Assembly (NCBI GenBank): GCA_029243165.1
Contig: JAQWSN010000012.1
Location: 62,001 to 126,000, forward strand
Direction of reading: 5' to 3'
DNA length: 64,000 nucleotides
DNA from: Flavobacteriaceae bacterium
GTDB lineage: Bacteria > Bacteroidota > Bacteroidia > Flavobacteriales > Flavobacteriaceae
Shown: positions 1 to 64,000 of the stretch, in pieces
Layout of the letters: the number at the start of each line of letters is the position of its first letter
Numbering within the stretch: position 1 is the first letter of the stretch
The notes under the pieces: model-generated
What the model saw: only the letters and a program-made list of their open reading frames with translations
What the model was told of the DNA's origin: nothing
The model's database searches: none
Translations under genes and position numbers: made by a program

Positions 1-324
1 CACGATGCGCTCGGCGGTTAGGATGGATCGAGTCGAACCGCTAACAATAAAAGCTTGATCTCCAGGATTAATAATTGATCCCTCCTCTAGTAAGGGTCTA
101 AATTTTAAATCGGGATCATAACGTTTGAAAATTTGTAAAGCTAAATCCAAGCCAGCAAGGATACCCGTTTGCTTGATGAGCAATACTGCACTACTTTGAC
201 TTTCAGGGTCAATGCACGATAAACTACTGTGGTCACCAGTCCCAATGTCTTCTGCTAAGGCATTATCAATTAAATGCTCAAACTGACTCTGATATTTTTT
301 GTAGTACTCTTTATGCATAGTCAT
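1..324 (-). CDS. nadC: Quinolinate phosphoribosyltransferase (carboxylating), 5' part only
   Basis: Only the first ~108 codons are inside the window; the gene runs off the left edge. The translation begins [12 protein letters not shown] and carries the family's early signature ALAEDIGTGDHSS (about residues 23-35), followed by the N-terminal barrel sequence ending TAERIV. NadC converts quinolinate and PRPP to nicotinate mononucleotide, the last step of de novo NAD synthesis. It overlaps the 3' end of nadB by about 14 bases; a second ATG at 318 is an equally good start. Its position after nadA and nadB supports the call. Confidence 0.93.
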   Translation of the reverse strand, partial: MTMHKEYYKKYQSQFEHLIDNALAEDIGTGDHSSLSCIDPESQSSAVLLIKQTGILAGLDLALQIFKRYDPDLKFRPLLEEGSIINPGDQAFIVSGSTRSILTAERIV

Positions 325-1864
325 GATTGTAGAAGACTCCTTGGTTTTGTGTAATTTCTTGGGATTGTTTTGTGATCAGATAGGCAATACTGATCATATT
401 TCTGAGTTCACACAGCCCGTAGGTCAGCTTGTGGTTGTTGTAAATGGTATTGACCGCTTCATAAATTTTGTCAATATGTTTTTCCGCAATTTGCAAGCCT
501 TTATTGGTTTTAAAGATTCCAACATATTGAGTCATCAGTTGCTGAAGTTCTAAGCGATATTTTTTTATGGATTGGATTTCTGTACTGTTAGAATAAGCAT
601 CTCCATCCCATTTGGGTATGGCTTTGTAAAAAGACTCTTTTGGAAATTCTTTTTTTAATTCCAAAAGGGTATCGTGTGCAGCACGATGAGCAAAAACCAA
701 AGACTCAAGCAAGGAGTTAGAAGCAAGGCGATTGGCACCATGAAGTCCTGTGGCACTGCATTCACCAATAGCATAAAGTCGTTTGAGTTGAGATTCACTT
801 TTTTCATTGACTTTGATTCCTCCACAAAAATAATGAGCAGCGGGTACAACGGGTATGGGGTCTTTTGGCAATGAAATCCCAAGACTTTTACAAGTTTGGA
901 GTATGGTAGGAAAATGAGCTTCCCATTGTTTTAGCTCAATTTCGGATCCATCTAACCAGATAAAATCTTCTTTTTGTTGTTCAATTTCACGTTGAATGCT
1001 CCGCGCAACGATGTCTCGAGGAGCCAATTCGGCCCGGGGATCATTTTTCAACATAAAACGTTCTCCTTGTGTATTGAATAATTTTGCTCCTGCCCCTCGA
1101 ACGGCTTCCGTGATGAGAAAAGTATGTCCTTTAACTTGGGGTCTGAGGGCAGTAGGGTGAAATTGGACGTAAGGCAACCCTTCCATCCGAACACGGGCTC
1201 TGTAGGCTGCACCTAAACCGTCTCCTGTGGCGATATCAGGATTGGTTGAATGTGCATACAAACTTCCAGCACCTCCCGTTGAAAGAATCGTTATTTTTGC
1301 CGTTATTTTAATTATTTTTTCTTCCTCCTGCGAGATGACGTATGCCCCGTAACAACTGTTGGCTTTTTGTTTGGAATGGTGATCGGTAATTAAATCAACT
1401 AAGGTGTGACGTTCCAGCAGTTCAATATTGGGAAAGGTTTTGATTTTTTCAATGAGTGCTTCTTGAATGTGTTGCCCAGTCTGATCTTTGTAATGTACGA
1501 TTCGATTTTCTGAGTGCCCTGCTTCTTTTGCCAAATCTAGCTTTTGCTTTTTTTTATCGAATTGGGCTCCCCATCTTATCAACTCATTAAGTCGTTCATA
1601 ACCTTCTTGAACGACAAATTTTACCACCTGCTCATTACAACTACCGGCACCAGCTTGGAGTGTGTCTTTAATATGTTTTTCAAAGGAATCTTTTTTGAAG
1701 TTGGAGACTACAGCAATTCCACCTTGTGCGTATTTTGTATTGCTTTCATTTAAATCACTTTTGGAAATCAAAACCATGGTAACGTCAGGATTTTTTTGTG
1801 CAACTTGAATCGCAAAAGTCAACCCCGAAATACCCGTACCAATGACTAAAATGTCCTTTGTCAT
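311..1864 (-). CDS. nadB: L-aspartate oxidase
   Basis: A 517-aa flavoprotein that oxidises L-aspartate to iminoaspartate, the substrate NadA condenses with dihydroxyacetone phosphate. The N-terminus has the FAD Rossmann motif GTGISGL (residues 9-15). [11 protein letters not shown], the family's flavin segment, lies at about 40-50; [12 protein letters not shown] and the HPTALRP segment typical of the succinate dehydrogenase/aspartate oxidase family follow, and [15 protein letters not shown] lies near residue 373. Length is normal. Its ATG overlaps the nadA stop (ATGA), implying translational coupling, and its end overlaps nadC. Confidence 0.97.
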
Positions 1865-2862
1865 GGTGAACTCAGATTAAGCATTCGTTCTATGGGTTCT
1901 CGTGCCTTATTTATTAAAGCAGTGTCAAGGTTAATTTCTGGGAGTTCGTAAACCAAACAATTGTACAGTTTTTCCAATGTATTCAGTTTCATGAAGGCAC
2001 ATTCGCTACAAGCGCAAGTACTGTCTTCAACGGGTGCAGGAATAAAAGTTTTTTCTGGGCAGCATTTTTGCATTTCATAAAGGATGCCTGCCTCTGTAGC
2101 CACAATAAAAGTAGATGAAGTATCTTCTTGCACAAAACGAAGTAAGCCTGAAGTACTCCCGATGTAGTGCGCAATTTCTAAAATTGGTGATTCACTTTCT
2201 GGATGTGCAATAAATTTTGCTTGTGGATGTTTTTTTGCAAGCGCAACAATTTTTTCAAAGGAAAAAGCTTCGTGTACAATACAAGCGCCGTCCCAAAGAA
2301 TCATATCTCTACCGGTTTCTTTAATTAGATAACGGCCCAAATTTTTATCTGGCGCAAAAATAATTTCACGATTCACGGGAATACTTTCAATTATTTCTTT
2401 TGCATTACTTGAGGTACAAACTAGATCACTTAAGGCTTTAATTTCAGCCGAACAGTTGATGTAAGTTACCACTAAAGCATTAGGGTGTTGTGCTTTAAAT
2501 ACTGCAAAATTATTTGGCGGACAAGAGTCTGCCAAGGAACATCCAGCTTTAAGGTCTGGGAGTAAAACTTTTTTAGTTGGATTGATGATCTTGGCAGTTT
2601 CTGCCATAAAATGAACTCCGGCAAAAACAATGATGTCGGCTTCAACCTTTGCAGCTTGTTGGGCTAAGTAGAGGCTGTCGCCTAAATAGTCTGCCAATTC
2701 TTGTATGGCGGGCTCTTGATAGTAATGTGCCAAAAGAACTGCATTTTTTTCCTTTTTGAGCTTTTTAATGGCTGAGGGCAAATCCAGATTCTTGTCAATG
2801 GGAGATGGAATGTATCCCAATTTTTTAAGTTGGGAATGCATAAGATCATAATTGTTTGCCAT
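1861..2862 (-). CDS. nadA: Quinolinate synthase A
   Basis: A 333-aa [4Fe-4S] enzyme making quinolinate from iminoaspartate and dihydroxyacetone phosphate. The expected cysteine sites are visible: [11 protein letters not shown] near residue 107, [10 protein letters not shown] and CTSSNA near 135-150, and the C-terminal [29 protein letters not shown] near residue 45 is the family's first conserved block. It starts 8 bases after truB and overlaps nadB by four bases, so nadA-nadB-nadC form one block at the end of the ftsX-uppP-truB operon. Confidence 0.97.
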
Positions 2863-2870
2863 AACAATTT

Positions 2871-3605
2871 TTAATTTGTTTTCAAGCTAATATTTTTTGG
2901 TGAATTTTCATCATAAACGCTTTTCATATGAAAGGCATTTTCCAGACTGTAATCTCCGATTTTAGTTCTTCGTAGTGAAGTTAAATGAGCACCTGATTGA
3001 AGCGTTTTGCCAAAATCATGAGCTAAACTCCTTATGTAGGTCCCTTTGCTGCATCGTACCAAAAACTCAATTTTAGGAAGCTTAATTTTTTGTATTTCGA
3101 ATTGAGAAATCGAAATTTGTCTGGGCTTTATTTCAGGTCGAAGTCCTTCTCGAGCGTATTCATAAAGTCGCTTCCCCTCTTTTTTTAAAGCTGAAAATAC
3201 GGGAGGATATTGTTCAATTTCACCCGTAAATTTTTCTGCTGTTTTACGAATTAGATCAGAGGAAATATGGTCTATTGGAAAGTTTTGATCTCTTTCAGTT
3301 TCAAGATCATATGAAGGGGTAGTGGCACCTAAAAAAAAAGTTCCTGTGTATTCTTTTGCTTGATTTTGAAAAGTTTCAATAGACTTGGTTTTTTTTCCTG
3401 TACAAATCAAAAGCAGTCCTGTTGCAAGCGGATCAAGCGTTCCTGCATGTCCTACTTTTAGTTTTTTTATTCCCGTTTCGTTTTTTAAATGCCAACGAAT
3501 TTTGTTTACAACTTGAAAAGAGGTCCAACCTAAGGGTTTGTCAATCAATAGTAGTTGGCCCTCTAAGAGGGAATCGGCAGAAAAAGATTGTTTAAAAAAG
3601 TCCAT
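2871..3605 (-). CDS. truB: tRNA pseudouridine(55) synthase
   Basis: A 244-aa enzyme that isomerises U55 in the T-loop of tRNAs. The catalytic motif [14 protein letters not shown] contains the nucleophilic Asp, and the upstream [13 protein letters not shown] is the family's opening block. [16 protein letters not shown] in the C-terminal half is also typical. The ATG at 3605 (MDFFKQSF) is preferred; an upstream in-frame start at 3644 would add 13 residues read through the uppP tail. The chosen start overlaps the uppP 3' end by 14 bases. It belongs to the ftsX-to-nadC operon. Confidence 0.95.
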
Positions 3606-4383
3606 AAAATAAGCTAATTCCACCCACAATAAAACAATAGACACTAAAGTATATCAACTGGCTTTTTTTCACCAAAAGAAGCATCCATTTGCAAGCTAAA
3701 ATACCCGTGATAAAAGAGGCAGAAAATCCAATAATGAGAGGCAAAACATCCAATTGCATGGGGATTCCTTCATAATCAAGTATTGATTTTGCCATACTCC
3801 CAAAAATAAGAGGAAGTACCATTAAAAAAGAAAATCGAGCAGCTTTTTCACGATCTACTCCTAATAGTAGCGCACTTGCAATGGTAGATCCACTTCTAGA
3901 AATACCTGGGAGTATTGCAATGGCTTGAACGATTCCGATGAAAAATGCTTTTCGAGACGTAACTTCTCCTGTAGCTTTTGGTGTTTTTTCTGCCCAAAAC
4001 AGAATGATTCCTGTGAGTAAGAGCATGCTTCCGACCAAAATTAAATTTTGATCGAATAAAGCGGTAATTTGTTTTTCTAAAAACAATCCTACAAGTACTG
4101 CTGGAATCATGGAAATTATGATTTTAAGGACAAAGGCGTGGCTTTCGTTTTTTTTAGTGCTAAACATTCCTTTGAATAAGGTACCTATCTCAGGTAGAAA
4201 AACAACGAGAGTACTCAGGGCTGTGCCTACGTGAAGAGCAAGTGTTAGAAACAATCCTTCTTGACCAATAGTACCGGTCCCAAAAAGTGCTTTTCCAATT
4301 TCCAGATGACCGCTGGAAGAAATGGGTAAAAATTCTGTAAGTCCTTGGATTATTCCTAAAACTAGGGCTTCAATCGAACTCAT
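3592..4383 (-). CDS. uppP: Undecaprenyl-diphosphatase (BacA/UppP family)
   Basis: A 263-aa inner-membrane enzyme that dephosphorylates undecaprenyl pyrophosphate to recycle the lipid carrier for peptidoglycan and glycan export. Both family signatures are present: QGLTEFLPISSSGHLEIG (residues ~14-31) and GISRSGSTIASALLLG (~159-174). Several strongly hydrophobic helices cover the rest. Its ATG overlaps the stop of the DUF3098 gene (ATGA), and it overlaps truB downstream. The neighbourhood (ftsX, uppP) ties the first part of the operon to envelope growth. Confidence 0.96.
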   Translation of the reverse strand: MSSIEALVLGIIQGLTEFLPISSSGHLEIGKALFGTGTIGQEGLFLTLALHVGTALSTLVVFLPEIGTLFKGMFSTKKNESHAFVLKIIISMIPAVLVGLFLEKQITALFDQNLILVGSMLLLTGIILFWAEKTPKATGEVTSRKAFFIGIVQAIAILPGISRSGSTIASALLLGVDREKAARFSFLMVLPLIFGSMAKSILDYEGIPMQLDVLPLIIGFSASFITGILACKWMLLLVKKSQLIYFSVYCFIVGGISLFYGLF

Positions 4384-4625
4384 TTTTGTGTTGTTTCTCT
4401 AGTTAGTATGGAATACATAGCAATTCCAAAACCGATGAGAATTAAAGTAGGAGCCAAGCGAATGCGACGAAAGTTAAAAATTTCTTCATTGAAGTAATTG
4501 GGATCTTCGCTGCCTCCTCCCACCATTAGTGCGAAGCCTGTAGCAATGACGAAAAGGGCCAAGAAAAGAAAACGATAATTTCTTTTTCCAAATAATAGTT
4601 TTTTGGGGCTGCTTTTTTTTTCCAT
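4380..4625 (-). CDS. DUF3098 small membrane protein
   Basis: An 81-aa protein with two predicted membrane helices (about residues 18-36 and 59-74) and a basic N-terminus (MEKKSSPKKLLFGKRNY). The pattern FALMVGGGSEDPNYFNEEIFNFRR between the helices is what I recognise as the DUF3098 family, found in Bacteroidota and usually next to ftsX and uppP, as here. No biochemical role is known to me. Position between a divisome gene and a lipid-carrier gene suggests an envelope function, which is inference only. Confidence 0.85.
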   Translation of the reverse strand: MEKKSSPKKLLFGKRNYRFLFLALFVIATGFALMVGGGSEDPNYFNEEIFNFRRIRLAPTLILIGFGIAMYSILTRETTQK

Positions 4626-4635
4626 GGGGATTGAA

Positions 4636-5514
4636 TTAATAGATTGCGTCTGATTTAAGATTTAAATAGCGTTGGGTAGCAAAAAAGGTGCTTAGACCTG
4701 TAATACCCACTCCTAATAGTAAAACACCTCCAAACACAAGAGCAAGTTCGACTGGATTTTCGGACATATTAAGCTCAGGAAATCGTTTATTAATCTCCAC
4801 GAACACCAGTACCAAGCCCGATAATGCAATAAACGAACTTAAAATGCCCAATCGCATATGAGTCCAGATAAACGGTTTTCGAATAAAGGATTTCGTTGCT
4901 CCGACCAATTGCATGGTTTTAATGATAAATCTTTTTGAGTAGATCGAAAGCCGAATGGAACTGTTGATCAGTAATAAAGCAATGGTTATGAAAAGTGCAG
5001 TAGTGAGTAATAAGACGTAGGAAATACGTACTATGTTTTTGTCTAAAAGTGTAACCAGTGGTTGATCAAAAACAACTTCATCAACAAAATCAGTAACCTC
5101 TAATTCTTGCTGAGTTTGGGTAAGGCTTACAGTATTAACATAAGCTGCATTAAAATAAACATCAACCGAATTGAGTAAGGGATTGTAACCTAGAAACTCA
5201 AGGAAATCTTCGCCGATATCTCTTGCGTACTGGGCAGCTGCCTCTTCTTTGGAAATAAAATTTACTTTTTTTGTTGCAGGATCCAGTTGAATTTTTTTTT
5301 GGAGTTGGGTGATTTCAATGTCTTTGGCACTGTCTTTAAGATAAACAGTCATCACAATTTGTTCTTTGAAATAAGAAGCAACATTACGAGTGTTCAGTAA
5401 AAATAGTCCCAAGATGCCCACAAAAAAAAGAACCAAACTGATGCTAATCACTACGGATAAGTAGCCGGTTAGGACTCTTCTTTTTTGGAATTTTTCTTGG
5501 AATGTTTTTGACAC
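4636..5514 (-). CDS. ftsX: Cell division ABC-transporter-like permease FtsX
   Basis: A 292-aa FtsX-type protein: one N-terminal membrane helix (GYLSVVISISLVLFFVGILG), a periplasmic domain of about 110 residues, then three C-terminal helices of the FtsX/MacB permease fold. FtsX works with FtsE to activate peptidoglycan hydrolases at the septum; no ftsE is in the window. I chose the GTG at 5514 (VSKTFQEKF) over an ATG at 5595. The upstream extension is hydrophobic and uncharacteristic, and a good -33/-7 promoter (5529-5558) lies just ahead of 5514. First gene of the operon reaching nadC. Confidence 0.9.
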   Translation of the reverse strand: MSKTFQEKFQKRRVLTGYLSVVISISLVLFFVGILGLFLLNTRNVASYFKEQIVMTVYLKDSAKDIEITQLQKKIQLDPATKKVNFISKEEAAAQYARDIGEDFLEFLGYNPLLNSVDVYFNAAYVNTVSLTQTQQELEVTDFVDEVVFDQPLVTLLDKNIVRISYVLLLTTALFITIALLLINSSIRLSIYSKRFIIKTMQLVGATKSFIRKPFIWTHMRLGILSSFIALSGLVLVFVEINKRFPELNMSENPVELALVFGGVLLLGVGITGLSTFFATQRYLNLKSDAIY

Positions 5515-5528
5515 AATGAATGTTTCTG

Positions 5529-5558
5529 TAAAAATAATAAAGAATTGGAAGCCCACAA
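5529..5558 (-). promoter_or_regulatory. Putative Bacteroidota-type promoter for the ftsX-nadC operon
   Basis: On the minus strand TTG (5558-5556) is followed after 19 bases by TATTTTTA (5536-5529), one mismatch from the TAnnTTTG -7 element. It sits 14 bases ahead of the GTG at 5514. If it is used, the longer ATG start at 5595 cannot be translated from this transcript. Confidence 0.4.
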
Positions 5559-5605
5559 CGGAGATAAAATATTCTTTTCCTTTTTTCACATTCAATCAAT
5601 AAGCG

Positions 5606-5613
5606 TATTTTTG
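5606..5613 (+). promoter_or_regulatory. Putative -7 element for leuS
   Basis: TATTTTTG is an exact match to TAnnTTTG, 31 bases ahead of the leuS GTG. I see no clear TTG at the normal upstream spacing, so only the -7 part is supported. Confidence 0.4.
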
Positions 5614-5644
5614 TGCCTTTCTACACCCTTCAACACCAAAAACT

Positions 5645-8461
5645 GTGGGATACGATTTCAAGACTATTGAGAAAAAATGGCAAGCCCACTGGGCAAAAAA
5701 CCAGACCTTCAAGGCGGACAACCATTCGGAAAAACCAAAATACTACGTTTTGGATATGTTTCCCTACCCTTCAGGAGCTGGACTCCACGTAGGGCATCCT
5801 TTGGGTTACATTGCGAGTGATATTTATTCACGTTTCAAGCGACATAAAGGCTTTAATGTGCTTCACCCACAGGGGTACGACTCATTTGGGTTGCCCGCAG
5901 AGCAATATGCCATTCAAACGGGGCAGCATCCTGCAAAAACGACTCAAGAAAACATCAATCGGTATCGCCAACAATTGGATCAAATGGGCTTCTCTTTTGA
6001 TTGGAGTCGTGAGGTGCGAACTTCTGAACCCGATTTCTACAAATGGACACAATGGATTTTTCTGCTTTTGTTTGATCATTATTATTGTAATTCAGCCAAT
6101 AAAGCTCAACCCATTACTCAGCTTATTGAACAATTTGAAAGAAAGGGCAACGAAACTGTGAATGCAGTTTGCGATGCTTCAACACCTAACATTACAGCTA
6201 GCGAATGGAAATCTTTTTCAGAGACTGAGCAACAGGAATTTTTATTGCATTACCGACTGACTTACCTATCGGAAGCTGAAGTAAACTGGTGTGCAGATTT
6301 AGGGACAGTCCTTGCCAATGACGAAATAATTAACGGAGTTTCTGAGCGAGGCGGTTTTGCTGTGACTAAGAAAAAAATGAAACAGTGGAGTATGCGAATC
6401 GGTGCTTATGCCGAAAGACTTCTTCAAGGGCTTGATCGCATAGATTGGCCAGAATCCTTAAAAGAAATGCAACGCAATTGGATTGGGAAGTCCATTGGAG
6501 CAAAAGTATTTTTTCAAATAGAAAATCACGAAAAAAGGATTGAGGTATTTACCACACGCCCCGATACACTGTTTGGAGTTACTTTCATGACCTTGGCACC
6601 CGAGTTGGATTTGGTTCAAGAAATTACCCATCCCGATCAAAAAGAAGCGGTGGAAAAATATGTTGAGGAAACTCAAAAAAGAACCCAACGCGAGCGTATG
6701 GCCGATGTCAAAAATTGCACTGGAGTATTTACAGGAAGCTATGTTTTGCATCCTTTTACGAAAGAACGCATTCCGATTTGGATTGGGGACTATGTTTTGG
6801 CGGATTATGGAACAGGAGCTGTCATGGCGGTGCCTTGTGGAGATCAACGCGACTATGATTTTGCCAAACACTTTGATCTGCCCATAAAAAATATTTTTAG
6901 CGGTGTTTCCATTGAAAAAGAAGCTTTCACCGATAAAGGAACTACCGTCATAGATCATTCTGATTTTCTTACAGGACTTTCTTATGAGGAAGCCATGAAA
7001 ACAGTGATAAAAGCATTAGAAGATCAAGGTAGTGGCGAAGGAACGATCAATTACAGGTTACGGGATGCAATCTTTAGTAGACAACGGTATTGGGGAGAGC
7101 CCATACCTATGTACTATCAAGAGGGTTTGCCCCAGCCCTTAGATTTAAAACACTTACCCTTAACTCTCCCTGAAGTAGAAAAGTATTTGCCCACACCAGA
7201 AGGTGCACCACCATTAGGTAATGCAGAGACTTGGGCTTGGGATACTCAAAAAGAGCAGGTTGTTGCCAATGTGTTGATAGACCACAAAACAGTTTTTCCT
7301 TTGGAGTTGAATACCATGCCTGGATGGGCTGGAAGCTCTTGGTATTTTTACCGCTACATGGATGCTACGAATACCAATTCTTTTGTGGGAAAAGAGGCTG
7401 CAGCCTATTGGAAAGAAGTTGATTTGTATCTGGGGGGTAGTGAACATGCGACGGGGCATTTATTGTATTCTCGTTTTTGGCAAAAGTTTTTATTTGATTT
7501 GGATTTATTGCCCGTTGAGGAATATGCCAAAAAATTAATTAACCAAGGAATGATTTTAGGAACTTCGGCCTTTGTGTATCGAAAACCTGGGACTCAAACG
7601 TATCTTTCTAAGGAGCTGATTCAAGAAGCTGATCAAACAGAACCTATTCGGGTAGATGTTGGTTTCGTGAACAGTGCAGACGAATTGGATATCGAGGGTG
7701 TGAGACGATGGCAACCTCAGTTTGAAAAAGCGACTTTTAAATTGCATAACGGGGTGTACAAAGTTGGCAGAGAGGTGGAGAAAATGTCCAAGTCGAAATA
7801 CAATGTGGTCAACCCCGATACGATTTGTGAGCAATATGGTGCCGATACGCTGCGTATGTACGAAATGTTTTTGGGTCCTATTGAACAGGCTAAACCTTGG
7901 AATACAGCAGGAATCTCAGGCGTTCATAATTTTCTTAAAAAATATTGGCGTTTGTTTTATGATGGAGAACAAAGTGTGGTTCACAATGAGGAACCGTCCA
8001 AAGAAGAGTTAAAAATTTTACATGAAACCATTAAAAAAGTGACCCATGATATTGAGCACTTTTCATTCAATACTTGTGTAAGTGCTCTTATGATTTGTGT
8101 GAACGAACTCACAAGTTTAAAAAGTCACAGCAGTGAAATTTTAAGTCCTTTAACTTTATTGCTTTCTCCTTTTGCTCCCCATCTGGCTTCAGAAATGTGG
8201 GAACAATTGGGTAATAAAACTACAATTGATCAAGTTGATTTTCCGCTGGCAAATGAGTCTTATTTGATTCAAGACACTAAAAATTATCCGGTTTCTTTCA
8301 ATGGTAAAATGCGATTTACTCTAGAGCTTTCTCTTGACCTTGACCAAGCGGCTATCCAAGAGGCCGTGTTACAAGACTCAAGAGCTTTAGAATATTTGGA
8401 TGGGAAAACACCCAAAAAATGGATAGTTGTTCCCAACAAAATCATCAATATCGTTTATTGA
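5645..8461 (+). CDS. leuS: Leucyl-tRNA synthetase
   Basis: A 938-aa class I aminoacyl-tRNA synthetase charging tRNA-Leu. The HIGH-type motif is HVGH (residues 48-51, in PSGAGLHVGHPLG) and the KMSKS loop lies at about 713-717 (VEKMSKSKYN). The CP1 editing domain between them has GTGAVMAVPCGDQRDYDFA, the proofreading-site block. The GTG start gives MGYDFKTIEKKWQ, matching the usual N-terminus of the family. The gene diverges from ftsX and appears monocistronic or loosely linked to the peptidase downstream. Confidence 0.98.
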   Translation: MGYDFKTIEKKWQAHWAKNQTFKADNHSEKPKYYVLDMFPYPSGAGLHVGHPLGYIASDIYSRFKRHKGFNVLHPQGYDSFGLPAEQYAIQTGQHPAKTTQENINRYRQQLDQMGFSFDWSREVRTSEPDFYKWTQWIFLLLFDHYYCNSANKAQPITQLIEQFERKGNETVNAVCDASTPNITASEWKSFSETEQQEFLLHYRLTYLSEAEVNWCADLGTVLANDEIINGVSERGGFAVTKKKMKQWSMRIGAYAERLLQGLDRIDWPESLKEMQRNWIGKSIGAKVFFQIENHEKRIEVFTTRPDTLFGVTFMTLAPELDLVQEITHPDQKEAVEKYVEETQKRTQRERMADVKNCTGVFTGSYVLHPFTKERIPIWIGDYVLADYGTGAVMAVPCGDQRDYDFAKHFDLPIKNIFSGVSIEKEAFTDKGTTVIDHSDFLTGLSYEEAMKTVIKALEDQGSGEGTINYRLRDAIFSRQRYWGEPIPMYYQEGLPQPLDLKHLPLTLPEVEKYLPTPEGAPPLGNAETWAWDTQKEQVVANVLIDHKTVFPLELNTMPGWAGSSWYFYRYMDATNTNSFVGKEAAAYWKEVDLYLGGSEHATGHLLYSRFWQKFLFDLDLLPVEEYAKKLINQGMILGTSAFVYRKPGTQTYLSKELIQEADQTEPIRVDVGFVNSADELDIEGVRRWQPQFEKATFKLHNGVYKVGREVEKMSKSKYNVVNPDTICEQYGADTLRMYEMFLGPIEQAKPWNTAGISGVHNFLKKYWRLFYDGEQSVVHNEEPSKEELKILHETIKKVTHDIEHFSFNTCVSALMICVNELTSLKSHSSEILSPLTLLLSPFAPHLASEMWEQLGNKTTIDQVDFPLANESYLIQDTKNYPVSFNGKMRFTLELSLDLDQAAIQEAVLQDSRALEYLDGKTPKKWIVVPNKIINIVY

Positions 8462-8490
8462 TTTTTTCGGACTTTAGAAAATGTTAATTT

Positions 8491-8532
8491 TAATTTTGAC
8501 GGTATGGGATCGTTGGATTTAGTTTAATTTTG
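8491..8532 (+). promoter_or_regulatory. Two putative -7 elements ahead of the zinc peptidase gene
   Basis: TAATTTTG occurs twice (8491-8498 and 8525-8532), each an exact TAnnTTTG match; the second ends 11 bases before the ATG at 8544. A TTG at 8496-8498 precedes the second copy by 26 bases, slightly longer than the usual spacing. Confidence 0.4.
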
Positions 8533-8543
8533 ATAAAAAAAAT

Positions 8544-9236
8544 ATGGGCAGTTATTATTTAATCATCATTGTCATTTCCCTTGTGAGTATGTGGGTTAGC
8601 AACACACTGAAGAGGAAATTTAAAACCTATTCTCAGAAGCAATTGCGAAACGGGATGTCTGGAAAAGAAATAGCAGAAAAGATGCTAACTGACCACGGCA
8701 TTCGAGATGTTCAAGTCATTTCTGTAAAAGGCTCTCTAACGGATCATTACAATCCACTTAAGAAGACTGTAAATTTGAGTGAGTCCGTGTACAACGAACG
8801 CAATGCAGCTGCTGCTGCAGTGGCTGCTCATGAATGCGGTCATGCTGTGCAACATGCTCAGGGATATGAATGGCTTCAAATTCGGTCGACCTTGGTTCCC
8901 ATGGTTGGGGTGGCTTCAAACCTTTCGATGTTGGTTATTATTGGTGGGCTGGTCTTAATGCAAATTGTTCCTTTTGGGTTTACAATTGCAGTAATTGGAG
9001 TTTGTCTTTTTGGAGTAGGAACTCTTTTTAGCTTTATTACACTCCCTGTTGAATACGATGCAAGCAACCGTGCATTGGCATGGCTTCAGCGTAAAAATAT
9101 GGTTTCTAGAGAGGAATTAGCGGGCGCACAAGATGCTCTGAAATGGGCTGCTCGAACGTATGTTGTTGCAGCATTGGGATCATTGGCTACCTTGGCCTAT
9201 TTTGCGTTTCAAGTTTTTGGAGGAAGAAGAAACTAG
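8544..9236 (+). CDS. Membrane zinc metallopeptidase (YugP type)
   Basis: A 230-aa membrane protein with an N-terminal helix (residues ~2-18), the zinc-binding motif AAHECGHAVQHAQ at about 92-104, and at least three further helices. This is the neutral zinc metallopeptidase family containing Bacillus YugP; substrates are unknown. The LPVEYDASNRAL segment near residue 172 is also conserved in the family. It follows leuS by 82 bases with its own candidate promoter. The HExxH-like core is HECGH, as is usual for this family. Confidence 0.9.
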   Translation: MGSYYLIIIVISLVSMWVSNTLKRKFKTYSQKQLRNGMSGKEIAEKMLTDHGIRDVQVISVKGSLTDHYNPLKKTVNLSESVYNERNAAAAAVAAHECGHAVQHAQGYEWLQIRSTLVPMVGVASNLSMLVIIGGLVLMQIVPFGFTIAVIGVCLFGVGTLFSFITLPVEYDASNRALAWLQRKNMVSREELAGAQDALKWAARTYVVAALGSLATLAYFAFQVFGGRRN

Positions 9237-9241
9237 TGTTT

Positions 9242-9712
9242 TCAAAGTCGGATTTGTCTATTGAGTTGTTGTTGGAGCGATATGAAGGTTTCTGTTCTTG
9301 AGACTCCTTCCACAGACTGAATTTTTTTATTCAATAGTTCCATTAGGTGTTCATTATCTCTGCACAATAGTTTGATAAAAATACTCCAATTTCCAGTGGT
9401 GTAATGGCATTCAATTACCTCGTCAATTTGCTCCAATTGTTTTACTGCTTCTGGATTTCGAATTGCTTTATCTAAAAAAACACCGATGAATGCCATAGTT
9501 TTGAATCCAAGAATTTTTGGGTTTAAAATAATTTGAGAGCCTGAAATTACTTCTGCTTTCTCAAGTTTTTTTAAACGTTGATGTACTGCTGCTCCAGAAA
9601 TTCCTGTTGCTTTTGATAAGGTCACGATAGGGGTGCGTGCATCTTTTGTTAATAATTTTAGAATGATTTTATCAATTCCATCAATCATTATGGTTTGTTC
9701 GGATATTTTCAT
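9242..9712 (-). CDS. Lrp/AsnC family transcriptional regulator
   Basis: A 156-aa regulator with an N-terminal winged helix (IDGIDKIILKLLTKDARTP, then the recognition-helix segment GISGAAVHQRLKKLEKA) and a C-terminal RAM ligand-binding domain (KTMAFIGVFLDKAI ... ECHYTTGNWSIFIKLLC). Such proteins sense amino acids; the ligand here cannot be inferred. The ATG at 9712 fits family length, with a second ATG at 9691. It converges on the zinc peptidase and diverges from the DUF423 gene. Confidence 0.92.
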   Translation of the reverse strand: MKISEQTIMIDGIDKIILKLLTKDARTPIVTLSKATGISGAAVHQRLKKLEKAEVISGSQIILNPKILGFKTMAFIGVFLDKAIRNPEAVKQLEQIDEVIECHYTTGNWSIFIKLLCRDNEHLMELLNKKIQSVEGVSRTETFISLQQQLNRQIRL

Positions 9713-9718
9713 TTTTTA

Positions 9719-9764
9719 GTTTAAAACGTACAGTTAATGTTAAATTTTTGTTTTAAATTTAAAC
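9719..9764. promoter_or_regulatory. Possible Lrp operator between divergent genes
   Basis: The spacer between the regulator and the DUF423 gene contains GTTTAAAAC (9719-9727) and its near inverted copy GTTTTAAAT (9750-9758), with TTTAAAC continuing after it. Members of this regulator family often bind AT-rich imperfect palindromes next to their own gene. The AT-richness of the spacer makes chance occurrence quite possible. Confidence 0.25.
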
Positions 9765-9780
9765 ATAAAAGCTGAAATCA

Positions 9781-10161
9781 ATGAGAAAAAGAATGCGTTT
9801 TTTTGGAAGCCTATTTATGGTTTTTGGGATTTTGTTAGGAGCTTTAGGGAGTCATTATTTTAAAAAGATTTTATCTGCGGAGGCATTGGACAGCTTTGAG
9901 GTAGGACTTCGTTATTTGATTTACCACGGTCTGAGTTTGCTTTTGCTTTCAGGAATAGAATTTAGATTTAAAAAAACAAAGAAGCTTGTTTTTTATTTGA
10001 TGCTTTGGGGAACGCTGGTTTTTTCGGGGAGTATTTTTATTTTGTCGTTTAAAGTTTTGCTTCCTTTTTCGGTAAGTTGGTTGGGACCCATTACTCCTTT
10101 GGGTGGTACTTCATTGATTGTTGCATGGGTGCTTACCGCAGGCTCATTTATGAAAAAATAG
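9781..10161 (+). CDS. DUF423 family membrane protein
   Basis: A 126-aa protein with four hydrophobic helices. The N-terminal glycine-rich helix (GILLGALGSHYFKKILS) and the GLRYLIYHGLSLLL segment resemble the DUF423/YgdD family; the C-terminal GPITPLGGTSLIVAWV is the family's other conserved block. Function is unknown. It diverges from the Lrp gene and ends three bases short of the hemD stop on the other strand. Confidence 0.85.
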   Translation: MRKRMRFFGSLFMVFGILLGALGSHYFKKILSAEALDSFEVGLRYLIYHGLSLLLLSGIEFRFKKTKKLVFYLMLWGTLVFSGSIFILSFKVLLPFSVSWLGPITPLGGTSLIVAWVLTAGSFMKK

Positions 10162-10164
10162 GGA

Positions 10165-10908
10165 TTATTTATTAACCTCTTCGATGTACTTTTCAATGGC
10201 CATAGTCATGGAGGGTGTTTCGGGTGTAGGGGCTTTAATGTTGAGCTTTAAACCCGCCTCTTCTGCTGCTTTTGAAGTGGAATTTCCATAGACTGCAATT
10301 CGTGTATCGTTTTGTTTGAAGTCTGGAAAATTTTTAAATAAGGATTCAATTCCAGAGGGACTGAAAAAGACCAGCACGTCATAATAAACATCCCTAAGGT
10401 CAGATAAATCACTGACAACAGTATGATACAGTATGGCTCTTTGCCAATTGACTTTGGTTTTGTCTAAAAATTCTGGAATTTCGGGTTTCAAGAGGTCTGA
10501 GGAAGGGAAGAGATAGGTCTCTTTACCGAATTTTTTAAAAGTACTCTCCAAGTCTTTGATGCTGCGTTCTCCTACGTAAATTTTTCTTTTACGGTACACC
10601 ACATATTTTTGCAAATAGTAAGCTACCGCCTCAGATTGGCAAAAGTATTTTGTACTGTCAGGAACTGTAAAACGCATTTCTTTACAAAGACGGAAAAAAT
10701 GATCTACTGCATTACGGCTTGTTAAGATGATGTTTTGAAAATTGTTAAAATCAATCTTTTGCTGTCTAACATCTTTACCTGTAAGTCCTTCAACGTGAAT
10801 AAATGGACGAAAATTTACCGTCAATTTGTATTTTTCTTGAAGGCGGTTGTATGGAGATTTTTCTGAAGAGGGTTCAGGCTGAGAAACTAAAATTGTTTTC
10901 ACTTTCAT
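10165..10908 (-). CDS. hemD: Uroporphyrinogen-III synthase
   Basis: A 247-aa protein of the HemD fold, which closes hydroxymethylbilane to uroporphyrinogen III in heme synthesis. Recognisable segments are KTILVSQPEP at the start, NIILTSRNAVDHFF in the first half and FFSPSGIESLFKNFP near 185-200 with IAVYGNSTSKAAEEAGL following. HemD is poorly conserved, so the call also rests on the neighbouring DUF4271 gene, a pairing usual in flavobacteria. The ATG at 10908 (MKVKTILVSQ) is preferred over one at 10938, which lies in the DUF4271 3' end. Confidence 0.85.
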   Translation of the reverse strand: MKVKTILVSQPEPSSEKSPYNRLQEKYKLTVNFRPFIHVEGLTGKDVRQQKIDFNNFQNIILTSRNAVDHFFRLCKEMRFTVPDSTKYFCQSEAVAYYLQKYVVYRKRKIYVGERSIKDLESTFKKFGKETYLFPSSDLLKPEIPEFLDKTKVNWQRAILYHTVVSDLSDLRDVYYDVLVFFSPSGIESLFKNFPDFKQNDTRIAVYGNSTSKAAEEAGLKLNIKAPTPETPSMTMAIEKYIEEVNK

Positions 10909-10921
10909 AATAACTTCCAAA

Positions 10922-11587
10922 TTACAGTTCGGTTTCAATAAATACTAAATACACCCAAATCCACGGTGCTATTTTGAATGTGCAAAGATAAAGAATTAAA
11001 TAAATTAGTTCTCTTGAATGCGATTTAAAAAAAGAAAAAAATAAACTGAATTGATTGGCTATCCAAAACCCAAGAAGTAGTAAAATTAGACCCTCAGAGA
11101 TGATTATTGGCAAACTGCTGTAATTCCATAGAAAAACAATTCCTACTAAAAAAAATGATGCTTGTGTAGCGAATGTGAAATTTTTGTAGACAATTAACCT
11201 AATGTATTTATTAAAACCCAAATTCATTGAAATGATTTGAAATAAAAGATGTCTAAAAAAAAGAACGATACCCATCCCCAAAAGCAGGTAGTAGAATTCA
11301 AAACTGAACTCTAAAGGTCTTTTACTGTAAATTGATAGTGAAAAATAGGTCAAGGAAAGTGCACTAATGATAAGTACAAAACACAGCAAATTGAAATAAG
11401 TAAAAAAATTAAGTTCTTTGTCGTGGCTGTATTTGCTGAAATAGATACGAGGTTTAAAAATATTTAGAAGACTTTTCAACCTGCCAGAATCAAGTTTATT
11501 AAGGATCATAACAACCATAAAGTTGAGTAAAAAGACCAAACTCATCCAATCTTCCTGTAGGTCGGGTCTGTAAATCCAATCTCCCAT
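10922..11587 (-). CDS. DUF4271 family integral membrane protein
   Basis: A 221-aa protein with about six membrane helices and little charged sequence after the first 65 residues. The opening RPDLQEDWMSLVFLLNF and the segment PRIYFSKYSHDKELNFF are typical of DUF4271, a Bacteroidota family found directly upstream of hemD. Function unknown. It ends 13 bases before the preferred hemD start, so the two are probably cotranscribed. I saw no promoter closely matching consensus in the 87-base gap to the divergent glycosyltransferase. Confidence 0.8.
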   Translation of the reverse strand: MGDWIYRPDLQEDWMSLVFLLNFMVVMILNKLDSGRLKSLLNIFKPRIYFSKYSHDKELNFFTYFNLLCFVLIISALSLTYFSLSIYSKRPLEFSFEFYYLLLGMGIVLFFRHLLFQIISMNLGFNKYIRLIVYKNFTFATQASFFLVGIVFLWNYSSLPIIISEGLILLLLGFWIANQFSLFFSFFKSHSRELIYLILYLCTFKIAPWIWVYLVFIETEL

Positions 11588-11674
11588 GGGTTAAAATTAA
11601 CAGTTTTATTAAAAATTATTGTAGTAATCCAAGTTATATGTTGTTTAGACATTTCCTATTTTTACCCTTGATCT

Positions 11675-12394
11675 ATGGAAAACACTTTAATAATAATTCC
11701 GACCTACAATGAAATTGAAAATATCAAATCAATAATTGAAGAGGTATTCAATAAGGACTTGCCTTTGGATGTTTTGATTGTTGATGATATGTCACCAGAC
11801 GGAACTGCAGACTGTGTATTGGAAATGATGCATGTTTTTTCTAAACGCTTGTTTTTAGAAACAAGATCGGATAAAAAGGGTTTGGGTACGGCATACGTTC
11901 ATGGTTTCAAATGGGCACTCAGAAGAAATTATCAATATATTTTTGAAATGGATGCTGATTTTTCTCACAATCCAAAAGAATTGGGACCAATGCTTGATTT
12001 ATTGAAAACGGATGTAGATCTGGTGGTAGGATCACGATATGTAAAAGGAGTAAACGTGGTTAATTGGCCTCTGAGTAGAATTTTATTGTCTTATTTTGCT
12101 TCACTCTATGTCAGAATACTAACCGGAATGCCCGTTAAGGATGCTACTGCAGGTTTTGTTGGATACAGGCGCGCTGTTTTAGAGTCTCTAGATTTGAATG
12201 AGATAAAGTTTATTGGGTATGCTTTTCAAATTGAACTCAAATACAAGGCCTGGCTTAAAAAATTTAAATTGGTTGAACACCCCATCGTTTTTTTAAATCG
12301 TACGAAAGGCAAATCCAAAATGAATGGAGGTATTATTTGGGAGGCACTCTTTGGTGTTTTATTTTTACGCCTCTTTAAAAGAAGATTTCGATGA
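11675..12394 (+). CDS. Polyprenol monophosphomannose synthase (GT2)
   Basis: A 239-aa GT2 enzyme of the dolichyl-phosphate mannose synthase type, transferring a sugar (usually mannose from GDP-mannose) to a polyprenyl phosphate at the inner leaflet. Visible features are IIPTYNEIENI at the N-terminus, the DDMSPDGT nucleotide site (~38-45), the metal-binding DADFSHNPKE (~94-103) and VVGSRYVKG. No C-terminal GtrA-like membrane domain is present. It overlaps pyrC by four bases (ATGA), a conserved order in flavobacteria. The GT87-like gene at 34800 is a possible user of its product. Confidence 0.92.
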   Translation: MENTLIIIPTYNEIENIKSIIEEVFNKDLPLDVLIVDDMSPDGTADCVLEMMHVFSKRLFLETRSDKKGLGTAYVHGFKWALRRNYQYIFEMDADFSHNPKELGPMLDLLKTDVDLVVGSRYVKGVNVVNWPLSRILLSYFASLYVRILTGMPVKDATAGFVGYRRAVLESLDLNEIKFIGYAFQIELKYKAWLKKFKLVEHPIVFLNRTKGKSKMNGGIIWEALFGVLFLRLFKRRFR

Positions 12395-13737
12395 GTCAAT
12401 CCAAAAAATTAATTAAGAACGCAAAAGTGGTCAATGAAAATCAGATTTTGGATTGTGACCTGCTGATTCATGGGAATCGAATTGCTGAAATTGGTCAAGG
12501 AATTATTCCAAATCCTGATACTGAAGTTTTTGATGCAAAAGGAAGCTATGTGATACCTGGACTTATTGACGATCAAGTTCACTTTAGAGAACCAGGACTA
12601 ACACACAAGGCTTGTATTGAAACTGAGTCTAAAGCTGCTTTAGCTGGAGGAATTACATCTTTTATTGAGATGCCAAATACCCAACCTCAAACTACAACAA
12701 GAATTGAATGGGAGGCAAAAAACAGAAGAGCAGCGGCAACTTCATACGCAAATTACGCCTTTATGTTTGGCGGCACTAACGATAATCTTGACGAAATTTT
12801 AGCCCTAGACAGTAAAAGAGTTCCAGCCTTAAAACTTTTTTTGGGTTCCTCTACGGGGAATATGTTGGTTGACAATCCTGAGGTTTTAAAGTCGATTTTT
12901 AGCAGTACTAATTTGGTGATTGCAGTGCATTGTGAAGACGAACAAACCATCAAGACCAACCTTCAAGCGGCTCAAAAAAAGTATGGTGATGCAATTCCTA
13001 TTGCAGAACATCCTCACATTAGAAGTGAGGAGGCATGTTATCTTTCATCTTCTCAGGCCGTAGCATTGGCAAAAGAGACTGGGGCTCGACTTCATGTTTT
13101 TCATGTCTCAACAGCCAAAGAATTGGAGTTGTTTCGAAATGATATTCCTTTGGAGGAAAAGAAAATTACAGCTGAGGTTTGTACGCATCACCTCTGGTTT
13201 TCCTCAGAAGATTATTTTGAAAAAGGAACCCACATAAAATGGAATCCAGCTGTTAAAACTAAAAAAGACCGTGCTGCACTTTGGGCAGGCTTAAATTCAG
13301 ATTTATTAGATGTTTTAGCAACAGATCATGCGCCGCATACCCTGGAAGAGAAAAACCAGCCTTACACTAATGCACCCTCTGGAGGACCCTTAGTACAGCA
13401 TGCACTTCCTGCATTACTCACAGCGTATCATCAAGGAAAAATTTCTTTAGAAAAACTGGTTCAAAAAGCATGTCATAATCCGGCAATCCTTTTTGACATT
13501 AAAGATCGTGGATATGTTAGAGAAGGCTTTTTTGCTGATTTAGTGGTACTTGATATTGACAAAGAATTTGAAGTGGTAAAGAAAGATGTTCTTTATCAAT
13601 GCGGTTGGTCGCCTTTTGAAGGAACACAATTTAAAGGAGCCGTTGAGCGAACCTTACTTAATGGGAAGTGGGTGTATTCCAACGGGAATATTCATCCGGA
13701 GTCTGCTGCTATGGAATTAACCTTTGACAGAGAATGA
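12391..13737 (+). CDS. pyrC: Dihydroorotase (class I type)
   Basis: A 448-aa amidohydrolase closing carbamoyl-aspartate to dihydroorotate in pyrimidine synthesis. Metal-site segments are visible: DQVHFREPG (residues 61-69), AVHCEDEQT, HVFHVST, VCTHHLWF and the late LATDHAPHT. The first motif reads QVH where most dihydroorotases have HVH, so the first metal ligand is Gln62; I believe this is shared by Bacteroidota relatives. Sequence alone does not exclude allantoinase/hydantoinase activity. It is coupled at both ends by ATGA overlaps to the mannosyltransferase and the DUF4296 gene. Confidence 0.88.
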   Translation: MSQSKKLIKNAKVVNENQILDCDLLIHGNRIAEIGQGIIPNPDTEVFDAKGSYVIPGLIDDQVHFREPGLTHKACIETESKAALAGGITSFIEMPNTQPQTTTRIEWEAKNRRAAATSYANYAFMFGGTNDNLDEILALDSKRVPALKLFLGSSTGNMLVDNPEVLKSIFSSTNLVIAVHCEDEQTIKTNLQAAQKKYGDAIPIAEHPHIRSEEACYLSSSQAVALAKETGARLHVFHVSTAKELELFRNDIPLEEKKITAEVCTHHLWFSSEDYFEKGTHIKWNPAVKTKKDRAALWAGLNSDLLDVLATDHAPHTLEEKNQPYTNAPSGGPLVQHALPALLTAYHQGKISLEKLVQKACHNPAILFDIKDRGYVREGFFADLVVLDIDKEFEVVKKDVLYQCGWSPFEGTQFKGAVERTLLNGKWVYSNGNIHPESAAMELTFDRE

Positions 13738-14108
13738 GAACCGAATTCAAACTTTTGCTACTATTGACTTGTTCATTATTTTACAATTGTAGCATATCAG
13801 GTTCTGTGGAAAAACCCGATAATCTAATTGAAGAGTCTGTCATGGAAAATGTTTTGTACGACATCACAGTGTTGGAGGCCATGAGCACTTTCAGACCGAA
13901 AAATCCAGATTTTGAAAAAGTTTATGGAAGAACCTACATCTACATGAAGTATGGAATAGATAGTCTTCAGTTACTTGAAAGTGATCGTTATTATGCAAAG
14001 CACCCCAGGGTTTATCATCGAATGTATTCCAAAATTTTAAAACGGATGAATAAGACTAAAGACAGTTTGGATGTAGTGGGTAAACTTGAAAAAAGCAATC
14101 AAAAATAG
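13734..14108 (+). CDS. DUF4296 lipoprotein
   Basis: A 124-aa predicted lipoprotein: hydrophobic N-terminus with a possible lipobox ending at Cys19 (LFYNC). The body has the YMKYGIDSLQLLESDRYYA ... YHRMYSKILKRM pattern of DUF4296, a Bacteroidota family usually following pyrC. Function is unknown. Its start overlaps the pyrC stop and its last ten bases overlap the convergent epimerase gene. Confidence 0.85.
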   Translation: MRTEFKLLLLLTCSLFYNCSISGSVEKPDNLIEESVMENVLYDITVLEAMSTFRPKNPDFEKVYGRTYIYMKYGIDSLQLLESDRYYAKHPRVYHRMYSKILKRMNKTKDSLDVVGKLEKSNQK

Positions 14109-15106
14109 GTTTTGTAATTTTCACCAATCTTTTCTAATGTGAGATCCGAATCCTCGTAGGTAAAATCTAAAGTCTTTTCGATTTTTGAACCGTCGTACTG
14201 TTGTTCACTGCACAAACTTTTAATGGTAGCTCGATTGAGAAAACTTTTTTTAAGTCCAATAGCGTAAATTGTTTTATCCAAAATGTAGAGTAGGTAAAGT
14301 AATGTTTTGGAAAGGGAAAACTTCGGTTTTTTTACATCTAAAACCTGAGCTATTTTAAAGATCAATTTCTTGTATTTTAAATTTTTAGCTACTAGGATAA
14401 AGCGTTTATTTTTTAGAGGAGATTCCATTAGTTTTACCAATACGTTAACTACATCGTCTAAGGCTACAATTCCCACATTACCAGTAGGATAAAACCACAT
14501 TCTTTGTGCTACTCGTTTGATGAGATTTCCGCTGCTTCGTTCCCAAAAATGACTTCCTAAAATAATCCCTGGATTTACGATCACCACATCCAACCCTTCT
14601 TGAGAAGCGCGCCAAACCTCGAGTTCTGCTCCAAACTTAGAATAGGCATAGGGGGTGTGTGATTCGTTAGAATTCCACAGGTGTTCTTCGTTTACAAGAG
14701 GTACCGCAGGCTCTACCCCGAGGGCAGCAATAGAACTTACAAACGCAAATTTCTCTACCTTGTATTTTAAGGATAAGTTTACCACATTTGCGGTACCTTC
14801 AATATTGGTTTTTAATAGTTTTTCAGTGTGGTGTTCGGCAAAGGAAACCTTTGCAGCACAATGATAAACCTTTGTTGCTTTTGCAAAAACCTCATCTAAT
14901 TTGACAAGATCGTTAAGATCTGCTTGATGCCATTGGATTTGATCAAAATACTCGGGGTTCTGAGGGGTAACCCTTTTGAAAAAGCGATCGACTAGTTCGA
15001 GGCGTGTTTTTGTTCTGTAAATTGCAAGGGTTGGAAGGTTTTTCTTAGCACAGGCTAAAAGCACATGAGCACCAACCATCCCTGTTCCTCCTGTTACCAA
15101 TATCAT
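14099..15106 (-). CDS. NAD(P)-dependent epimerase/dehydratase family protein
   Basis: A 335-aa extended short-chain dehydrogenase/reductase. The N-terminus has the cofactor motif TGGTGMVG (residues 5-12), followed by VYHCAAKVSF and FVSSIAALG, and the catalytic YAYSK (about residues 152-156). GLDVVIVNPGIILG is also typical. Relatives act on nucleotide sugars, flavonoids or sterols; I cannot name the substrate. The C-terminal third is less conserved. Transcribed alone, converging with the DUF4296 gene by a ten-base overlap. Confidence 0.85.
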   Translation of the reverse strand: MILVTGGTGMVGAHVLLACAKKNLPTLAIYRTKTRLELVDRFFKRVTPQNPEYFDQIQWHQADLNDLVKLDEVFAKATKVYHCAAKVSFAEHHTEKLLKTNIEGTANVVNLSLKYKVEKFAFVSSIAALGVEPAVPLVNEEHLWNSNESHTPYAYSKFGAELEVWRASQEGLDVVIVNPGIILGSHFWERSSGNLIKRVAQRMWFYPTGNVGIVALDDVVNVLVKLMESPLKNKRFILVAKNLKYKKLIFKIAQVLDVKKPKFSLSKTLLYLLYILDKTIYAIGLKKSFLNRATIKSLCSEQQYDGSKIEKTLDFTYEDSDLTLEKIGENYKTYF

Positions 15107-15139
15107 GAGAACGAATGTACACTTTTTTGATTTTGATTT

Positions 15140-15168
15140 TTGGTTTCCCTCAGAGAAATCTATCTTTA
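15140..15168 (+). promoter_or_regulatory. Putative tyrS promoter
   Basis: TTG (15140-15142) is separated by 18 bases from TATCTTTA (15161-15168), one mismatch from TAnnTTTG and 12 bases ahead of the tyrS ATG. Confidence 0.4.
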
Positions 15169-15180
15169 CCCAAAAAATAA

Positions 15181-16479
15181 ATGCCGACTAATTTTGTTCA
15201 AGAACTAAGGTGGCGTGGTTTGCTTCACGACATCATGCCCGACACCGAAACGGTACTTTTATCAGAATCTACTAGGGGCTACATCGGATTTGATCCTACA
15301 GCTGATTCACTTCATATTGGCAGTTTGGTCCAAATCATTATTCTGATGCACTTTCAAAGAGCTGGCCACACACCAATTGTACTAATGGGCGGTGCTACAG
15401 GGATGATTGGTGACCCCTCAGGAAAGTCGGATGAAAGAAATTTATTGGATCAACAAACCCTTGAAAAAAACTGCAATGGAATCCAAAAGCAGTTTGAAAA
15501 ATTTTTAGACTTTGATTCAACCTCATCAAATGCTGCTAGGCTAGTCAATAATTACGATTGGATGAAAACCTACAGTCTCATTGAGTTTTCCAGAGATATT
15601 GGAAAACACATAACGGTGAATTACATGATGGCCAAAGAATCGGTAAAAAAGCGTTTGAGTTCAGAAGCCAAGGTAGGGATGTCCTTTACTGAGTTTACCT
15701 ATCAGTTGCTTCAAGGCTTTGACTTTCTCCATCTGTACAAAACAATGGATTGTAAACTTCAAATGGGGGGAAGCGATCAGTGGGGAAATATTACCACAGG
15801 AACGGAGTTGGTTAGAAGAAAAGAAGGAGGAAAGGCGTATGCAATTACTTGTCCTCTTATTAAAAAATCAGACGGAACAAAATTTGGAAAGACTGAAGAT
15901 GGAAATGTTTGGTTGGATAAATCGAGAACATCCCCCTACAAATTTTATCAATTTTGGCTGAATACTTCTGACGAAGATGCCGAGACTTACATTAAAATCT
16001 TTACTTTTTTGAGTGAGGAAAAAGTTATTAAAAAAATCGAGGAACATCAAGAAGCTCCGCATTTGAGGGTACTTCAAAAAACGATTGCGGAAGAGGTTAC
16101 GCGTCTGGTCCATGGCGAAGAAGAATTAGTCAAAGCCCAAGAGGCATCACAGATTTTATTTGGAAAAGCTACCAGCGAAGCACTTCAAAAGCTTGATCAA
16201 GCTACTTTTTTAGAATTGTTTGAAGGTGTGCCACAGGCTGAAATCAATCGTGCTCAGTTAGAAACAGGAATGGATGCCGTAGCTGCTTTATCTGCCGAAA
16301 CAGGTTTTTTACAATCTAATGGGGAGGCACGCAGGGCACTTAAAGAGAATGCCATTTCGGTAAATAAGAAAAAAATTGGCGCAGACTATGTCATTAAAAA
16401 TACCGACTTGATTGCAGATCAATATGTTCTTTTGCAACGGGGTAAAAAGAATTATTACATTCTTAAACTCCGAGACTAA
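15181..16479 (+). CDS. tyrS: Tyrosyl-tRNA synthetase
   Basis: A 432-aa class I synthetase. HIGS at residues 45-48 is the HIGH motif; KFGKT near residue 234 is the KMSKS equivalent, usual in bacterial Tyr[11 protein letters not shown], the tyrosine-site block, is present. The C-terminal ~70 residues ([16 protein letters not shown]) form the S4 tRNA-binding domain. Length is normal. Its stop overlaps the stop of the convergent LuxE-like gene by four bases. Confidence 0.98.
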
Positions 16480-17459
16480 AGTACCATAAGGTTGCACCCC
16501 CGAACTTCAGCTTGATCAAAACGACCCAAAACTTCAAATCCACCGTCGGGGTGAACGAGGCCCAAATCTTGAGTTGCGATAAAAGCACAAGAATCAACAT
16601 TGGCAAGGTCAATAATATTCAAACCACCTGTTTTGCCAACATTCTGAATTTCAAAAGGATCTTCAGTTGCCCGGACTAAAACGCGCATCCAAGGAGGGGT
16701 GTAAAAGATTCCCTTTTCATTTGAATACGCCTGACTCAAGAGTTCAGTCATTCCGTATTCTGCATGAATCGTTTCTACTCCGAATCCTTTTTTTAAATAA
16801 TCATGAAGAGCACTTCTGATCCACTCTTTTCGCATGCCTTTCATCCCCCCTGTTTCCATAATAAGGGTGTGATTAAGATTCCATGAGTATTTTTCAACGG
16901 CTTCGAGTAGGGCAAAGGTTACTCCTAGCAAGATGGTTTTTTGCCCTTTTTGTTCTAGGGCGTCTATGGTTTTTTTAAGTTTCCCCCATTCATCTAAATA
17001 AAAACCACTCAATGGATGTTTGGTTTTTTTAATAAGCTGATCTGCCATGTAAACTAGTGATGCATGCTCCCTTTCTAAATAGGAGGGCAATAATGCCAAA
17101 AGGGTGTAGTCTTCAATGGAACCATAAAATAATTCAAAGCCTTTCTCGAAACTTTTGTGATACAAACTCAAGTCATAAACGTAATGCTTGGATCGAATTT
17201 GACCGGAAGTTCCGCTGGACTCAAAATATTGTTTGGGTGGAGTTGGTTTTGAACAAACAAGATGAGATTTGAAAAATTGGATGGGTAAAAAAGGTATGTC
17301 TGTGATTTTTTGAACCTCAGTTGGCGTAACATTGATCAAATCACAGTAGGATCGATAAACAGAATTTTTTTCAAATTGGTACTCAAAAAGAGCAAGGCTG
17401 TGGTTAACAAAATCTGTTTCATTATCAATTCTGTCAAAAGCTTTTAAAGAAAATCCCAT
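16476..17459 (-). CDS. LuxE-like acyl-protein synthetase / acyl transferase
   Basis: A 327-aa adenylate-forming enzyme related to LuxE, which activates fatty acids and moves them to a protein thiol. The ATP-binding loop [12 protein letters not shown] lies at about residues 83-94, and [15 protein letters not shown] in the C-terminal half is the ANL-superfamily adenylate motif. No lux genes are nearby; the family is common in Bacteroidota next to unrelated genes, often for surface lipids or glycans. The ATG at 17459 is preferred over a TTG at 17468. Substrate unknown. Confidence 0.75.
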
Positions 17460-17492
17460 AGAGTACAAAAATAGCCAAAAAACTTAGGTTCC

Positions 17493-17834
17493 CTAGGGAA
17501 TCACCAAACGTTTCAATCCACTCTTTCCCTCTTGTTGCATTCTAAAAATGTAGATTCCAGGGGAAAGCTCACCCAAGAAAATACTTTCATTTGTAGTGTA
17601 GGTTTCAAACTTTTTTTCACCTAGAACATTGAAAATTTCAATGTGTTTTTCGGCTCTACTTTGGGTTTTGATAAAAAGTATTTGGTCTTTTACAGGATTT
17701 GGAGAAATAGAAAATTGGAGACTATCCTGTTGTGGGTTTTTTAAATGTTCCAGTTCATAGGTGTCGCTCAAGTTTTCATGGGCTGAGACAACAACAAAAG
17801 AAATGAGCATTAAAAAAAAGGTAATCGGTTTCAT
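17493..17834 (-). CDS. Small secreted protein with T9SS type A sorting domain
   Basis: A 113-aa protein that is almost only a signal peptide (MKPITFFLMLISFVVVSA) plus a type IX secretion C-terminal domain: ISPNPVKDQILFIKTQ, IEIFNVLGEK, GELSPGIYIFRM and a basic end (GLKRLVIP). The CTD normally directs export across the outer membrane and is cleaved; here only about 30 residues precede it, so there is hardly any cargo. It diverges from the response-regulator gene over a 105-base spacer. The ATG is preferred over a GTG at 17843. Confidence 0.8.
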   Translation of the reverse strand: MKPITFFLMLISFVVVSAHENLSDTYELEHLKNPQQDSLQFSISPNPVKDQILFIKTQSRAEKHIEIFNVLGEKKFETYTTNESIFLGELSPGIYIFRMQQEGKSGLKRLVIP

Positions 17835-17891
17835 TTGGGGCACAAAATTCTACGTAAAATTATGAATTTATCATGAATATTAATGCTTTGG

Positions 17892-17920
17892 TAACATGAT
17901 TAACATTAATAATGTGTTAA
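17892..17920. promoter_or_regulatory. Repeat cluster in the T9SS / response-regulator spacer
   Basis: TAACAT is repeated 9 bases apart (17892 and 17901). The second copy also begins an interrupted palindrome at 17900-17920 (TTAACA, nine bases, TGTTAA). OmpR-class regulators often bind direct repeats near their own promoter, so an autoregulatory site is plausible. The spacer is AT-rich, so chance is not excluded. Confidence 0.3.
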
Positions 17921-17939
17921 TTTTATTTTTTAATTACAA

Positions 17940-18632
17940 ATGAAAAAGGAAGATATTAAAATTCTTTTGGTTGATGATGAACCGGACATAATTGAAATTA
18001 TTCGTTTCAATTTGGATAAAGAGGGGTATCAAATTAAGGCTGCTTCAAACGGATTAGAAGCCATTAAAGTTGCCAATATATTTGTCCCTCACCTTATCAT
18101 TCTAGACGTGATGATGCCTGATTTAGATGGGATTGAAACTTGTGAGCGTTTGCGGCAAGACGAACGTTTTCAAGAGACCATTATTATGTTTCTAACTGCA
18201 AGAGGAGAAGACTATTCTTATGTTGCAGCATTTGATGCTGGAGCCGATGACTATGTCACTAAACCGGTCAAACCTAAGGTATTAGTTTTAAAAGTAAAAG
18301 GTTTATTACGCCGATTTAAAAAGAAAGAAGCTACTACCACTTATCTAGAATTTAAGGATTTAATCATTGATCGAGAAGAATATAAAGTCATCCTCAGAGG
18401 AAGCGAACTTTCCATGCCAAGAAAAGAGTTCGAATTATTACATCTTCTAGCCTCAAAACCGGGTAAAGTATTTAAACGAGAAAAAATAATGGAAAAAGTT
18501 TGGGGAAACGAAGTTGTGGTTGGAGACCGGACTATTGATGTTCACATTAGAAAGCTTCGAGAAAAAATTGGTGATCTTTTTTTCAAAACGGTTAAAGGGG
18601 TTGGTTACAAATTTATCCCATCAGAAAAATAA
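17940..18632 (+). CDS. OmpR-family response regulator (RprY-like)
   Basis: A 230-aa two-domain regulator. The receiver domain carries the acidic pair in LLVDDEPDI, the phosphoacceptor Asp in LIILDVMMPDLDGIE, and Lys in DDYVTKPVKP. The C-terminal winged helix has RKEFELLHLLASKPGKVFKR and VGDRTIDVHIRKLREKIG. It pairs with the kinase starting six bases downstream. The closest well-known system in Bacteroidota is RprXY; PhoBR is the generic relative. The regulon is not deducible. Confidence 0.94.
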   Translation: MKKEDIKILLVDDEPDIIEIIRFNLDKEGYQIKAASNGLEAIKVANIFVPHLIILDVMMPDLDGIETCERLRQDERFQETIIMFLTARGEDYSYVAAFDAGADDYVTKPVKPKVLVLKVKGLLRRFKKKEATTTYLEFKDLIIDREEYKVILRGSELSMPRKEFELLHLLASKPGKVFKREKIMEKVWGNEVVVGDRTIDVHIRKLREKIGDLFFKTVKGVGYKFIPSEK

Positions 18633-18638
18633 AATCGT

Positions 18639-19688
18639 GTGGGTCGTTTTAAATTTAGAAAAGCGAGTTTTATTACAGCACTTCTGGTTTCAGTAGGTGT
18701 TGTCCTGTTACAGTGCATCTTTTTTTATTTCTTTTTAGAACCTGCTTTTTCAAAAATAATCTATGCCCTAATTTCAGAGTTTTTTGGGGTGCTCCTTTTT
18801 ACCTACATACTATTGTCTTACAGTTTTGAGCGATTTTTAGTAACTCGAGTTCAAGAGTTGTATAAAAGTTTAATTCCTACAACTTCATTTACCAGTGGCG
18901 TAAATCAAGCCAATGATATTGAACTTCTAACTTCAAGTCTTAAAAAGATGAATTCTGATAAAAATCTGGAAATTGAGCTTCTTAAAAAAGAACAAGACTT
19001 CAGACGTGAGTTTATTGGAAACATAGCACATGAGTTAAAAACCCCAATCTTTACCGTTCAGGGTTATGTTTTAACTCTTTTGGATGGTGAGATTGAAGAT
19101 CAAAAGATTATCAAAAAATACCTTAAGCAAACCTCAAAAGGTGTTGACCGTTTGATTTACATCATTAAAGATTTGGATTTGATTACCAAATTTGAGTCTG
19201 GTATTGCCACTTTAAATAATAAACCTTTCGACATCATATCAGCGATAAAGAATGTATTTGAATTACTAGAAATGCAAGCTTTGGAAAATAAAATTGTTTT
19301 AAAATTTGATAAAGATTATCCCAATCCAATTGAAGTAAATGCTGACGAAGAGCGGATTCATCAGGTGTTGACAAATCTGATTGTCAACTCCCTAAAATAC
19401 GGAGTTAAAAAAGGAGTTACTGAAGTTAGTGTTGAGCTTTTGACAGAAAATAAAATATTGGTACGAATTGCTGATAATGGAGAAGGGATTGATGAAGAAC
19501 ATTTACCTCGACTTTTTGAACGATTTTACAGGGTCGATAAAACTCGAAATAGAAATCAGGGAGGATCTGGTCTCGGTCTTGCAATAGTGAAACACATTAT
19601 TGAAGCTCATGATGAGAAAATTTTAGTGGAAAGCGAATCTAAAGTAGGTTCTGAATTTTCTTTTTCACTTACTTTAGATAAAAAATAG
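18639..19688 (+). CDS. Sensor histidine kinase (RprX-like)
   Basis: A 349-aa membrane kinase: two hydrophobic helices (residues ~9-31 and ~37-56), a short linker, the H-box FIGNIAHELKTPIFTVQG (phosphoacceptor His), then N-box (QVLTNLIVNSLKYG), G1 (VRIADNGEGID), F (LPRLFERFYRVD) and G2 (GGSGLGLAIVKHII) motifs. No sizeable periplasmic sensor lies between the helices, so the signal is probably sensed in or near the membrane. Translation begins at a GTG six bases after the regulator stop, indicating one operon. Confidence 0.93.
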   Translation: MGRFKFRKASFITALLVSVGVVLLQCIFFYFFLEPAFSKIIYALISEFFGVLLFTYILLSYSFERFLVTRVQELYKSLIPTTSFTSGVNQANDIELLTSSLKKMNSDKNLEIELLKKEQDFRREFIGNIAHELKTPIFTVQGYVLTLLDGEIEDQKIIKKYLKQTSKGVDRLIYIIKDLDLITKFESGIATLNNKPFDIISAIKNVFELLEMQALENKIVLKFDKDYPNPIEVNADEERIHQVLTNLIVNSLKYGVKKGVTEVSVELLTENKILVRIADNGEGIDEEHLPRLFERFYRVDKTRNRNQGGSGLGLAIVKHIIEAHDEKILVESESKVGSEFSFSLTLDKK

Positions 19689-19740
19689 AGCTATTCAAGA
19701 CCTCATTTTTCTATTTTTATCAAAAAATTAGACCAAATCA

Positions 19741-20409
19741 GTGGGAAGTAAAAATAAACTAAAACGATTTAAAGAAAACGAAAAATTCAGTAATGTGATT
19801 CAACCTGAGCGGGAAATATTGACCTCTGCAGGTCTATCTCTTAAAGGGAAGTGGAACACGAATTTTTTTAAAAACAGCAATCCAATTGTTTTGGAACTGG
19901 GTTGTGGTAAGGGTGAATACACAGTACACCTAGCCCAAAAGAATCCGGAGGTAAATTACATCGGAGTTGACATAAAAGGAGCGCGCTTTTGGAGAGGTGC
20001 TAAAACAGCTTTGGAAAATGGCTTAGAAAACGTTGGGTTTCTCAGAACCCAGATTGAGCTTATTGCTCATTGTTTTGCTGAAAATGAAGTTGATCAAATT
20101 TGGATCACATTTCCAGATCCTCAGATCAAGTACAAAAGAACGAAACACAGGCTTACCCACCCCGATTTTTTAAAGAATTACAAAAAAATTCTTAAACCTG
20201 AAGGGATTATTCATCTAAAGACCGATAGCGAATTTTTATTCGGCTACACTTTGGGAACCATTGCAAATCAAGGTCAGATTATCTATGCCCACCACAATAT
20301 TTACAATAATAGTGATGCTCCTCAGGTTGCTACTGCAATTCAAACTTTTTACGAGCAGCAATTTTTAGAGCAAGGAAAAGCAATTACTTACATGCAATTT
20401 AAACTGTAA
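19741..20409 (+). CDS. trmB: tRNA (guanine-N7-)-methyltransferase
   Basis: A 222-aa SAM-dependent methyltransferase making m7G46 in tRNA. The SAM motif LELGCGKGEYTVHLA (residues ~51-65) is followed by YIGVDIKGARFWRGA and the family signature ITFPDPQIKYKRTKHRLTHP. IHLKTDSEFLFGYTL completes the set. The start is a GTG (MGSKNKLKRF), the usual N-terminus. It is followed two bases later by the alkyltransferase-like gene. Confidence 0.97.
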   Translation: MGSKNKLKRFKENEKFSNVIQPEREILTSAGLSLKGKWNTNFFKNSNPIVLELGCGKGEYTVHLAQKNPEVNYIGVDIKGARFWRGAKTALENGLENVGFLRTQIELIAHCFAENEVDQIWITFPDPQIKYKRTKHRLTHPDFLKNYKKILKPEGIIHLKTDSEFLFGYTLGTIANQGQIIYAHHNIYNNSDAPQVATAIQTFYEQQFLEQGKAITYMQFKL

Positions 20410-20411
20410 TC

Positions 20412-20750
20412 ATGACAGATGAGGTTTCCTTTTTTTCGAGAGTTTATGAGGTGGTATGTAAAATACCAGAAGGAAAAGTGACGACTTACGGAGCCATTGC
20501 AAAATATTTAGGTTCTCCTCAAAGTTCTCGAATGGTGGGGTGGGCAATGAATTCTGCACACACACAGCCCAATATTCCTGCACATCGTGTAGTCAATAGA
20601 AATGGTATCCTCACTGGTAAGCATCATTTTGGAGGAGGTAAAATCATGCAGCAGCTTTTGGAAAACGAAGGAATCAAAGTAGTTGATGATCAGATCCAAG
20701 ATTTGAAAAATCACCTATGGAATCCTGTTAAGTCCTTGAATGACTTTTAG
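20412..20750 (+). CDS. Alkyltransferase-like (ATL) protein, MGMT family
   Basis: A 112-aa protein with the DNA-binding part of O6-alkylguanine-DNA alkyltransferase: VYEVVCKIPEGKVTTYGAIA, then MVGWAMNSAH and IPAHRVVNRNG. In active alkyltransferases the motif is PCHR; here the acceptor Cys is Ala57 (PAHR), so it cannot take the alkyl group. ATL proteins of this kind bind O6-alkylguanine and hand the lesion to nucleotide excision repair. Cotranscribed with trmB by spacing. Confidence 0.9.
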   Translation: MTDEVSFFSRVYEVVCKIPEGKVTTYGAIAKYLGSPQSSRMVGWAMNSAHTQPNIPAHRVVNRNGILTGKHHFGGGKIMQQLLENEGIKVVDDQIQDLKNHLWNPVKSLNDF

Positions 20751-20784
20751 AATGTTTTGGTTTTTCTTATTGAAACCTTAGCAG

Positions 20785-20792
20785 TATATTTG
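20785..20792 (+). promoter_or_regulatory. Putative -7 element for the mrp-nifU-fnr-fdx operon
   Basis: TATATTTG is an exact TAnnTTTG match 20 bases ahead of the ATG. TTG triplets lie 12 and 25 bases upstream, neither at the ideal 17-23 spacing. Confidence 0.4.
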
Positions 20793-20812
20793 TAAACTTA
20801 CCAAAAACGGAA

Positions 20813-21946
20813 ATGAACATTACAAAAGAAGCCGTAATTGAATCACTGAAAACCATCAGCTCTCCTGGAGAAGGAGGCAATTTGGTTGACCAAGGGATGA
20901 TCTCAAACATTATGATTTTTGGAGATCAAATTGATATTGACCTTCAATTACAAAACCCAAGCTTACAAGCCAGAAAAAAGCTTGAAGTAACGATCCTAAA
21001 AACACTTCATGAACAGGTTTATGAAAAAGCAAAAATTAAGATCAATACCAAAGTCATTGCTGCTCCCAAAGCTGAAGAGCCCATTAAAGGAAAACCAATT
21101 AAAGGTATTGAAAACATCATTGCTGTCTCTTCTGGAAAGGGAGGCGTTGGAAAATCTACCATCACTGCCAATTTAGCGGTTACTTTATCCAAAATGGGTT
21201 GTAAAGTTGGTGTATTGGATGCCGACATTTACGGCCCCTCCATCCCAACCATGTTTGATGTCGAAGGAGCACGACCTTTGTCCGTTCAGGTAGATGGAAA
21301 GTCGAAAATGGAACCCGTAGAAAATTACGGTGTTAAAGTTTTGTCCATTGGCTTTTTTACCAAACCTAATCAAGCTGTTGTTTGGAGAGGACCTATGGCA
21401 GCAAAGGCCTTAAATCAAATGATTTTTGATGCCGCCTGGGGAGAGTTGGATTTTTTGCTAATTGACCTTCCTCCAGGTACTGGAGATATTCATCTGAGTA
21501 TTGTCCAATCGTTGCCCTTGAATGGAGCAGTGGTGGTAAGCACTCCTCAAAATGTTGCACTGGCAGATGCTAAAAAGGGTATCGCTATGTTTCAACAAGA
21601 CAGTATCAAGGTACCTGTATTGGGAATTATTGAAAACATGAGTTATTTCACTCCAGCAGAACTTCCAGACAACAAGTATTACATATTTGGAAAAAAAGGA
21701 GCAGAATACTTAGCTAAGGACAGGAACGTTCCCTTTCTAGGTGCGCTCCCTCTGGTTCAGAGTATTCGAGAGGCAGCCGATGTGGGTAGGCCTGCCGTAC
21801 TTCAAGACCAAAGTAGCTTGGCTGTCCATTTTGATGAAATAACCAAAAAACTAGTATCTCAGACCTTGTTGAGAAATCAAGAATTACCCCCCACAAAGGC
21901 GGTAGAAATAACAAATTTAGTTGGATGTGAAGCTGTAAAATCATGA
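20813..21946 (+). CDS. apbC: Mrp/NBP35-type iron-sulfur carrier ATPase
   Basis: A 377-aa P-loop protein. Residues 1-~85 form an MIP18/PaaD-like (DUF59) domain; the deviant Walker A GKGGVGKSTI lies near 107-116, with DADIYGPSIPT and LIDLPPGTGD as switch and Walker B blocks. Such proteins bind and transfer [4Fe-4S] clusters. I see no clear C-terminal CxxC pair of the classical ApbC; NMSYFTPAELPDNKYYIFG occupies the region where some homologues have one. It overlaps the NifU gene by four bases and leads an Fe-S/electron-transfer operon. Confidence 0.93.
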   Translation: MNITKEAVIESLKTISSPGEGGNLVDQGMISNIMIFGDQIDIDLQLQNPSLQARKKLEVTILKTLHEQVYEKAKIKINTKVIAAPKAEEPIKGKPIKGIENIIAVSSGKGGVGKSTITANLAVTLSKMGCKVGVLDADIYGPSIPTMFDVEGARPLSVQVDGKSKMEPVENYGVKVLSIGFFTKPNQAVVWRGPMAAKALNQMIFDAAWGELDFLLIDLPPGTGDIHLSIVQSLPLNGAVVVSTPQNVALADAKKGIAMFQQDSIKVPVLGIIENMSYFTPAELPDNKYYIFGKKGAEYLAKDRNVPFLGALPLVQSIREAADVGRPAVLQDQSSLAVHFDEITKKLVSQTLLRNQELPPTKAVEITNLVGCEAVKS

Positions 21947-22203
21947 GTCTAAACCAAGAAGAAACCATAGAAAAAATCCACTTAGCACTGGATGAGATAC
22001 GTCCCTTTCTTAAATCAGATGGGGGGGATATTTCATTTGTATCTCTAGAGGATAAAAAGCACGTAAAAGTTCAACTCCACGGAGCCTGCGTAGGTTGTAG
22101 TGTCAATCAAATGACACTTAAATCGGGAGTTGAAATGACGATCAAAAAGTACCTTCCTGAAATTGAATCCGTGGAGAGCATAGACCCTACCTTAAATGAT
22201 TAA
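21943..22203 (+). CDS. NifU C-terminal domain protein (Nfu-type scaffold)
   Basis: An 86-aa protein consisting of the NifU C-terminal domain alone: IRPFLKSDGGDISFVSLED and the cluster-binding LHGACVGCSVNQMTLKSGVE with its CxxC pair. Nfu proteins carry [4Fe-4S] clusters to apoproteins. Overlaps at both ends (ATGA with mrp, eight bases with the FNR gene) suggest coordinated translation with Mrp. Confidence 0.95.
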   Translation: MSLNQEETIEKIHLALDEIRPFLKSDGGDISFVSLEDKKHVKVQLHGACVGCSVNQMTLKSGVEMTIKKYLPEIESVESIDPTLND

Positions 22204-23248
22204 AACAGATATTCTGATTATCGGTGCAGGTCCAACGGGGCTCTTTACTGTTTTTGAAGCAGGTTTGCTCAAACTCAAATGTCATTTAATTGACTCCCTT
22301 CCGATGCCCGGTGGCCAGTGTGCAGAAATTTATCCCAAAAAACCTATTTATGATATTCCGTCCCATCCAGAAATTTTGGCGGGTGATTTGGTCAAAAATT
22401 TAGAAGAACAAATTGAACCTTTTCAACCGGGATTTACCCTAGGCGAAAGTGCTGTTTCTATCGAAAAAACAGAGGATGATCACTTTATTGTTACTACTGA
22501 TCAAGGAACGCAACACCAAGCTCCTGTTGTTGCTATTGCTGGAGGTCTCGGAACATTTGAACCAAGAAAACCTCCTCTAAAAAATTTGGAGCAATATGAA
22601 GAAAAGGGGGTTCACTACATGGTCAAAAATCCTGAATATTTTCGAGATAAGACTGTGGTTATTGCAGGTGGTGGTGATTCTGCCTTGGATTGGACCATCT
22701 TTTTAGAAAAAATTGCAGCTTCAGTGACTCTAGTCCACAGGAGGAATGAATTCAGAGGCGCCCTGGACTCTGTAGAAAAAGTGCAAGAACTTAAAAATAA
22801 GGGATGTATCAGTTTGATCACTCCTGCGGAGGTCACTGCACTAAAAGGAGAAGAAAAACTGGAAGCTCTTACAGTTAGTCATCAAGGAAATTCAAAAGAT
22901 TTGGAATGCGACGCTTTTATCCCATTGTTTGGCTTGACTCCAAAACTAGGACCCATTGCTGATTGGGGGTTGGAAATTGAAAAAAATGCAATAAAGGTGG
23001 ACAACAGTCTGGATTATCAAACCAATATCCCTGGGATTTATGCCATTGGGGATGTCAATACCTACCCTGGAAAATTAAAATTAATCTTATGCGGTTTTCA
23101 CGAGGCAACTCTGATGTGTCAGAGTGCTTTTAAACGAATTCATCCGGATAAACGTAATGTGTTGAAGTACACAACTGTGAGCGGAGTGAATGGCTTTGAC
23201 GGTTCTCAAAAACAGGCAGCAAAATCTACGATTAAAAGTATCGAGTAA
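22196..23248 (+). CDS. Ferredoxin--NADP(+) reductase, thioredoxin-reductase-like type
   Basis: A 350-aa flavoprotein of the TrxR-like ferredoxin reductase class. FAD motif GAGPTGLFTVFEAG (residues ~8-21), second nucleotide motif VVIAGGGDSALDW (~154-166), and the C-terminal FAD block IYAIGDVNTYPGKLKL. The CxxC redox pair of true thioredoxin reductases is absent, which fits the FNR class. The adjacent 2Fe-2S ferredoxin is the likely electron partner, perhaps supplying reductant to cluster assembly by Mrp/Nfu. Confidence 0.92.
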   Translation: MIKTDILIIGAGPTGLFTVFEAGLLKLKCHLIDSLPMPGGQCAEIYPKKPIYDIPSHPEILAGDLVKNLEEQIEPFQPGFTLGESAVSIEKTEDDHFIVTTDQGTQHQAPVVAIAGGLGTFEPRKPPLKNLEQYEEKGVHYMVKNPEYFRDKTVVIAGGGDSALDWTIFLEKIAASVTLVHRRNEFRGALDSVEKVQELKNKGCISLITPAEVTALKGEEKLEALTVSHQGNSKDLECDAFIPLFGLTPKLGPIADWGLEIEKNAIKVDNSLDYQTNIPGIYAIGDVNTYPGKLKLILCGFHEATLMCQSAFKRIHPDKRNVLKYTTVSGVNGFDGSQKQAAKSTIKSIE

Positions 23249-23572
23249 ATGAGTTCAGATATTCGTGTTTTTTTGACCGATCGTGAGGGGGAACTTCACA
23301 AACTAACCGCACCTACCGACATGCAAATGAATTTGATGGAAGTATGCAAGGCCTACGAGTTACCTGTGGAGGGTACTTGTGGGGGGATGGCACTTTGTGC
23401 TTCATGCCAATGTTATGTGGAAAGTGAGCACCTACTTCCAGAACGATCAGATGACGAAGAAGCAATGCTAGCTGAAGCTTTTTATGTAAGAGAGAATAGC
23501 CGACTGGGTTGTCAAATTCAAATGACCCCTGATTTGGATGGATTAAAAATAACCTTGGCTCCAGAAGAATAA
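23249..23572 (+). CDS. [2Fe-2S] ferredoxin
   Basis: A 107-aa plant/adrenodoxin-type ferredoxin. The cluster loop is TCGGMALCASCQC, giving Cys-x5-Cys-x2-Cys, with a fourth ligand in LGCQIQM near the end. The length and the acidic SDDEEAMLAEA segment fit the adrenodoxin-like subgroup. It begins right after the reductase stop, so reductase and ferredoxin form an electron-transfer pair. No signal peptide; cytoplasmic. Confidence 0.95.
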   Translation: MSSDIRVFLTDREGELHKLTAPTDMQMNLMEVCKAYELPVEGTCGGMALCASCQCYVESEHLLPERSDDEEAMLAEAFYVRENSRLGCQIQMTPDLDGLKITLAPEE

Positions 23573-23576
23573 TTCT

Positions 23577-24239
23577 ATGAAAAAAACAAAAAAACATCTT
23601 TGTGCTTTATTTGATCTTGATGGAGTTATCGTGGATACCGCCAAATACCACTATTTGGCTTGGAAAAAAATAGCTGCAGAATTTGATTACGAATTGACTG
23701 AAGCAGACAACGAACAACTCAAAGGCGTAAGCCGTTCAGATTCTTTAAATCGTATTTTAGAAATGGCTGGAAAAAGCTTGGATGAAGATTCTTTTAATCA
23801 ATTTTTACATCAAAAAAATAAGGATTATCTCATTTTTATCCAGGAAGTTAAAAAGGATAATATTTTGCCAGGAGTCAAGCATGCGTTGGATTTTCTAAAA
23901 GAAAATAAGATCAAAATCGGATTGGGCTCAGCGAGTAAAAATGCACAAATTATCCTTGAGAAACTTGAGATTACTTCTTATTTTGAAACCGTTGTGGACG
24001 GAAATTCAGTCCAAAATGGGAAACCGCATCCTGAGGTTTTTCTCAAAGGTAGTCAGCTACTTGGAGTTGATCCTGAGTACTGTGTTGTTTTTGAAGATTC
24101 ACAAGCAGGAATTCATGCTGCTCAAGCAGGCGGAATGACAGCCATTGCCTTGGGTGAAGAAAAAGTATTTTCAGATATGGATTATTGCTTCCCTAATTTT
24201 GAAGCTTTGGACTCGGCAACTTTAAAAACTTTATTTTAA
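23577..24239 (+). CDS. pgmB: Beta-phosphoglucomutase
   Basis: A 220-aa HAD phosphatase-fold enzyme interconverting beta-glucose 1-phosphate and glucose 6-phosphate. Motif I is FDLDGVIVDTAKYH (nucleophile Asp in DLD), the cap has LKGVSRSDSLNRIL, motif II is GLGSASKNA and motif III/IV KPHPEVFLKGS with VVFEDSQAGIHAA. It lies seven bases ahead of the GH65 phosphorylase, whose product is beta-glucose 1-phosphate, so the two catalyse consecutive steps. Confidence 0.96.
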   Translation: MKKTKKHLCALFDLDGVIVDTAKYHYLAWKKIAAEFDYELTEADNEQLKGVSRSDSLNRILEMAGKSLDEDSFNQFLHQKNKDYLIFIQEVKKDNILPGVKHALDFLKENKIKIGLGSASKNAQIILEKLEITSYFETVVDGNSVQNGKPHPEVFLKGSQLLGVDPEYCVVFEDSQAGIHAAQAGGMTAIALGEEKVFSDMDYCFPNFEALDSATLKTLF

Positions 24240-24246
24240 ACAAGAA

Positions 24247-26523
24247 ATGAAGTCAAACTATTTAAAAATTCATCCTTGGAAAATAATCGAAGAAGGCTTT
24301 GATCCTAAACGTGTGAAGTCTTCGGAAAGTATTTTCAGCTTAGGAAATGGTGCTATGGGACAACGCGCCAATTTCGAAGAGACGTATTCTGGAGAAACAT
24401 TCCAAGGAAGCTATGTAGGAGGAGTGTATTATCCAGATAAAACCAAAGTAGGTTGGTGGAAGAATGGTTATCCTGAGTACTTTGCCAAAGTGTTGAATGC
24501 TCCCAATTGGATCGGGATCAATATCCATACGAATGGGAATCTACTTGATTTAAATCAATACAAGTCAGTTGATAATTTTAGACGCGAGTTGGACATGCAA
24601 ACAGGAATCTATGTTCGTTCTTTTGAAGTTCAAATCGATTCCGCTTGTAGGATAGGAGTGGAGGTAAAACGGTTTTTATCTATGGATCAAGCAGCTCTGG
24701 GAGTTATTCAGTACCAGTTGACGGCTTTAGAAGGAAGCTGTCATCTTGAAATTGAATCTTATGTTGAAGGAAAAATAACCAATCAAGATTCCAATTGGGA
24801 CGATCCTTTTTGGAACCATCATTCTGCATCGCATTCAAATTCTGTGATGTTGCTCAAATCGCGAACTCTCAAAACGAATTTTGATGTAGCAACCTATGCT
24901 CAAACGTTTCTAATTGATCCCAAAGGACAACAATTATCCGACTTTGATGAGGTCAGCGAAAATCAACGGTTGAGTCAATCCAAAAAGCAAATACTTCGTC
25001 AAGGCGAGCAGTGCAGCATTCTCAAGTTTGGGGGGTACATTAATGGAATGAACTATTCTCCGCAGACTTTTGAAGCGGAAGCGCAACGTCTAGTTTTGGA
25101 GGCAGAAAAAAAAGGAATAAAAAAACTGATTGAAGAGCAACACATTGCTTGGTCTAAAATATGGGACCTGTCTGATATTGAAATTCATGGCGACGATGCT
25201 GCACAACAGGCCATACGATTCAATATTTTTCAACTCAACCAAACCTACAACGGAAAAGATCCCAAGCTTAATATTGGACCCAAAGGATTTACAGGGGAAA
25301 AATACGGAGGAAGTACTTACTGGGACACCGAAGCTTATTGCCTGCCTTTTTACATGGCAACTAAAACCCATGAAGTTGGAAGAAATTTGCTAAAGTACCG
25401 ATACGATCAGTTGGATAAGGCCATTGAAAATGCTAAAAAAATCGGTTTTGATAAAGGTGCAGCACTTTACCCTATGGTTACCATGAATGGTGAGGAGTGT
25501 CACAATGAATGGGAGATAACTTTTGAGGAAATTCACAGAAACGGTGCAATTGCTTTTGCGATCTTTAATTACGAGCGTTACACGGGTGATACTTCATACA
25601 TTCCCGAAAAGGGTATTGAAGTACTGATTGGTATTGCTCGCTTTTGGGCACAGCGAGTCAATTATTCCGAGTACCAAAAGGCTTATGTAATGTTGGGGGT
25701 AACAGGACCTAACGAGTATGAAAATAATGTGAATAACAATTGGTACACCAATTACATTGCTCAATGGTGTTTGAATTATGCAGCCGATCAGCAAGAAAAA
25801 ATAAAACAGGAAAATCCAAAACGCTGGGAACAACTTTCAGATAAATTAAATTGGAATAGCAGAGAAACTGCTCAATGGAGAACCATTGCAGACCAGATGT
25901 ATTTTCCTAAACACCCTGATCAAGACTTATTTTTACAGCAAGATGGTTTTTTGGACAAAGAACTCCATCCTGTAAGTGCTTTAAGTCTTGATGAACGTCC
26001 TATTAATCAGCATTGGTCTTGGGATAAAATTCTACGATCTCCTTACATCAAGCAAGCAGATGTTTTACAAGGGTTTTATCTTTTCGAGTCCGATTTTGAT
26101 CGGGAAACCCTTTCACGTCATTTTGATTTTTACGAACCTTTTACCGTTCACGAATCGTCCCTTTCTCCTTGTATTCACTCAATCTTGGCTGCCCGTTTAG
26201 GAGCTGTGGAAAAAGCGTATGATTTTTATTTACAAACCTCGCGTCTTGATCTAGATGACTACAATAAGGAAGTAGAAGAGGGCTTGCACATTACCAGTAT
26301 GGCAGGAACATGGATGAGTGTTGTAGAAGGATTTGGAGGACTTCGTATTATTGACAATCAAGTGCATATTGATCCAAAACTCCCAGAGGCGTGGGAGGCT
26401 TTTTCATTTAAAATTAATTTTAGAGGAACCCCAATTAAAGTGGTGGTCGATAAAGAAAAAGTTGCAGCCATTCATTCCAATCCAGATTTGATTGTACATT
26501 GTAAAGGCAAACCCCTTGATTGA
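24247..26523 (+). CDS. Glycoside hydrolase family 65 phosphorylase (maltose phosphorylase type)
   Basis: A 758-aa GH65 protein without signal peptide, so cytoplasmic. The N-terminal beta-sandwich includes IFSLGNGAMGQRANFEE; the catalytic barrel has GGSTYWDTEAYCLPFY (~356-371) and the NGEECHNEWEITFEEIHRNG block (~415 onward) that holds the general acid Glu; a phosphate-site segment ITSMAGTWMSVVEGFGGLR lies near residue 680. GH65 includes maltose, trehalose and kojibiose phosphorylases; pgmB and two alpha-amylases alongside favour maltose. Substrate assignment is inference. Confidence 0.92.
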   Translation: MKSNYLKIHPWKIIEEGFDPKRVKSSESIFSLGNGAMGQRANFEETYSGETFQGSYVGGVYYPDKTKVGWWKNGYPEYFAKVLNAPNWIGINIHTNGNLLDLNQYKSVDNFRRELDMQTGIYVRSFEVQIDSACRIGVEVKRFLSMDQAALGVIQYQLTALEGSCHLEIESYVEGKITNQDSNWDDPFWNHHSASHSNSVMLLKSRTLKTNFDVATYAQTFLIDPKGQQLSDFDEVSENQRLSQSKKQILRQGEQCSILKFGGYINGMNYSPQTFEAEAQRLVLEAEKKGIKKLIEEQHIAWSKIWDLSDIEIHGDDAAQQAIRFNIFQLNQTYNGKDPKLNIGPKGFTGEKYGGSTYWDTEAYCLPFYMATKTHEVGRNLLKYRYDQLDKAIENAKKIGFDKGAALYPMVTMNGEECHNEWEITFEEIHRNGAIAFAIFNYERYTGDTSYIPEKGIEVLIGIARFWAQRVNYSEYQKAYVMLGVTGPNEYENNVNNNWYTNYIAQWCLNYAADQQEKIKQENPKRWEQLSDKLNWNSRETAQWRTIADQMYFPKHPDQDLFLQQDGFLDKELHPVSALSLDERPINQHWSWDKILRSPYIKQADVLQGFYLFESDFDRETLSRHFDFYEPFTVHESSLSPCIHSILAARLGAVEKAYDFYLQTSRLDLDDYNKEVEEGLHITSMAGTWMSVVEGFGGLRIIDNQVHIDPKLPEAWEAFSFKINFRGTPIKVVVDKEKVAAIHSNPDLIVHCKGKPLD

Positions 26524-26529
26524 TGCTTT

Positions 26530-28362
26530 ATGAAAAACTTGTTTTGCTCTTTTTGTGTAATTCTGTCTTGTTATGCAATAGCTCAAATTGAAAGAGTAGA
26601 GCCTCCTTTTTGGTGGGAAGGAATGCAGGAGCAAACAGTCCAAATAATGCTTTACGGCGAAAACCTAGCTCAATACGAAATACAAATCTCCAACCTAGAG
26701 AAAGTAGAAGTTCACCGAGTGGAAAATCCAAACTACCTCTTTGTAAACCTAGATTTGACCGATCAGAAAGCAACCACTTTAATGATAAATTTGACTAAAG
26801 ATAATCGCATTCATACCTCAGTCAATTATGAAATTAAAGCTAGAGAATCAAGACCTTTGCTGGATAGTTTCAATGCCTCAGACGTGATCTACCTTTTAAT
26901 GCCTGACCGATTTGCTAACGGTGATCCAACTAATGATTCGCATCCTTCAGTTTCTGAAAAATCAAACAGAACAGATAAAGATGGACGCCATGGTGGAGAT
27001 ATCAAGGGTATTATTGATCATCTGGATTATCTTGAAGAATTGGGTGTTAGCACCTTGTGGTCCACTCCCCTTTGTGAAGACAACGACCCCAAAGTATCCT
27101 ATCACACTTATGCCCAAAGCGATGTGTATCGAATTGATCCTCGTTTTGGCACAAATCAAGATTACAGACGTTTAGCCGACGAACTTCATAAAAGAAAAAT
27201 GAAGTTGATCATGGACTATGTAACCAATCACTGGGGAATTGAGCATTGGATGATCAAAGATTTACCCACTCCAGATTGGATTCATCAGTTTGAAAAATAC
27301 ACCGAAACGAATCACAGAAAAGAAATCCATTCAGATCTTTATGCTTCTGCAATAGACCGAAAAGAATTGGTTGAAGGTTGGTTTGTGTCCACAATGGCAG
27401 ATTTAAATCAGGAGAATCCGTTTTTGCTGAAGTATTTGATTCAAAATGCGATTTGGTGGATTGAATATGCTCAGTTAGACGGACTTAGAGTCGATACTTT
27501 TCCATACAACGATCCCAAACCGATGATCACTTGGTTGGAAGCCATCAGAAAGGAATACCCAAATTTTAATGTAGTAGGTGAAGGCTGGATGCACAACAGT
27601 ATCCATCTTTCGTATTGGCAAGAAAAAAGTCCCATTGCTGCCCTCGTAAATTTTGACTCTAAATTGCCTAGTGTGATGGATTTTACTTTAAACGATGCCT
27701 TGGTTAAAGCTTTTAATGAAAAGAATTCTTACTGGGAACATGGAACCACGAGGATTTACAAAAACTTACAAAACGATTTTCTTTACCCCGACATCAATAA
27801 AGTGATCATTTTTGCTGAAAACCACGATACCAATAGGATCAACGATTTTTATCCTGATTTTAAAAATTACAAACAAATGCTTAGCGTTTTGATGACATTA
27901 AGAGGTATTCCTCAAATTTATTATGGCTCAGAGATTGGGATGAAAGGCAAAAAAGAGCAAGGTGATGGCGACATTCGTCGCGACTTTCCGGGGGGCTGGA
28001 AATCCGATTCACAAAATGCCTTTACTCAAAATGGACGTTCGCCTAAGCAAGCTCAATATTTTGACTTTTCAAAAAAAATAATTCAGTGGCGAAAAACCAA
28101 TACCGCAGTTCATTTTGGAAAAACCTTGCATTACATTCCTCGTAATGACGTTTATGTTTATTTTAGATTTACGGATCAAGAACGCGTAATGGTGGTGGTT
28201 AACAATAATACTAAAGATCAAAGCCTTACATTGGATCACTACAGCGAAGGTATTGCTGGACGAACCCAAGCCTATGAAGTAATTTCAGATCAAAATTTTA
28301 CCTTGTCTGAAGTCTTGGAAGTACCAGCCGAAACAACATTAATCATGGAATTAAGCTTATGA
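26530..28362 (+). CDS. Secreted GH13 alpha-amylase/neopullulanase-like enzyme (SusA type)
   Basis: A 610-aa protein with a signal peptide (first ~19 residues, ending AIAQ), an N-terminal cyclomaltodextrinase-type beta domain (IERVEPPFWWEGMQ onward, to ~105) and a GH13 barrel. Catalytic residues: Asp322 (GLRVDTF), Glu351 (VVGEGWMHN), Asp433 (AENHDTNRI); DYVTNHWG is region I. A short C-terminal beta domain follows. SusA-like enzymes cleave starch, pullulan or cyclodextrins in the periplasm. It sits six bases after GH65 and overlaps the next amylase (ATGA). Confidence 0.93.
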   Translation: MKNLFCSFCVILSCYAIAQIERVEPPFWWEGMQEQTVQIMLYGENLAQYEIQISNLEKVEVHRVENPNYLFVNLDLTDQKATTLMINLTKDNRIHTSVNYEIKARESRPLLDSFNASDVIYLLMPDRFANGDPTNDSHPSVSEKSNRTDKDGRHGGDIKGIIDHLDYLEELGVSTLWSTPLCEDNDPKVSYHTYAQSDVYRIDPRFGTNQDYRRLADELHKRKMKLIMDYVTNHWGIEHWMIKDLPTPDWIHQFEKYTETNHRKEIHSDLYASAIDRKELVEGWFVSTMADLNQENPFLLKYLIQNAIWWIEYAQLDGLRVDTFPYNDPKPMITWLEAIRKEYPNFNVVGEGWMHNSIHLSYWQEKSPIAALVNFDSKLPSVMDFTLNDALVKAFNEKNSYWEHGTTRIYKNLQNDFLYPDINKVIIFAENHDTNRINDFYPDFKNYKQMLSVLMTLRGIPQIYYGSEIGMKGKKEQGDGDIRRDFPGGWKSDSQNAFTQNGRSPKQAQYFDFSKKIIQWRKTNTAVHFGKTLHYIPRNDVYVYFRFTDQERVMVVVNNNTKDQSLTLDHYSEGIAGRTQAYEVISDQNFTLSEVLEVPAETTLIMELSL

Positions 28363-29762
28363 AACCACATTTTATTTTACTGTTAAGTTTGCTCATTTGG
28401 TCTTGCCAAGAGCAATCTGAACAGGCACGAAAACCCGAAATCAAAACCATTGAAAAAAAATCTTTTGAACCCATCAATAGTGAGGTAGTATCCAAAGCGG
28501 TACTTTATGAAGCGAATATTCGACAGTATTCTGACGAAGGAACTTTTAACGCTTTTGCTAAAGACCTTCCCGTGTTAAAACAAATGGGGGTCAAAATCAT
28601 TTGGATGATGCCTATCAATCCCATTTCAACAACAAAAAGTAAAGGACCTTTAGGAAGTTATTATGCAGTTTCTGACTACACCAAGGTTAATCCTGAATTT
28701 GGAACCTTGGAGGATTTTAAATCGTTGGTTGAAAAAGCACACGATTTGGGAATGTATGTAATATTGGACTGGGTTCCTGGGCATACTGGATGGGATCACG
28801 TATGGATTAAAGAGCACAGTGATTTTTATCTTAAAAACAGAAAAGGTGAAATCATAGATCCCATTGATTTTCGAACGGGTAAATCTTTTGGTTGGACAGA
28901 TGTGGCTGACCTGAATTACAATAATATGGAGATGCGAGAAGCTTTAAGACAAGCTATGGTTTATTGGGTGAAAGAAACCCATATCGATGGCTATCGAATT
29001 GACCAAGCCTATGCCGTTCCACAAGAATTTTATGATAAAACCTTTGAAGCTCTAAAAGCTATTAAGCCTGTTTTTCTTCTAGCTGAAACCGATATTTATC
29101 ACCCTGGAGGCTTGAAGTTGGTCAGTAAGTTTGATGCATCCTATGATTGGCCAGGACACCACCTGTCAAAAGAAGTTGCTCAAGGACAAAAGAATGCTAA
29201 CAATTATTTTCGCCATTTGCAAACAACACTAAGACGTTACGGTCCTGAAAATATTTTGGTCAATTTTGTTTCCAACCACGATGAGAATTCCTGGAACGGA
29301 ACCGTTGCGGAAAGTTATGGCGAAGCAGCTCACGTGTTTATGGCAATGAATTACACACTTCCCGGAATGCCTTTAATTTACTCTGGTCAAGAATATGACC
29401 TAAATAAGCGATTGCTTTTTTTTGAAAAAGACAGCTTTCCTAAAACTGCTGGAAAAACCATGAAACTTTTACAACAGTTGGGGGCTCTCAAAAACAATCA
29501 TCCTGCCCTAGAAAGTGGATCTAAAGGGGGATCATTTCAAAGATTGCCAACCTCTAAAGATCAACAAGTTTTTGCTTTTGAAAGAGTGAAAGATGGAGAT
29601 ACTCTGGTTGTAATGGCAAATTTAAGTAAAGACTATGCTCAATTTACCATGCCTTACGAGGGGAGTTTTAAGCGGTATCAGGATTTCAAGTCCAAACGAC
29701 TTTCATCTTCCTATCAATATGACATGAAACCATGGGAATTTTGGATTTTAGTAAAAAATTAA
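28359..29762 (+). CDS. Alpha-amylase family (GH13) lipoprotein
   Basis: A 467-aa predicted lipoprotein; lipobox ending at Cys16 (LLIWSC). GH13 regions: DWVPGHTGWDH (region I), Asp215 in IDGYRID, Glu243 in LLAETD and Asp308 in FVSNHDENSW. The C-terminal ~80 residues form the usual beta domain. Membrane anchoring places starch or maltodextrin hydrolysis outside the cytoplasm, complementing the preceding soluble GH13. No SusC/SusD homologue is in the window, so this is only part of a maltodextrin locus, or its importer is elsewhere. Confidence 0.92.
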   Translation: MKPHFILLLSLLIWSCQEQSEQARKPEIKTIEKKSFEPINSEVVSKAVLYEANIRQYSDEGTFNAFAKDLPVLKQMGVKIIWMMPINPISTTKSKGPLGSYYAVSDYTKVNPEFGTLEDFKSLVEKAHDLGMYVILDWVPGHTGWDHVWIKEHSDFYLKNRKGEIIDPIDFRTGKSFGWTDVADLNYNNMEMREALRQAMVYWVKETHIDGYRIDQAYAVPQEFYDKTFEALKAIKPVFLLAETDIYHPGGLKLVSKFDASYDWPGHHLSKEVAQGQKNANNYFRHLQTTLRRYGPENILVNFVSNHDENSWNGTVAESYGEAAHVFMAMNYTLPGMPLIYSGQEYDLNKRLLFFEKDSFPKTAGKTMKLLQQLGALKNNHPALESGSKGGSFQRLPTSKDQQVFAFERVKDGDTLVVMANLSKDYAQFTMPYEGSFKRYQDFKSKRLSSSYQYDMKPWEFWILVKN

Positions 29763-29772
29763 AAAATGTAAA

Positions 29773-30525
29773 ATGAGACAACCTTTAATACTGATTGTGA
29801 TGAGTTTGATTTTAAGTTCGTGTACTCCACAGAAAAAAACTATAGTTATTGGACACCGAGGGGCAAAAGGTCATTTGGCAGAAAACACCTTGCCTTCAAT
29901 TGATAAGGCTTTGGAGTTGGGAGTAGATGCTGTAGAAATAGATGTTTTCCGATGTGCTAGCGGGGAATTGGTTGTTTTTCATGACCAAACTTTAGAAAAA
30001 CTCACCAACGCAACCGGCTACATAGAACAATTGGATTTGGATTCCATTCGGAATATTGAAGTGCTTAATGGCTTTACAATTCCAACTTTAGAGGAGGTTA
30101 TGGATTTAATTAAAGGCAGTGTGATTTTGAATATTGAACTTAAAGGATCCCAAACGGCCTTATTAACAGATTCTTTGCTTCAGAACTATTTTGAGCAAGG
30201 AATATGGTCTGCAGATAAAATTTTAGTTTCCAGTTTTAACTGGGATGAATTAAAATTATTTTATCAGGTAAATAAAGAAGTTCCGATAGCTATTCTCACT
30301 GAAGATGATCCTTTGGATGCGATACCGATTGCAATGTCACTCCATGCTAAAGCAATCAATCCTGATCATAGAGCGTTAACGAAGGAAAATGTTTCTAAAA
30401 TTCAAAAAGAAGGGTTACAAGTTTTTCCTTGGACAGTCAATAAACCAGAAGAAATTTCTGCTTTGATCGAGTTGGGTGTGGATGGGATTATTACCGATTA
30501 TCCTGAGCGAGTCCCAAAAAAATAA
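29773..30525 (+). CDS. Glycerophosphodiester phosphodiesterase family lipoprotein
   Basis: A 250-aa GDPD protein with a lipobox ending at Cys17 (ILSSC). Catalytic segments: IGHRGAKGHLAENT (His/Arg), EIDVFRCASGELVVFHD (metal Glu/Asp and second His), and late NPDHRALTKENV and PWTVNKPEEI. It hydrolyses glycerophosphodiesters or related phosphodiesters outside the cytoplasm. It follows the amylases by ten bases and is probably cotranscribed, though its role in maltodextrin use is unclear. Confidence 0.9.
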   Translation: MRQPLILIVMSLILSSCTPQKKTIVIGHRGAKGHLAENTLPSIDKALELGVDAVEIDVFRCASGELVVFHDQTLEKLTNATGYIEQLDLDSIRNIEVLNGFTIPTLEEVMDLIKGSVILNIELKGSQTALLTDSLLQNYFEQGIWSADKILVSSFNWDELKLFYQVNKEVPIAILTEDDPLDAIPIAMSLHAKAINPDHRALTKENVSKIQKEGLQVFPWTVNKPEEISALIELGVDGIITDYPERVPKK

Positions 30526-30539
30526 CCTGTCCCAAGTTC

Positions 30540-31025
30540 TTAGTTTAAATAAAACAGTGCTCCGTTTAATACGGTAGCAAAACTTACCCAAAACAGATAA
30601 GGATAGAGTAGGAAAGCTGCTTTTTTGTCAACCAAACGAAACCAATAAATCGTTCTTTCGATAAGAATCCAAAGTGTAATAATAACCAATAGTCCTAAAA
30701 GGGGACTCCGCAACCCAAAAAACACCAATGACCAAAGTCCGTTAAAAATCAGTTGAGCACCAAAATGATAAAGTGCTGTTTTGCCCCAACGATGTCTTCG
30801 ACCGTAGTGCCACACTGATCCAGCAGCCCATCCCATCAATAGGTAAAGCAGTGTCCATACCGGGCTAAAGAGCCAGTTGGGTGGTGCAAAGAAAGGTTTT
30901 TTCAGACCCATGTACCAGTCAGGAATGGCTTGTATTGTCACCAAGCTTGACAAGAAACCAACCGCCAATGAAATAAAAATTCCAACGGTAATGGCGATAA
31001 AATAGGCATAGCTGCGTTTCTTCAT
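30540..31025 (-). CDS. TspO/MBR family membrane protein
   Basis: A 161-aa protein with five membrane helices and the tryptophan-rich TspO pattern: PDWYMGLKKPFFAPPNWLFSP VWTLLYLLMG (residues ~35-64), then AQLIFNGLWSLVFFGL and a C-terminal PYLFWVSFATVLNGALFYLN. TspO proteins bind porphyrins and affect stress and tetrapyrrole handling. It converges with the phosphodiesterase and diverges from the mevalonate decarboxylase. No partner genes nearby. Confidence 0.94.
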   Translation of the reverse strand: MKKRSYAYFIAITVGIFISLAVGFLSSLVTIQAIPDWYMGLKKPFFAPPNWLFSPVWTLLYLLMGWAAGSVWHYGRRHRWGKTALYHFGAQLIFNGLWSLVFFGLRSPLLGLLVIITLWILIERTIYWFRLVDKKAAFLLYPYLFWVSFATVLNGALFYLN

Positions 31026-31091
31026 TATTGTAAATCTAATAGAAATAAATCATTTACAGCTTAGGAATCCAATACATTAGGGTTGAAGCAT

Positions 31092-31099
31092 TATCTTTG
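31092..31099 (+). promoter_or_regulatory. Putative -7 element of the mevalonate operon
   Basis: TATCTTTG matches TAnnTTTG exactly and ends six bases before the mvaD ATG, implying a very short or absent 5' leader. No TTG lies at the normal spacing upstream. Confidence 0.4.
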
Positions 31100-31105
31100 T
31101 AGGGT

Positions 31106-32179
31106 ATGACCGAAAGTCGTTTTATTTCATCAGCGGTAAGCAATGGTAATCCATATTCTACAAAATGGGAAGCACCTAGCAATATTGCTTTGATAAAATA
31201 TTGGGGTAAAACCGAGCCCCAACTACCCAAAAATCCTTCTTTAAGTTTTACGCTTTCATCTAGTGTAACGACTACAGAGGTTCATTTTTTACCTAGTGGT
31301 AAAGAGGAAATCGAATTTGAATTTTATTTTGAGGGAGCTTTAAAACCTGATTTTCATCCTAAATTGAATTCTTTTTTTGAACGCATTAAAACCTACATCC
31401 CTTGGATTACTTCATATTCTTTAAAAATCAGCAGTCAAAATTCATTTCCGCATTCAAGCGGTATTGCATCTTCAGCTTCTGCAATGGCAGCTTTGAGTTT
31501 GTGTATTATGGATATGGAACAAACCCTTTTTCCAGAACTTTCGAAGGCTGATTTCAACCAAAAAGCATCTTTTTTAGCGCGTCTAGGTTCTGGAAGTGCC
31601 GCTCGAAGTGTGGAAGGTCCTGTTACCTTGTGGGGGAAAAACGATATTCAAAATGAGGGCAGTGATTTGTATGCCACTCCATTTGGAGCAAATTTAAATC
31701 CCCTTTTTAAAGATTTTCAAGATACCATTCTCTTGGTGGATAAAGGCAGTAAGGCGGTTTCCAGTACGCAAGGACATCAATTGATGTTTAATCACCCTTT
31801 TGCAAACCAACGCTTTGTTCAAGCGGCAAATAATCTCGCAGATTTAATTTCTATTATGAAGTCTGGTGATTTGGACGGATTTATGCGCATCGTTGAAACC
31901 GAGGCCTTGTCCTTACACGCCATGATGATGACTTCCAACCCCTATTTTATTTTAATGCAACCTCATACATTGGAAATTATTCAAAGGGTTTGGAAATTTC
32001 GCAAACAAACCCAAATTCCCCTTTGTTTTACCCTAGATGCAGGAGCCAATGTACATCTACTTTATCCCGAAATGATAAAGGATAAAGTGCGAAGTTTCAT
32101 CGCAGATCATTTAGCATCTTTTTGTCAAAAAGGGCAATACCTCTATGACTCAGTTGGAAGCGGAGCGAAAAAAGTGTAA
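31106..32179 (+). CDS. mvaD: Diphosphomevalonate decarboxylase
   Basis: A 357-aa GHMP-superfamily enzyme converting mevalonate 5-diphosphate to isopentenyl diphosphate. Features: APSNIALIKYWGK (residues ~20-32), the phosphate loop SSGIASSASAMAAL (~116-129) and LARLGSGSAARSVEGPVTLW. These match the family closely. It opens a plus-strand block with a second GHMP kinase and a UbiA prenyltransferase, so isoprenoid precursors are made by the mevalonate route, as in other flavobacteria. Confidence 0.95.
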   Translation: MTESRFISSAVSNGNPYSTKWEAPSNIALIKYWGKTEPQLPKNPSLSFTLSSSVTTTEVHFLPSGKEEIEFEFYFEGALKPDFHPKLNSFFERIKTYIPWITSYSLKISSQNSFPHSSGIASSASAMAALSLCIMDMEQTLFPELSKADFNQKASFLARLGSGSAARSVEGPVTLWGKNDIQNEGSDLYATPFGANLNPLFKDFQDTILLVDKGSKAVSSTQGHQLMFNHPFANQRFVQAANNLADLISIMKSGDLDGFMRIVETEALSLHAMMMTSNPYFILMQPHTLEIIQRVWKFRKQTQIPLCFTLDAGANVHLLYPEMIKDKVRSFIADHLASFCQKGQYLYDSVGSGAKKV

Positions 32180-32265
32180 ATTTGAACGGATCCATTTGTA
32201 ATGGTTGTTTAAATAAAAAAAAATAGCCTTAATGTGTTCGGCTTAGAAAAAGAAAAAAAGAGTAG

Positions 32266-33195
32266 ATGAAAGGACCCCTATTTTTTGCGAAAATATTGTT
32301 GTTCGGAGAATATGGTATCATAAAAGATTCTAAAGGACTTTCCATTCCTTACAACTTTTACAGAGGAGCACTTAAAATCCCAATAGAGGGAGCGCAGTAC
32401 GACCGAGATTCCCACCAAAAATTAGTAGATTTTTCCACCTATCTCAAAACTTTAGATCCCAAGATTGTAGAATTTGACTGGAAAAAATTAGATCGAGATC
32501 TTTTATCAAAAATGTATTTTGACAGCAGCATTCCACAAGGCTATGGAGTTGGGAGTAGTGGGGCTTTAGTAGCTGCAATTTACGATCAATACGCCTGCTG
32601 TAAAATCACGGTCTTAGAAAACCTTACAAAAGAAAAGTTGGGTTATCTCAAGAAAGTTTTTAGTCTAATGGAGTCTTTTTTTCATGGCAAATCATCAGGT
32701 TTAGATCCTTTAAATAGTTACTTGAGTTTACCCATATTGATCAATTCAAAAGAAAATATTCAAACTACAGGAATCCCCTCTCAACACAGCAAAGGTAAAG
32801 GAGCTGTTTTTTTATTAGATAGTGGAAAAACGGGGGAAACAGCGCCTATGGTTTCTATGTTTATGGAAAACATGAAGAAAGAGGCCTTTAGTAATATGAT
32901 GCGCGATCAGTTCATCAAGCGTTCTGATGCTTGTGTAGAAGACTTTTTAAAGGGAAATATCAGTTCTCTTTTTAAAAATATTAAATCGCTTTCCTCCCTG
33001 GTATTAAATAATTTTCAACCGATGATACCTGAAACTTTTCACCAATTGTGGCAACAGGGAATCGAAACCAATGACTACTACCTAAAACTTTGCGGCTCTG
33101 GAGGCGGAGGTTTTATTTTAGGTTTTACACAAGATTTTGAAAAGGCAAAAAAATCATTGAAACAATACCCACTTGAAGTGGTCTATCATTTCTAA
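32266..33195 (+). CDS. GHMP kinase, probable mevalonate kinase
   Basis: A 309-aa kinase of the GHMP superfamily. LLFGEYGIIKDSKGLSIPYN at the N-terminus, the phosphate loop PQGYGVGSSGALVAAIYD (~87-104), the HGKSSGLDPLNSYLS motif (~141-155) and KLCGSGGGGFILGFTQ near the end support it. Position between mvaD and a prenyltransferase favours mevalonate kinase; phosphomevalonate kinase is the alternative. Genes for the other mevalonate steps are not in the window. Confidence 0.85.
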   Translation: MKGPLFFAKILLFGEYGIIKDSKGLSIPYNFYRGALKIPIEGAQYDRDSHQKLVDFSTYLKTLDPKIVEFDWKKLDRDLLSKMYFDSSIPQGYGVGSSGALVAAIYDQYACCKITVLENLTKEKLGYLKKVFSLMESFFHGKSSGLDPLNSYLSLPILINSKENIQTTGIPSQHSKGKGAVFLLDSGKTGETAPMVSMFMENMKKEAFSNMMRDQFIKRSDACVEDFLKGNISSLFKNIKSLSSLVLNNFQPMIPETFHQLWQQGIETNDYYLKLCGSGGGGFILGFTQDFEKAKKSLKQYPLEVVYHF

Positions 33196-33203
33196 ACTGC
33201 TCC

Positions 33204-34085
33204 ATGTCACTTTCGGATTCAAACCAGCGTAGCTTACTCAAACTATTGAGTTTGTTTAGCTTGGTCAGGGGGTACAACATTATCGTGTTGGTCTTGGCGC
33301 AATACCTTACTGCACGCTACATACTGGCACCCCAAACACCTTGGTCTGGAATACTCTTGGACTTTAAGTTTTTTACCCTAGTATCGGCATCTGCATTGAC
33401 TACCGCGGCGGGTTACATCATCAATAATTTTTACGATGCAGCCAAGGATCAGATCAACCGACCCAAGAAATACATTTTAGAGCATTTGATTTCTCAGCAA
33501 GACCAGCTCGTTTTTTATCTCATACTCAATATGGCAGCGTTCGTTATTGCCAGTGCCATTTCCATAAGGGTAGTTTTGTTTTTTCTTTTTTACATGATTA
33601 CCATTTGGTTTTACAGTAGTACAGTAAAACGCCTTTTTTGGTTGAGTAATGTATTTTCAGCTTTGTTGATGATACTTCCTTTTTGGGCGATTACACTTTA
33701 TTTTAAAAACTTTGACGCCATTATTTTTTACCACGCCACTTATCTATTTCTTTTGATCTTAGCTCGTGACATAATCAAAGATTTAGAAAATTTCAAAGGC
33801 GATTGGGTTCAGCGATACAAAACGCTGCCAGTTGTATTCAACCATCAAATCACGAAAGCGATCATTACATTGTGTATTGTATGTACTTTCATACCAACCT
33901 ACTTTTTAATTCAGCAAGCGCTTGGTTCCATGCTTTACTTCTTTTATTGCAGCGTTCCTTTTTTAAGTTTTGTTTTAGTTTTTCTATGGCGTGCCCAAAC
34001 TGAAAAGGCGTACCTTTGGACACACAATTTTATTAAACTATGGATTTTGATAGGCGTTTTAAGTATCGCTTTGATTTACCGTTAG
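33204..34085 (+). CDS. UbiA-family prenyltransferase
   Basis: A 293-aa membrane protein with about eight helices and the two Asp-rich motifs of UbiA enzymes: NNFYDAAKDQINRPKKY (residues ~72-88) and RDIIKDLENFKGD (~192-204). The first resembles geranylgeranylglycerol-phosphate geranylgeranyltransferase-like members annotated in Bacteroidota. It attaches a prenyl chain to an unidentified acceptor. It starts eight bases after the mevalonate kinase and likely uses prenyl diphosphates from the same pathway. Confidence 0.88.
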   Translation: MSLSDSNQRSLLKLLSLFSLVRGYNIIVLVLAQYLTARYILAPQTPWSGILLDFKFFTLVSASALTTAAGYIINNFYDAAKDQINRPKKYILEHLISQQDQLVFYLILNMAAFVIASAISIRVVLFFLFYMITIWFYSSTVKRLFWLSNVFSALLMILPFWAITLYFKNFDAIIFYHATYLFLLILARDIIKDLENFKGDWVQRYKTLPVVFNHQITKAIITLCIVCTFIPTYFLIQQALGSMLYFFYCSVPFLSFVLVFLWRAQTEKAYLWTHNFIKLWILIGVLSIALIYR

Positions 34086-34097
34086 GACTTGATTAGG

Positions 34098-34865
34098 ATG
34101 AAACCAAAAAAAGCATTTCCAAAAGGAAAACCCAATACAGCTAGAGAGAAAACAGAGGGCACAGTTCGTTTGAACAAGTTCTTGTCTAATGCAGGTATTT
34201 GTTCTCGCAGAGAAGCCGATGAAAACATCAAAATGGGTTTGGTCCAGGTTAACGGCAAAGTAGTCATCGAGATGGGTTTTCAGGTAAGCGCAACAGATGA
34301 GGTTAAATTTGACGGTTCTAGAATTCAAAAAACAGCTCCTGTTTATGTTTTGCTAAATAAACCCAAAGGTTTTGTGGCTACGGCTCAAGGGGGAGTGATT
34401 AAAAAATCTGTACAAGAGCTGATACGAACTGCGGCTAAAACAAAAATCCCTCCCATAGGGGACATGGGCAGACCCATGACCGGACTTCTATTTTTTACCA
34501 ATGATGAAGTACTGAGAAAAAAACTCAATCAGTCTCCTTCTATCCCCATGGTGTATCAAGTTATTTTAGATAAAAGTGTAACTACAGACATGATCAAGGA
34601 GCTGAAAAAAGGGCATGTTATTTTTGATAAAGATACCAAGATCAATACCATTAGTCATTTAGAAGGAAAATCAAAAAATGAAGTAGGAATCGAGGTTCAT
34701 TCATTGAGTCCTGCGGCATTGGTCAAACTTTTTGATGCTGTAGGTTTGAAAGTAATCCAAATGGATCGTGTTACTTTTGGCGGATTGACCAAAAAAGACT
34801 TACCTAGGGGAAATTGGAGAAAGCTCAGTATCAAAGAAGTGGGCTTTCTGAAAATGCTGCCCTAG
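34098..34865 (+). CDS. RsuA/RluB-family pseudouridine synthase-like protein lacking the usual catalytic Asp
   Basis: A 255-aa protein with an N-terminal S4 domain (RLNKFLSNAGICSRREADENI, then VNGK) and a pseudouridine-synthase fold (VYVLLNKPKGFV). In active members the catalytic motif is GRLDxxTxG; the aligned stretch here is GDMGRPMTG (residues 121-129), putting Gly124 where the Asp belongs. It may be inactive, use Asp122, or act as an RNA binder. The ATG at 34098 is preferred over a TTG at 34089. Its last 66 bases overlap the convergent glycosyltransferase. Confidence 0.8.
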   Translation: MKPKKAFPKGKPNTAREKTEGTVRLNKFLSNAGICSRREADENIKMGLVQVNGKVVIEMGFQVSATDEVKFDGSRIQKTAPVYVLLNKPKGFVATAQGGVIKKSVQELIRTAAKTKIPPIGDMGRPMTGLLFFTNDEVLRKKLNQSPSIPMVYQVILDKSVTTDMIKELKKGHVIFDKDTKINTISHLEGKSKNEVGIEVHSLSPAALVKLFDAVGLKVIQMDRVTFGGLTKKDLPRGNWRKLSIKEVGFLKMLP

Positions 34866-36158
34866 AGGTTGTTTGATTACTTCCCAAATAAAGACTCCAT
34901 AAACAAGAAGGTATTCTGCAAATTGAATGAATGTATTTTCTTCAAAGCCATGAGAACCGTAAGCGCTGTAACTCCAAAAAACACTTAGACTCCATACCAG
35001 TGGGAAGGCATAGCCAGTGACAATTCCGAAAAAAATTAAGTTGATCAGATACCAAGGATGTACCGTTGTTGCCATAAAGAAATAACTACTCAGTAAAAAC
35101 AACATGCTTTGAATCAAAGTGTAAGGTGTTCTGTTGGATCTGAAAAAGGTAAATAGGACCACCAGACCAAAAACAATAAAGGGGGTTATTTTACCCAATT
35201 GACGAATGATATTGTATCCCTTAACTTCATAACCTACGGCACGTATCACATTGTACAAGCTTCCATTAAATTCAAAGGTTGTAAACCATAAGTCGATGGT
35301 ATCTTTGTAATGAGTGGGCATGCTTCCTTCCCAAAAAGGGAACCAAAAAAGAAATGATACACCAACAATTGAAAGGCAAAAAGAGAAGAATTTTTTCACA
35401 CCCAAAAACTTGTAGAATAGGGGAATCAGTAACAAGGGAATAAGTTTTAGCGCAATGGCAATCGCCATGAAAATCCCACCCAATACACTTTGTTTTTTCA
35501 GTAAATAAAAACAACTAATCAGTGTAAAGCAAAACATGAGGCTTTCCCCGTGCAAATTACCAATACCCTCAATGATGATCAATGGATTTAGGAAATACCA
35601 TGCGATACGATTAGGTTCTAAATTCAATTTTTTTAAAAATGAAATTCCAATAAAAAAGAGGGCCAGATCACTCATGAAATAAATGCCTCTAAGGATCAAA
35701 ACTCCATCTAAGAGTTTTTCTTGATGAAAGAGCGAAGCAAATTTAAAAAGCCATTGACTGGCTGGAGGATAGTTTGAAAAATTACCGGCACTTAACGGCC
35801 CCATTTTCTCGAACAACAATTGTGCATCAGGAAAACCCACGCTATTGATTAATTTATCTGGAGTGTAGAGATAGGGATTGATTCCCAGTTGCTGAATGTG
35901 ACCGTCCCAAAGGTAACGGTAAAAATCTTGTGACAGTTCAGGAAGGTGAAAACCAAACAACAGACGACATAAAACACCTATCAGTAAAATACTACCAACA
36001 CTGCTAAAATTTTTGATCCAATACCAAAGAAAGATAAAAAGCCCACTGTAAATACTTAATAAAGTCCAAGTGTCAGAACGAATTACTCCCTCTGAAAGCA
36101 TAAAGAATCCTGATAGAATTACAAGCGGTATGAAAATGCGCTGAAGAGAATACAACAT
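34800..36158 (-). CDS. Polytopic mannosyltransferase-like protein (GT87/DUF2029 type)
   Basis: A 452-aa protein with about ten membrane helices. The loop DFYRYLWDGHIQQLGINPYLYTP (within residues ~77-100) carries the Asp/Arg-rich motif after the first helices typical of GT-C polyprenyl-phosphate-sugar mannosyltransferases. MATTVHPWYLINLIFFG is a second family block. It would use polyprenyl-phosphate mannose on the periplasmic face, matching the synthase at 11675. It ends a three-gene glycosyltransferase cluster and overlaps the RluB-like gene tail to tail by 66 bases. Confidence 0.75.
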   Translation of the reverse strand: MLYSLQRIFIPLVILSGFFMLSEGVIRSDTWTLLSIYSGLFIFLWYWIKNFSSVGSILLIGVLCRLLFGFHLPELSQDFYRYLWDGHIQQLGINPYLYTPDKLINSVGFPDAQLLFEKMGPLSAGNFSNYPPASQWLFKFASLFHQEKLLDGVLILRGIYFMSDLALFFIGISFLKKLNLEPNRIAWYFLNPLIIIEGIGNLHGESLMFCFTLISCFYLLKKQSVLGGIFMAIAIALKLIPLLLIPLFYKFLGVKKFFSFCLSIVGVSFLFWFPFWEGSMPTHYKDTIDLWFTTFEFNGSLYNVIRAVGYEVKGYNIIRQLGKITPFIVFGLVVLFTFFRSNRTPYTLIQSMLFLLSSYFFMATTVHPWYLINLIFFGIVTGYAFPLVWSLSVFWSYSAYGSHGFEENTFIQFAEYLLVYGVFIWEVIKQPLGQHFQKAHFFDTELSPISPR

Positions 36159-37667
36159 TTAATATTTTTGTCTTAAGCCAAATATAGAAATACTACTGAA
36201 TCCAATAAACAACAATAGATGAAAAGGAAAGAGCCAGAATTCTCCGGTTGATATTAACTTAAAAGCACTAATGAGTCCAAATAAAAAATAAAAGGCAAAG
36301 CCCAATTCGATGAGGGTGTAAATTGAAATTTTTTGAGGTTTGTATTTGTTTTCCTGAATGTTTTTTTCGGTTGCCCCCACATTAAATTTTGGAGTGCGGA
36401 CAAAAGCACTTTTTTTGCCAAGATGCCCCTCGAGTACAGCAACCGAATTGTGAATGGAAAAACCAATTACAAGACAGTAAAATAGGATGAAGCGTTTGCT
36501 GTAGTTAAAAAATGAAAGCAGACCCGAACCGAAAATCGTTCGATGGACATACCAATAACAGAAGAAAAAAATAAGCGTACTGAGTACAAATACACTTCCC
36601 AAATTAAAAAACAAAGAGAACTCAGTAAATTGTGTTTTGATGAATAAGATAGGAACACTTAAAACAGAGACAATCAATACGTTTAAAAATAGGGTGCTGT
36701 TCAGTAAATGTATCAAGGCATTCCATTTCGTTTTTAAGGAAAGGTTTTTAGATTTCAGTACTCGACCAATCATTTTTTGGAAATTTTCAGCCCCACCTTT
36801 ATTCCAACGAAATTGCTGTGAGCGAATCGCACTAAGGGTAATGGGCAGTTCGGCTGGAGTTACGACTTGATCCAAGTAAACAAATTTCCATTGTTTTAAT
36901 TGGGCTCTGTAGCTCAGGTCTAAATCTTCTGTGAGGGTATCTCCTTCCCAATTTCCAGCATCTAGAATACAGGATTTTCTCCAAATTCCAGCCGTACCGT
37001 TGAAATTAATAAAATGTTGTTGTTGATTTCTGCCAATCTGTTCTAACAAAAAATGGGCATCTAAAGCAAATGCTTGAACAGAAGTCCAGAGTGAATAATT
37101 TCGATTCAAATGACCCCAACGCGTGTGAACCACTCCTACTTCAGTATTTTAAAACGGAGGAATCGTTTTGTAAAGCCAGTCGGGATCAGGTAAAAAATCA
37201 GAGTCAAAAATGGCGATAAACTCTCCTGTAGCAGTTTTCAAGCCCTCTTTTAAGGCTCCCGCCTTAAAGCCCTCTCGGTTTTTACGGTGAAGGTGTTCAA
37301 TGGGAATTCCATCAGCCTGATAAGCTGCTACCCGTTTTTTTGAAAGTAAAAGGGACTCGTCTGTAGAGTCGTCCAACACTTGAATTTGAAGTTTATTTTT
37401 AGGGTATTTTAGAGACGTAATACATTCTAGCAAACGTTCTACAACATACAATTCATTGTAAAGCGGAAGTTGTATGGTTACTTTAGGCCAACCGTCTTTG
37501 GGCTTTTTAGTTTGAATCTCAGTCTTTTTCTTTTGATACTTTAAAAAGAACCGAAGCAGATCCAATTGTGTTAAACTGTAAATTAAAATCATCAGCAAAC
37601 TCAATGTGTAGAGTCCTAGAATGAGATAAATCAGAAAGCGGCTAAGAAAGGCTGTAGTTATTTCCAT
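36159..37667 (-). pseudogene. Cellulose-synthase-like GT2 glycosyltransferase interrupted by an in-frame TAA
   Basis: Read as one frame this is a ~502-residue processive GT2: N-terminal helix, VTIQLPLYNELYVVERLLE, LDDSTDES, FIAIFDSDFLPDPDWLY, then VHTRWGHLNRNYS, EDLDLSYRAQLKQWK and QQFRWNKGGAENFQ, with C-terminal helices. The stop TAA at 37151-37149 splits it after IPPF; the frame continues uninterrupted (NTEVG, then VVHTRWGH). Relatives have a residue such as Lys here, so one A-to-T change (AAA to TAA) explains it. A GTG at 37133 could restart the C-terminal part. Recent pseudogene, sequencing error or readthrough are the options. ATG at 37667 preferred over 37694. Confidence 0.85.
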
Positions 37668-38350
37668 CCTGAAAAGTAAAAAGTACCGATCCATCCTAAA
37701 ATTTTAAAACCTGCCATCAGAGTTCCCTTCACGGTACCTGAAACTTTAGAAGTTCCAATACGCTTTCTGTAATGTACAGGAATTTCCGTGTAAGAAATTT
37801 TTCGTCTTAAAATTTTCAATTGCATTTCCACGGTCCAACCATAGGTTTTGTCATTCATTTCCAAACTTTGAAGGGTGTCCCAGCGGATAGCCCGAAAAGG
37901 ACCTAGGTCGGTAAATCGACTTTGATACAGCCAACGCATGAGCAAACAGGCAAGTCCATTTCCAAAAACCTGTTGGGGGGTGAGCGAACCGGACTCTCGT
38001 AATGTTTTGACACGTGCACCCAAGGCAAAGTCCACTGTTTTTGCTTGTATGGGTGCCACAATTTGATCCAACTCTTCTGGAAAATCAGAGTAGTCTCCAT
38101 CTAAAAAGACCACTATTTCAGGAGGGTTTTTGGCGAGATGTTCCATCCCTTTTAAGCAAGCATAGCCGTAACCTTTTCGAGATTCCTGCACTACAGTAGC
38201 AGAGTGATTTTTTGCTATGGCTGCGGTCTCGTCTGTTGAGCCGTTGTCAACCACAATCACTTCTGAAACACTTTTGGGGAGTGCTTTTAGCACATGACCT
38301 ATGGAAAGTGCTTCGTTAAAAGCAGGAATAAGAACAGCAATCGAATTCAT
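37658..38350 (-). CDS. GT2 glycosyltransferase (polyprenyl-phosphate glycosyltransferase-like)
   Basis: A 230-aa GT2 protein: AVLIPAFNEALSIGHVLKAL, VVDNGSTDET, VFLDGDYSDFPEEL (metal-binding DGD) and GPFRAIRW, ending EIPVHYRKRIGTSKVSGT. It resembles DPM1-like enzymes that load polyprenyl phosphate or act on glycolipids. It precedes and overlaps the interrupted GT2 by ten bases, with the GT87-like protein after that; the trio looks like a conserved surface-glycan or glycolipid module. ATG at 38350 chosen over a TTG at 38359. Confidence 0.88.
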   Translation of the reverse strand: MNSIAVLIPAFNEALSIGHVLKALPKSVSEVIVVDNGSTDETAAIAKNHSATVVQESRKGYGYACLKGMEHLAKNPPEIVVFLDGDYSDFPEELDQIVAPIQAKTVDFALGARVKTLRESGSLTPQQVFGNGLACLLMRWLYQSRFTDLGPFRAIRWDTLQSLEMNDKTYGWTVEMQLKILRRKISYTEIPVHYRKRIGTSKVSGTVKGTLMAGFKILGWIGTFYFSGWK

Positions 38351-38390
38351 AACGAGCAAAGATACTGAAACCTAAAGGAGTTGTCGGATT

Positions 38391-39914
38391 TTAGGATTTT
38401 ACTTCCATTGCATTTCCAAGAGGATAAACGGTTCGGTTTATTCGGTTTTCCAATTTGTCATTTTCCAATTTCAAGACACCTCTAGGACAAACAGCGGAAC
38501 AGATACCACACCCTACACAGGAGGAACGAACAATATTTTCACCTCGCTGTGCGTAGGCTCTCACATCAATACCCATCTCACAGTAGGCAGAACAGTTACC
38601 ACAGGAAATGCATTGACCTCCATTGGTGCTGATGCGAAAGCGTGAAAACAAGCGTTGCTGCAATCCTAAAATGGCAGCCATCGGACACCCAAAACGACAC
38701 CAGACTCGACTTCCTAAAAAAGGGTAAAATCCTACCCCTAAGACACCAGAAAAAGCAGCCCCAATTCCAAAACCATACCACTTTTGGAAACTGTAACTGT
38801 TTAAAAAAAGAATGTTATTTTGTTGTGAAAAGGCTTGAATACTAATGGATAAAACCAAAATACTTCCTAAACTGATCAGGGTGTATTTAGCATCTTTTTC
38901 CAAACCGTTACGATCCCAAAAAAAGAGTACGGCCATCAGAATAATAATAAATAAGACAACTCCACCGATAAAACTCTCTCTACTGATCCAACTCATTTCT
39001 GGATTTTGAGACAAAAAAGACCAGAGTGCAGCAATGGTTGTTACGGAAACAAATACCAATACGGCATGAATCATCCAGCGTTCCAATTTCCAAACACTGA
39101 TTTTTTTACTGGACAGTTGCCGAAAAGGGTCTCCAGCAGTTTCTGCCAAACCTCCACAACCACAAACCCATGAGCAATACCAACGTTTGCCATAGAAGTA
39201 GGTCAGTATTGGCGATACCACAAAAATCATTGCCAAACCAAAAAAAAGAAAAAACAGTCCTAAATTCCCACCTGTGATGAGGTTGGTCAGATGCCACTCG
39301 TCCAGAAAATAATAATTTAAGGGCCACATGTTTTTTAGATCTTTTGCAAAATAGGGTGTATCGGGATTGAGCTTGGCCAAAAGCTCTGGGATTAAAAAGG
39401 CAAAACACAATTGGAAAAACACAACGGATAGGGTTCTGAAAAGCTGATATCGATTGGAACGATATTTCCAAATAAACTTAATCCCGAAAAGTACAATAGC
39501 AAATGTGTACAAAGTGCCATAGAGAAACCACTGGGTAGCTGCTTTGCCATTTAGGGCATAACTCAAGGGATCGAACAAGGAAACTAAACCACTACTTTTT
39601 CCCTCTGAATTAAAGCCTAAGACTTCGGGATACCAATAAATGGCAATGTAAAAAGCGGTAAGCCCCATACCCAAAAGCCAGCCAGAAACTCCCCGACTAG
39701 AAAGTGCATTAAACCAAACACCATCATTTTTGACACCCGCTAAAGTATTTCCGTAAACAGCTTGAAAATAAACCAAACCCCCTAACGTCATTAGCAAAAA
39801 ACTGACACTCAACCAAAGTGTTTTATTTTCATAGGGAATAAAAAGTGCACTTGACAACAAGATCAAACCCAAAAGACCCATACCCACACTACTTTGTTTT
39901 TTGATTAAATTCAT
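38391..39914 (-). CDS. Membrane 4Fe-4S ferredoxin-type protein (NapH/RdxA-like)
   Basis: A 507-aa protein with roughly nine or ten membrane helices and several cysteine motifs: WYCSWVCGCGGLAE (~248-261), CRFGCPMA in the middle of the second half, then two ferredoxin clusters CISCGNCSAYCEMG and CVGCGICSAVCPRG near the C-terminus. This layout matches NapH/RdxA/CcoG-type polyferredoxins that pass electrons across the membrane. It lies 11 bases after the FAD oxidoreductase, so the two may form one redox chain. The acceptor is unknown. Confidence 0.85.
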   Translation of the reverse strand: MNLIKKQSSVGMGLLGLILLSSALFIPYENKTLWLSVSFLLMTLGGLVYFQAVYGNTLAGVKNDGVWFNALSSRGVSGWLLGMGLTAFYIAIYWYPEVLGFNSEGKSSGLVSLFDPLSYALNGKAATQWFLYGTLYTFAIVLFGIKFIWKYRSNRYQLFRTLSVVFFQLCFAFLIPELLAKLNPDTPYFAKDLKNMWPLNYYFLDEWHLTNLITGGNLGLFFLFFGLAMIFVVSPILTYFYGKRWYCSWVCGCGGLAETAGDPFRQLSSKKISVWKLERWMIHAVLVFVSVTTIAALWSFLSQNPEMSWISRESFIGGVVLFIIILMAVLFFWDRNGLEKDAKYTLISLGSILVLSISIQAFSQQNNILFLNSYSFQKWYGFGIGAAFSGVLGVGFYPFLGSRVWCRFGCPMAAILGLQQRLFSRFRISTNGGQCISCGNCSAYCEMGIDVRAYAQRGENIVRSSCVGCGICSAVCPRGVLKLENDKLENRINRTVYPLGNAMEVKS

Positions 39915-39925
39915 TTGCTATTTTT

Positions 39926-41245
39926 TTAAAAATTTAGTGATAAGGTTGATTTTTTTAACTCCCACAAACTTTGAATTTCCATGGCATAGTGGGTTGAGAA
40001 CTCCGGATCAAAAAAGGATTGCTCCAAGTTTTTAATCACTTCATCTAAAGATGTTTCCTTACTAAGCCATTGGTTGAAATACTCATGGCGCAATCGGATT
40101 CCGAGACCAATCACCCCGCTGAAATTACGTTTTTCAGGATCAAAGCTGAATCGTAGTGTTTTATTTTTTTTGGGGTGTTGCCAATAAAGTTGTATTTCTT
40201 TTTTAGGGTCGGGTGTTGGACTTACTTTACCATAGGTTTGGTATTCGATGTCGAAAAACTTGGCCGAATTAAACCAGGGTCCAGGATGATAAGCCGTTTT
40301 CTTTCCAGCCAGTGTTTGTGCTAGGGTTTCGCCCATGATCCTACCGGTGTACCATACGGCTTCAATGGATTGGCGGTCGGGTAGGGGGTCTTGCTGTTCG
40401 GCACAGTCTCCAATTGCGAATATATCAGCTTGGCTGGTCTCTAAATAGCGATTTACGAGTATGCCTTTACCCAAATTCAATCCGCTTCCTTTAAGAAAAT
40501 CAATATTGGGAGATACCCCTACAGCCAAACCAACCCATTGGCTGGGCAGTGTTTGATTTTTAGAAGTATGTATTTTAGATACCCTTCCGTCCGAATCACC
40601 CTCTAGGGAGCGGAGTTTGGTATTTAATTGTAAATCAATTCCATGGGCTCGGATGTGTCGGTTGATCAGTTCCGATTCTTCTGCGGGTAATACCGTATTC
40701 CAAAAGCTGGATTCACGCACCAAAAAATGAACTTTTTTACCCCTACTGTGTAACATTTCAACCAACTCAATTCCAATCAAACCGCCGCCTACTACCGTTG
40801 CAGTTTCCATACTTTCTGACCAAGCTTCCAAACGGTCTAAGTCTTTTTTGTGATAAAATCCCTGTACCGCTTTCAAGGTCGCACCAGGACAATTTAATTG
40901 ATTGGGTTTAGATCCACAGGCCAGCACTAAAAAATCATAGGCTAAGGAAGTTTCATCGTCAAGAACCAAAACCTTGTTTTGAGCATCAAGTCGTAGAACC
41001 CGTTTTTGAATCAGATCAATTTTATTTTTTTCCCAAAAATCATTTTCATAGGGTTGGGTGTGTTCAAATTTAAGATGTCCCATAAAAACATACATCAATG
41101 CAGTTCTAGAGAAAAAAAAGGGATTTTCTTCTGAGATGACAGTGATGGAATGGGTTGTGTTTTTTCTTAGATGGCGCGCTGCCGTGATACCGGAAATACC
41201 ATTCCCTAAAATGACAATAGCTTTATTAGTGAATTCATTTCCCAT
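39926..41245 (-). CDS. FAD/NAD(P)-dependent oxidoreductase (nitrite/rubredoxin reductase-like)
   Basis: A 439-aa pyridine nucleotide-disulfide oxidoreductase family member. Features: IVILGNGISGITAARHLRK (FAD), LVLACGSKPNQLNCPGA, the NAD motif TVVGGGLIGIELVEMLHSRG and the FAD block IFAIGDCAEQQDP. It resembles the reductase part of NirB/rubredoxin reductases. No rubredoxin or nitrite reductase is nearby, but the polyferredoxin next to it is an obvious electron partner. The first ATG is at 41245; a TTG at 41272 is less likely. Confidence 0.88.
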   Translation of the reverse strand: MGNEFTNKAIVILGNGISGITAARHLRKNTTHSITVISEENPFFFSRTALMYVFMGHLKFEHTQPYENDFWEKNKIDLIQKRVLRLDAQNKVLVLDDETSLAYDFLVLACGSKPNQLNCPGATLKAVQGFYHKKDLDRLEAWSESMETATVVGGGLIGIELVEMLHSRGKKVHFLVRESSFWNTVLPAEESELINRHIRAHGIDLQLNTKLRSLEGDSDGRVSKIHTSKNQTLPSQWVGLAVGVSPNIDFLKGSGLNLGKGILVNRYLETSQADIFAIGDCAEQQDPLPDRQSIEAVWYTGRIMGETLAQTLAGKKTAYHPGPWFNSAKFFDIEYQTYGKVSPTPDPKKEIQLYWQHPKKNKTLRFSFDPEKRNFSGVIGLGIRLRHEYFNQWLSKETSLDEVIKNLEQSFFDPEFSTHYAMEIQSLWELKKSTLSLNF

Positions 41246-41364
41246 AGTACTAAGGTACAGTTTTTGATTCAAAATTTTATTTGTATCTTTCGTATGACTA
41301 AACTTAGTTTATGAGAATCGCCCCTTCTTCAATAAATTTATTTTCTGTAATCTTTTTTTAACCA

Positions 41365-41832
41365 ATGAATGCTAATCAGGACCATTCGTGGGTTACAGTG
41401 ACGAGTCTTCTCCACACAACTGAAGCCGATGTTTGGCAACTTTTGACGGATCCCAAAATGACTGAGCAATACATGTATGACTGCCAGCTTCATGCTGTAT
41501 GGGAGGTTGGAGGAAGAGCTGTTTGGAAAGCCAAAGATGAAGAAGGAAATTGGATTGATCACGTCAAGGCCCAAGTTCTCGTTTACGAGCCTTACAAACA
41601 CTTGGCCTTTAGGGTCTTCCATCAAGCTACGGACCAGCGTCCGGAAGTACATTCTGAACTGCACTTTCTGTTGAAATCGAAAACAGAAGGGGTACACCTA
41701 ACCATCAAACAAGGCGATTTTGCCGTTTTGAATTTAGGAGTAGAATTGTTTGAGCGCTGCCAACAAGGCTGGGAATTCGTCATGCCTAAACTCATTCAAG
41801 CCTGTGAATACAATTTTAAACCCCCGGCTTAA
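41365..41832 (+). CDS. SRPBCC/START-like domain protein (AHSA1 type)
   Basis: A 155-aa single-domain protein. TTEADVWQLLTDPKMTEQYMY, VGGRAVWKAKDEEG and the closing GWEFVMPKL follow the AHSA1-like SRPBCC pattern, a fold with a hydrophobic ligand pocket. No catalytic residues are predictable. It diverges from the FAD oxidoreductase gene. Homologues of this type often accompany accessory metabolic genes, but no specific role in the neighbouring arsenosugar cluster can be claimed. Confidence 0.8.
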   Translation: MNANQDHSWVTVTSLLHTTEADVWQLLTDPKMTEQYMYDCQLHAVWEVGGRAVWKAKDEEGNWIDHVKAQVLVYEPYKHLAFRVFHQATDQRPEVHSELHFLLKSKTEGVHLTIKQGDFAVLNLGVELFERCQQGWEFVMPKLIQACEYNFKPPA

Positions 41833-41880
41833 CATTTAACAAATTCTTTTAACCCAAATTTTAACCAAAACCTTACGCTT

Positions 41881-42072
41881 ATGATTATCTTTTTGTATGT
41901 TGTTTTTTTTATTTGCTGCGTGCTAATTTTAAATCGAATTCTGAGAGAATTCCGAGACGGTGTAGATCTCTTTTCGGGAGTTCTCTACGGTCTTATTTTT
42001 TTAATTTCATGCGGTCTTCTCTGGATATTTATTTTTGGCATCTATTATTTAATTATCGGAGAATTGTATTAA
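41881..42072 (+). CDS. Small hydrophobic protein, function unknown
   Basis: A 63-aa reading frame with two strongly hydrophobic segments (residues 1-19 and ~34-60) separated by a charged turn (REFRDGVD). It starts at an ATG 48 bases after the SRPBCC gene and its stop overlaps the stop of the convergent glycosyltransferase by four bases. I do not recognise a family. Clean membrane topology and tight packing argue for a real gene, but chance is not excluded. Confidence 0.5.
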   Translation: MIIFLYVVFFICCVLILNRILREFRDGVDLFSGVLYGLIFLISCGLLWIFIFGIYYLIIGELY

Positions 42073-42776
42073 CGAATGTATTTCAAGTAGTAATTTTTCA
42101 GAAACTTAGGACCTGCACCTAGCCAGTGCGTAAGGTGTATGACTCCAAAATGAAAAAGCAGCCGAAGCACTCCGTTTTGATAAAAACGTCGAGAGGAGGT
42201 TTGAATTTTTTGTGGGAGTACTTTAAAACCTCCTAGTGAATACAATTTTTTAATTAGGTTAATATCCTCGCAAACAGTGTATTGAGGGTCGTACCCTCCG
42301 CATTGGTAAAAGTCATTTTTGAAAACAAATAGCGATTGGTCTCCTCCTCTACAAAGCGGATGATTCCATCGGCTGCCTGCTGCAGCGAGTTGCAGCAACC
42401 CATTGGCATTATCAAACCTGAGCTGGAAACATCCAGAACGTGCACCCGTGGCAATTGCTTGAGCGATATGAAGGTCAAAATATTTAGGCAGTTGGCTGTC
42501 CACATGCACAAAATACAAAAGTTCTTTTTTAGCCATTTGTACACCAAAATTCATCTGATTTGCACGACCCAATTCGGTTTGATGGCTTTCGTTTTTAAAA
42601 TGAGATTGCATCCACTCCCAACTCCCATCGGTACTTCCACCATCTATTAAAATAAATTGGTGCGGACGGCTCCATTGTCTTTGCAAATGTGAAATAAACC
42701 GGGGGAGTAGCTCAATTTCATTTCGAATAGGAATGATTATGGATAATTCAATGCGATTCGTTGAGGCTCCAGTCAT
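42069..42776 (-). CDS. TIGR04283-type arsenosugar biosynthesis glycosyltransferase
   Basis: A 235-aa GT2 enzyme. ELSIIIPIRNEIELLPRFI, ILIDGGSTDGSWEW, NFGVQMAKKELLYFVHVDS and the late GGYDPQYTVCEDINLIKKL match the TIGR04283 group, which is repeatedly found with arsS and the DUF2064 protein in arsenosugar loci. It probably joins or modifies the dimethylarsinoyl-ribose unit, though the exact reaction is not established to my knowledge. The ATG at 42776 overlaps the DUF547 gene by 29 bases; a longer start at 42806 is possible. Confidence 0.85.
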   Translation of the reverse strand: MTGASTNRIELSIIIPIRNEIELLPRFISHLQRQWSRPHQFILIDGGSTDGSWEWMQSHFKNESHQTELGRANQMNFGVQMAKKELLYFVHVDSQLPKYFDLHIAQAIATGARSGCFQLRFDNANGLLQLAAAGSRWNHPLCRGGDQSLFVFKNDFYQCGGYDPQYTVCEDINLIKKLYSLGGFKVLPQKIQTSSRRFYQNGVLRLLFHFGVIHLTHWLGAGPKFLKNYYLKYIR

Positions 42777-43449
42777 AGGGTAAATAATCAATTTTTGGAC
42801 GTTCAAGATTCATCCCGCTGTAATTTGAAATAAATTCCAGACGTTCTTCTTTGGATCCAAAATCATTCCCAAACCAAAGAAAAATTCTAGAAAGTTCTAT
42901 CCGATCTGTTTGGAGTTTGTTTTTGGTGGTATCCATTAAAAAAACTCGAGTCCTTTCGGTCAACTGGGTTTCTAATTGTTTTTCTCGATAGGCTTGATTT
43001 AAAAGTTGTGGACAGGAGGCCGAGGCGCAATTGATGGCAAAGTGAATGCGGGGTTCATTCATTTTTCGAAGGATTTCATGTTCTATTGCCCCCAAGGTGT
43101 ACGATTTGCCTTTTAGCTGAAAACAAATCGTATCCCACGGTTTGTCTAAATCTCGAATACTTTTAAGCGGATAATTTTCCAGAATGAGTTGTACGGTCAA
43201 GGCGTTGTAAGCATTGATCCAAAAAGCCAGTTTAGCTTCCTTACTAGCTTGTTCCAAAGGCGGTAGTTTTTCTAAAGTTTGAAGGTAAGCATCCAGCTGA
43301 TCTTTTTCTGTGAGCCAATTTTGATAATCTACTTGTCCTAGTGTATCTACATACTTTTCAAGCATTTGATCCCAACGTGTATGCTTGTTTTTTTGTCCGC
43401 TAACGGCTAGGGTACACAATACGAACAGGAAGCTGCATAAAAATCTCAT
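42748..43449 (-). CDS. DUF547 secreted protein
   Basis: A 233-aa protein with a signal peptide (MRFLCSFLFVLCTLAVSG) and a DUF547 domain: VDYQNWLTEKDQLDAYL, AKLAFWINAYNALTVQLIL, the DTICFQLKGKSYTLGAIEH segment, then HFAINCASASCPQL with a conserved Cys pair. The fold is probably related to papain/transglutaminase-like hydrolases (inference), and the conserved Cys and His would fit. It is a frequent neighbour of arsenosugar glycosyltransferases and overlaps the TIGR04283 gene here. Confidence 0.87.
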   Translation of the reverse strand: MRFLCSFLFVLCTLAVSGQKNKHTRWDQMLEKYVDTLGQVDYQNWLTEKDQLDAYLQTLEKLPPLEQASKEAKLAFWINAYNALTVQLILENYPLKSIRDLDKPWDTICFQLKGKSYTLGAIEHEILRKMNEPRIHFAINCASASCPQLLNQAYREKQLETQLTERTRVFLMDTTKNKLQTDRIELSRIFLWFGNDFGSKEERLEFISNYSGMNLERPKIDYLPYDWSLNESH

Positions 43450-43467
43450 CTCCTTTTTCTCTTAAAA

Positions 43468-44289
43468 TTAAAGCAATTCGCCAGCTTTTACTAAGCCTTT
43501 AACAATTTTTATCAAATCCAGTTCTCCCTTTTTGGCCATGGCCATGATGTCGGGGATGTGAATGGGTTGTAAATCATCAGGATCACAAACATCCGTAAGA
43601 ACAGAAAAAGCAATGACTTCAAGACCCAGTTGCCGAGCTACGATCACTTCCGGAACGGTGGACATGCCCACGGCATCCGCACCAATAATTTTAAGATAGC
43701 GGTATTCGGCAGCGGTTTCGAGTTGTGGCCCCACCACTGCAGCATAAACTCCTTGATGGAGCAGAATTCCTTTGTTTTCAGCTAGAGCGCGGGCTTTATT
43801 TTGTAAGGTTTTATTGTACGGCTGACTCAGGTCCACAAAGCGTTCTCCTAACGTTTCGGCTCCTTTAAAGGCCAGGGGAGAGCCCCCTTGGAGGTTGATG
43901 TGATCGGTCAGCAGCATCAGTTCTCCTTTGTTAAAATTCAGATTAATGGCTCCCGCTGCATTACTGAGTAACAACTGTTTTCCTCCGAGCGCTGCAAATA
44001 CCCGAACCCAAAAAGTAATCTCAAAAAAGTCGAAGCCTTCATAGCGGTGAAACCGACCTTGAAAGGCTAAAATGCGCACTCCTTCCAGTTCTCCGTAAAG
44101 CAATCGTCCTTTCTGATAGGCCTGGGTTGCGGTTGGAAAGTTTGGAATGCCCTCATAGGGAATTTCAAAGAGCACTTTGATGTCCTTTGTCAAGCCGTCA
44201 AGCCCCGTCCCGAGTACGATACCCATAGCGACGTTTTCAATTCCTTTTTCTTTTAAAAAATGAACACTAGTATCAATTTTCTCTTTCAT
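43468..44289 (-). CDS. Purine nucleoside phosphorylase (trimeric type)
   Basis: A 273-aa PNP: GIVLGTGLDGL at the N-terminus, YEGIPNFPTAT, FQGRFHRYEG (phosphate/His block), LLLSNAAGAINLNF, and VYAAVVGPQLETAAEYRYLKIIGADAVGMSTVPEV split across the active site. It releases the base from purine (deoxy)nucleosides. In this position it may act on the arsenic-bearing adenosine made by ArsS, freeing a sugar phosphate for the two glycosyltransferases; that is inference. Starts at the ATG (44289) and overlaps the DUF2064 gene by 17 bases. Confidence 0.92.
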   Translation of the reverse strand: MKEKIDTSVHFLKEKGIENVAMGIVLGTGLDGLTKDIKVLFEIPYEGIPNFPTATQAYQKGRLLYGELEGVRILAFQGRFHRYEGFDFFEITFWVRVFAALGGKQLLLSNAAGAINLNFNKGELMLLTDHINLQGGSPLAFKGAETLGERFVDLSQPYNKTLQNKARALAENKGILLHQGVYAAVVGPQLETAAEYRYLKIIGADAVGMSTVPEVIVARQLGLEVIAFSVLTDVCDPDDLQPIHIPDIMAMAKKGELDLIKIVKGLVKAGELL

Positions 44290-44896
44290 CAAAATGTTGG
44301 TTCATGTGTGTTAATAAGTCCAGATGGACTACTAGATCTTTGTAAAAGTCAATATCCGATTTTTCTTCTAAAAGGGCGACACGTTTGGTTTGTAAATCTT
44401 TAAGGGTGTCTGAGAAAACTTCAGGACCGCTCCATTCTTTGTTTTTAAACAGTTCGGGTTGAAAGGTTTTCATTCCCAAGAGGTAATAACCGCCGTCTTT
44501 GGAGGGGCCTAAAACAACTTCGGTTCCGTCTAGAGCACTAAGTGCTCCTTGTAGGATTCCTGGGTTGAGGGTCCACAAATCGGTTCCAATCCCAATAATT
44601 TTAGGATATCCTTGGGCAAAACCCCATTCGAATGCGGCAGCCATTCGTTCGCCAAGATGTTTTCCTTTTTGTGGTTTTTTTGTAAAATCGTTAAAACAAT
44701 TTCCAAAATCAGAGGGAGTGTCACCCGCATAAAATACAACCACTTTTGAAAAAGATTTTTTCAAAACTTGGTCTGTTTTGACCAGTAATTGTTGGTAAAC
44801 CCACAGTGCCTTTTGGTCGCCGAGTGTTTCCGCTAAACGAGTTTTTACCTTACCCAATACGGGTGTTTTTGCAAATACAAGAATGAGACTGTTCAA
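44273..44896 (-). CDS. TIGR04282/DUF2064 arsenosugar biosynthesis glycosyltransferase
   Basis: A 207-aa protein of the DUF2064 glycosyltransferase-A-like family. It begins LILVFAKTPVLGKVKTRLAE, then GERMAAAFEWGF, IIGIGTDLWTLNPGIL and VVLGPSKDGGYYLLGMK. TIGR04282 members are typically encoded with TIGR04283 and arsS. It heads the minus-strand operon DUF2064-PNP-DUF547-TIGR04283. The DLW in place of the more usual DxP after GTD is a visible local variation. Confidence 0.88.
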   Translation of the reverse strand: MNSLILVFAKTPVLGKVKTRLAETLGDQKALWVYQQLLVKTDQVLKKSFSKVVVFYAGDTPSDFGNCFNDFTKKPQKGKHLGERMAAAFEWGFAQGYPKIIGIGTDLWTLNPGILQGALSALDGTEVVLGPSKDGGYYLLGMKTFQPELFKNKEWSGPEVFSDTLKDLQTKRVALLEEKSDIDFYKDLVVHLDLLTHMNQHFDEREN

Positions 44897-44963
44897 AATT
44901 TAATAATGAAGGCTAAAGTTACTAAGAACGAATGAATAGGGCATGGTTTGGGGGGCAAAGATG

Positions 44964-45632
44964 CTAACCATTAAAATCATTTAGAGGTTCCAGGCGCATG
45001 GCAAAAGGAACGAGATTGTGGTCAAACTCGTACACCTGAAAACGACCCTGTTCGTAGTTACTCAGGGGTCTTTCAGATCGGTTGGTGTCTAGCAGTAGGT
45101 CTATTTTTTTTCGAAACGAACGATCTGTTTTAAAATAAATGTTGCCGTAGTAGAGTTCTGTAATTAGATGTACGGGACGGTAACGTTTAAAAATTTTTTT
45201 TTCTGCCTCGGGACTTAATTTTTCAAGGTTTTGATGAAGGATCACACGCCATTTATTGGATAAAATACGGGCTTGAATGGTGTGAAAAGAAAATTTGATT
45301 TGGGACTTAAGCGTTGCATCGGATTGTAAAAGTTTTACAATGGGGTGGTTAAATGAAAGCCCGAAACGGCGGTCTGCTTCTACTTGAAGATTCCCCAATT
45401 GGGCAGCTTGGAGTTCTTCTGATTCAAAAACAGAGATGGCCTTCCTCCATTGACGTTCGCTGACGATGCCTTCCATCAAAAAAACATTGTAAATGTGGTT
45501 GGGCATTCCTCTTCGACTCATCAGGGGGCGTTTTTTAGCCCGACGCCAAACCAAGTCGCCCAGTGAAATGTCTGAGTGGGAAGCCGGAATCAAGTCCAGA
45601 TCGTAATGCCGTTTGAAATGATGGATGTACAT
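44964..45632 (-). CDS. Unknown 222-aa protein
   Basis: I do not recognise a family with confidence. There is no signal peptide or membrane helix. It is rich in basic residues, with alternating strand-like segments: YDLDLIPASHSDISLGDLVW near the start, QIKFSFHTIQARILSN (~111-126) and RPVHLITELYYGNIYFK (~151-167). The order of these, a 'LIP ... I.L.DL' opening and a late 'hhTEh....h.h' strand, reminds me weakly of gasdermin N-terminal domains; this is pattern memory, not alignment. It sits alone within decayed material between two halves of the arsenosugar region. Confidence 0.6.
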   Translation of the reverse strand: MYIHHFKRHYDLDLIPASHSDISLGDLVWRRAKKRPLMSRRGMPNHIYNVFLMEGIVSERQWRKAISVFESEELQAAQLGNLQVEADRRFGLSFNHPIVKLLQSDATLKSQIKFSFHTIQARILSNKWRVILHQNLEKLSPEAEKKIFKRYRPVHLITELYYGNIYFKTDRSFRKKIDLLLDTNRSERPLSNYEQGRFQVYEFDHNLVPFAMRLEPLNDFNG

Positions 45633-45938
45633 ACCGATGCTGTTTAGGAGTCCTCGGTCCTACAAACTCCGTTTTGGAGTCTGCTCAGACCCGTTGAACA
45701 TAGGGATTGAGGGCTTTAAATGAACAAAGAAGTTAGGATAAAAAAATTATTTTTCTATCCCTCAGGGTATGAACGGTAGGTTTGACGGAACAAACGGTTT
45801 TTTACCCTACTTTTTTTGAATAAATACCACTACACGAATTGTGTTTGTAACCCATGCCTTAGCTTACTATGGCTACAATAACTACCAGTACGTATTACAA
45901 ATGCGCACCAGTAGATGACTTCCAATTATCTTTTCAAC
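45633..45938. other. Gap of ~306 bases without a convincing gene
   Basis: Only short frames are present (for example a 27-codon plus-strand frame from 45869 that I do not support). Near 45664-45690 there are compact inverted repeats, listed separately. No tRNA shape and no transposon end was recognised. Its position downstream of a truncated surface-protein gene suggests remnant sequence. Confidence 0.5.
45664..45692 (-). repeat. Tandem small hairpins ahead of the unknown 222-aa gene
   Basis: On the minus strand AGACTCC, loop AAAAC, GGAGTTT (45682-45664) forms a seven-pair stem with one G-U. Just before it GTCTG-AG-CAGAC is a second five-base inverted repeat sharing the AGAC bases, so the two are alternatives. 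No T-run follows, so a Rho-independent terminator is not supported; a structured leader of the 45632 gene is possible. Confidence 0.35.
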
Positions 45939-47009
45939 TTATGGATGACTAAACACTTTAACTGTTCCATTACCAACTACTAAATTAGTATAAACAATTG
46001 TAATAGTTCCTGCGCTAGAGTTAATATTACCCGTAGCAGTATTGCTGCCCGAACCAGGAACATTACTAATAACAAAAGAATTGATTCCTGATCCAGTTAC
46101 TGTACAGTTAATATTGTATATTGTAGAAATACCATTAACATTATCGCGTACTATTTTAAACGCAAATGCAACTCCAGTGTTAACTCGTCCAAGAAAAGTA
46201 ATTTCATCTATGCGACCAAAACTTAAACCAGAATAACTATTGCTTCCCACAGCATAAGTAGTACCTATGATAATAGAATTCAAAAAGCGTTTTCCAAGTA
46301 CACCATTTGCATCTGTAGTAACCAACAGGTTTTGAGTACCTATAGATAAGGATCTAACTCGTGCGCCACCATTTACATCCAGTTTTTGGCCGGAGCTTGC
46401 GATGCCGATTCCTACGTTGCCGTCATGAGCCACAAAGATACCTTCATTGCCTCCATCACCACTAAGCCAGTTACCAGTTAACTCAATGTTTTGTGTGGCG
46501 GTATGGTTTCCGAGGTTGTCTCCTCCCAGCCCAGTTGGAGCCACGGTTTTCAGTACTCCCGTTGCATCGGCCACTACAATCAGATCAGAACCGGTACCTG
46601 TAGGTAACGTTCGAATCCGTGCCTGACCATCGACATCCAGTTTTTGGGAGGGCTGTGTTACACCAATCCCTACTCTTTGATCATCATAGTCTAACGCTAA
46701 AACCGGTTCCCAAGTACCTCCTCTACGGAACAGTAGGTTTTGTCTCACATCAAATTTATTGATTATGTTCCAATATTTCTGAGTACCAGCATTAGTGGAG
46801 TATATGTTAAAATTTCCGTGTGAATTTCCTGTAGCCGGATTGGATATTGTAAAGTGTTGTTTGACTTGTGCACCACCATTGACATCCAGTTTTTGAGTGG
46901 GTGATGTAGTGCCAATTCCTACGTTACCATTACCTAATAGAGTCATAATATTGTCATTACTATGAATACTAAAACTCCATCGACTAATATTTAAGTTACT
47001 ATGAGGATA
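45939..47009 (-). pseudogene. Fibre/surface-like protein with VGIG repeats, 5' end lost
   Basis: From the internal ATG at 46946 there are 335 residues with three copies of a motif, NVGIGTTSPTQKLDVNG, RVGIGVTQPSQKLDVDG and NVGIGIASSGQKLDVNG (residues 8, 91 and 177), common in bacterial surface and tail-fibre-like proteins. The frame stays open upstream and reads NLNISRWSFSIHSNDNIM, clearly part of the same protein, then runs into the 3' end of the response-regulator gene. So the natural start is missing. No T9SS domain is visible at the C-terminus (ends VKVFSHP). The exact junction, near 47000-47020, is uncertain. Confidence 0.75.
46375..46898 (-). repeat. Short DNA repeats within the VGIG-repeat gene
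   Basis: The plus-strand string ACATCCAGTTTTTG or a one-base variant occurs near 46375, 46637 and 46886, each encoding the QKLDV part of the protein repeat. The copies are about 250 bases apart and could promote recombination within the gene. Confidence 0.7.
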
Positions 47010-47389
47010 AAAATGATTAAAAAACCCTCGTTTTTGTGTTGCTTGTTGACTCGTTTTACAATTTCAATTAATTCGTCAATTTGAATGGGTTTTAGCAAGT
47101 AGTCCACTGCATGATAGCGAAAGGCTTTAAGAGCGTATTGGTCGAAAGCAGTTACAAATACTACTTTCACTTCTTTATGTTCAATTTCTTCAAGTAATTC
47201 AAAAGCATTGTTTTCTTCTAGAACAATATCTAAAAAGAGTAAATCTGGGCGGTGTTGATTGATCAGTGCTACGCCTTCATCTTTGGTTTGACAAGAAGCA
47301 ATCAAATCAATTTCAGGGCAATATTTTTTTAAAAAGTGGGTAAGTAAATTTAGATTATTGAGTTCATCTTCAATTATTATTGTTTTCAT
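46991..47389 (-). pseudogene. LytTR-type response regulator truncated after the receiver domain
   Basis: 132 residues: receiver domain with IIEDELNNL, phosphoacceptor Asp in RPDLLFLDIVLEE, VVFVTAFDQYALKAF and YLLKPIQIDELIEIV. After VNKQHKNEG the sequence turns into FLIIFILIVT and stops, where the DNA-binding LytTR domain should begin. The stop falls in DNA that, in another frame, encodes the neighbouring surface protein, so a deletion has fused the two genes and removed the output domain. It could still make a receiver-only protein. It follows the broken kinase by 29 bases, as partners normally do. Confidence 0.85.
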
Positions 47390-47418
47390 AGAAAATAGTT
47401 TTAGTGAATAGGGCTGTT

Positions 47419-48217
47419 TTAAAGAGGTTGTAAGATTGGAATTTCGATTTGGGCTACTGTACCTGAGTTTTTATCATTGAGTATTCTTGGTTTTAGTGTA
47501 AAACGAATGTTTTTCTTTTTCAAATAATTAAAAATATCAATACGTTCTCTTAGAATTTGTGTTGCATAAGATTTATGTACTTTCTTCTTGTTTTTTTTAA
47601 GTCTTTGGACGCTTTTAATCCGATTCCGTTGTCTTCTACTTTGATGGTTAGATAATCTGCGGATTTGCTAATCTGCAAATGAACACAGCCTTTTGACTTT
47701 AATGGACTAATTCCATGAATGATTGCATTTTCTATTAGGGGTTGAATAAGCATGGGAGGAATGGAGTATTTTTCAGCATTTTTGTTGAAATCAGGATCAA
47801 TTTCAATACTGTAATTCATTTTAGTGTCAAGGCGCATTTTTTGAAGCCCTAAATAAGATTCCAAATAATTTATTTCTTCTCTTAGTGTAATACTTTCTTT
47901 AGAGCTCATCTCCAAGGTAAACCGTAAAAGCCTGGAGAGCATTCCGATGTAGTGGTTGGATTCGCGTTCCCCTTTTAAATCATGATACTTTGCAAACTGT
48001 TCAGGTCATTAAAGATGAAATGCGGGTTCATTTGAGCTCGTAAAGAACGCGCCTCTAAACGGGCAATGTGATTTTGGTAGGCTATGTCTGCCTTCTTTTT
48101 ATTGTTTTGAAAAAAGAAGAAAAAAAGAATTACGAATAGGTTGGAGATAATTAATGGAAAATAGTCTTCCAGTAAGTTACCACTTATCAATATTAGACTT
48201 TTAAGGACAAATATCAT
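47419..48217 (-). pseudogene. LytS-type sensor histidine kinase with two frameshifts
   Basis: Three reading segments join into one His_kinase/HATPase protein of about 266 residues: a hydrophobic start, RAQMNPHFIFNDLNSLQSIM (phosphoacceptor region), LKGERESNHYIGMLSRLLRF, IPPMLIQPLIENAIIHG (N-box), VEDNGIGLKASKDLKK and SYATQILRERIDIFNYL to IPILQPL. The first break is near 47980, where one extra T would restore MILKGERES; the second lies in an A8 run near 47591-47598, where a ninth A restores KKNKKK. Both look like homopolymer losses. The N-terminal sensory part is short, so it may also be truncated. Confidence 0.88.
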
Positions 48218-48506
48218 AGTAAAGTGTTAGGTTAAATCTGGGATTTGCAACACTAATCTGCCAATGGAAATAAGCTTAAAATTTTAGTCTGAATAGGTTT
48301 TAAACTCAGTAAAATATAATAACTTTAATTTTAAACTGAAAATTTACATTAACAATTTGAATGTATGCATTTTTAATTGGAAATCCAAAAGAAGTCCATA
48401 AACAAAAACTTTAGTAGTTTAAAAGTAATTAAGTGCAAATCAAGGAGGAGCGTTTTTTCCTTTTAGACAATAAAAACAATTTATAAATCTGTAAAAAAAA
48501 ATATTT
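48218..48506. other. AT-rich gap ahead of the arsenosugar genes
   Basis: Nearly 290 bases between the broken kinase and the peroxidase-like gene. It is very AT-rich with no convincing gene, RNA or transposon end. A promoter for the arsS pair must lie here, but I find no TTG plus TAnnTTTG pair at good spacing. Confidence 0.5.
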
Positions 48507-48842
48507 ATGAGTACACCCTACTATGAAAATCAAGATTTAAAAAAATTTAAAAACATAAGCGACTGGTCGCCTGAACTTGGGAAAAAGTTTTTTGATTATT
48601 ACAACAGTGTTTTTGAAGAAGGTGCATTGACTTCTAGAGAAAAATCGCTGATTGCCTTGGCGGTTGCTCATACCGTCCAATGCCCTTATTGTATTGATGC
48701 CTACACCCAAGATGGTTTGGAGCGGGGAGTTGATAAGCAAGAAATGATGGAAGCAGTTCATGTTGCGGCTTCTATTCGAGGAGGGGCCTCCTTAGTTCAT
48801 GGAGTCCAGATGATGAATGTTTACGAGAAGCGTAGTATGTAA
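48507..48842 (+). CDS. Arsenosugar biosynthesis-associated peroxidase-like protein (AhpD/CMD fold)
   Basis: A 111-aa carboxymuconolactone decarboxylase/AhpD-type protein. The redox pair is Cys59-x2-Cys62 in HTVQCPYCIDAYTQ; the His found a few residues later in AhpD is replaced by Tyr66. EALTSREKSLIALAVA-like and MMEAVHVAASIRGGASLVHG segments fit the fold. Its stop overlaps the arsS start by one base (TAATG), so the pair is translationally coupled. The family is a regular partner of ArsS; its reaction is not established. Confidence 0.9.
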   Translation: MSTPYYENQDLKKFKNISDWSPELGKKFFDYYNSVFEEGALTSREKSLIALAVAHTVQCPYCIDAYTQDGLERGVDKQEMMEAVHVAASIRGGASLVHGVQMMNVYEKRSM

Positions 48843-49897
48843 TGGCAGTAAAATCTCTAAAAGGTCGACAACACAACCTTGCCGATAGTAAACGTCAATT
48901 GGAGTATTTGAGTAATGGTATTTTTTCTCCTGGGGGCTTGCCCACATTTGAGACTCAGGTCAAGACTTTTCAGGATACCTCTCTGCGCCCCAAAACACTC
49001 GAGATTTTGCAAATCAATTTGGGGTACATGTGCAATCAGGTTTGTGCTCATTGCCATGTAGATGCTGGACCCGATCGGAAAGAAATGATGAGTCGTAACA
49101 CTATGAAGCAGTGTTTGAAGATTTTAAAACAAACTTCAGCAACTACGCTTGATCTTACAGGAGGTGCCCCTGAAATGCATCCTGATTTTCGTTGGTTTGT
49201 TTCTGAAGCCTCAAAAATTGGTGTTTCGGATCTTATTGTAAGATCCAATCTTACAATTTTGAGAGCCAATAAGAAGTATTACGACCTTCCTGAGTTTTTT
49301 AAGGCCCATAACATACACGTAGTTTCTTCTCTGCCCTTTTACAAAAAAGAGAAGACAGATCGTCAACGTGGAGACGGGGTTTTTTCTCAATCCATTACAG
49401 CTTTGAAAGAACTCAATAAGGTAGGCTACGGAAAAGAAAACAGTGGCCTGCAGTTGGACTTGGTTTACAATCCCTCTGGAGCTTTTTTACCTGCAGATCA
49501 AAAAGCCTTGGAAGCAGATTTTAAAAAAGCTCTGAAAAAAGACTTTGACATCGACTTCAATCAATTATTTACCATAACCAACTTGCCCATCAGTCGTTTT
49601 CTAGCCTATTTGATCGCTTCGGAAAATTACGAGGACTACATGCAACGTTTGGTTGAGGCCTTTAACCCTGCAGCAGTAGCTCAGGTAATGTGTACCAACA
49701 CCTTATCGGTAAGTTGGGATGGATTTTTATACGACTGTGATTTCAATCAGATGCTCGAGTTAAAAGTCGCAAGTCCTGTACAACATCTTAATGATTTTGA
49801 CTTGGATCAATTACAAGATCGATTTATTCGGGTTTCTCAGCATTGTTATGGCTGTACTGCTGGTGCAGGCAGTAGTTGTCAAGGCAGTACTGTCTAG
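48842..49897 (+). CDS. arsS: Arsenosugar biosynthesis radical SAM protein ArsS
   Basis: A 351-aa radical SAM enzyme. The cluster motif is Cys64-x3-Cys68-x2-Cys71 (GYMCNQVCAHCHVDAG), followed by LDLTGGAPEMHP and LIVRSNLTIL. The C-terminal DUF3641 domain ends in CYGCTAGAGSSCQG, the cysteine-rich tail of the family. ArsS with the methyltransferase ArsM makes 5'-deoxy-5'-dimethylarsinoyl-adenosine, the precursor of arsenosugars. No arsM is in the window. It ends three bases before the trpA stop on the other strand. Confidence 0.95.
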   Translation: MAVKSLKGRQHNLADSKRQLEYLSNGIFSPGGLPTFETQVKTFQDTSLRPKTLEILQINLGYMCNQVCAHCHVDAGPDRKEMMSRNTMKQCLKILKQTSATTLDLTGGAPEMHPDFRWFVSEASKIGVSDLIVRSNLTILRANKKYYDLPEFFKAHNIHVVSSLPFYKKEKTDRQRGDGVFSQSITALKELNKVGYGKENSGLQLDLVYNPSGAFLPADQKALEADFKKALKKDFDIDFNQLFTITNLPISRFLAYLIASENYEDYMQRLVEAFNPAAVAQVMCTNTLSVSWDGFLYDCDFNQMLELKVASPVQHLNDFDLDQLQDRFIRVSQHCYGCTAGAGSSCQGSTV

Positions 49898-49900
49898 GGT

Positions 49901-50665
49901 CTATTTACGAATGGACTTGATAAATTCTGGGATGCGTTCTACCCCTTGGTGTTCTAGAAATTTGATAAAAGCAGAACCGATGATGGCTCCACGTGCATGG
50001 GCAGTTGCTGCCTCGTAGGTTTCCGCATTACTGATTCCAAATCCGACCACTGTAGGGGTGTTTAGTTTCATTTTTTTAATGCGTTGGAAATAATCCGTTT
50101 GTGCAGAGCCAAAGGTGTTTTTTGCTCCTGTAACACTAGCGCTACTAACCATATAAATAAAACCGTTGGAAACTTTATCAATGAAGTGGATACGCTCCTC
50201 AGAAGTTTGAGGAGTGATCAAAAACATATTGTACAAACCGTGTTGGTTAAATAGGGTTTGGTACTGCTCGTGATAAATATCAACAGGAAGATCGGGTATG
50301 ATGAGTCCATCGATTCCTACTTCTTCACAACGTTGACAAAATTTTTCAATTCCAAATTGCATCATGGGATTAAAGTATCCCATAAGAATCAAGGGAATTT
50401 GTATTTCCTGACGAATTTCCTCCAACTGGGAAAAGAGTTTTTCTGTGGTCATTCCATTGCGTAACGCCTGGGTGGAGCTTTCTTGTATGGTGGGACCATC
50501 CGCTAAGGGATCCGAAAAGGGAAGGCCGATTTCAACCATATCTACTCCCGAAGCTTGAAGCTGTTTTAAAATAGGCACGGTATCTTCCAAATTTGGATGT
50601 CCTGCTGAAAAATAGAGGGACAGTAATTTTTTACCCTCCTTAAATTTTTGATCAATTCGATTCAT
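49901..50665 (-). CDS. trpA: Tryptophan synthase alpha chain
   Basis: A 254-aa TIM-barrel subunit that cleaves indole-3-glycerol phosphate to indole. VEIGLPFSDPLADGPTIQESS (residues ~40-60) contains the catalytic Glu and Asp region, with ILMGYFNPMM, GLIIPDLPVD and VGFGISNAETY as further blocks. Length is slightly short of 268 but complete. Last gene of the trpEGDCFBA operon; its ATG overlaps the trpB stop by one base. Confidence 0.98.
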   Translation of the reverse strand: MNRIDQKFKEGKKLLSLYFSAGHPNLEDTVPILKQLQASGVDMVEIGLPFSDPLADGPTIQESSTQALRNGMTTEKLFSQLEEIRQEIQIPLILMGYFNPMMQFGIEKFCQRCEEVGIDGLIIPDLPVDIYHEQYQTLFNQHGLYNMFLITPQTSEERIHFIDKVSNGFIYMVSSASVTGAKNTFGSAQTDYFQRIKKMKLNTPTVVGFGISNAETYEAATAHARGAIIGSAFIKFLEHQGVERIPEFIKSIRK

Positions 50666-51846
50666 TACAGTTTAAAATAATCAATGTAGGTATCCAGGTC
50701 TTTATCACCACGACCGGAACAGTTAAACACAACAATTTCTTCAGGGCCAAATTTGCACACATCTAATGCGGCAAAGGCATGAGCAGTTTCGATAGCAGGA
50801 ATGATGCCTTCCATTTGCGAGAGAGTCAAGCCCCAATCCATGGCCTCTTGGTCTGGAATGGAGATGAATTTAGCTCGTTGGCTTCGAAACAAATGGGCGT
50901 GCATGGGTCCAACTCCCGGATAATCCAATCCAGCAGAAATGGAATAGGGTTCGGTAATCTGTCCGTCAGGGGTTTGCATCAAGAGCGTTTTACTTCCGTG
51001 AATGATGCCCTCTTTTCCTAGAGCAGAGGTGGCTGCACTTTCTCCAGAATCGATCCCTTTTCCAGCGGCTTCAACAGCAATGATGTTAACCCGTTTGTCA
51101 TTGAGGTAATGGTAGTACAAACCTGCAGCATTACTTCCCCCTCCAACACAGGCGATGACGTGATCAGGATAGTCGCGCCCTTCGGCTTCAGCTAACTGCC
51201 ATTTGGTTTCTTCACTGATTACAGCTTGAAATCGAGCCACCATATCGGGATAAGGATGCGGCCCTACTACAGAACCGATGATGTAATGGGTGTCTACGGG
51301 ATTATTGATCCAATCGCGGATGGCTTCATTGGTAGCGTCTTTTAAGGTTTTGCTCCCAGATTGAGCAGGACGAACTTCTGCCCCTAGCATTTTCATACGA
51401 GCCACATTAGGAGCTTGTCGTTGGATGTCTAATTCACCCATGTAAACGATGCACTCAATTCCCATCAAGGCACAGACCGTGGCGGTAGCTACACCGTGTT
51501 GTCCCGCTCCTGTTTCTGCAATGATACGTTTTTTACCTAGGCGTTGAGCCAAAAGAATTTGCCCAATGGTATTGTTTACTTTATGAGCTCCTGTATGGCA
51601 AAGATCTTCTCGTTTGAGATAAATCTTGGTTTTGTACTTTTCGGATAACCGTTTGGCAAAATACAAAGGAGTAGGTCGTCCGACATACACCTTGAGTAAT
51701 TCGTCAAATTCTTTTTTAAAATCAGGTTCCGCTGTAATACTGAGGTAATTCTGCCGTAACTCTTCTACATTCGGATAGAGCATTTCAGGGATGAAAGCAC
51801 CGCCAAAATCTCCGTAGTATCCTTTTTCATCTACATTAAAGTTCAT
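50665..51846 (-). CDS. trpB: Tryptophan synthase beta chain
   Basis: A 393-aa PLP enzyme condensing indole with serine. The PLP lysine is Lys89 in HTGAHKVNN; GRPTPLYFAKRLSE, the AETGAGQHGVATATVCALMG block and the phosphate-binding ACVGGGSNAAGLYYHY are all present. Standard TrpB1 type that pairs with TrpA next door. Its start overlaps the end of trpF by 11 bases. Confidence 0.98.
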   Translation of the reverse strand: MNFNVDEKGYYGDFGGAFIPEMLYPNVEELRQNYLSITAEPDFKKEFDELLKVYVGRPTPLYFAKRLSEKYKTKIYLKREDLCHTGAHKVNNTIGQILLAQRLGKKRIIAETGAGQHGVATATVCALMGIECIVYMGELDIQRQAPNVARMKMLGAEVRPAQSGSKTLKDATNEAIRDWINNPVDTHYIIGSVVGPHPYPDMVARFQAVISEETKWQLAEAEGRDYPDHVIACVGGGSNAAGLYYHYLNDKRVNIIAVEAAGKGIDSGESAATSALGKEGIIHGSKTLLMQTPDGQITEPYSISAGLDYPGVGPMHAHLFRSQRAKFISIPDQEAMDWGLTLSQMEGIIPAIETAHAFAALDVCKFGPEEIVVFNCSGRGDKDLDTYIDYFKL

Positions 51847-52453
51847 CTAGTTGTTTTTTAAACAGGTTTAAAAGATTTGTATTTTTAAGCCCCGGAGAGC
51901 GTTCAAATTTACTATTTACATCAATAGCAAAAAGGGGTAATGGGGTATTAATTAGTTGTTTGATTTTTTGAAGATCCTCGGGTCCAATTCCGCCGCTTAG
52001 GAAAAAAGGCTTATCTAAAGGATACTCGTTGAGTAAGGACCAGTCAAAAGCATAGCCATTACCACCCGGAAGTGCTCCTTTGGTATCGAAAAGAAAATAA
52101 TCGCAATGTTTTTGATACGCATCCAAAATAGTGAAATCAAAATGGTCTTTGATGGAAAAGGCTTTGATGACTTCTACATTGAATTTTTGGATTAGGGAAC
52201 AATAGTCAGGGGTTTCGTCTCCGTGAAGTTGTACAGCCTTGAGTTGGTGGTTTTGTATGGTGGATTGAATGTAGTCTACCGAGGCATCGACAAAGACCCC
52301 TGTTTTTTTGATAGTATCTGGAAGTTTTGGGGTAGGTTGACTTACATAACGACTGGATGGAGCCCAAAAGATAAAGCCCATGTAGTCGGGTTGTAAAGCC
52401 GTTAGCTTTTCAATATTTTCGAGTTCCCGCATACCACAGACCTTGAGTTTCAT
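51836..52453 (-). CDS. trpF: Phosphoribosylanthranilate isomerase
   Basis: A 205-aa TIM-barrel isomerase. KVCGMRELENIEKL at the N-terminus holds the catalytic Cys; YMGFIFWAPSSRYV, KTGVFVDAS, AVQLHGDETPDYC and LSGGIGPEDL follow the family order, with DVNSKFERSPGLKN at the end. It is a separate gene, not fused to trpC as in enterobacteria. Four-base overlap with trpC. Confidence 0.97.
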   Translation of the reverse strand: MKLKVCGMRELENIEKLTALQPDYMGFIFWAPSSRYVSQPTPKLPDTIKKTGVFVDASVDYIQSTIQNHQLKAVQLHGDETPDYCSLIQKFNVEVIKAFSIKDHFDFTILDAYQKHCDYFLFDTKGALPGGNGYAFDWSLLNEYPLDKPFFLSGGIGPEDLQKIKQLINTPLPLFAIDVNSKFERSPGLKNTNLLNLFKKQLDEL

Positions 52454-53235
52454 CCTTCCAATTGATTAATAAATTGATGTGCAGCTTTGCCAGGAGTATC
52501 TGTTTTCATAAAATTCTCACCCACTAAAAATCCTTGATAGCCAAAGGTTTGTAATTCTTGAATGTCCAGAGCATTGGCGATTCCGCTTTCCGATACTTTA
52601 ACAAATTCGCTTGGAATTAAAGGAGCCAGTTGGCGGCTTGTTTCAAGGGATACTTCGAAAGTTTTTAGATTGCGGTTGTTGACTCCAATCATATCTAGGG
52701 TAGGCATCAACGACTTTTCTAGTTCTTCTTGATTGTGAACTTCGAGTAAAACCTCTAAATTTAATTGTTGGGCTTTTGTGGAAAGCTGTTGGATTTCCTC
52801 GCGTTCTAAAACAGCTGCAATGAGTAAAATAAGATCTGCTCCATGGGCTTTTGCTTCAATCAATTGGTATTCATCAACGACAAATTCTTTACGAAGTAGG
52901 GGAAAATGGGTTACCGCTCTTGCAAGACTTAGATCATCCAAGGAACCTCCAAAATATTTTCCATCGGTAAGTACTGACATTCCACAAACTCCCGCTTTTT
53001 CATAACCTATTGCTACCTCACTTACCGATAGGTTGCTGTTGATGTTTTTTTTAGAAGGGGAACGTCTTTTGTGCTCTGCGATAATTCCTGAGCGACTTTC
53101 TTTTAATCGGTTGCTCAGGGAATTTAGCCCACGGTCAAATAAGGGTGAAGCTTCCCAATAGGAGGATGGAAAAAGGGTTTTCCGATGTACAACCTCATTT
53201 TTTTTGTCAGCAACAATGCGGTCTAAAATATTCAT
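52450..53235 (-). CDS. trpC: Indole-3-glycerol phosphate synthase
   Basis: A 261-aa TIM-barrel enzyme. IIAEHKRRSPSKKNIN (catalytic Lys region), ISVLTDGKYFGGS-like CGMSVLTDGKYFGGSLDDL, LRKEFVVDEYQ, LEVHNQEELEKSL, IGVNNRNLKTFEV and VSESGIANA cover the standard motifs. Overlaps trpD and trpF by four bases each, indicating tight translational coupling across the operon. Confidence 0.98.
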   Translation of the reverse strand: MNILDRIVADKKNEVVHRKTLFPSSYWEASPLFDRGLNSLSNRLKESRSGIIAEHKRRSPSKKNINSNLSVSEVAIGYEKAGVCGMSVLTDGKYFGGSLDDLSLARAVTHFPLLRKEFVVDEYQLIEAKAHGADLILLIAAVLEREEIQQLSTKAQQLNLEVLLEVHNQEELEKSLMPTLDMIGVNNRNLKTFEVSLETSRQLAPLIPSEFVKVSESGIANALDIQELQTFGYQGFLVGENFMKTDTPGKAAHQFINQLEG

Positions 53236-54227
53236 GATTGACTCAATTTTTGAAGTGTTTTAAAGGCAGCGAGTGCTTTTCCAGATTCTAGAGCAACTTT
53301 GGCTTTTTCAAAACCTTCTAGGGGAGTTAAATTCAATGAAGTTGCAAGAGCCATTCCTGCGTTAGCACAGACTACATTTTGTTGTTCTTGACTTCCTTTA
53401 TTTTGTAAAATATCCATAAAAATAGTCGCTGACGATGTTATGTTATCCCCTCCTGCAATCGCAGTTGCCTTATGGGCAGATACTCCAAAATCTTGAGGAG
53501 CTAGAACCCGTTCACCCTCATTGCTGAAAGCTTTGGTTGCTCCCGTGAGTGAAATTTCATCGTAGCCGTCTAGCGCATACAGGACAGTAAATCGAGTTTC
53601 TGTTTTCTGAAAAAGATAATAATACAAACGGGCTAATTCTAAATTAAAAACCCCTGTGAGTTGGTATTTTGGAAAAGCAGGATTTACCAAAGGTCCCAGC
53701 ATATTAAAAAAAGTTTTTACTCCGAGTTCTTTTCGAACAGGAGCCACATTTTTCATTGCGGGATGGAAAAGCGGCGCGTGTAATATGCAGATTCCAGCCT
53801 GATCCACAGAGCGTTTTAAAAAGTCAATCTCATTTGAAAAACGAATGCCCAAAGCTTCGAGAACGTTACTAGATCCACAACCTGAAGAGACTCCGTAATT
53901 TCCGTGCTTGGTTACTTTGACTCCTGCTCCGGCGGTTACAAAAGCTGAAAGGGTCGAGATGTTGAAGGTGTTTTTTTCGTCACCTCCTGTACCGCACAAA
54001 TCGATAGCATTGAACTCACTTAGATCTACAGAAACACACAATTCCAGCAAGGCAGATCGAAAACCTTCGAGTTCTTCCAGACTGATGCTACGCATCATAA
54101 AGACCGTTAAAAAGGAGGCTATTTGAGAAGTATTGTATTGACCCTCAGCAATGTCGATGATCACTTTTCTAGCCTGTTCTTTTGAGAGCGGTTCGTGTTG
54201 TATGAGTTGATTGAGGATGGCTTTCAT
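53232..54227 (-). CDS. trpD: Anthranilate phosphoribosyltransferase
   Basis: A 331-aa enzyme joining anthranilate and PRPP. The PRPP/anthranilate loop is DLCGTGGDEKNTFNISTLSA (residues ~76-95), with KHGNYGVSSGCGSSNVLEALG, HPAMKNVAPVRKELG and NMLGPLVNPA as further signature blocks. Complete and not fused to trpG. ATGA overlap with trpG upstream and trpC downstream. Confidence 0.98.
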   Translation of the reverse strand: MKAILNQLIQHEPLSKEQARKVIIDIAEGQYNTSQIASFLTVFMMRSISLEELEGFRSALLELCVSVDLSEFNAIDLCGTGGDEKNTFNISTLSAFVTAGAGVKVTKHGNYGVSSGCGSSNVLEALGIRFSNEIDFLKRSVDQAGICILHAPLFHPAMKNVAPVRKELGVKTFFNMLGPLVNPAFPKYQLTGVFNLELARLYYYLFQKTETRFTVLYALDGYDEISLTGATKAFSNEGERVLAPQDFGVSAHKATAIAGGDNITSSATIFMDILQNKGSQEQQNVVCANAGMALATSLNLTPLEGFEKAKVALESGKALAAFKTLQKLSQS

Positions 54228-54793
54228 GTACTACTATTAATCCAGTTTTCTAATATTTTTTTACCTAAGGGAGTCAATACGGATTCCGGATGGTATTGAA
54301 CAGCTCGAACATCATAGGTTTTATGGCGCAAGGACATTAGTTGCCCGTGCTCATCTACCGAGGTGGCTTCAAGCGCTTCGGGTAGGGGAGTGTCAACGAC
54401 CCAAGAGTGGTATCGACCCACTTCAAAAGTTTGGGGCAAATCTTTAAATAAGACATCTTCTTTGATAATATGTACAGGGGTTGCGATACCGTGGTACACC
54501 TTGTCAAGATTGATGAGCGACCCTCCAAAAACCTCACCAATGGCCTGCTGACCTAGACAGATTCCTAATATTTTCTTGACCGGAGCATAGCGTTTGATTG
54601 CTTTTTTTAGCAAGCCGGATTCGTCGGGGATTCCTGGTCCAGGAGAAAGCAGAATATTGGGGTAATCTTCTAATTCATCTAATTCAAATTGATCGTTTCG
54701 TTTGACCATCACTTCACAATTGAGTTCATTTAAATAATGAACCAGATTGTAGGTAAATGAGTCGTAATTATCAATGACAAATACTTTTTTCAT
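54224..54793 (-). CDS. trpG: Anthranilate synthase component II (glutamine amidotransferase)
   Basis: A 189-aa class I amidotransferase giving ammonia to TrpE. IDNYDSFTYNLVHYL at the start, LLSPGPGIPDESGLL, the nucleophile Cys in ILGICLGQQAIGEVFGG, and the His-Glu pair in AVQYHPESVLT. Bacterial PabA/TrpG cannot be separated by sequence alone; the operon makes TrpG sure, with a possible second role in folate synthesis. Overlaps trpE by four bases. Confidence 0.97.
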   Translation of the reverse strand: MKKVFVIDNYDSFTYNLVHYLNELNCEVMVKRNDQFELDELEDYPNILLSPGPGIPDESGLLKKAIKRYAPVKKILGICLGQQAIGEVFGGSLINLDKVYHGIATPVHIIKEDVLFKDLPQTFEVGRYHSWVVDTPLPEALEATSVDEHGQLMSLRHKTYDVRAVQYHPESVLTPLGKKILENWINSST

Positions 54794-56193
54794 GATACTT
54801 GTTCTGCTAGGGTTAGAGCCTTGTCTAAGGCCCCTAATTTGTTGTACACTTCTTGCAATTCGTTTTCAGGAACTGAATCGGCGACGATACCAGCACCTGC
54901 TTGATAGTGCAATTGATTTTTTTGACTTAAAAAGGATCGGATGATGATGGCGTGATTGAAATTTCCTTCAAAGTCTAGATATCCGATGGCTCCTCCGTAA
55001 AAGTTTCGTTTGTTTTTTTCATAGCGATCGATAAGCTGTAATGCTTTGTGTTTGGGAGCCCCACTCAGAGTACCTGCGGGAAAGGTATCCGCAACCACTT
55101 GGAAGGTTTTTACCCAATCTTTCATTTTACAACTTACTTTTGAAACCAAATGAATGACATGGGAATAAAATTGAATTTCTCGATTTTTTTCTACAATAAC
55201 TTCAGAACCATTTCTACTCAAATCATTTCGTGCCAAATCAACCAGCATGACGTGTTCGCTGTTTTCTTTTGGATCTTTTGATAACTCCAAAGCTGAAGCA
55301 GCATCCTCTTGGTCATTCCCTGTTCTTTTGAAGGTACCTGCAATGGGGTGAATCTCCGCTTTTCCTTCATGAACAATCAGTTGAGCTTCAGGAGAGCTAC
55401 CAAATATTTTAAAATTACCGTAGTCAAAATAAAATAAATAGGGGGAAGGGTTTATGGAGCGTAAGGTGCGATACACATTAAAATCGTCTCCTTGGAAACG
55501 CTGACTAAACCGTCGGGATAAAACCAATTGAAATACATCGCCCCGATAACAGTGCTGTTTCCCTTGGTTTACAAACTCTAGAAATTCAGCATCGGTTAGG
55601 TTTGAGGTTTTAGTTCCTATTTTTTCAAAGCGGAACTTACTTTGTTGTTTACCATTAATGAGTTGTTCTAAATGATCCAGATTATGAACTCCATCTAAAT
55701 TGTGAGAAAATAGGTGGGCTTCATGATTAAAAAGACTTATCGCAATAATATTTTGATACACTGCGTAGTAAATATCTGGAATATCTTGTCCTTCTTTATC
55801 ATTATTGAGTTCAAGCTGTTCGAAGTACTGCACAGCATCGTGAGCGATGTAACCGAAGATGCCGTTACTGATAAATTTAAAAGGGTATTTTTTTGTTTTG
55901 AATTGTTGAGAGAACGTATGAATTTTTTCAGGGACGTCGGTGTCATTAGTTACTTCAATTCGGTCGCTGCTTCCGTCTGGATATTGGGTAACTAAAATTC
56001 CATTTTTTAATTCAATGGACGCAATAGGATTACAGCATATGTAAGAGAAGTCATTATTATTAGCATGGTAGTCGCTACTTTCCAATAAAAGGCTGTGGGG
56101 AAATACGTCACGAATTTTAAGGTAAACACTTACCGGAGTAAGGGTATCTGCTAAAATTTTTTTATGTTCAGATTGAAGGGTAAAACGCTTCAT
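54790..56193 (-). CDS. trpE: Anthranilate synthase component I
   Basis: A 467-aa chorismate-using enzyme. The N-terminal domain contains the feedback-site segment LLLESSDYHANNNDFSYI; the C-terminal domain has QLVLSRRFSQRF, SPYLFYFDYGNFKIFGSSPE, HPIAGTFKRTGND, LVDLARNDLSRNG and SGAPKHKALQLIDRYE. The ATG at 56193 is chosen because the alternative at 56229 lies inside the leader terminator. Transcription into trpE must pass the attenuator at 56206-56234. Confidence 0.97.
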   Translation of the reverse strand: MKRFTLQSEHKKILADTLTPVSVYLKIRDVFPHSLLLESSDYHANNNDFSYICCNPIASIELKNGILVTQYPDGSSDRIEVTNDTDVPEKIHTFSQQFKTKKYPFKFISNGIFGYIAHDAVQYFEQLELNNDKEGQDIPDIYYAVYQNIIAISLFNHEAHLFSHNLDGVHNLDHLEQLINGKQQSKFRFEKIGTKTSNLTDAEFLEFVNQGKQHCYRGDVFQLVLSRRFSQRFQGDDFNVYRTLRSINPSPYLFYFDYGNFKIFGSSPEAQLIVHEGKAEIHPIAGTFKRTGNDQEDAASALELSKDPKENSEHVMLVDLARNDLSRNGSEVIVEKNREIQFYSHVIHLVSKVSCKMKDWVKTFQVVADTFPAGTLSGAPKHKALQLIDRYEKNKRNFYGGAIGYLDFEGNFNHAIIIRSFLSQKNQLHYQAGAGIVADSVPENELQEVYNKLGALDKALTLAEQVS

Positions 56194-56205
56194 GTTGGTT
56201 CCATT

Positions 56206-56234
56206 AAAAAAGGCTTGTCGTGATGACAAGCCTT
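56206..56234 (-). terminator. trp attenuator: intrinsic terminator
   Basis: On the minus strand AAGGCTTGTC (56234-56225), loop ATCAC, GACAAGCCTT (56219-56210) make a perfect ten-pair stem ending in a run of six T (to 56206). It lies between the leader peptide stop (56265) and the trpE ATG (56193), only 13 bases before that ATG. Confidence 0.92.
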
Positions 56235-56264
56235 GAGATTATTTGTACGGGTTGGTTCACGAGT

Positions 56265-56318
56265 TCATTGTTGAAGCGCGTACCACCATCCGTTTAAAAA
56301 AATTATTGTTCGGTTCAT
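56265..56318 (-). CDS. trpL: trp operon leader peptide (tandem Trp)
   Basis: A 17-residue frame, MNRTIIFLNGWWYALQQ then TGA, with two adjacent TGG codons (56288-56283). It is followed 30 bases later by the terminator hairpin ahead of trpE. This is the layout of ribosome-mediated attenuation: when charged tRNA-Trp is scarce the ribosome stalls at the Trp pair and the terminator should not form. The leader segment GGATGGTGG (overlapping the Trp codons) can pair roughly with ACCAACCC (near 56250), which would supply the 1:2 structure; I could not assign a clear antiterminator. Confidence 0.85.
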   Translation of the reverse strand: MNRTIIFLNGWWYALQQ

Positions 56319-56323
56319 TAAAT

Positions 56324-56355
56324 CAAATATAGTACAAAATGTTTATTAACCCCAA
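56324..56355 (-). promoter_or_regulatory. trp operon promoter
   Basis: On the minus strand TTG (56355-56353), 21 bases, then TATATTTG (56331-56324): both Bacteroidota elements match exactly with spacing inside 17-23. Transcription should begin about six bases after the -7 element, that is at or within a few bases of the leader peptide ATG (56318). Confidence 0.7.
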
Positions 56356-56372
56356 ATCCCCGAACAATAATA

Positions 56373-56456
56373 TTATTTTTTAGCGTGTGAACCGTCACAG
56401 AATCCATTTGGATTTTGGGTATTCCCACAACCGCACTTTGGTCTATTTATTTTCAT
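56373..56456 (-). CDS. 27-aa CDGSH iron-sulfur protein
   Basis: A very short gene: MKINRPKCGCGNTQNPNG then FCDGSHAKK and TAA. The Cys8-x-Cys10-x9-Cys20-x3-His24 set is the three-Cys, one-His [2Fe-2S] ligand pattern of CDGSH (mitoNEET-like) proteins, with the literal CDGSH present. It begins four bases after the yceI stop, so it is the last gene of marR-yceI-CDGSH. At 27 residues it is about the minimum that could hold the motif. Such domains bind redox-active, labile clusters; the partner is unknown. Confidence 0.85.
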   Translation of the reverse strand: MKINRPKCGCGNTQNPNGFCDGSHAKK

Positions 56457-56459
56457 AGT

Positions 56460-57026
56460 TTAGAATTTTAAGTTAATATCCAACTCAAACTCATCATCAA
56501 TTGCTTTGTCTCCTAAATTGTCAAAAAAGCTGTTTGATCCATAACGCACATTGTATTTGGATCGATCTATGACTAGTTTGGCCATGGCTTTATTTCCTTC
56601 CATATGCATTTCAAAATTAATTGGATGCGTGATTCCTTTAATGGTTAAATCCGCTGATACAAGATGATGATTTTCCATTTTCATCTCGCTTTTTGTGATT
56701 ACTAAGGAAGCCTTTGGAAATTTTTTTACACCAAAAAAATCATCAGACTTTAAGTGCCCTTCTAGTTTGTCTTTGTATGTTCCAGTTAGGTCAGTACACA
56801 TGATGCTAGACATGTCAACAATAAAACTCCCGCCAGCAAGTTGCTTTCCATCCAATTCGAATCCACCCTCAATAAAATTGATGTTTCCTTCATGTTGTCC
56901 AGTAACTTTTTTTGCCAACCAATGGATGTTGCTTTCACCAGGATTTATCTTGATAACTGCAGACTGACCCCAAGCTGTAGTTGCTACTGCAAGTAACAGG
57001 GTAATTAAACTAATTTTCTTTTTCAT
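56460..57026 (-). CDS. YceI family periplasmic protein
   Basis: A 188-aa secreted lipocalin-like protein: signal peptide ending near ATTAWGQS, then INPGESNIHWLAKKVTGQHEG, GSFIVDMSSIMCTDL, FFGVKKFPKASLVITK, DLTIKGITHPINFEMHM and FELDINLKF. YceI proteins bind polyisoprenoids in a long hydrophobic tunnel. Placed directly under a MarR regulator and ahead of the CDGSH gene; the trio may respond to redox or quinone-like compounds (inference). Confidence 0.94.
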   Translation of the reverse strand: MKKKISLITLLLAVATTAWGQSAVIKINPGESNIHWLAKKVTGQHEGNINFIEGGFELDGKQLAGGSFIVDMSSIMCTDLTGTYKDKLEGHLKSDDFFGVKKFPKASLVITKSEMKMENHHLVSADLTIKGITHPINFEMHMEGNKAMAKLVIDRSKYNVRYGSNSFFDNLGDKAIDDEFELDINLKF

Positions 57027-57034
57027 AACATTTT

Positions 57035-57451
57035 TTAATTAAACTTTAATTGTTTCAATAGAGAAATCATTTTTTCTTTTTCAGTATCATTTAAGTGTCC
57101 AACCATTTTTTCTTCAGCTTGATCAATGATAGGATCAATTTCTTCCAAAAAGGTCAAACCCTCTTTTGTGATAAATAACTCAATCTTTCTTCTATTTTCT
57201 TTACAAATGATGCGCTCCACAAATGACTTTTCAATGAGCTTATCAATCAACCGAGTGGTATTACTCATCTTATTTACCATACGTTCCTGCACGGTAGATA
57301 AATTTGCTGCAACCCCTTTCTGTCCTCTTAAAATACGGAGTACGTTAAACTGTTGGATTGAAATACCGTAGGGTTTCAAAACCATTAATAACTGGTCATT
57401 GATTAAATGACTTGTTTTGATTAACGTAATGACTACTTTTTTGGAATCCAT
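57035..57451 (-). CDS. MarR family transcriptional regulator
   Basis: A 138-aa winged-helix repressor type: LIKTSHLINDQLLMVLKPYG, ISIQQFNVLRILRGQKG, then the recognition segment MVNKMSNTTRLIDKLIEK and the wing VERIICKENRRKIELFITKEGL. No Cys-based sensor pair is obvious (one Cys in the wing). It heads the yceI operon eight bases upstream. A perfect 12-bp palindrome lies in its own promoter, which points to autorepression. Confidence 0.93.
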   Translation of the reverse strand: MDSKKVVITLIKTSHLINDQLLMVLKPYGISIQQFNVLRILRGQKGVAANLSTVQERMVNKMSNTTRLIDKLIEKSFVERIICKENRRKIELFITKEGLTFLEEIDPIIDQAEEKMVGHLNDTEKEKMISLLKQLKFN

Positions 57452-57478
57452 CAGTTGTATCTACAAAATTTGTTGGTA

Positions 57479-57507
57479 CAAATATATGAATTAATGTTAA
57501 CATTCAA
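57479..57507 (-). promoter_or_regulatory. marR-yceI promoter with embedded operator palindrome
   Basis: Minus strand TTG (57507-57505), 18 bases, TATATTTG (57486-57479): both elements exact. The spacer contains the perfect palindrome AATGTTAACATT (57493-57504), filling the space between the elements. A MarR dimer bound there would block RNA polymerase. Confidence 0.65.
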
Positions 57508-57520
57508 AATATTAAATGAT

Positions 57521-57551
57521 TTGTTTCCAAAGTGAGGCTATTGTACCTTAG
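57521..57551 (+). promoter_or_regulatory. Weak putative promoter of the rhodanese gene
   Basis: TTG (57521-57523), 20 bases, TACCTTAG (57544-57551), which differs from TAnnTTTG at one base. It ends 12 bases before the rhodanese ATG. It lies next to the MarR palindrome, so the regulator could affect both directions. Confidence 0.3.
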
Positions 57552-57563
57552 CTAAAAAAAATA

Positions 57564-57869
57564 ATGGACTTAATACAAGAAGAGTGGAGTGACAAACAAA
57601 TCCAAACCGTTGGGAGTAGTATCGTGGACGTTCGTACTCCTGAGGAATATGAAGCGGGCCACTTGCCCAATTCACAGTTAATTAATATTAGAGAACCTCA
57701 AGCCTTTATGGATGGTATTTCCTCCCTTGATAAAACACAATCCTATTTTGTTTATTGTCGTTCCGGAGCTAGAAGTGCACAAGCCTGTCAAATATTAAAA
57801 CAACAAGGAATTGAAAATTGTTACAATCTTTTAGGTGGAATACTGGAATGGAAGGGTGAAATCGAATAA
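57564..57869 (+). CDS. Single-domain rhodanese
   Basis: A 101-aa rhodanese-like protein. VDVRTPEEYEAGHLPNSQLI near residues 22-41 and the active-site loop YCRSGARSAQAC (Cys about residue 72) are standard. It transfers sulfane sulfur or acts as a carrier. No signal peptide, so cytoplasmic. It diverges from the MarR gene; DUF2851 follows after 38 bases. Confidence 0.94.
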   Translation: MDLIQEEWSDKQIQTVGSSIVDVRTPEEYEAGHLPNSQLINIREPQAFMDGISSLDKTQSYFVYCRSGARSAQACQILKQQGIENCYNLLGGILEWKGEIE

Positions 57870-57907
57870 TGAGTTTGTAATTAATCAGCTTCCCCAAAGC
57901 TTACTTT

Positions 57908-59182
57908 ATGAAAGAATCTTTACTCCATTTTCTATGGCGTTTTCAAAAATTCTCCAAGTCGAGACTGGAAACGGTTGAGGGTCAATCTTTGGAGATTTTA
58001 TTTCCAGGAAATCCAAATTCAATGGAAGGTCCAGACTTTTTAGAGGCCAAAATTTATTTGGACAAACTTTACTGGACTGGAGCCGTTGAGTTGCACGTAA
58101 ATGCTTCGGATTGGTTTCGTCATGGACATCAAAAAAATTCTTCTTATAATAATGTTATTCTTCATGTCGTTTGGGATTTTGATTCGGATGTTTGTTATCC
58201 TAACGGAAATCCCATACCAACATTAAATTTAAGTCATTATGTATCTCTTTCGGCTTTAGAAAATTATCAAAAAAACTTTGCTAAACAACCCAAGTTTATT
58301 GCCTGTGAGGATCAGATTAAAACTTTTTCAAAAGCCCGTTGGTTGGGTTATCAAGAACGACTTTTTGTTGAGCGGATGGAAGTCCGTGTTAGCGTAATAC
58401 AACAACTTTTAAAAGAATTTAAAAACGATTGGGAGGCAGTTCTTTTTGTTTTGCTTTCTAAGGGTTTCGGTTTGAATGTGAATGGGCAAGCTTTTTACAG
58501 TATGGCAAGATCAATCCCTTTCAAAAGGGTACTTCAGTTAAGGTCGGATCCGCTGAATTTAGAAGCTCTTTTTATGGGGCAATCCGGATTGCTGAACCAA
58601 CCTTCAAAAGGAAGTTATCACTTGGATTTGCAAAGCCGTTACCATTACATAAAACGAAAATTTAAACTTGTTTCACCCTCTGATGTTAAGGTTCATTTTG
58701 CTCGTTTACGACCAGCAAATTTTCCGACACTTAGATTGGCTCAATTGGCACAAATTTACAGCAAATCATCTGCTTTATTTGAGGAGGTTACAAGCATGAA
58801 CTCCCCTCAGGATTGCTACAAACTTTTTGAAGTAGAGGCAGGAGGTTATTGGACAACCCATTACAATTTTGATGTTAGTAGTAAATCTCAGCCAAAAAAG
58901 CTCACACGACGTTTTTTTGATCTTCTCTTGATCAATACACTCATTCCTGTTCGATTTGCCTACGCAAAATATTGTGCGAATAGTGGAGTGGAAAAGTTGT
59001 TTGAATGGGCTGAAACTGTTCCAGCTGAAAAGAATCGAATATTGAATGGTTTCAAGTCCCTAGAGGTGCCTCAAATCAATGCCATTGGTTGTCAATCGAT
59101 ATTGCACTTGTATAAAAACTATTGCAGGCTGAGAAGATGCTTATCTTGTCAAATAGGTTTTGAGTTAATGAAAACAGAATAA
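57908..59182 (+). CDS. DUF2851 family protein
   Basis: A 424-aa soluble protein recognised as DUF2851 from LHFLWRFQKFSKSRLET, LEILFPGNPNSMEGPDFLEAKI, WTGAVELHVNASDWFRHGH and NVILHVVWDFDSDV near the start, and the C-terminal CRLRRCLSCQIGFELMK with two Cys. The family is common in Bacteroidota and its function is unknown; the acidic/His-rich N-terminal block looks nuclease-like (inference). Cys pair at the end may bind metal. Confidence 0.85.
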   Translation: MKESLLHFLWRFQKFSKSRLETVEGQSLEILFPGNPNSMEGPDFLEAKIYLDKLYWTGAVELHVNASDWFRHGHQKNSSYNNVILHVVWDFDSDVCYPNGNPIPTLNLSHYVSLSALENYQKNFAKQPKFIACEDQIKTFSKARWLGYQERLFVERMEVRVSVIQQLLKEFKNDWEAVLFVLLSKGFGLNVNGQAFYSMARSIPFKRVLQLRSDPLNLEALFMGQSGLLNQPSKGSYHLDLQSRYHYIKRKFKLVSPSDVKVHFARLRPANFPTLRLAQLAQIYSKSSALFEEVTSMNSPQDCYKLFEVEAGGYWTTHYNFDVSSKSQPKKLTRRFFDLLLINTLIPVRFAYAKYCANSGVEKLFEWAETVPAEKNRILNGFKSLEVPQINAIGCQSILHLYKNYCRLRRCLSCQIGFELMKTE

Positions 59183-59210
59183 TCATCTTCGAACTCTTAA
59201 AGAAAAAAAG

Positions 59211-59218
59211 TAACTTTG
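59211..59218 (+). promoter_or_regulatory. Putative -7 element for the PspC gene
   Basis: TAACTTTG matches TAnnTTTG and ends four bases before the PspC ATG, so the transcript would be nearly leaderless. No TTG at the standard spacing was found. Confidence 0.35.
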
Positions 59219-59222
59219 TTTT

Positions 59223-59450
59223 ATGAAGGCTCCCCACAACATCCGATTGTATTTTGAACGAAACGGTTTTGCAGTTTCAACACGACTTGCTGAGCTTTTG
59301 GGTATGAAGGTGAAAAGCGTCCGCTTATTTTTTATTTACGCTTCTTTTGCAACGTTGGTAGGTGGATTTGTTCTCTATCTGACTCTTGCTTTTTGGATCA
59401 GACTCAAGGATATGATTTACACCAAGAGGAGTTCAGTTTTTGATTTATAA
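59223..59450 (+). CDS. PspC domain small membrane protein
   Basis: A 75-aa PspC-like protein. YFERNGFAVSTRLAELLGMK followed by VKSVRLFFIYASFATLVGGFVLYLTLAFWI gives the usual amphipathic start and hydrophobic helix. PspC domains are linked with envelope stress responses. Its stop at 59450 is five bases before the preferred channel start, so the two are cotranscribed. Confidence 0.85.
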   Translation: MKAPHNIRLYFERNGFAVSTRLAELLGMKVKSVRLFFIYASFATLVGGFVLYLTLAFWIRLKDMIYTKRSSVFDL

Positions 59451-59454
59451 AACG

Positions 59455-60465
59455 ATGCCTTTCTTAAAATCTCCACTTACTCGTGCTATTTTTTTACTCT
59501 TTTTAGTTTTACTTTTTGGGGTTACAGGCTTTTTCTGGATCGAATCAGGATACACCTTATTTGATGCAATTTACATGACGGTGATTACCCTTAGTACTGT
59601 TGGGTATGGTGAGGTTGGAGCACTATCGGATCAAGGAAGGATTTTTGCAATCATTTTTATTTTGATTGGGTTTTTAACGGTTGCATTAGCAATGCGGTTC
59701 ATAGTAGAATATTTGGTTAGTGGTTGGAGTTTTAGTGTTATTAAACAAAAAAAGAATAGAGATATGATCAATACTTTAAAAGAACACACCATAGTATGTG
59801 GTTTTGGGCGAAACGGGAGGCAAGCTGTTGTTCGCTTGAAGAGGCATCAACAATCTTATGTTGTGATTGAGCAGAATGAGAGTTTAATTGAAGAAAACGA
59901 ACATCAGGTTTTGTTTTTTAAAGGAAATGCTTTGACCGATGAAGTTTTAGAGGCTGCGGGCATTAAGCGTGCCAAGAACTTGATCTGTGCTTTACCTGAA
60001 GATGCGGATAATTTGTTTGTCGTTTTGTCTGCAAGACAACTCCAGCCAGACATTGTCATTGTGAGTCGTGTATCCGATGAAAGCAACCAATCGAAATTAG
60101 CCTTGGCAGGAGCAGATCATGTTATTATGCCTGATAAAATTGGGGGAGATTACATGGCAGCACTTTTAACAGTTCCAGACCTGATTCATTTTTTAGGGAA
60201 TTTAGATTGGTGGCAAGATGAAAAAAGTCCGAATGTAGAAGAAGTAAATCTGGATAAAATTCCAAAGGAATATCAAAATAAAACATTGGCAGAAATGCAA
60301 TTGAGAAAAAAATCAGGTTGTAATGTAATTGCCTACCGTGATGAGGATGGTAAACAATTCATAAACCCAGACGCAAACACCTCATTATCAACTAAGGGGA
60401 AACTTATCGTACTGGGCAGTGGCGAATCTATCCAAAAACTAAACCGAATGTTTCAGTTAGATTAG
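59455..60465 (+). CDS. Potassium channel with cytoplasmic RCK/TrkA domain
   Basis: A 336-aa protein: two helices around a pore loop with the K+ selectivity filter TVGYGEVG (VITLSTVGYGE), then an RCK domain with the nucleotide motif VCGFGRNGRQAVVRL and a TrkA-C domain near the end (NVEEVNLDKIP onward). This is the two-helix, RCK-gated K+ channel type (MthK/Kch-like). The ATG at 59455 (MPFLKSPL) is preferred over a TTG at 59440 that would overlap PspC. Confidence 0.92.
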   Translation: MPFLKSPLTRAIFLLFLVLLFGVTGFFWIESGYTLFDAIYMTVITLSTVGYGEVGALSDQGRIFAIIFILIGFLTVALAMRFIVEYLVSGWSFSVIKQKKNRDMINTLKEHTIVCGFGRNGRQAVVRLKRHQQSYVVIEQNESLIEENEHQVLFFKGNALTDEVLEAAGIKRAKNLICALPEDADNLFVVLSARQLQPDIVIVSRVSDESNQSKLALAGADHVIMPDKIGGDYMAALLTVPDLIHFLGNLDWWQDEKSPNVEEVNLDKIPKEYQNKTLAEMQLRKKSGCNVIAYRDEDGKQFINPDANTSLSTKGKLIVLGSGESIQKLNRMFQLD

Positions 60466-60521
60466 TTTGTTTTTGTCTTGCTTTTTAAGATATTGGACAT
60501 CTAAAATCGATACGAACCACC

Positions 60522-62135
60522 ATGAATTTATTTCAATCTAGAAAATTTCTTTACTCCCTACTGTTTTTTGTTTCAAGCTTTTCACCTCTTTTTGCTCAGG
60601 AAAAAGGACTTGATGAGCGCATTAATGAAGCCTTTACACCCATAGCAAATTGGTGGGAAGGGTTGATTTTACACAACTTTTTTGGAACAGGGATTCCTAC
60701 CATCATCATATTATTGGTGGGGGGGGCTTTGTTTTTTACTGTTTACTTTGGTTTTGTTAATGTTCGACGTTTTAGTACTGCTATTAATACGGTTCGAGGA
60801 AAATACGACAGCATCGATCATCACGAATCAGGAAATCCTGAATTGGCTGTTGCTGGAGATGTCAAGGGTACGATTTCTGATGAGAGTAAAGAAGGTGAGG
60901 TTAGTCATTTCCAAGCTTTAGCTACCGCAGTTTCAGGTACAGTAGGAAATGGGAATATTGCTGGGGTTGCTTTAGCGATTGCCGTAGGAGGCCCTGGAGC
61001 TACATTTTGGATGATTTTGTGTGGTTTACTGGGGATGTCAACCAAATTTGTGGAATGTACACTAGGTGTAAAATACCGAGATGTGGGTGAGGACGGCACG
61101 GTTTACGGTGGACCGATGTACTATTTAACCAAAGGATTGAAGGAAAAAGGATTTGCAACCCTAGGGAAAGTACTCGCAGGTGTATTTGCTTTTTTATGTG
61201 TAGGCGCCTCATTTGGAGGAGGAAACGCTGCTCAGTCCAATCAAGCAGCAATGCAATTGGTTGACTCTTTTGGAATGACGGGGGGCAATGCACGAACGAT
61301 AATTGGTGTTATTATGATGGTCCTAGTTGGGATTATCATCATCGGTGGGATCAAACGAATTGCTTCCGTAACCGAGAAGGTAGTTCCATTGATGGCGTTG
61401 ATGTACATCTTAGCTTGTCTTTACATTATTTTTACAAACTTTAGTTTTGTTGATGACGCATTTGCAATGATCTTCAACCAAGCTTTTAATCCTCAAGCGG
61501 GGTTAGGAGGACTTTTAGGGGTCTTGATTACCGGATTTAGAAGAGCCGCTTTTTCCAATGAAGCTGGAGCAGGATCTGCATCCATTGCACATTCTGCTGT
61601 GAAAACAAAATTTCCTGCCTCTGAAGGTTTGGTTGCCTTATTAGAACCATTTATCGATACAGTTGTAATATGTACCATGACAGCTTTAGTTATCATTATC
61701 TTTAACGGTGATAATACCGTATTCGATTACGGAGGCGAAGGCGGAGTGGTAATGATTGATGGAGTAGCCGCTGAAGGGGCTGGAATTACTGCTGCAGCCT
61801 TTTCAAAATACATTGCTTTTTCAGGTCCCTTCCTGACCATAGCAGTTGTATTATTTGCCATTTCAACGATGATTTCTTGGTCTTATTATGGACTGCAATC
61901 TTGGATGTATATTTTTGGTAAAAGCAAAGTGTCGGAATTGTCTTACAAATCTTTGTTTTTAATTTTTATCGTAATTGGAGCTGCTGGTGATATGTCTTCC
62001 GTATGGGCCTTTTCAGATGCCATGATTTTAGCTCTTGTTTTCCCAAATATGATAGGATTACTTCTTTTATTCCCAAGAGTTCGGGAGGAGTTGAATACGT
62101 ATTTGTCTGCAATTTCTGGAATGAAAAAGGAATGA
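60522..62135 (+). CDS. Alanine/glycine:cation symporter (AGCS family)
   Basis: A 537-aa transporter with about ten helices. The signatures GTVGNGNIAGVALAIAVGGPG, WMILCGLLGMSTKFVECTLG, GFRRAAFSNEAGAGSASIAHS and PFIDTVVICTMTALVI are those of the AGCS (AlsT/DagA) family, which imports alanine or glycine with Na+ or H+. The N-terminus has an extra hydrophobic, signal-like segment ending LFAQEKGLDE before the first conserved helix, usual in Bacteroidota members. Confidence 0.94.
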   Translation: MNLFQSRKFLYSLLFFVSSFSPLFAQEKGLDERINEAFTPIANWWEGLILHNFFGTGIPTIIILLVGGALFFTVYFGFVNVRRFSTAINTVRGKYDSIDHHESGNPELAVAGDVKGTISDESKEGEVSHFQALATAVSGTVGNGNIAGVALAIAVGGPGATFWMILCGLLGMSTKFVECTLGVKYRDVGEDGTVYGGPMYYLTKGLKEKGFATLGKVLAGVFAFLCVGASFGGGNAAQSNQAAMQLVDSFGMTGGNARTIIGVIMMVLVGIIIIGGIKRIASVTEKVVPLMALMYILACLYIIFTNFSFVDDAFAMIFNQAFNPQAGLGGLLGVLITGFRRAAFSNEAGAGSASIAHSAVKTKFPASEGLVALLEPFIDTVVICTMTALVIIIFNGDNTVFDYGGEGGVVMIDGVAAEGAGITAAAFSKYIAFSGPFLTIAVVLFAISTMISWSYYGLQSWMYIFGKSKVSELSYKSLFLIFIVIGAAGDMSSVWAFSDAMILALVFPNMIGLLLLFPRVREELNTYLSAISGMKKE

Positions 62136-62136
62136 C

Positions 62137-62958
62137 ATGTGCTTTAAGTTTCCTTTTGTGCTCAACGAGTCACAGAGAGGAGCTTTTTTGATCCTCTTGA
62201 TGGGATTGATGTGTATTCTGGGATTAAAGCTCATTTTATTAAATGAGCAAGCAAACAACCTTGACTTAACCGATAACCGCTATTTTCAAGAAAAATTGGA
62301 CTCCTTGCGTGCTAAAGAGTTTACAATGTCTGCTAGAAAATACACCTACAACCCCAATTATTTAAGTGATTACAACGCATACCGATTGGGAATTCCATCC
62401 GCAGCTTATGATCGACTTAAGGATTATCGGGCTTCAGGAAAATTTATGCATTCCATGAAAGATTTTCAAAAAGTTACTGGAGTTTCAGAAAGTCTTGTGA
62501 CCTTTCTTTCACCACAATTGCGATTTCCAAACGTTCCATTTAAACCCAAGAAAAAGAAACGAATTGAAAAACAAGATTTGAATACTGCTACAGCACAAGC
62601 TTTTCAAAAAATTTCAGGTATTGGTCCCAAACTCTCAGAGCGATTGGTTAAATACAGAAATTACCTCTCTGGTTTTTCAACCCCAGCGCAGTGTTATGAA
62701 GTTTATGGCCTAGATAGTTTGGTTGTGGGTCGATTACTTGAATATTTTGAAATCCAAACTCCAGCTCAGATAACTCCGTTAAGTATCAATGATGCAAGTC
62801 TTTATGAATTGGCGAAATTACCCTACATCTCACGTCAAGATGCAGCGAAAATTGTTGCATACCGAACAGAAAATAATGGAATAACACTTTCTTTTTTGTC
62901 TGAACTTTTTGTAAATTACCCAAACAAACTAGCAAGAATAAAACTATATTTGTATTAA
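62137..62958 (+). CDS. Helix-hairpin-helix (ComEA-like) membrane protein
   Basis: A 273-aa protein with one N-terminal membrane helix (FLILLMGLMCILGLKLILL) and repeated HhH elements: NPNYLSDYNAYRLGIPSAAYDRL with MHSMKDFQKVTGVSE, DLNTATAQAFQKISGIGPKLSERLVKYRN and SINDASLYELAKLPYISRQDAAKIVAYR. HhH repeats bind DNA non-specifically, as in ComEA of DNA uptake. Starts one base after the symporter stop. Whether it works in competence here is inference. Confidence 0.88.
   Translation: MCFKFPFVLNESQRGAFLILLMGLMCILGLKLILLNEQANNLDLTDNRYFQEKLDSLRAKEFTMSARKYTYNPNYLSDYNAYRLGIPSAAYDRLKDYRASGKFMHSMKDFQKVTGVSESLVTFLSPQLRFPNVPFKPKKKKRIEKQDLNTATAQAFQKISGIGPKLSERLVKYRNYLSGFSTPAQCYEVYGLDSLVVGRLLEYFEIQTPAQITPLSINDASLYELAKLPYISRQDAAKIVAYRTENNGITLSFLSELFVNYPNKLARIKLYLY
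62945..62952 (+). promoter_or_regulatory. Putative -7 element of the acyl-CoA dehydrogenase gene
   Basis: TATATTTG, an exact TAnnTTTG match, lies over the last codons of the HhH gene and 15 bases before the next ATG. No TTG at suitable spacing is seen, so support is partial. Confidence 0.3.
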
Positions 62959-62967
62959 AATTGCACT

Positions 62968-64000
62968 ATGATTGACATTGAATTCCAACCAGAAATCCAG
63001 ACTTCTGAAACCCAGCGTATGGTTTTTGAAGCAGCGCGTGATTTCGCAGCACAATACATCAAGCCACATGTAATGGATTGGGATGAAGCTCAATTTTTTC
63101 CTAAGGAAATTTTTGAAAAAGCTGGAGCTTTAGGATTTATGGGAATGTTGATTCCGGAATCATACGGAGGTTCGGGTATGGGGTATCATGAATATGTTAC
63201 CTTAATTGAAACCCTCTCAATTGTTGACCCTTCTATTGGTCTTTCAGTAGCTGCTCACAATTCACTCTGTGTAAATCACATTTATTCTTTCGGAAACGAG
63301 GAACAACGTCTTAAATGGTTGCCAGATTTGTGTTCAGGGAAACACATAGGCGCTTGGGGATTGACCGAACACAATACAGGTTCTGATGCCAAGGGGATGT
63401 CTACTACTGCACGAAAAGAGGGCGAACATTGGGTATTGAACGGAACTAAAAACTTTATCACACATGGAATTTCTGGAGATATTGCTGTGGTCATAGCCCG
63501 AAACGGTGAAAAAGGAGATAATCGAGGTATGACAGCTTTTGTTGTTGAGCGCGGAACGCCGGGTTTTACAGCGGGTAAAAAAGAAAACAAATTGGGGATG
63601 CGAGCTTCTGAGACTGCTGAAATGGTTTTTGATCAATGCATCATTCCGGATGAAAATCGTTTGGGCCCTGTAGGAGACGGATTTATTCAGTCTATGAAAA
63701 TTCTTGACGGAGGTCGTATTTCTATCGCTGCATTGTCACTTGGAACAGCAAAGGGTGCTTATCTTGCTTCCTTAGCCTACTCGAAAGAGCGTAAACAATT
63801 TGGAAAATCAATAAGTAGCTTTCAAGGTATTTCTTTTAAACTGGCAGATATGGCTACAGAAATAGAAGCCGCTACCTTGCTTACTCAAAAAGCTGCCGAA
63901 ATGAAAAATCAGAATTTGAATGTAACCCAACAAGGAGCCATGGCTAAGCTTTATGCTTCAGAAGTATGCGTCAAGGCTGCGAGTGAAGCTGTTCAAATCC
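62968..64000 (+). CDS. Acyl-CoA dehydrogenase, 3' end outside the window
   Basis: About 344 codons are present before the right edge; the family is usually ~380 residues. The translation starts MIDIEFQPEIQTSETQRM and shows the FAD block WGLTEHNTGSDAKGM, the substrate region KNFITHGISGDIAVVIARNG, KLGMRASETAEMVFD and LDGGRISIAALSLGTAKGAY, with YSKERKQFGKSISSFQGISF. These fit a short- or medium-chain acyl-CoA dehydrogenase of fatty-acid or branched-chain amino-acid breakdown. The catalytic Glu lies beyond the visible part. Confidence 0.96.
   Translation, partial: MIDIEFQPEIQTSETQRMVFEAARDFAAQYIKPHVMDWDEAQFFPKEIFEKAGALGFMGMLIPESYGGSGMGYHEYVTLIETLSIVDPSIGLSVAAHNSLCVNHIYSFGNEEQRLKWLPDLCSGKHIGAWGLTEHNTGSDAKGMSTTARKEGEHWVLNGTKNFITHGISGDIAVVIARNGEKGDNRGMTAFVVERGTPGFTAGKKENKLGMRASETAEMVFDQCIIPDENRLGPVGDGFIQSMKILDGGRISIAALSLGTAKGAYLASLAYSKERKQFGKSISSFQGISFKLADMATEIEAATLLTQKAAEMKNQNLNVTQQGAMAKLYASEVCVKAASEAVQI

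Follow-up and report, generated by a model that had tools for sequence, protein, structure and literature searches.

A trp operon leader in Flavobacteriaceae with the layout of a ribosome-mediated attenuator and a candidate antiterminator directed at the terminator loop

The trp leader of Escherichia coli has the alternative stems 1:2, 2:3 and 3:4. A comparative attenuation study by Lopatovskaya and others (2010) reportedly may list leaders from Bacteroidetes. For Flavobacterium psychrophilum, the main text of a transcriptome study of 2021 presents strong clues that operons for amino acids are controlled by leader-peptide attenuation, and it lists 5' elements upstream of pheA and hisG that are conserved in the family (PMC9723704). 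This main text contains neither 'trp' nor 'tryptophan', and its attenuation section is without antiterminator geometry. A preliminary description of the locus presented here had called attenuation much less documented in Bacteroidota; this has to be amended in so far as attenuation by leader peptides has been published for a flavobacterium (PMC9723704). A trp attenuator RNA that begins at the leader ATG, a small leaderless mRNA, is described in the open-access text on trpL/rnTrpL of Sinorhizobium meliloti, an alphaproteobacterium in which both the leader peptide and the attenuated RNA have functions in trans (PMC7298713). The main text of PMC2965389 contains neither 'Bacteroid' nor 'Flavobacter', and in the open-access texts covered (including PMC4833913, PMC7366714, PMC1262725 on Actinobacteria, and PMC7298713) a trp leader of the family, its leaderless start and a loop-directed antiterminator were not found.

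The window analysed here, a 64-kb stretch of DNA from a marine flavobacterium, carries the operon trpEGDCFBA on its minus strand. A promoter of the TAnnTTTG type, a leader of 17 codons and a T6 terminator of ten pairs are all located 5' of trpE (Table 1). These parts had been claimed in the preliminary description, and all of them were recovered in place. The upstream TTTG is a motif that we take to be the -33 element in Bacteroidota. Four ATG-initiated ORFs of up to 40 codons with adjacent Trp codons occur on both strands of the 64 kb, and the other three (starts 21522 on the plus strand, 43745 and 42675 on the minus strand) lie outside the trp operon. The leader RNA folds more stably than most dinucleotide shuffles (3/200 at least equal, z -2.5). 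Like E. coli trpL, the locus combines a short ORF with two adjacent Trp codons, a U-run terminator and trpE as the next gene; unlike trpL, the leader has no match to Rfam models. As in F. psychrophilum (main text of PMC9723704), leader-peptide attenuation before an amino-acid operon is inferred. Read from the sequence, the features of a ribosome-mediated trp attenuator are present, i.e. a WW leader before trp genes, an intrinsic terminator and putative 1:2, 2:3 and 3:4 stems that share bases. It is likely that the element attenuates transcription of trpEGDCFBA in a ribosome-mediated manner, with antitermination through region 2 and the terminator loop plus 3' shoulder; the layout, the operon and the conservation of the leader support the attenuation reading of the preliminary description in outline.

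Table 1. Parts of the trp leader region and operon, in positions of the 64-kb window
Feature	Position	Strand	Basis or remark
TTTG, -33-like element	56353-56356	-	direct reading; 21 nt ahead of -7 box
-7 box TATATTTG	56324-56331	-	direct reading
leader ORF MNRTIIFLNGWWYALQQ, 17 aa + stop	56265-56318	-	ATG 56318; direct reading, kept in relatives
two adjacent Trp codons of leader	56283-56288	-	direct reading
leader stop UGA	56265-56267	-	direct reading
1:2 stem (protector)	56247-56293	-	minimum-energy fold
region 2, UCGUGA, core of candidate antiterminator	56257-56262	-	just 3' of leader stop
region 2, second half, CAA.CC	56249-56254	-	pairing possible with GG.UUG of terminator 5' arm
region 3, UCACGA, four loop bases + first two of 3' arm	56218-56223	-	alignment, 26 near relatives
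terminator hairpin AAGGCUUGUC-AUCAC-GACAAGCCUU	56210-56234	-	ten perfect pairs
terminator 5' arm	56225-56234	-	
terminator loop AUCAC	56220-56224	-	
terminator 3' arm	56210-56219	-	
T6 tract	56206-56211	-	first two T are last two bases of 3' arm
trpE, first controlled gene	54790-56193	-	ATG 56193; Pfam Anth_synt_I_N + Chorismate_bind
trpG, trpD, trpC, trpF, trpB, trpA, contiguous 3' of trpE	49901-54793	-	Pfam, in order

A TrpE search provided the 40 nearest genomes, 24 of them of the same genus, and 20 of these had usable loci (L004-L021, L027, L029), with the trpE 5' end plus preceding DNA in hand; two (G002, G014) had no match, one (G018) a weak match only, and one (G013) ends inside the gene. 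Close relatives that lack the tandem Trp codons or the hairpin, named in the preliminary description as speaking against attenuation, were not observed: the WW leader and the terminator are kept in 20/20 usable same-genus loci. An adjacent-Trp leader is also present in 5/5 trpE loci from other families of the order (L023-L026, L028), after matches at about 28-33% identity (e.g. L030-L032) had been taken as paralogues and excluded. Among the best 80 genome loci, some of which come from genomes already among the 40 nearest, 79 have a Trp leader before trpE, and in the sole exception (L042) just 34 nt precede the gene. Seven of the 79 leaders were missed by the first script: the leader of L046 has a GTG start codon, and those of L065, L088, L094, L098, L105 and L107 end 433-528 nt 5' of trpE because of a small ORF in between. 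The latter six are Muricauda/Flagellimonas and Salegentibacter records. The intervening ORF encodes a GIY-YIG domain protein in L065 and L107, the two tested, and from its position would be co-transcribed with trp.

At the level of the phylum, 198 out of a spread of 296 genomes matched at 1e-80, and the upstream DNA of 89 was examined, best-matching first. An adjacent-Trp leader is found in 80/89 of these loci: 29/29 (L113-L141, in part the same genomes as in the best-80 set), 36/40 (L142-L181) and 15/20 in a low-scoring group (L187-L206). With a 300-nt limit, the detection recovered WW leaders in 51/60 upstream regions of other genomes (L142-L181, L187-L206), against 34/1200 dinucleotide shuffles and 2/60 reverse strands; since the controls also match, a few individual leader calls may be due to chance. 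A terminator follows the leader in 152 distinct sequences according to our script. Leaders lacking a scripted terminator are those of L070, L130 and L157; of these, L070 and L130 have a hairpin whose T-run is interrupted or short. The window's genus has WW, and Flavobacteriaceae of other genera mostly have WWW (near MKTILNNTWWWNNLRQSS). In a sample of leader peptides dominated by one family, Asn precedes the Trp run at position -2 in 100/154 and at -3 in 80/154. An element that does not sense Trp, i.e. a terminator that acts constitutively behind the remnant of a small ORF, or one that belongs to the upstream genes, is very improbable given Trp leaders in 79 of the best 80 loci and in 80/89 phylum loci, the low control counts and the scripted terminators. 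Still less probable is another device (T-box, riboswitch or TRAP-type protein) with an incidental leader ORF: the window contains no Rfam family at gathering score, and a scan of 55700-56900 with E up to 5 yielded just two sub-cut-off snoRNA matches, both upstream of the leader. The Trp_leader model, presumably RF00513, and the T-box and riboswitch models matched neither the window at gathering score nor 55700-56900 at E up to 5.

The -7 box ends 4 nt (4 sequences), 5 nt (17) or 6 nt (3) ahead of the leader ATG in 24/24 distinct close relatives including the window, four of which (L036, L038-L040) were admitted by a TrpE identity of at least 80% and not by taxonomy. The TAnnTTTG box of F. psychrophilum occupies positions -12 to -5 (main text of PMC9723704), which puts the predicted transcription start of the window near 56319, 0-2 nt before the ATG. 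Because of this box position and the short spacing, the leader mRNA is probably leaderless; unlike in E. coli trpL, no more than about 2 nt would separate its predicted 5' end from the AUG, and in this prediction it resembles S. meliloti rnTrpL (open-access text of PMC7298713). In 80 other Flavobacteriaceae with an exact box the spacing peaks at 4-5 nt (29) and 16-18 nt (35), and six others have no exact box. Loci titled Flavobacterium (n=25) show 16-18 nt in 18 cases and 4 nt in five. Spacing is scattered in 28 non-family sequences with a box (13 at 4-6 nt), and 16 further ones are without an exact box. Leaderless mRNAs are uncommon in Bacteroidota, as judged from the open-access texts: about 3.7% of 5' UTRs are shorter than 10 nt in Bacteroides thetaiotaomicron (PMC7366714), and 5.5% of mRNAs are leaderless in F. 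psychrophilum (PMC9723704).

The trp promoter is flanked by an 18-nt inverted repeat (89%; 56296-56313 and 56360-56377). Its right arm falls within the opening codons of the leader and is continued by T7. In five of the 24 close relatives the exact arms measure 12-13 nt, and in the remainder they are shorter. The motif TTATTGTTCGG has three copies in the genome, two of them at the trp promoter, and the reversed control pattern has two copies. This repeat may be an operator, or a terminator of the upstream genes.

Only a partial 1:2 pairing had been noted in the preliminary description; a fuller stem was now found. It is the minimum-energy fold (-15.1 kcal/mol) of the transcript up to the terminator in the absence of a ribosome, consists of ACGG:CCGU, UGGU:ACCA, CGCG:CGUG and UUCA:UGAA, and encloses both Trp codons and the stop codon. 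An imitation of region 3 stands 3' of the Trp codons, as CACGA, UACGCG or UUACG. Regions 1 and 2 are both altered in L016 (CACAAU with AUUGUG), and the corresponding place is occupied by CAAAA with UUUUG in L044 and by CGAA with UUCG in L045. Region 2 fits its own region 1 better than non-cognate ones (p 0.008 in 17 near relatives, p 0.027 in 36 representatives), in a test in which the best ungapped helix of the window, GUACG:CGUAC, is not in register with the minimum-energy stem and only weak helices were obtained for L013 and L014.

In the proposed mechanism, the leader transcript would start 0-2 nt before the leader AUG. When Trp is plentiful, the leader ribosome would reach the stop codon and mask region 2, the terminator would form and RNA polymerase would halt near 56206. 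When charged tRNA-Trp is scarce, the ribosome would stall on the two Trp codons and mask region 1; the free UCGUGA could then capture the nascent terminator loop and 3' shoulder (UCACGA), aided by pairing of CAA.CC with the 5' arm, and transcription would continue into trpE. In a leader that is not translated, region 1 would pair with region 2 and the terminator would form. Once the 2:3 pairing is complete, no bases remain to bridge region 3 to the lower 3' arm, so a pseudoknot with the lower terminator stem would not be expected.

Masked folds give the 2:3 pairing (-8.8) with a ribosome stalled at either Trp codon and the polymerase just past region 3, and the terminator (-15.3) with the ribosome at the stop codon. 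Once the whole leader is made, the terminator is still the minimum with the ribosome stalled (-15.5), so antitermination in the window would depend on timing. In the same full-leader stalled folds of four relatives the antiterminator wins in L055 and L073 and loses in L016 and L062. The ribosome dependence is thus modelled, with a mixed result, and within these models the timing requirement is the weakest link of the attenuator for the window.

For the antiterminator, which the preliminary description had found not to be clear, a candidate exists in region 2, which can pair with the loop and the upper 3' arm of the terminator. In Flavobacteriaceae-type sequences UCGUGA, the complement of UCACGA, overlaps or follows the leader stop codon. 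In the alignment of 26 near relatives the loop AUCAC is nearly invariant and the spacer before it drifts. Flavobacteriaceae-type terminators (n=105) have loops of 3-7 nt; the loop is AUCAC in 73 of them and contains CAC in 101. The duplex between the post-Trp segment and the terminator is more stable than dinucleotide shuffles (p<=0.05) in 85/105 Flavobacteriaceae-type and 17/44 other distinct sequences; for the window alone the 2:3 pairing is not significant (duplex p 0.124, helix p 0.133). Within the family, the 2:3 pairs are formed in 91.6% of cells (26 near relatives) and 94.9% (82 others), and in 3-75% for slid versions; in L009 and L014 region 2 is shifted in the MAFFT alignment, so that this count understates their pairing. 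Changes on both sides affect no pair in the 26 sequences and one pair in the 82. As covariation is nearly absent within the family, support was drawn from the comparison between families. The case for the proposed 2:3 pairing, a matter of sequence comparison, lies in conservation inside the family and in matched change only between families.

Outside the family the loops vary and region 2 varies in step, with GAGAAGC/GCUUCUC (L024, L028) and the further matched sets of region 2 and loop UUGAAUCGG/CCGAUUCAA (L152), GAUGAACA/UGUUCAUC (L159) and CUCAGUGA/UCACUGAG (L181). Over 36 representatives, region 2 fits its own loop better than non-cognate ones (z -7.0, p 5e-5), the segment of the window ranking 4/36 for its own loop; the representatives were chosen by hand to cover a range of families and loops, with several from the same family, and the loop letters are identical in L024/L028 and in L163/L164. 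The cognate fit to the 5' arm of the terminator in the same set is likewise significant (z -4.4, p 5e-5). This latter fit is what would be expected of an attenuator in which region 2 acts on the 5' arm, as in E. coli trp, with the loop kept otherwise, e.g. for protein contact. Such an arrangement agrees also with a loop and region 2 that are frozen and do not covary within the family; the differing loops with matching region 2 in other families argue against it.

Loop-directed and 5'-arm-directed helices were compared as single ungapped helices, one being called stronger if it led by more than 1 score unit. Flavobacteriaceae-type sequences (n=106) are loop-directed in 103 cases, arm-directed in none and undecided in three, versus 34%, 24% and 42% of their shuffles (3180). 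The others (n=43, with L178-L180 placed here although they belong taxonomically to the window's family) comprise 20 loop-directed, 17 arm-directed and six undecided sequences, versus 24%, 45% and 31% of shuffles (1290); at p<=0.05 the loop helix is significant in 15/43 and the 5'-arm helix in 9/43. The 17 arm-directed sequences are on the side of a 5'-arm mechanism, which is opposed by the absence of arm-directed cases within the family. For the window itself, a 5'-arm antiterminator of the E. coli type was rejected, its best helix (p 0.90 against shuffles) being no better than chance. Having weighed these points, we hold action on the 5' arm to be unlikely and retain loop capture as the preferred reading.

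The best duplex spans the loop in 105/105 family sequences, a count set aside as weak evidence, given that the same is seen in 82% of the family shuffles and in 91% of those of the others (real 38/44). The helix-strength comparison withstood the shuffle control that undid this count. At least three loop bases plus one 3'-arm base are paired in 104/105 family sequences versus 46% of shuffles; outside the family the same count, 22/44 versus 55% of shuffles, shows no excess.

On the same score, region 2 of E. coli trpL (L186) is arm-directed, unlike that of the window. With the segment cut by its distance from the stop codon and not from the regulatory codons, the E. coli K-12 trp, thr, leu, phe and ilv leaders are arm-directed (phe and leu narrowly) and his is loop-directed. 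Five of these six leaders, together with the his and phe leaders of the window's own genome, which have arm-directed antiterminators, give weight to a 5'-arm mechanism. Loop capture finds a partial precedent in E. coli hisL (L209), with a loop-directed score of -12.8 versus -8.6; the hisL helix extends from the 5' arm over three loop bases and stops short of the 3' arm, which that of the window does reach.

Further amino-acid leaders occur in the genome. The hisG leader (L182, C20), MTKKSTHKHHINTRSNEV, has His codons and a terminator, and its box lies by eye 8 nt from the ATG; the pheA leader (L185, C26), MKNKFSYYNAFYYFFNEAGGTL, has Phe and Tyr codons and a terminator. No leader was seen by eye upstream of ilvD (L183).

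Overall, the switch is of a known kind and its RNA arrangement seems unusual. We lean slightly towards loop capture, in which Flavobacteriaceae and several other Bacteroidota families would use an antiterminator that seizes the nascent loop and 3' shoulder, and not the 5' arm, on a leaderless mRNA and in a race against closure of the terminator. A loop-directed antiterminator may account for failed searches for an E. coli-like one, and loop capture, if true, would set these leaders apart as a structural class of their own among ribosome-mediated attenuators. Ribosome-mediated attenuation demands that the ribosome stay near RNA polymerase. With a trp attenuator in most Bacteroidota loci examined, and with the his and phe leaders, coupling in this phylum becomes testable by reporter; loop capture, if true, would demand that ribosome and polymerase be closely coupled in Bacteroidota.
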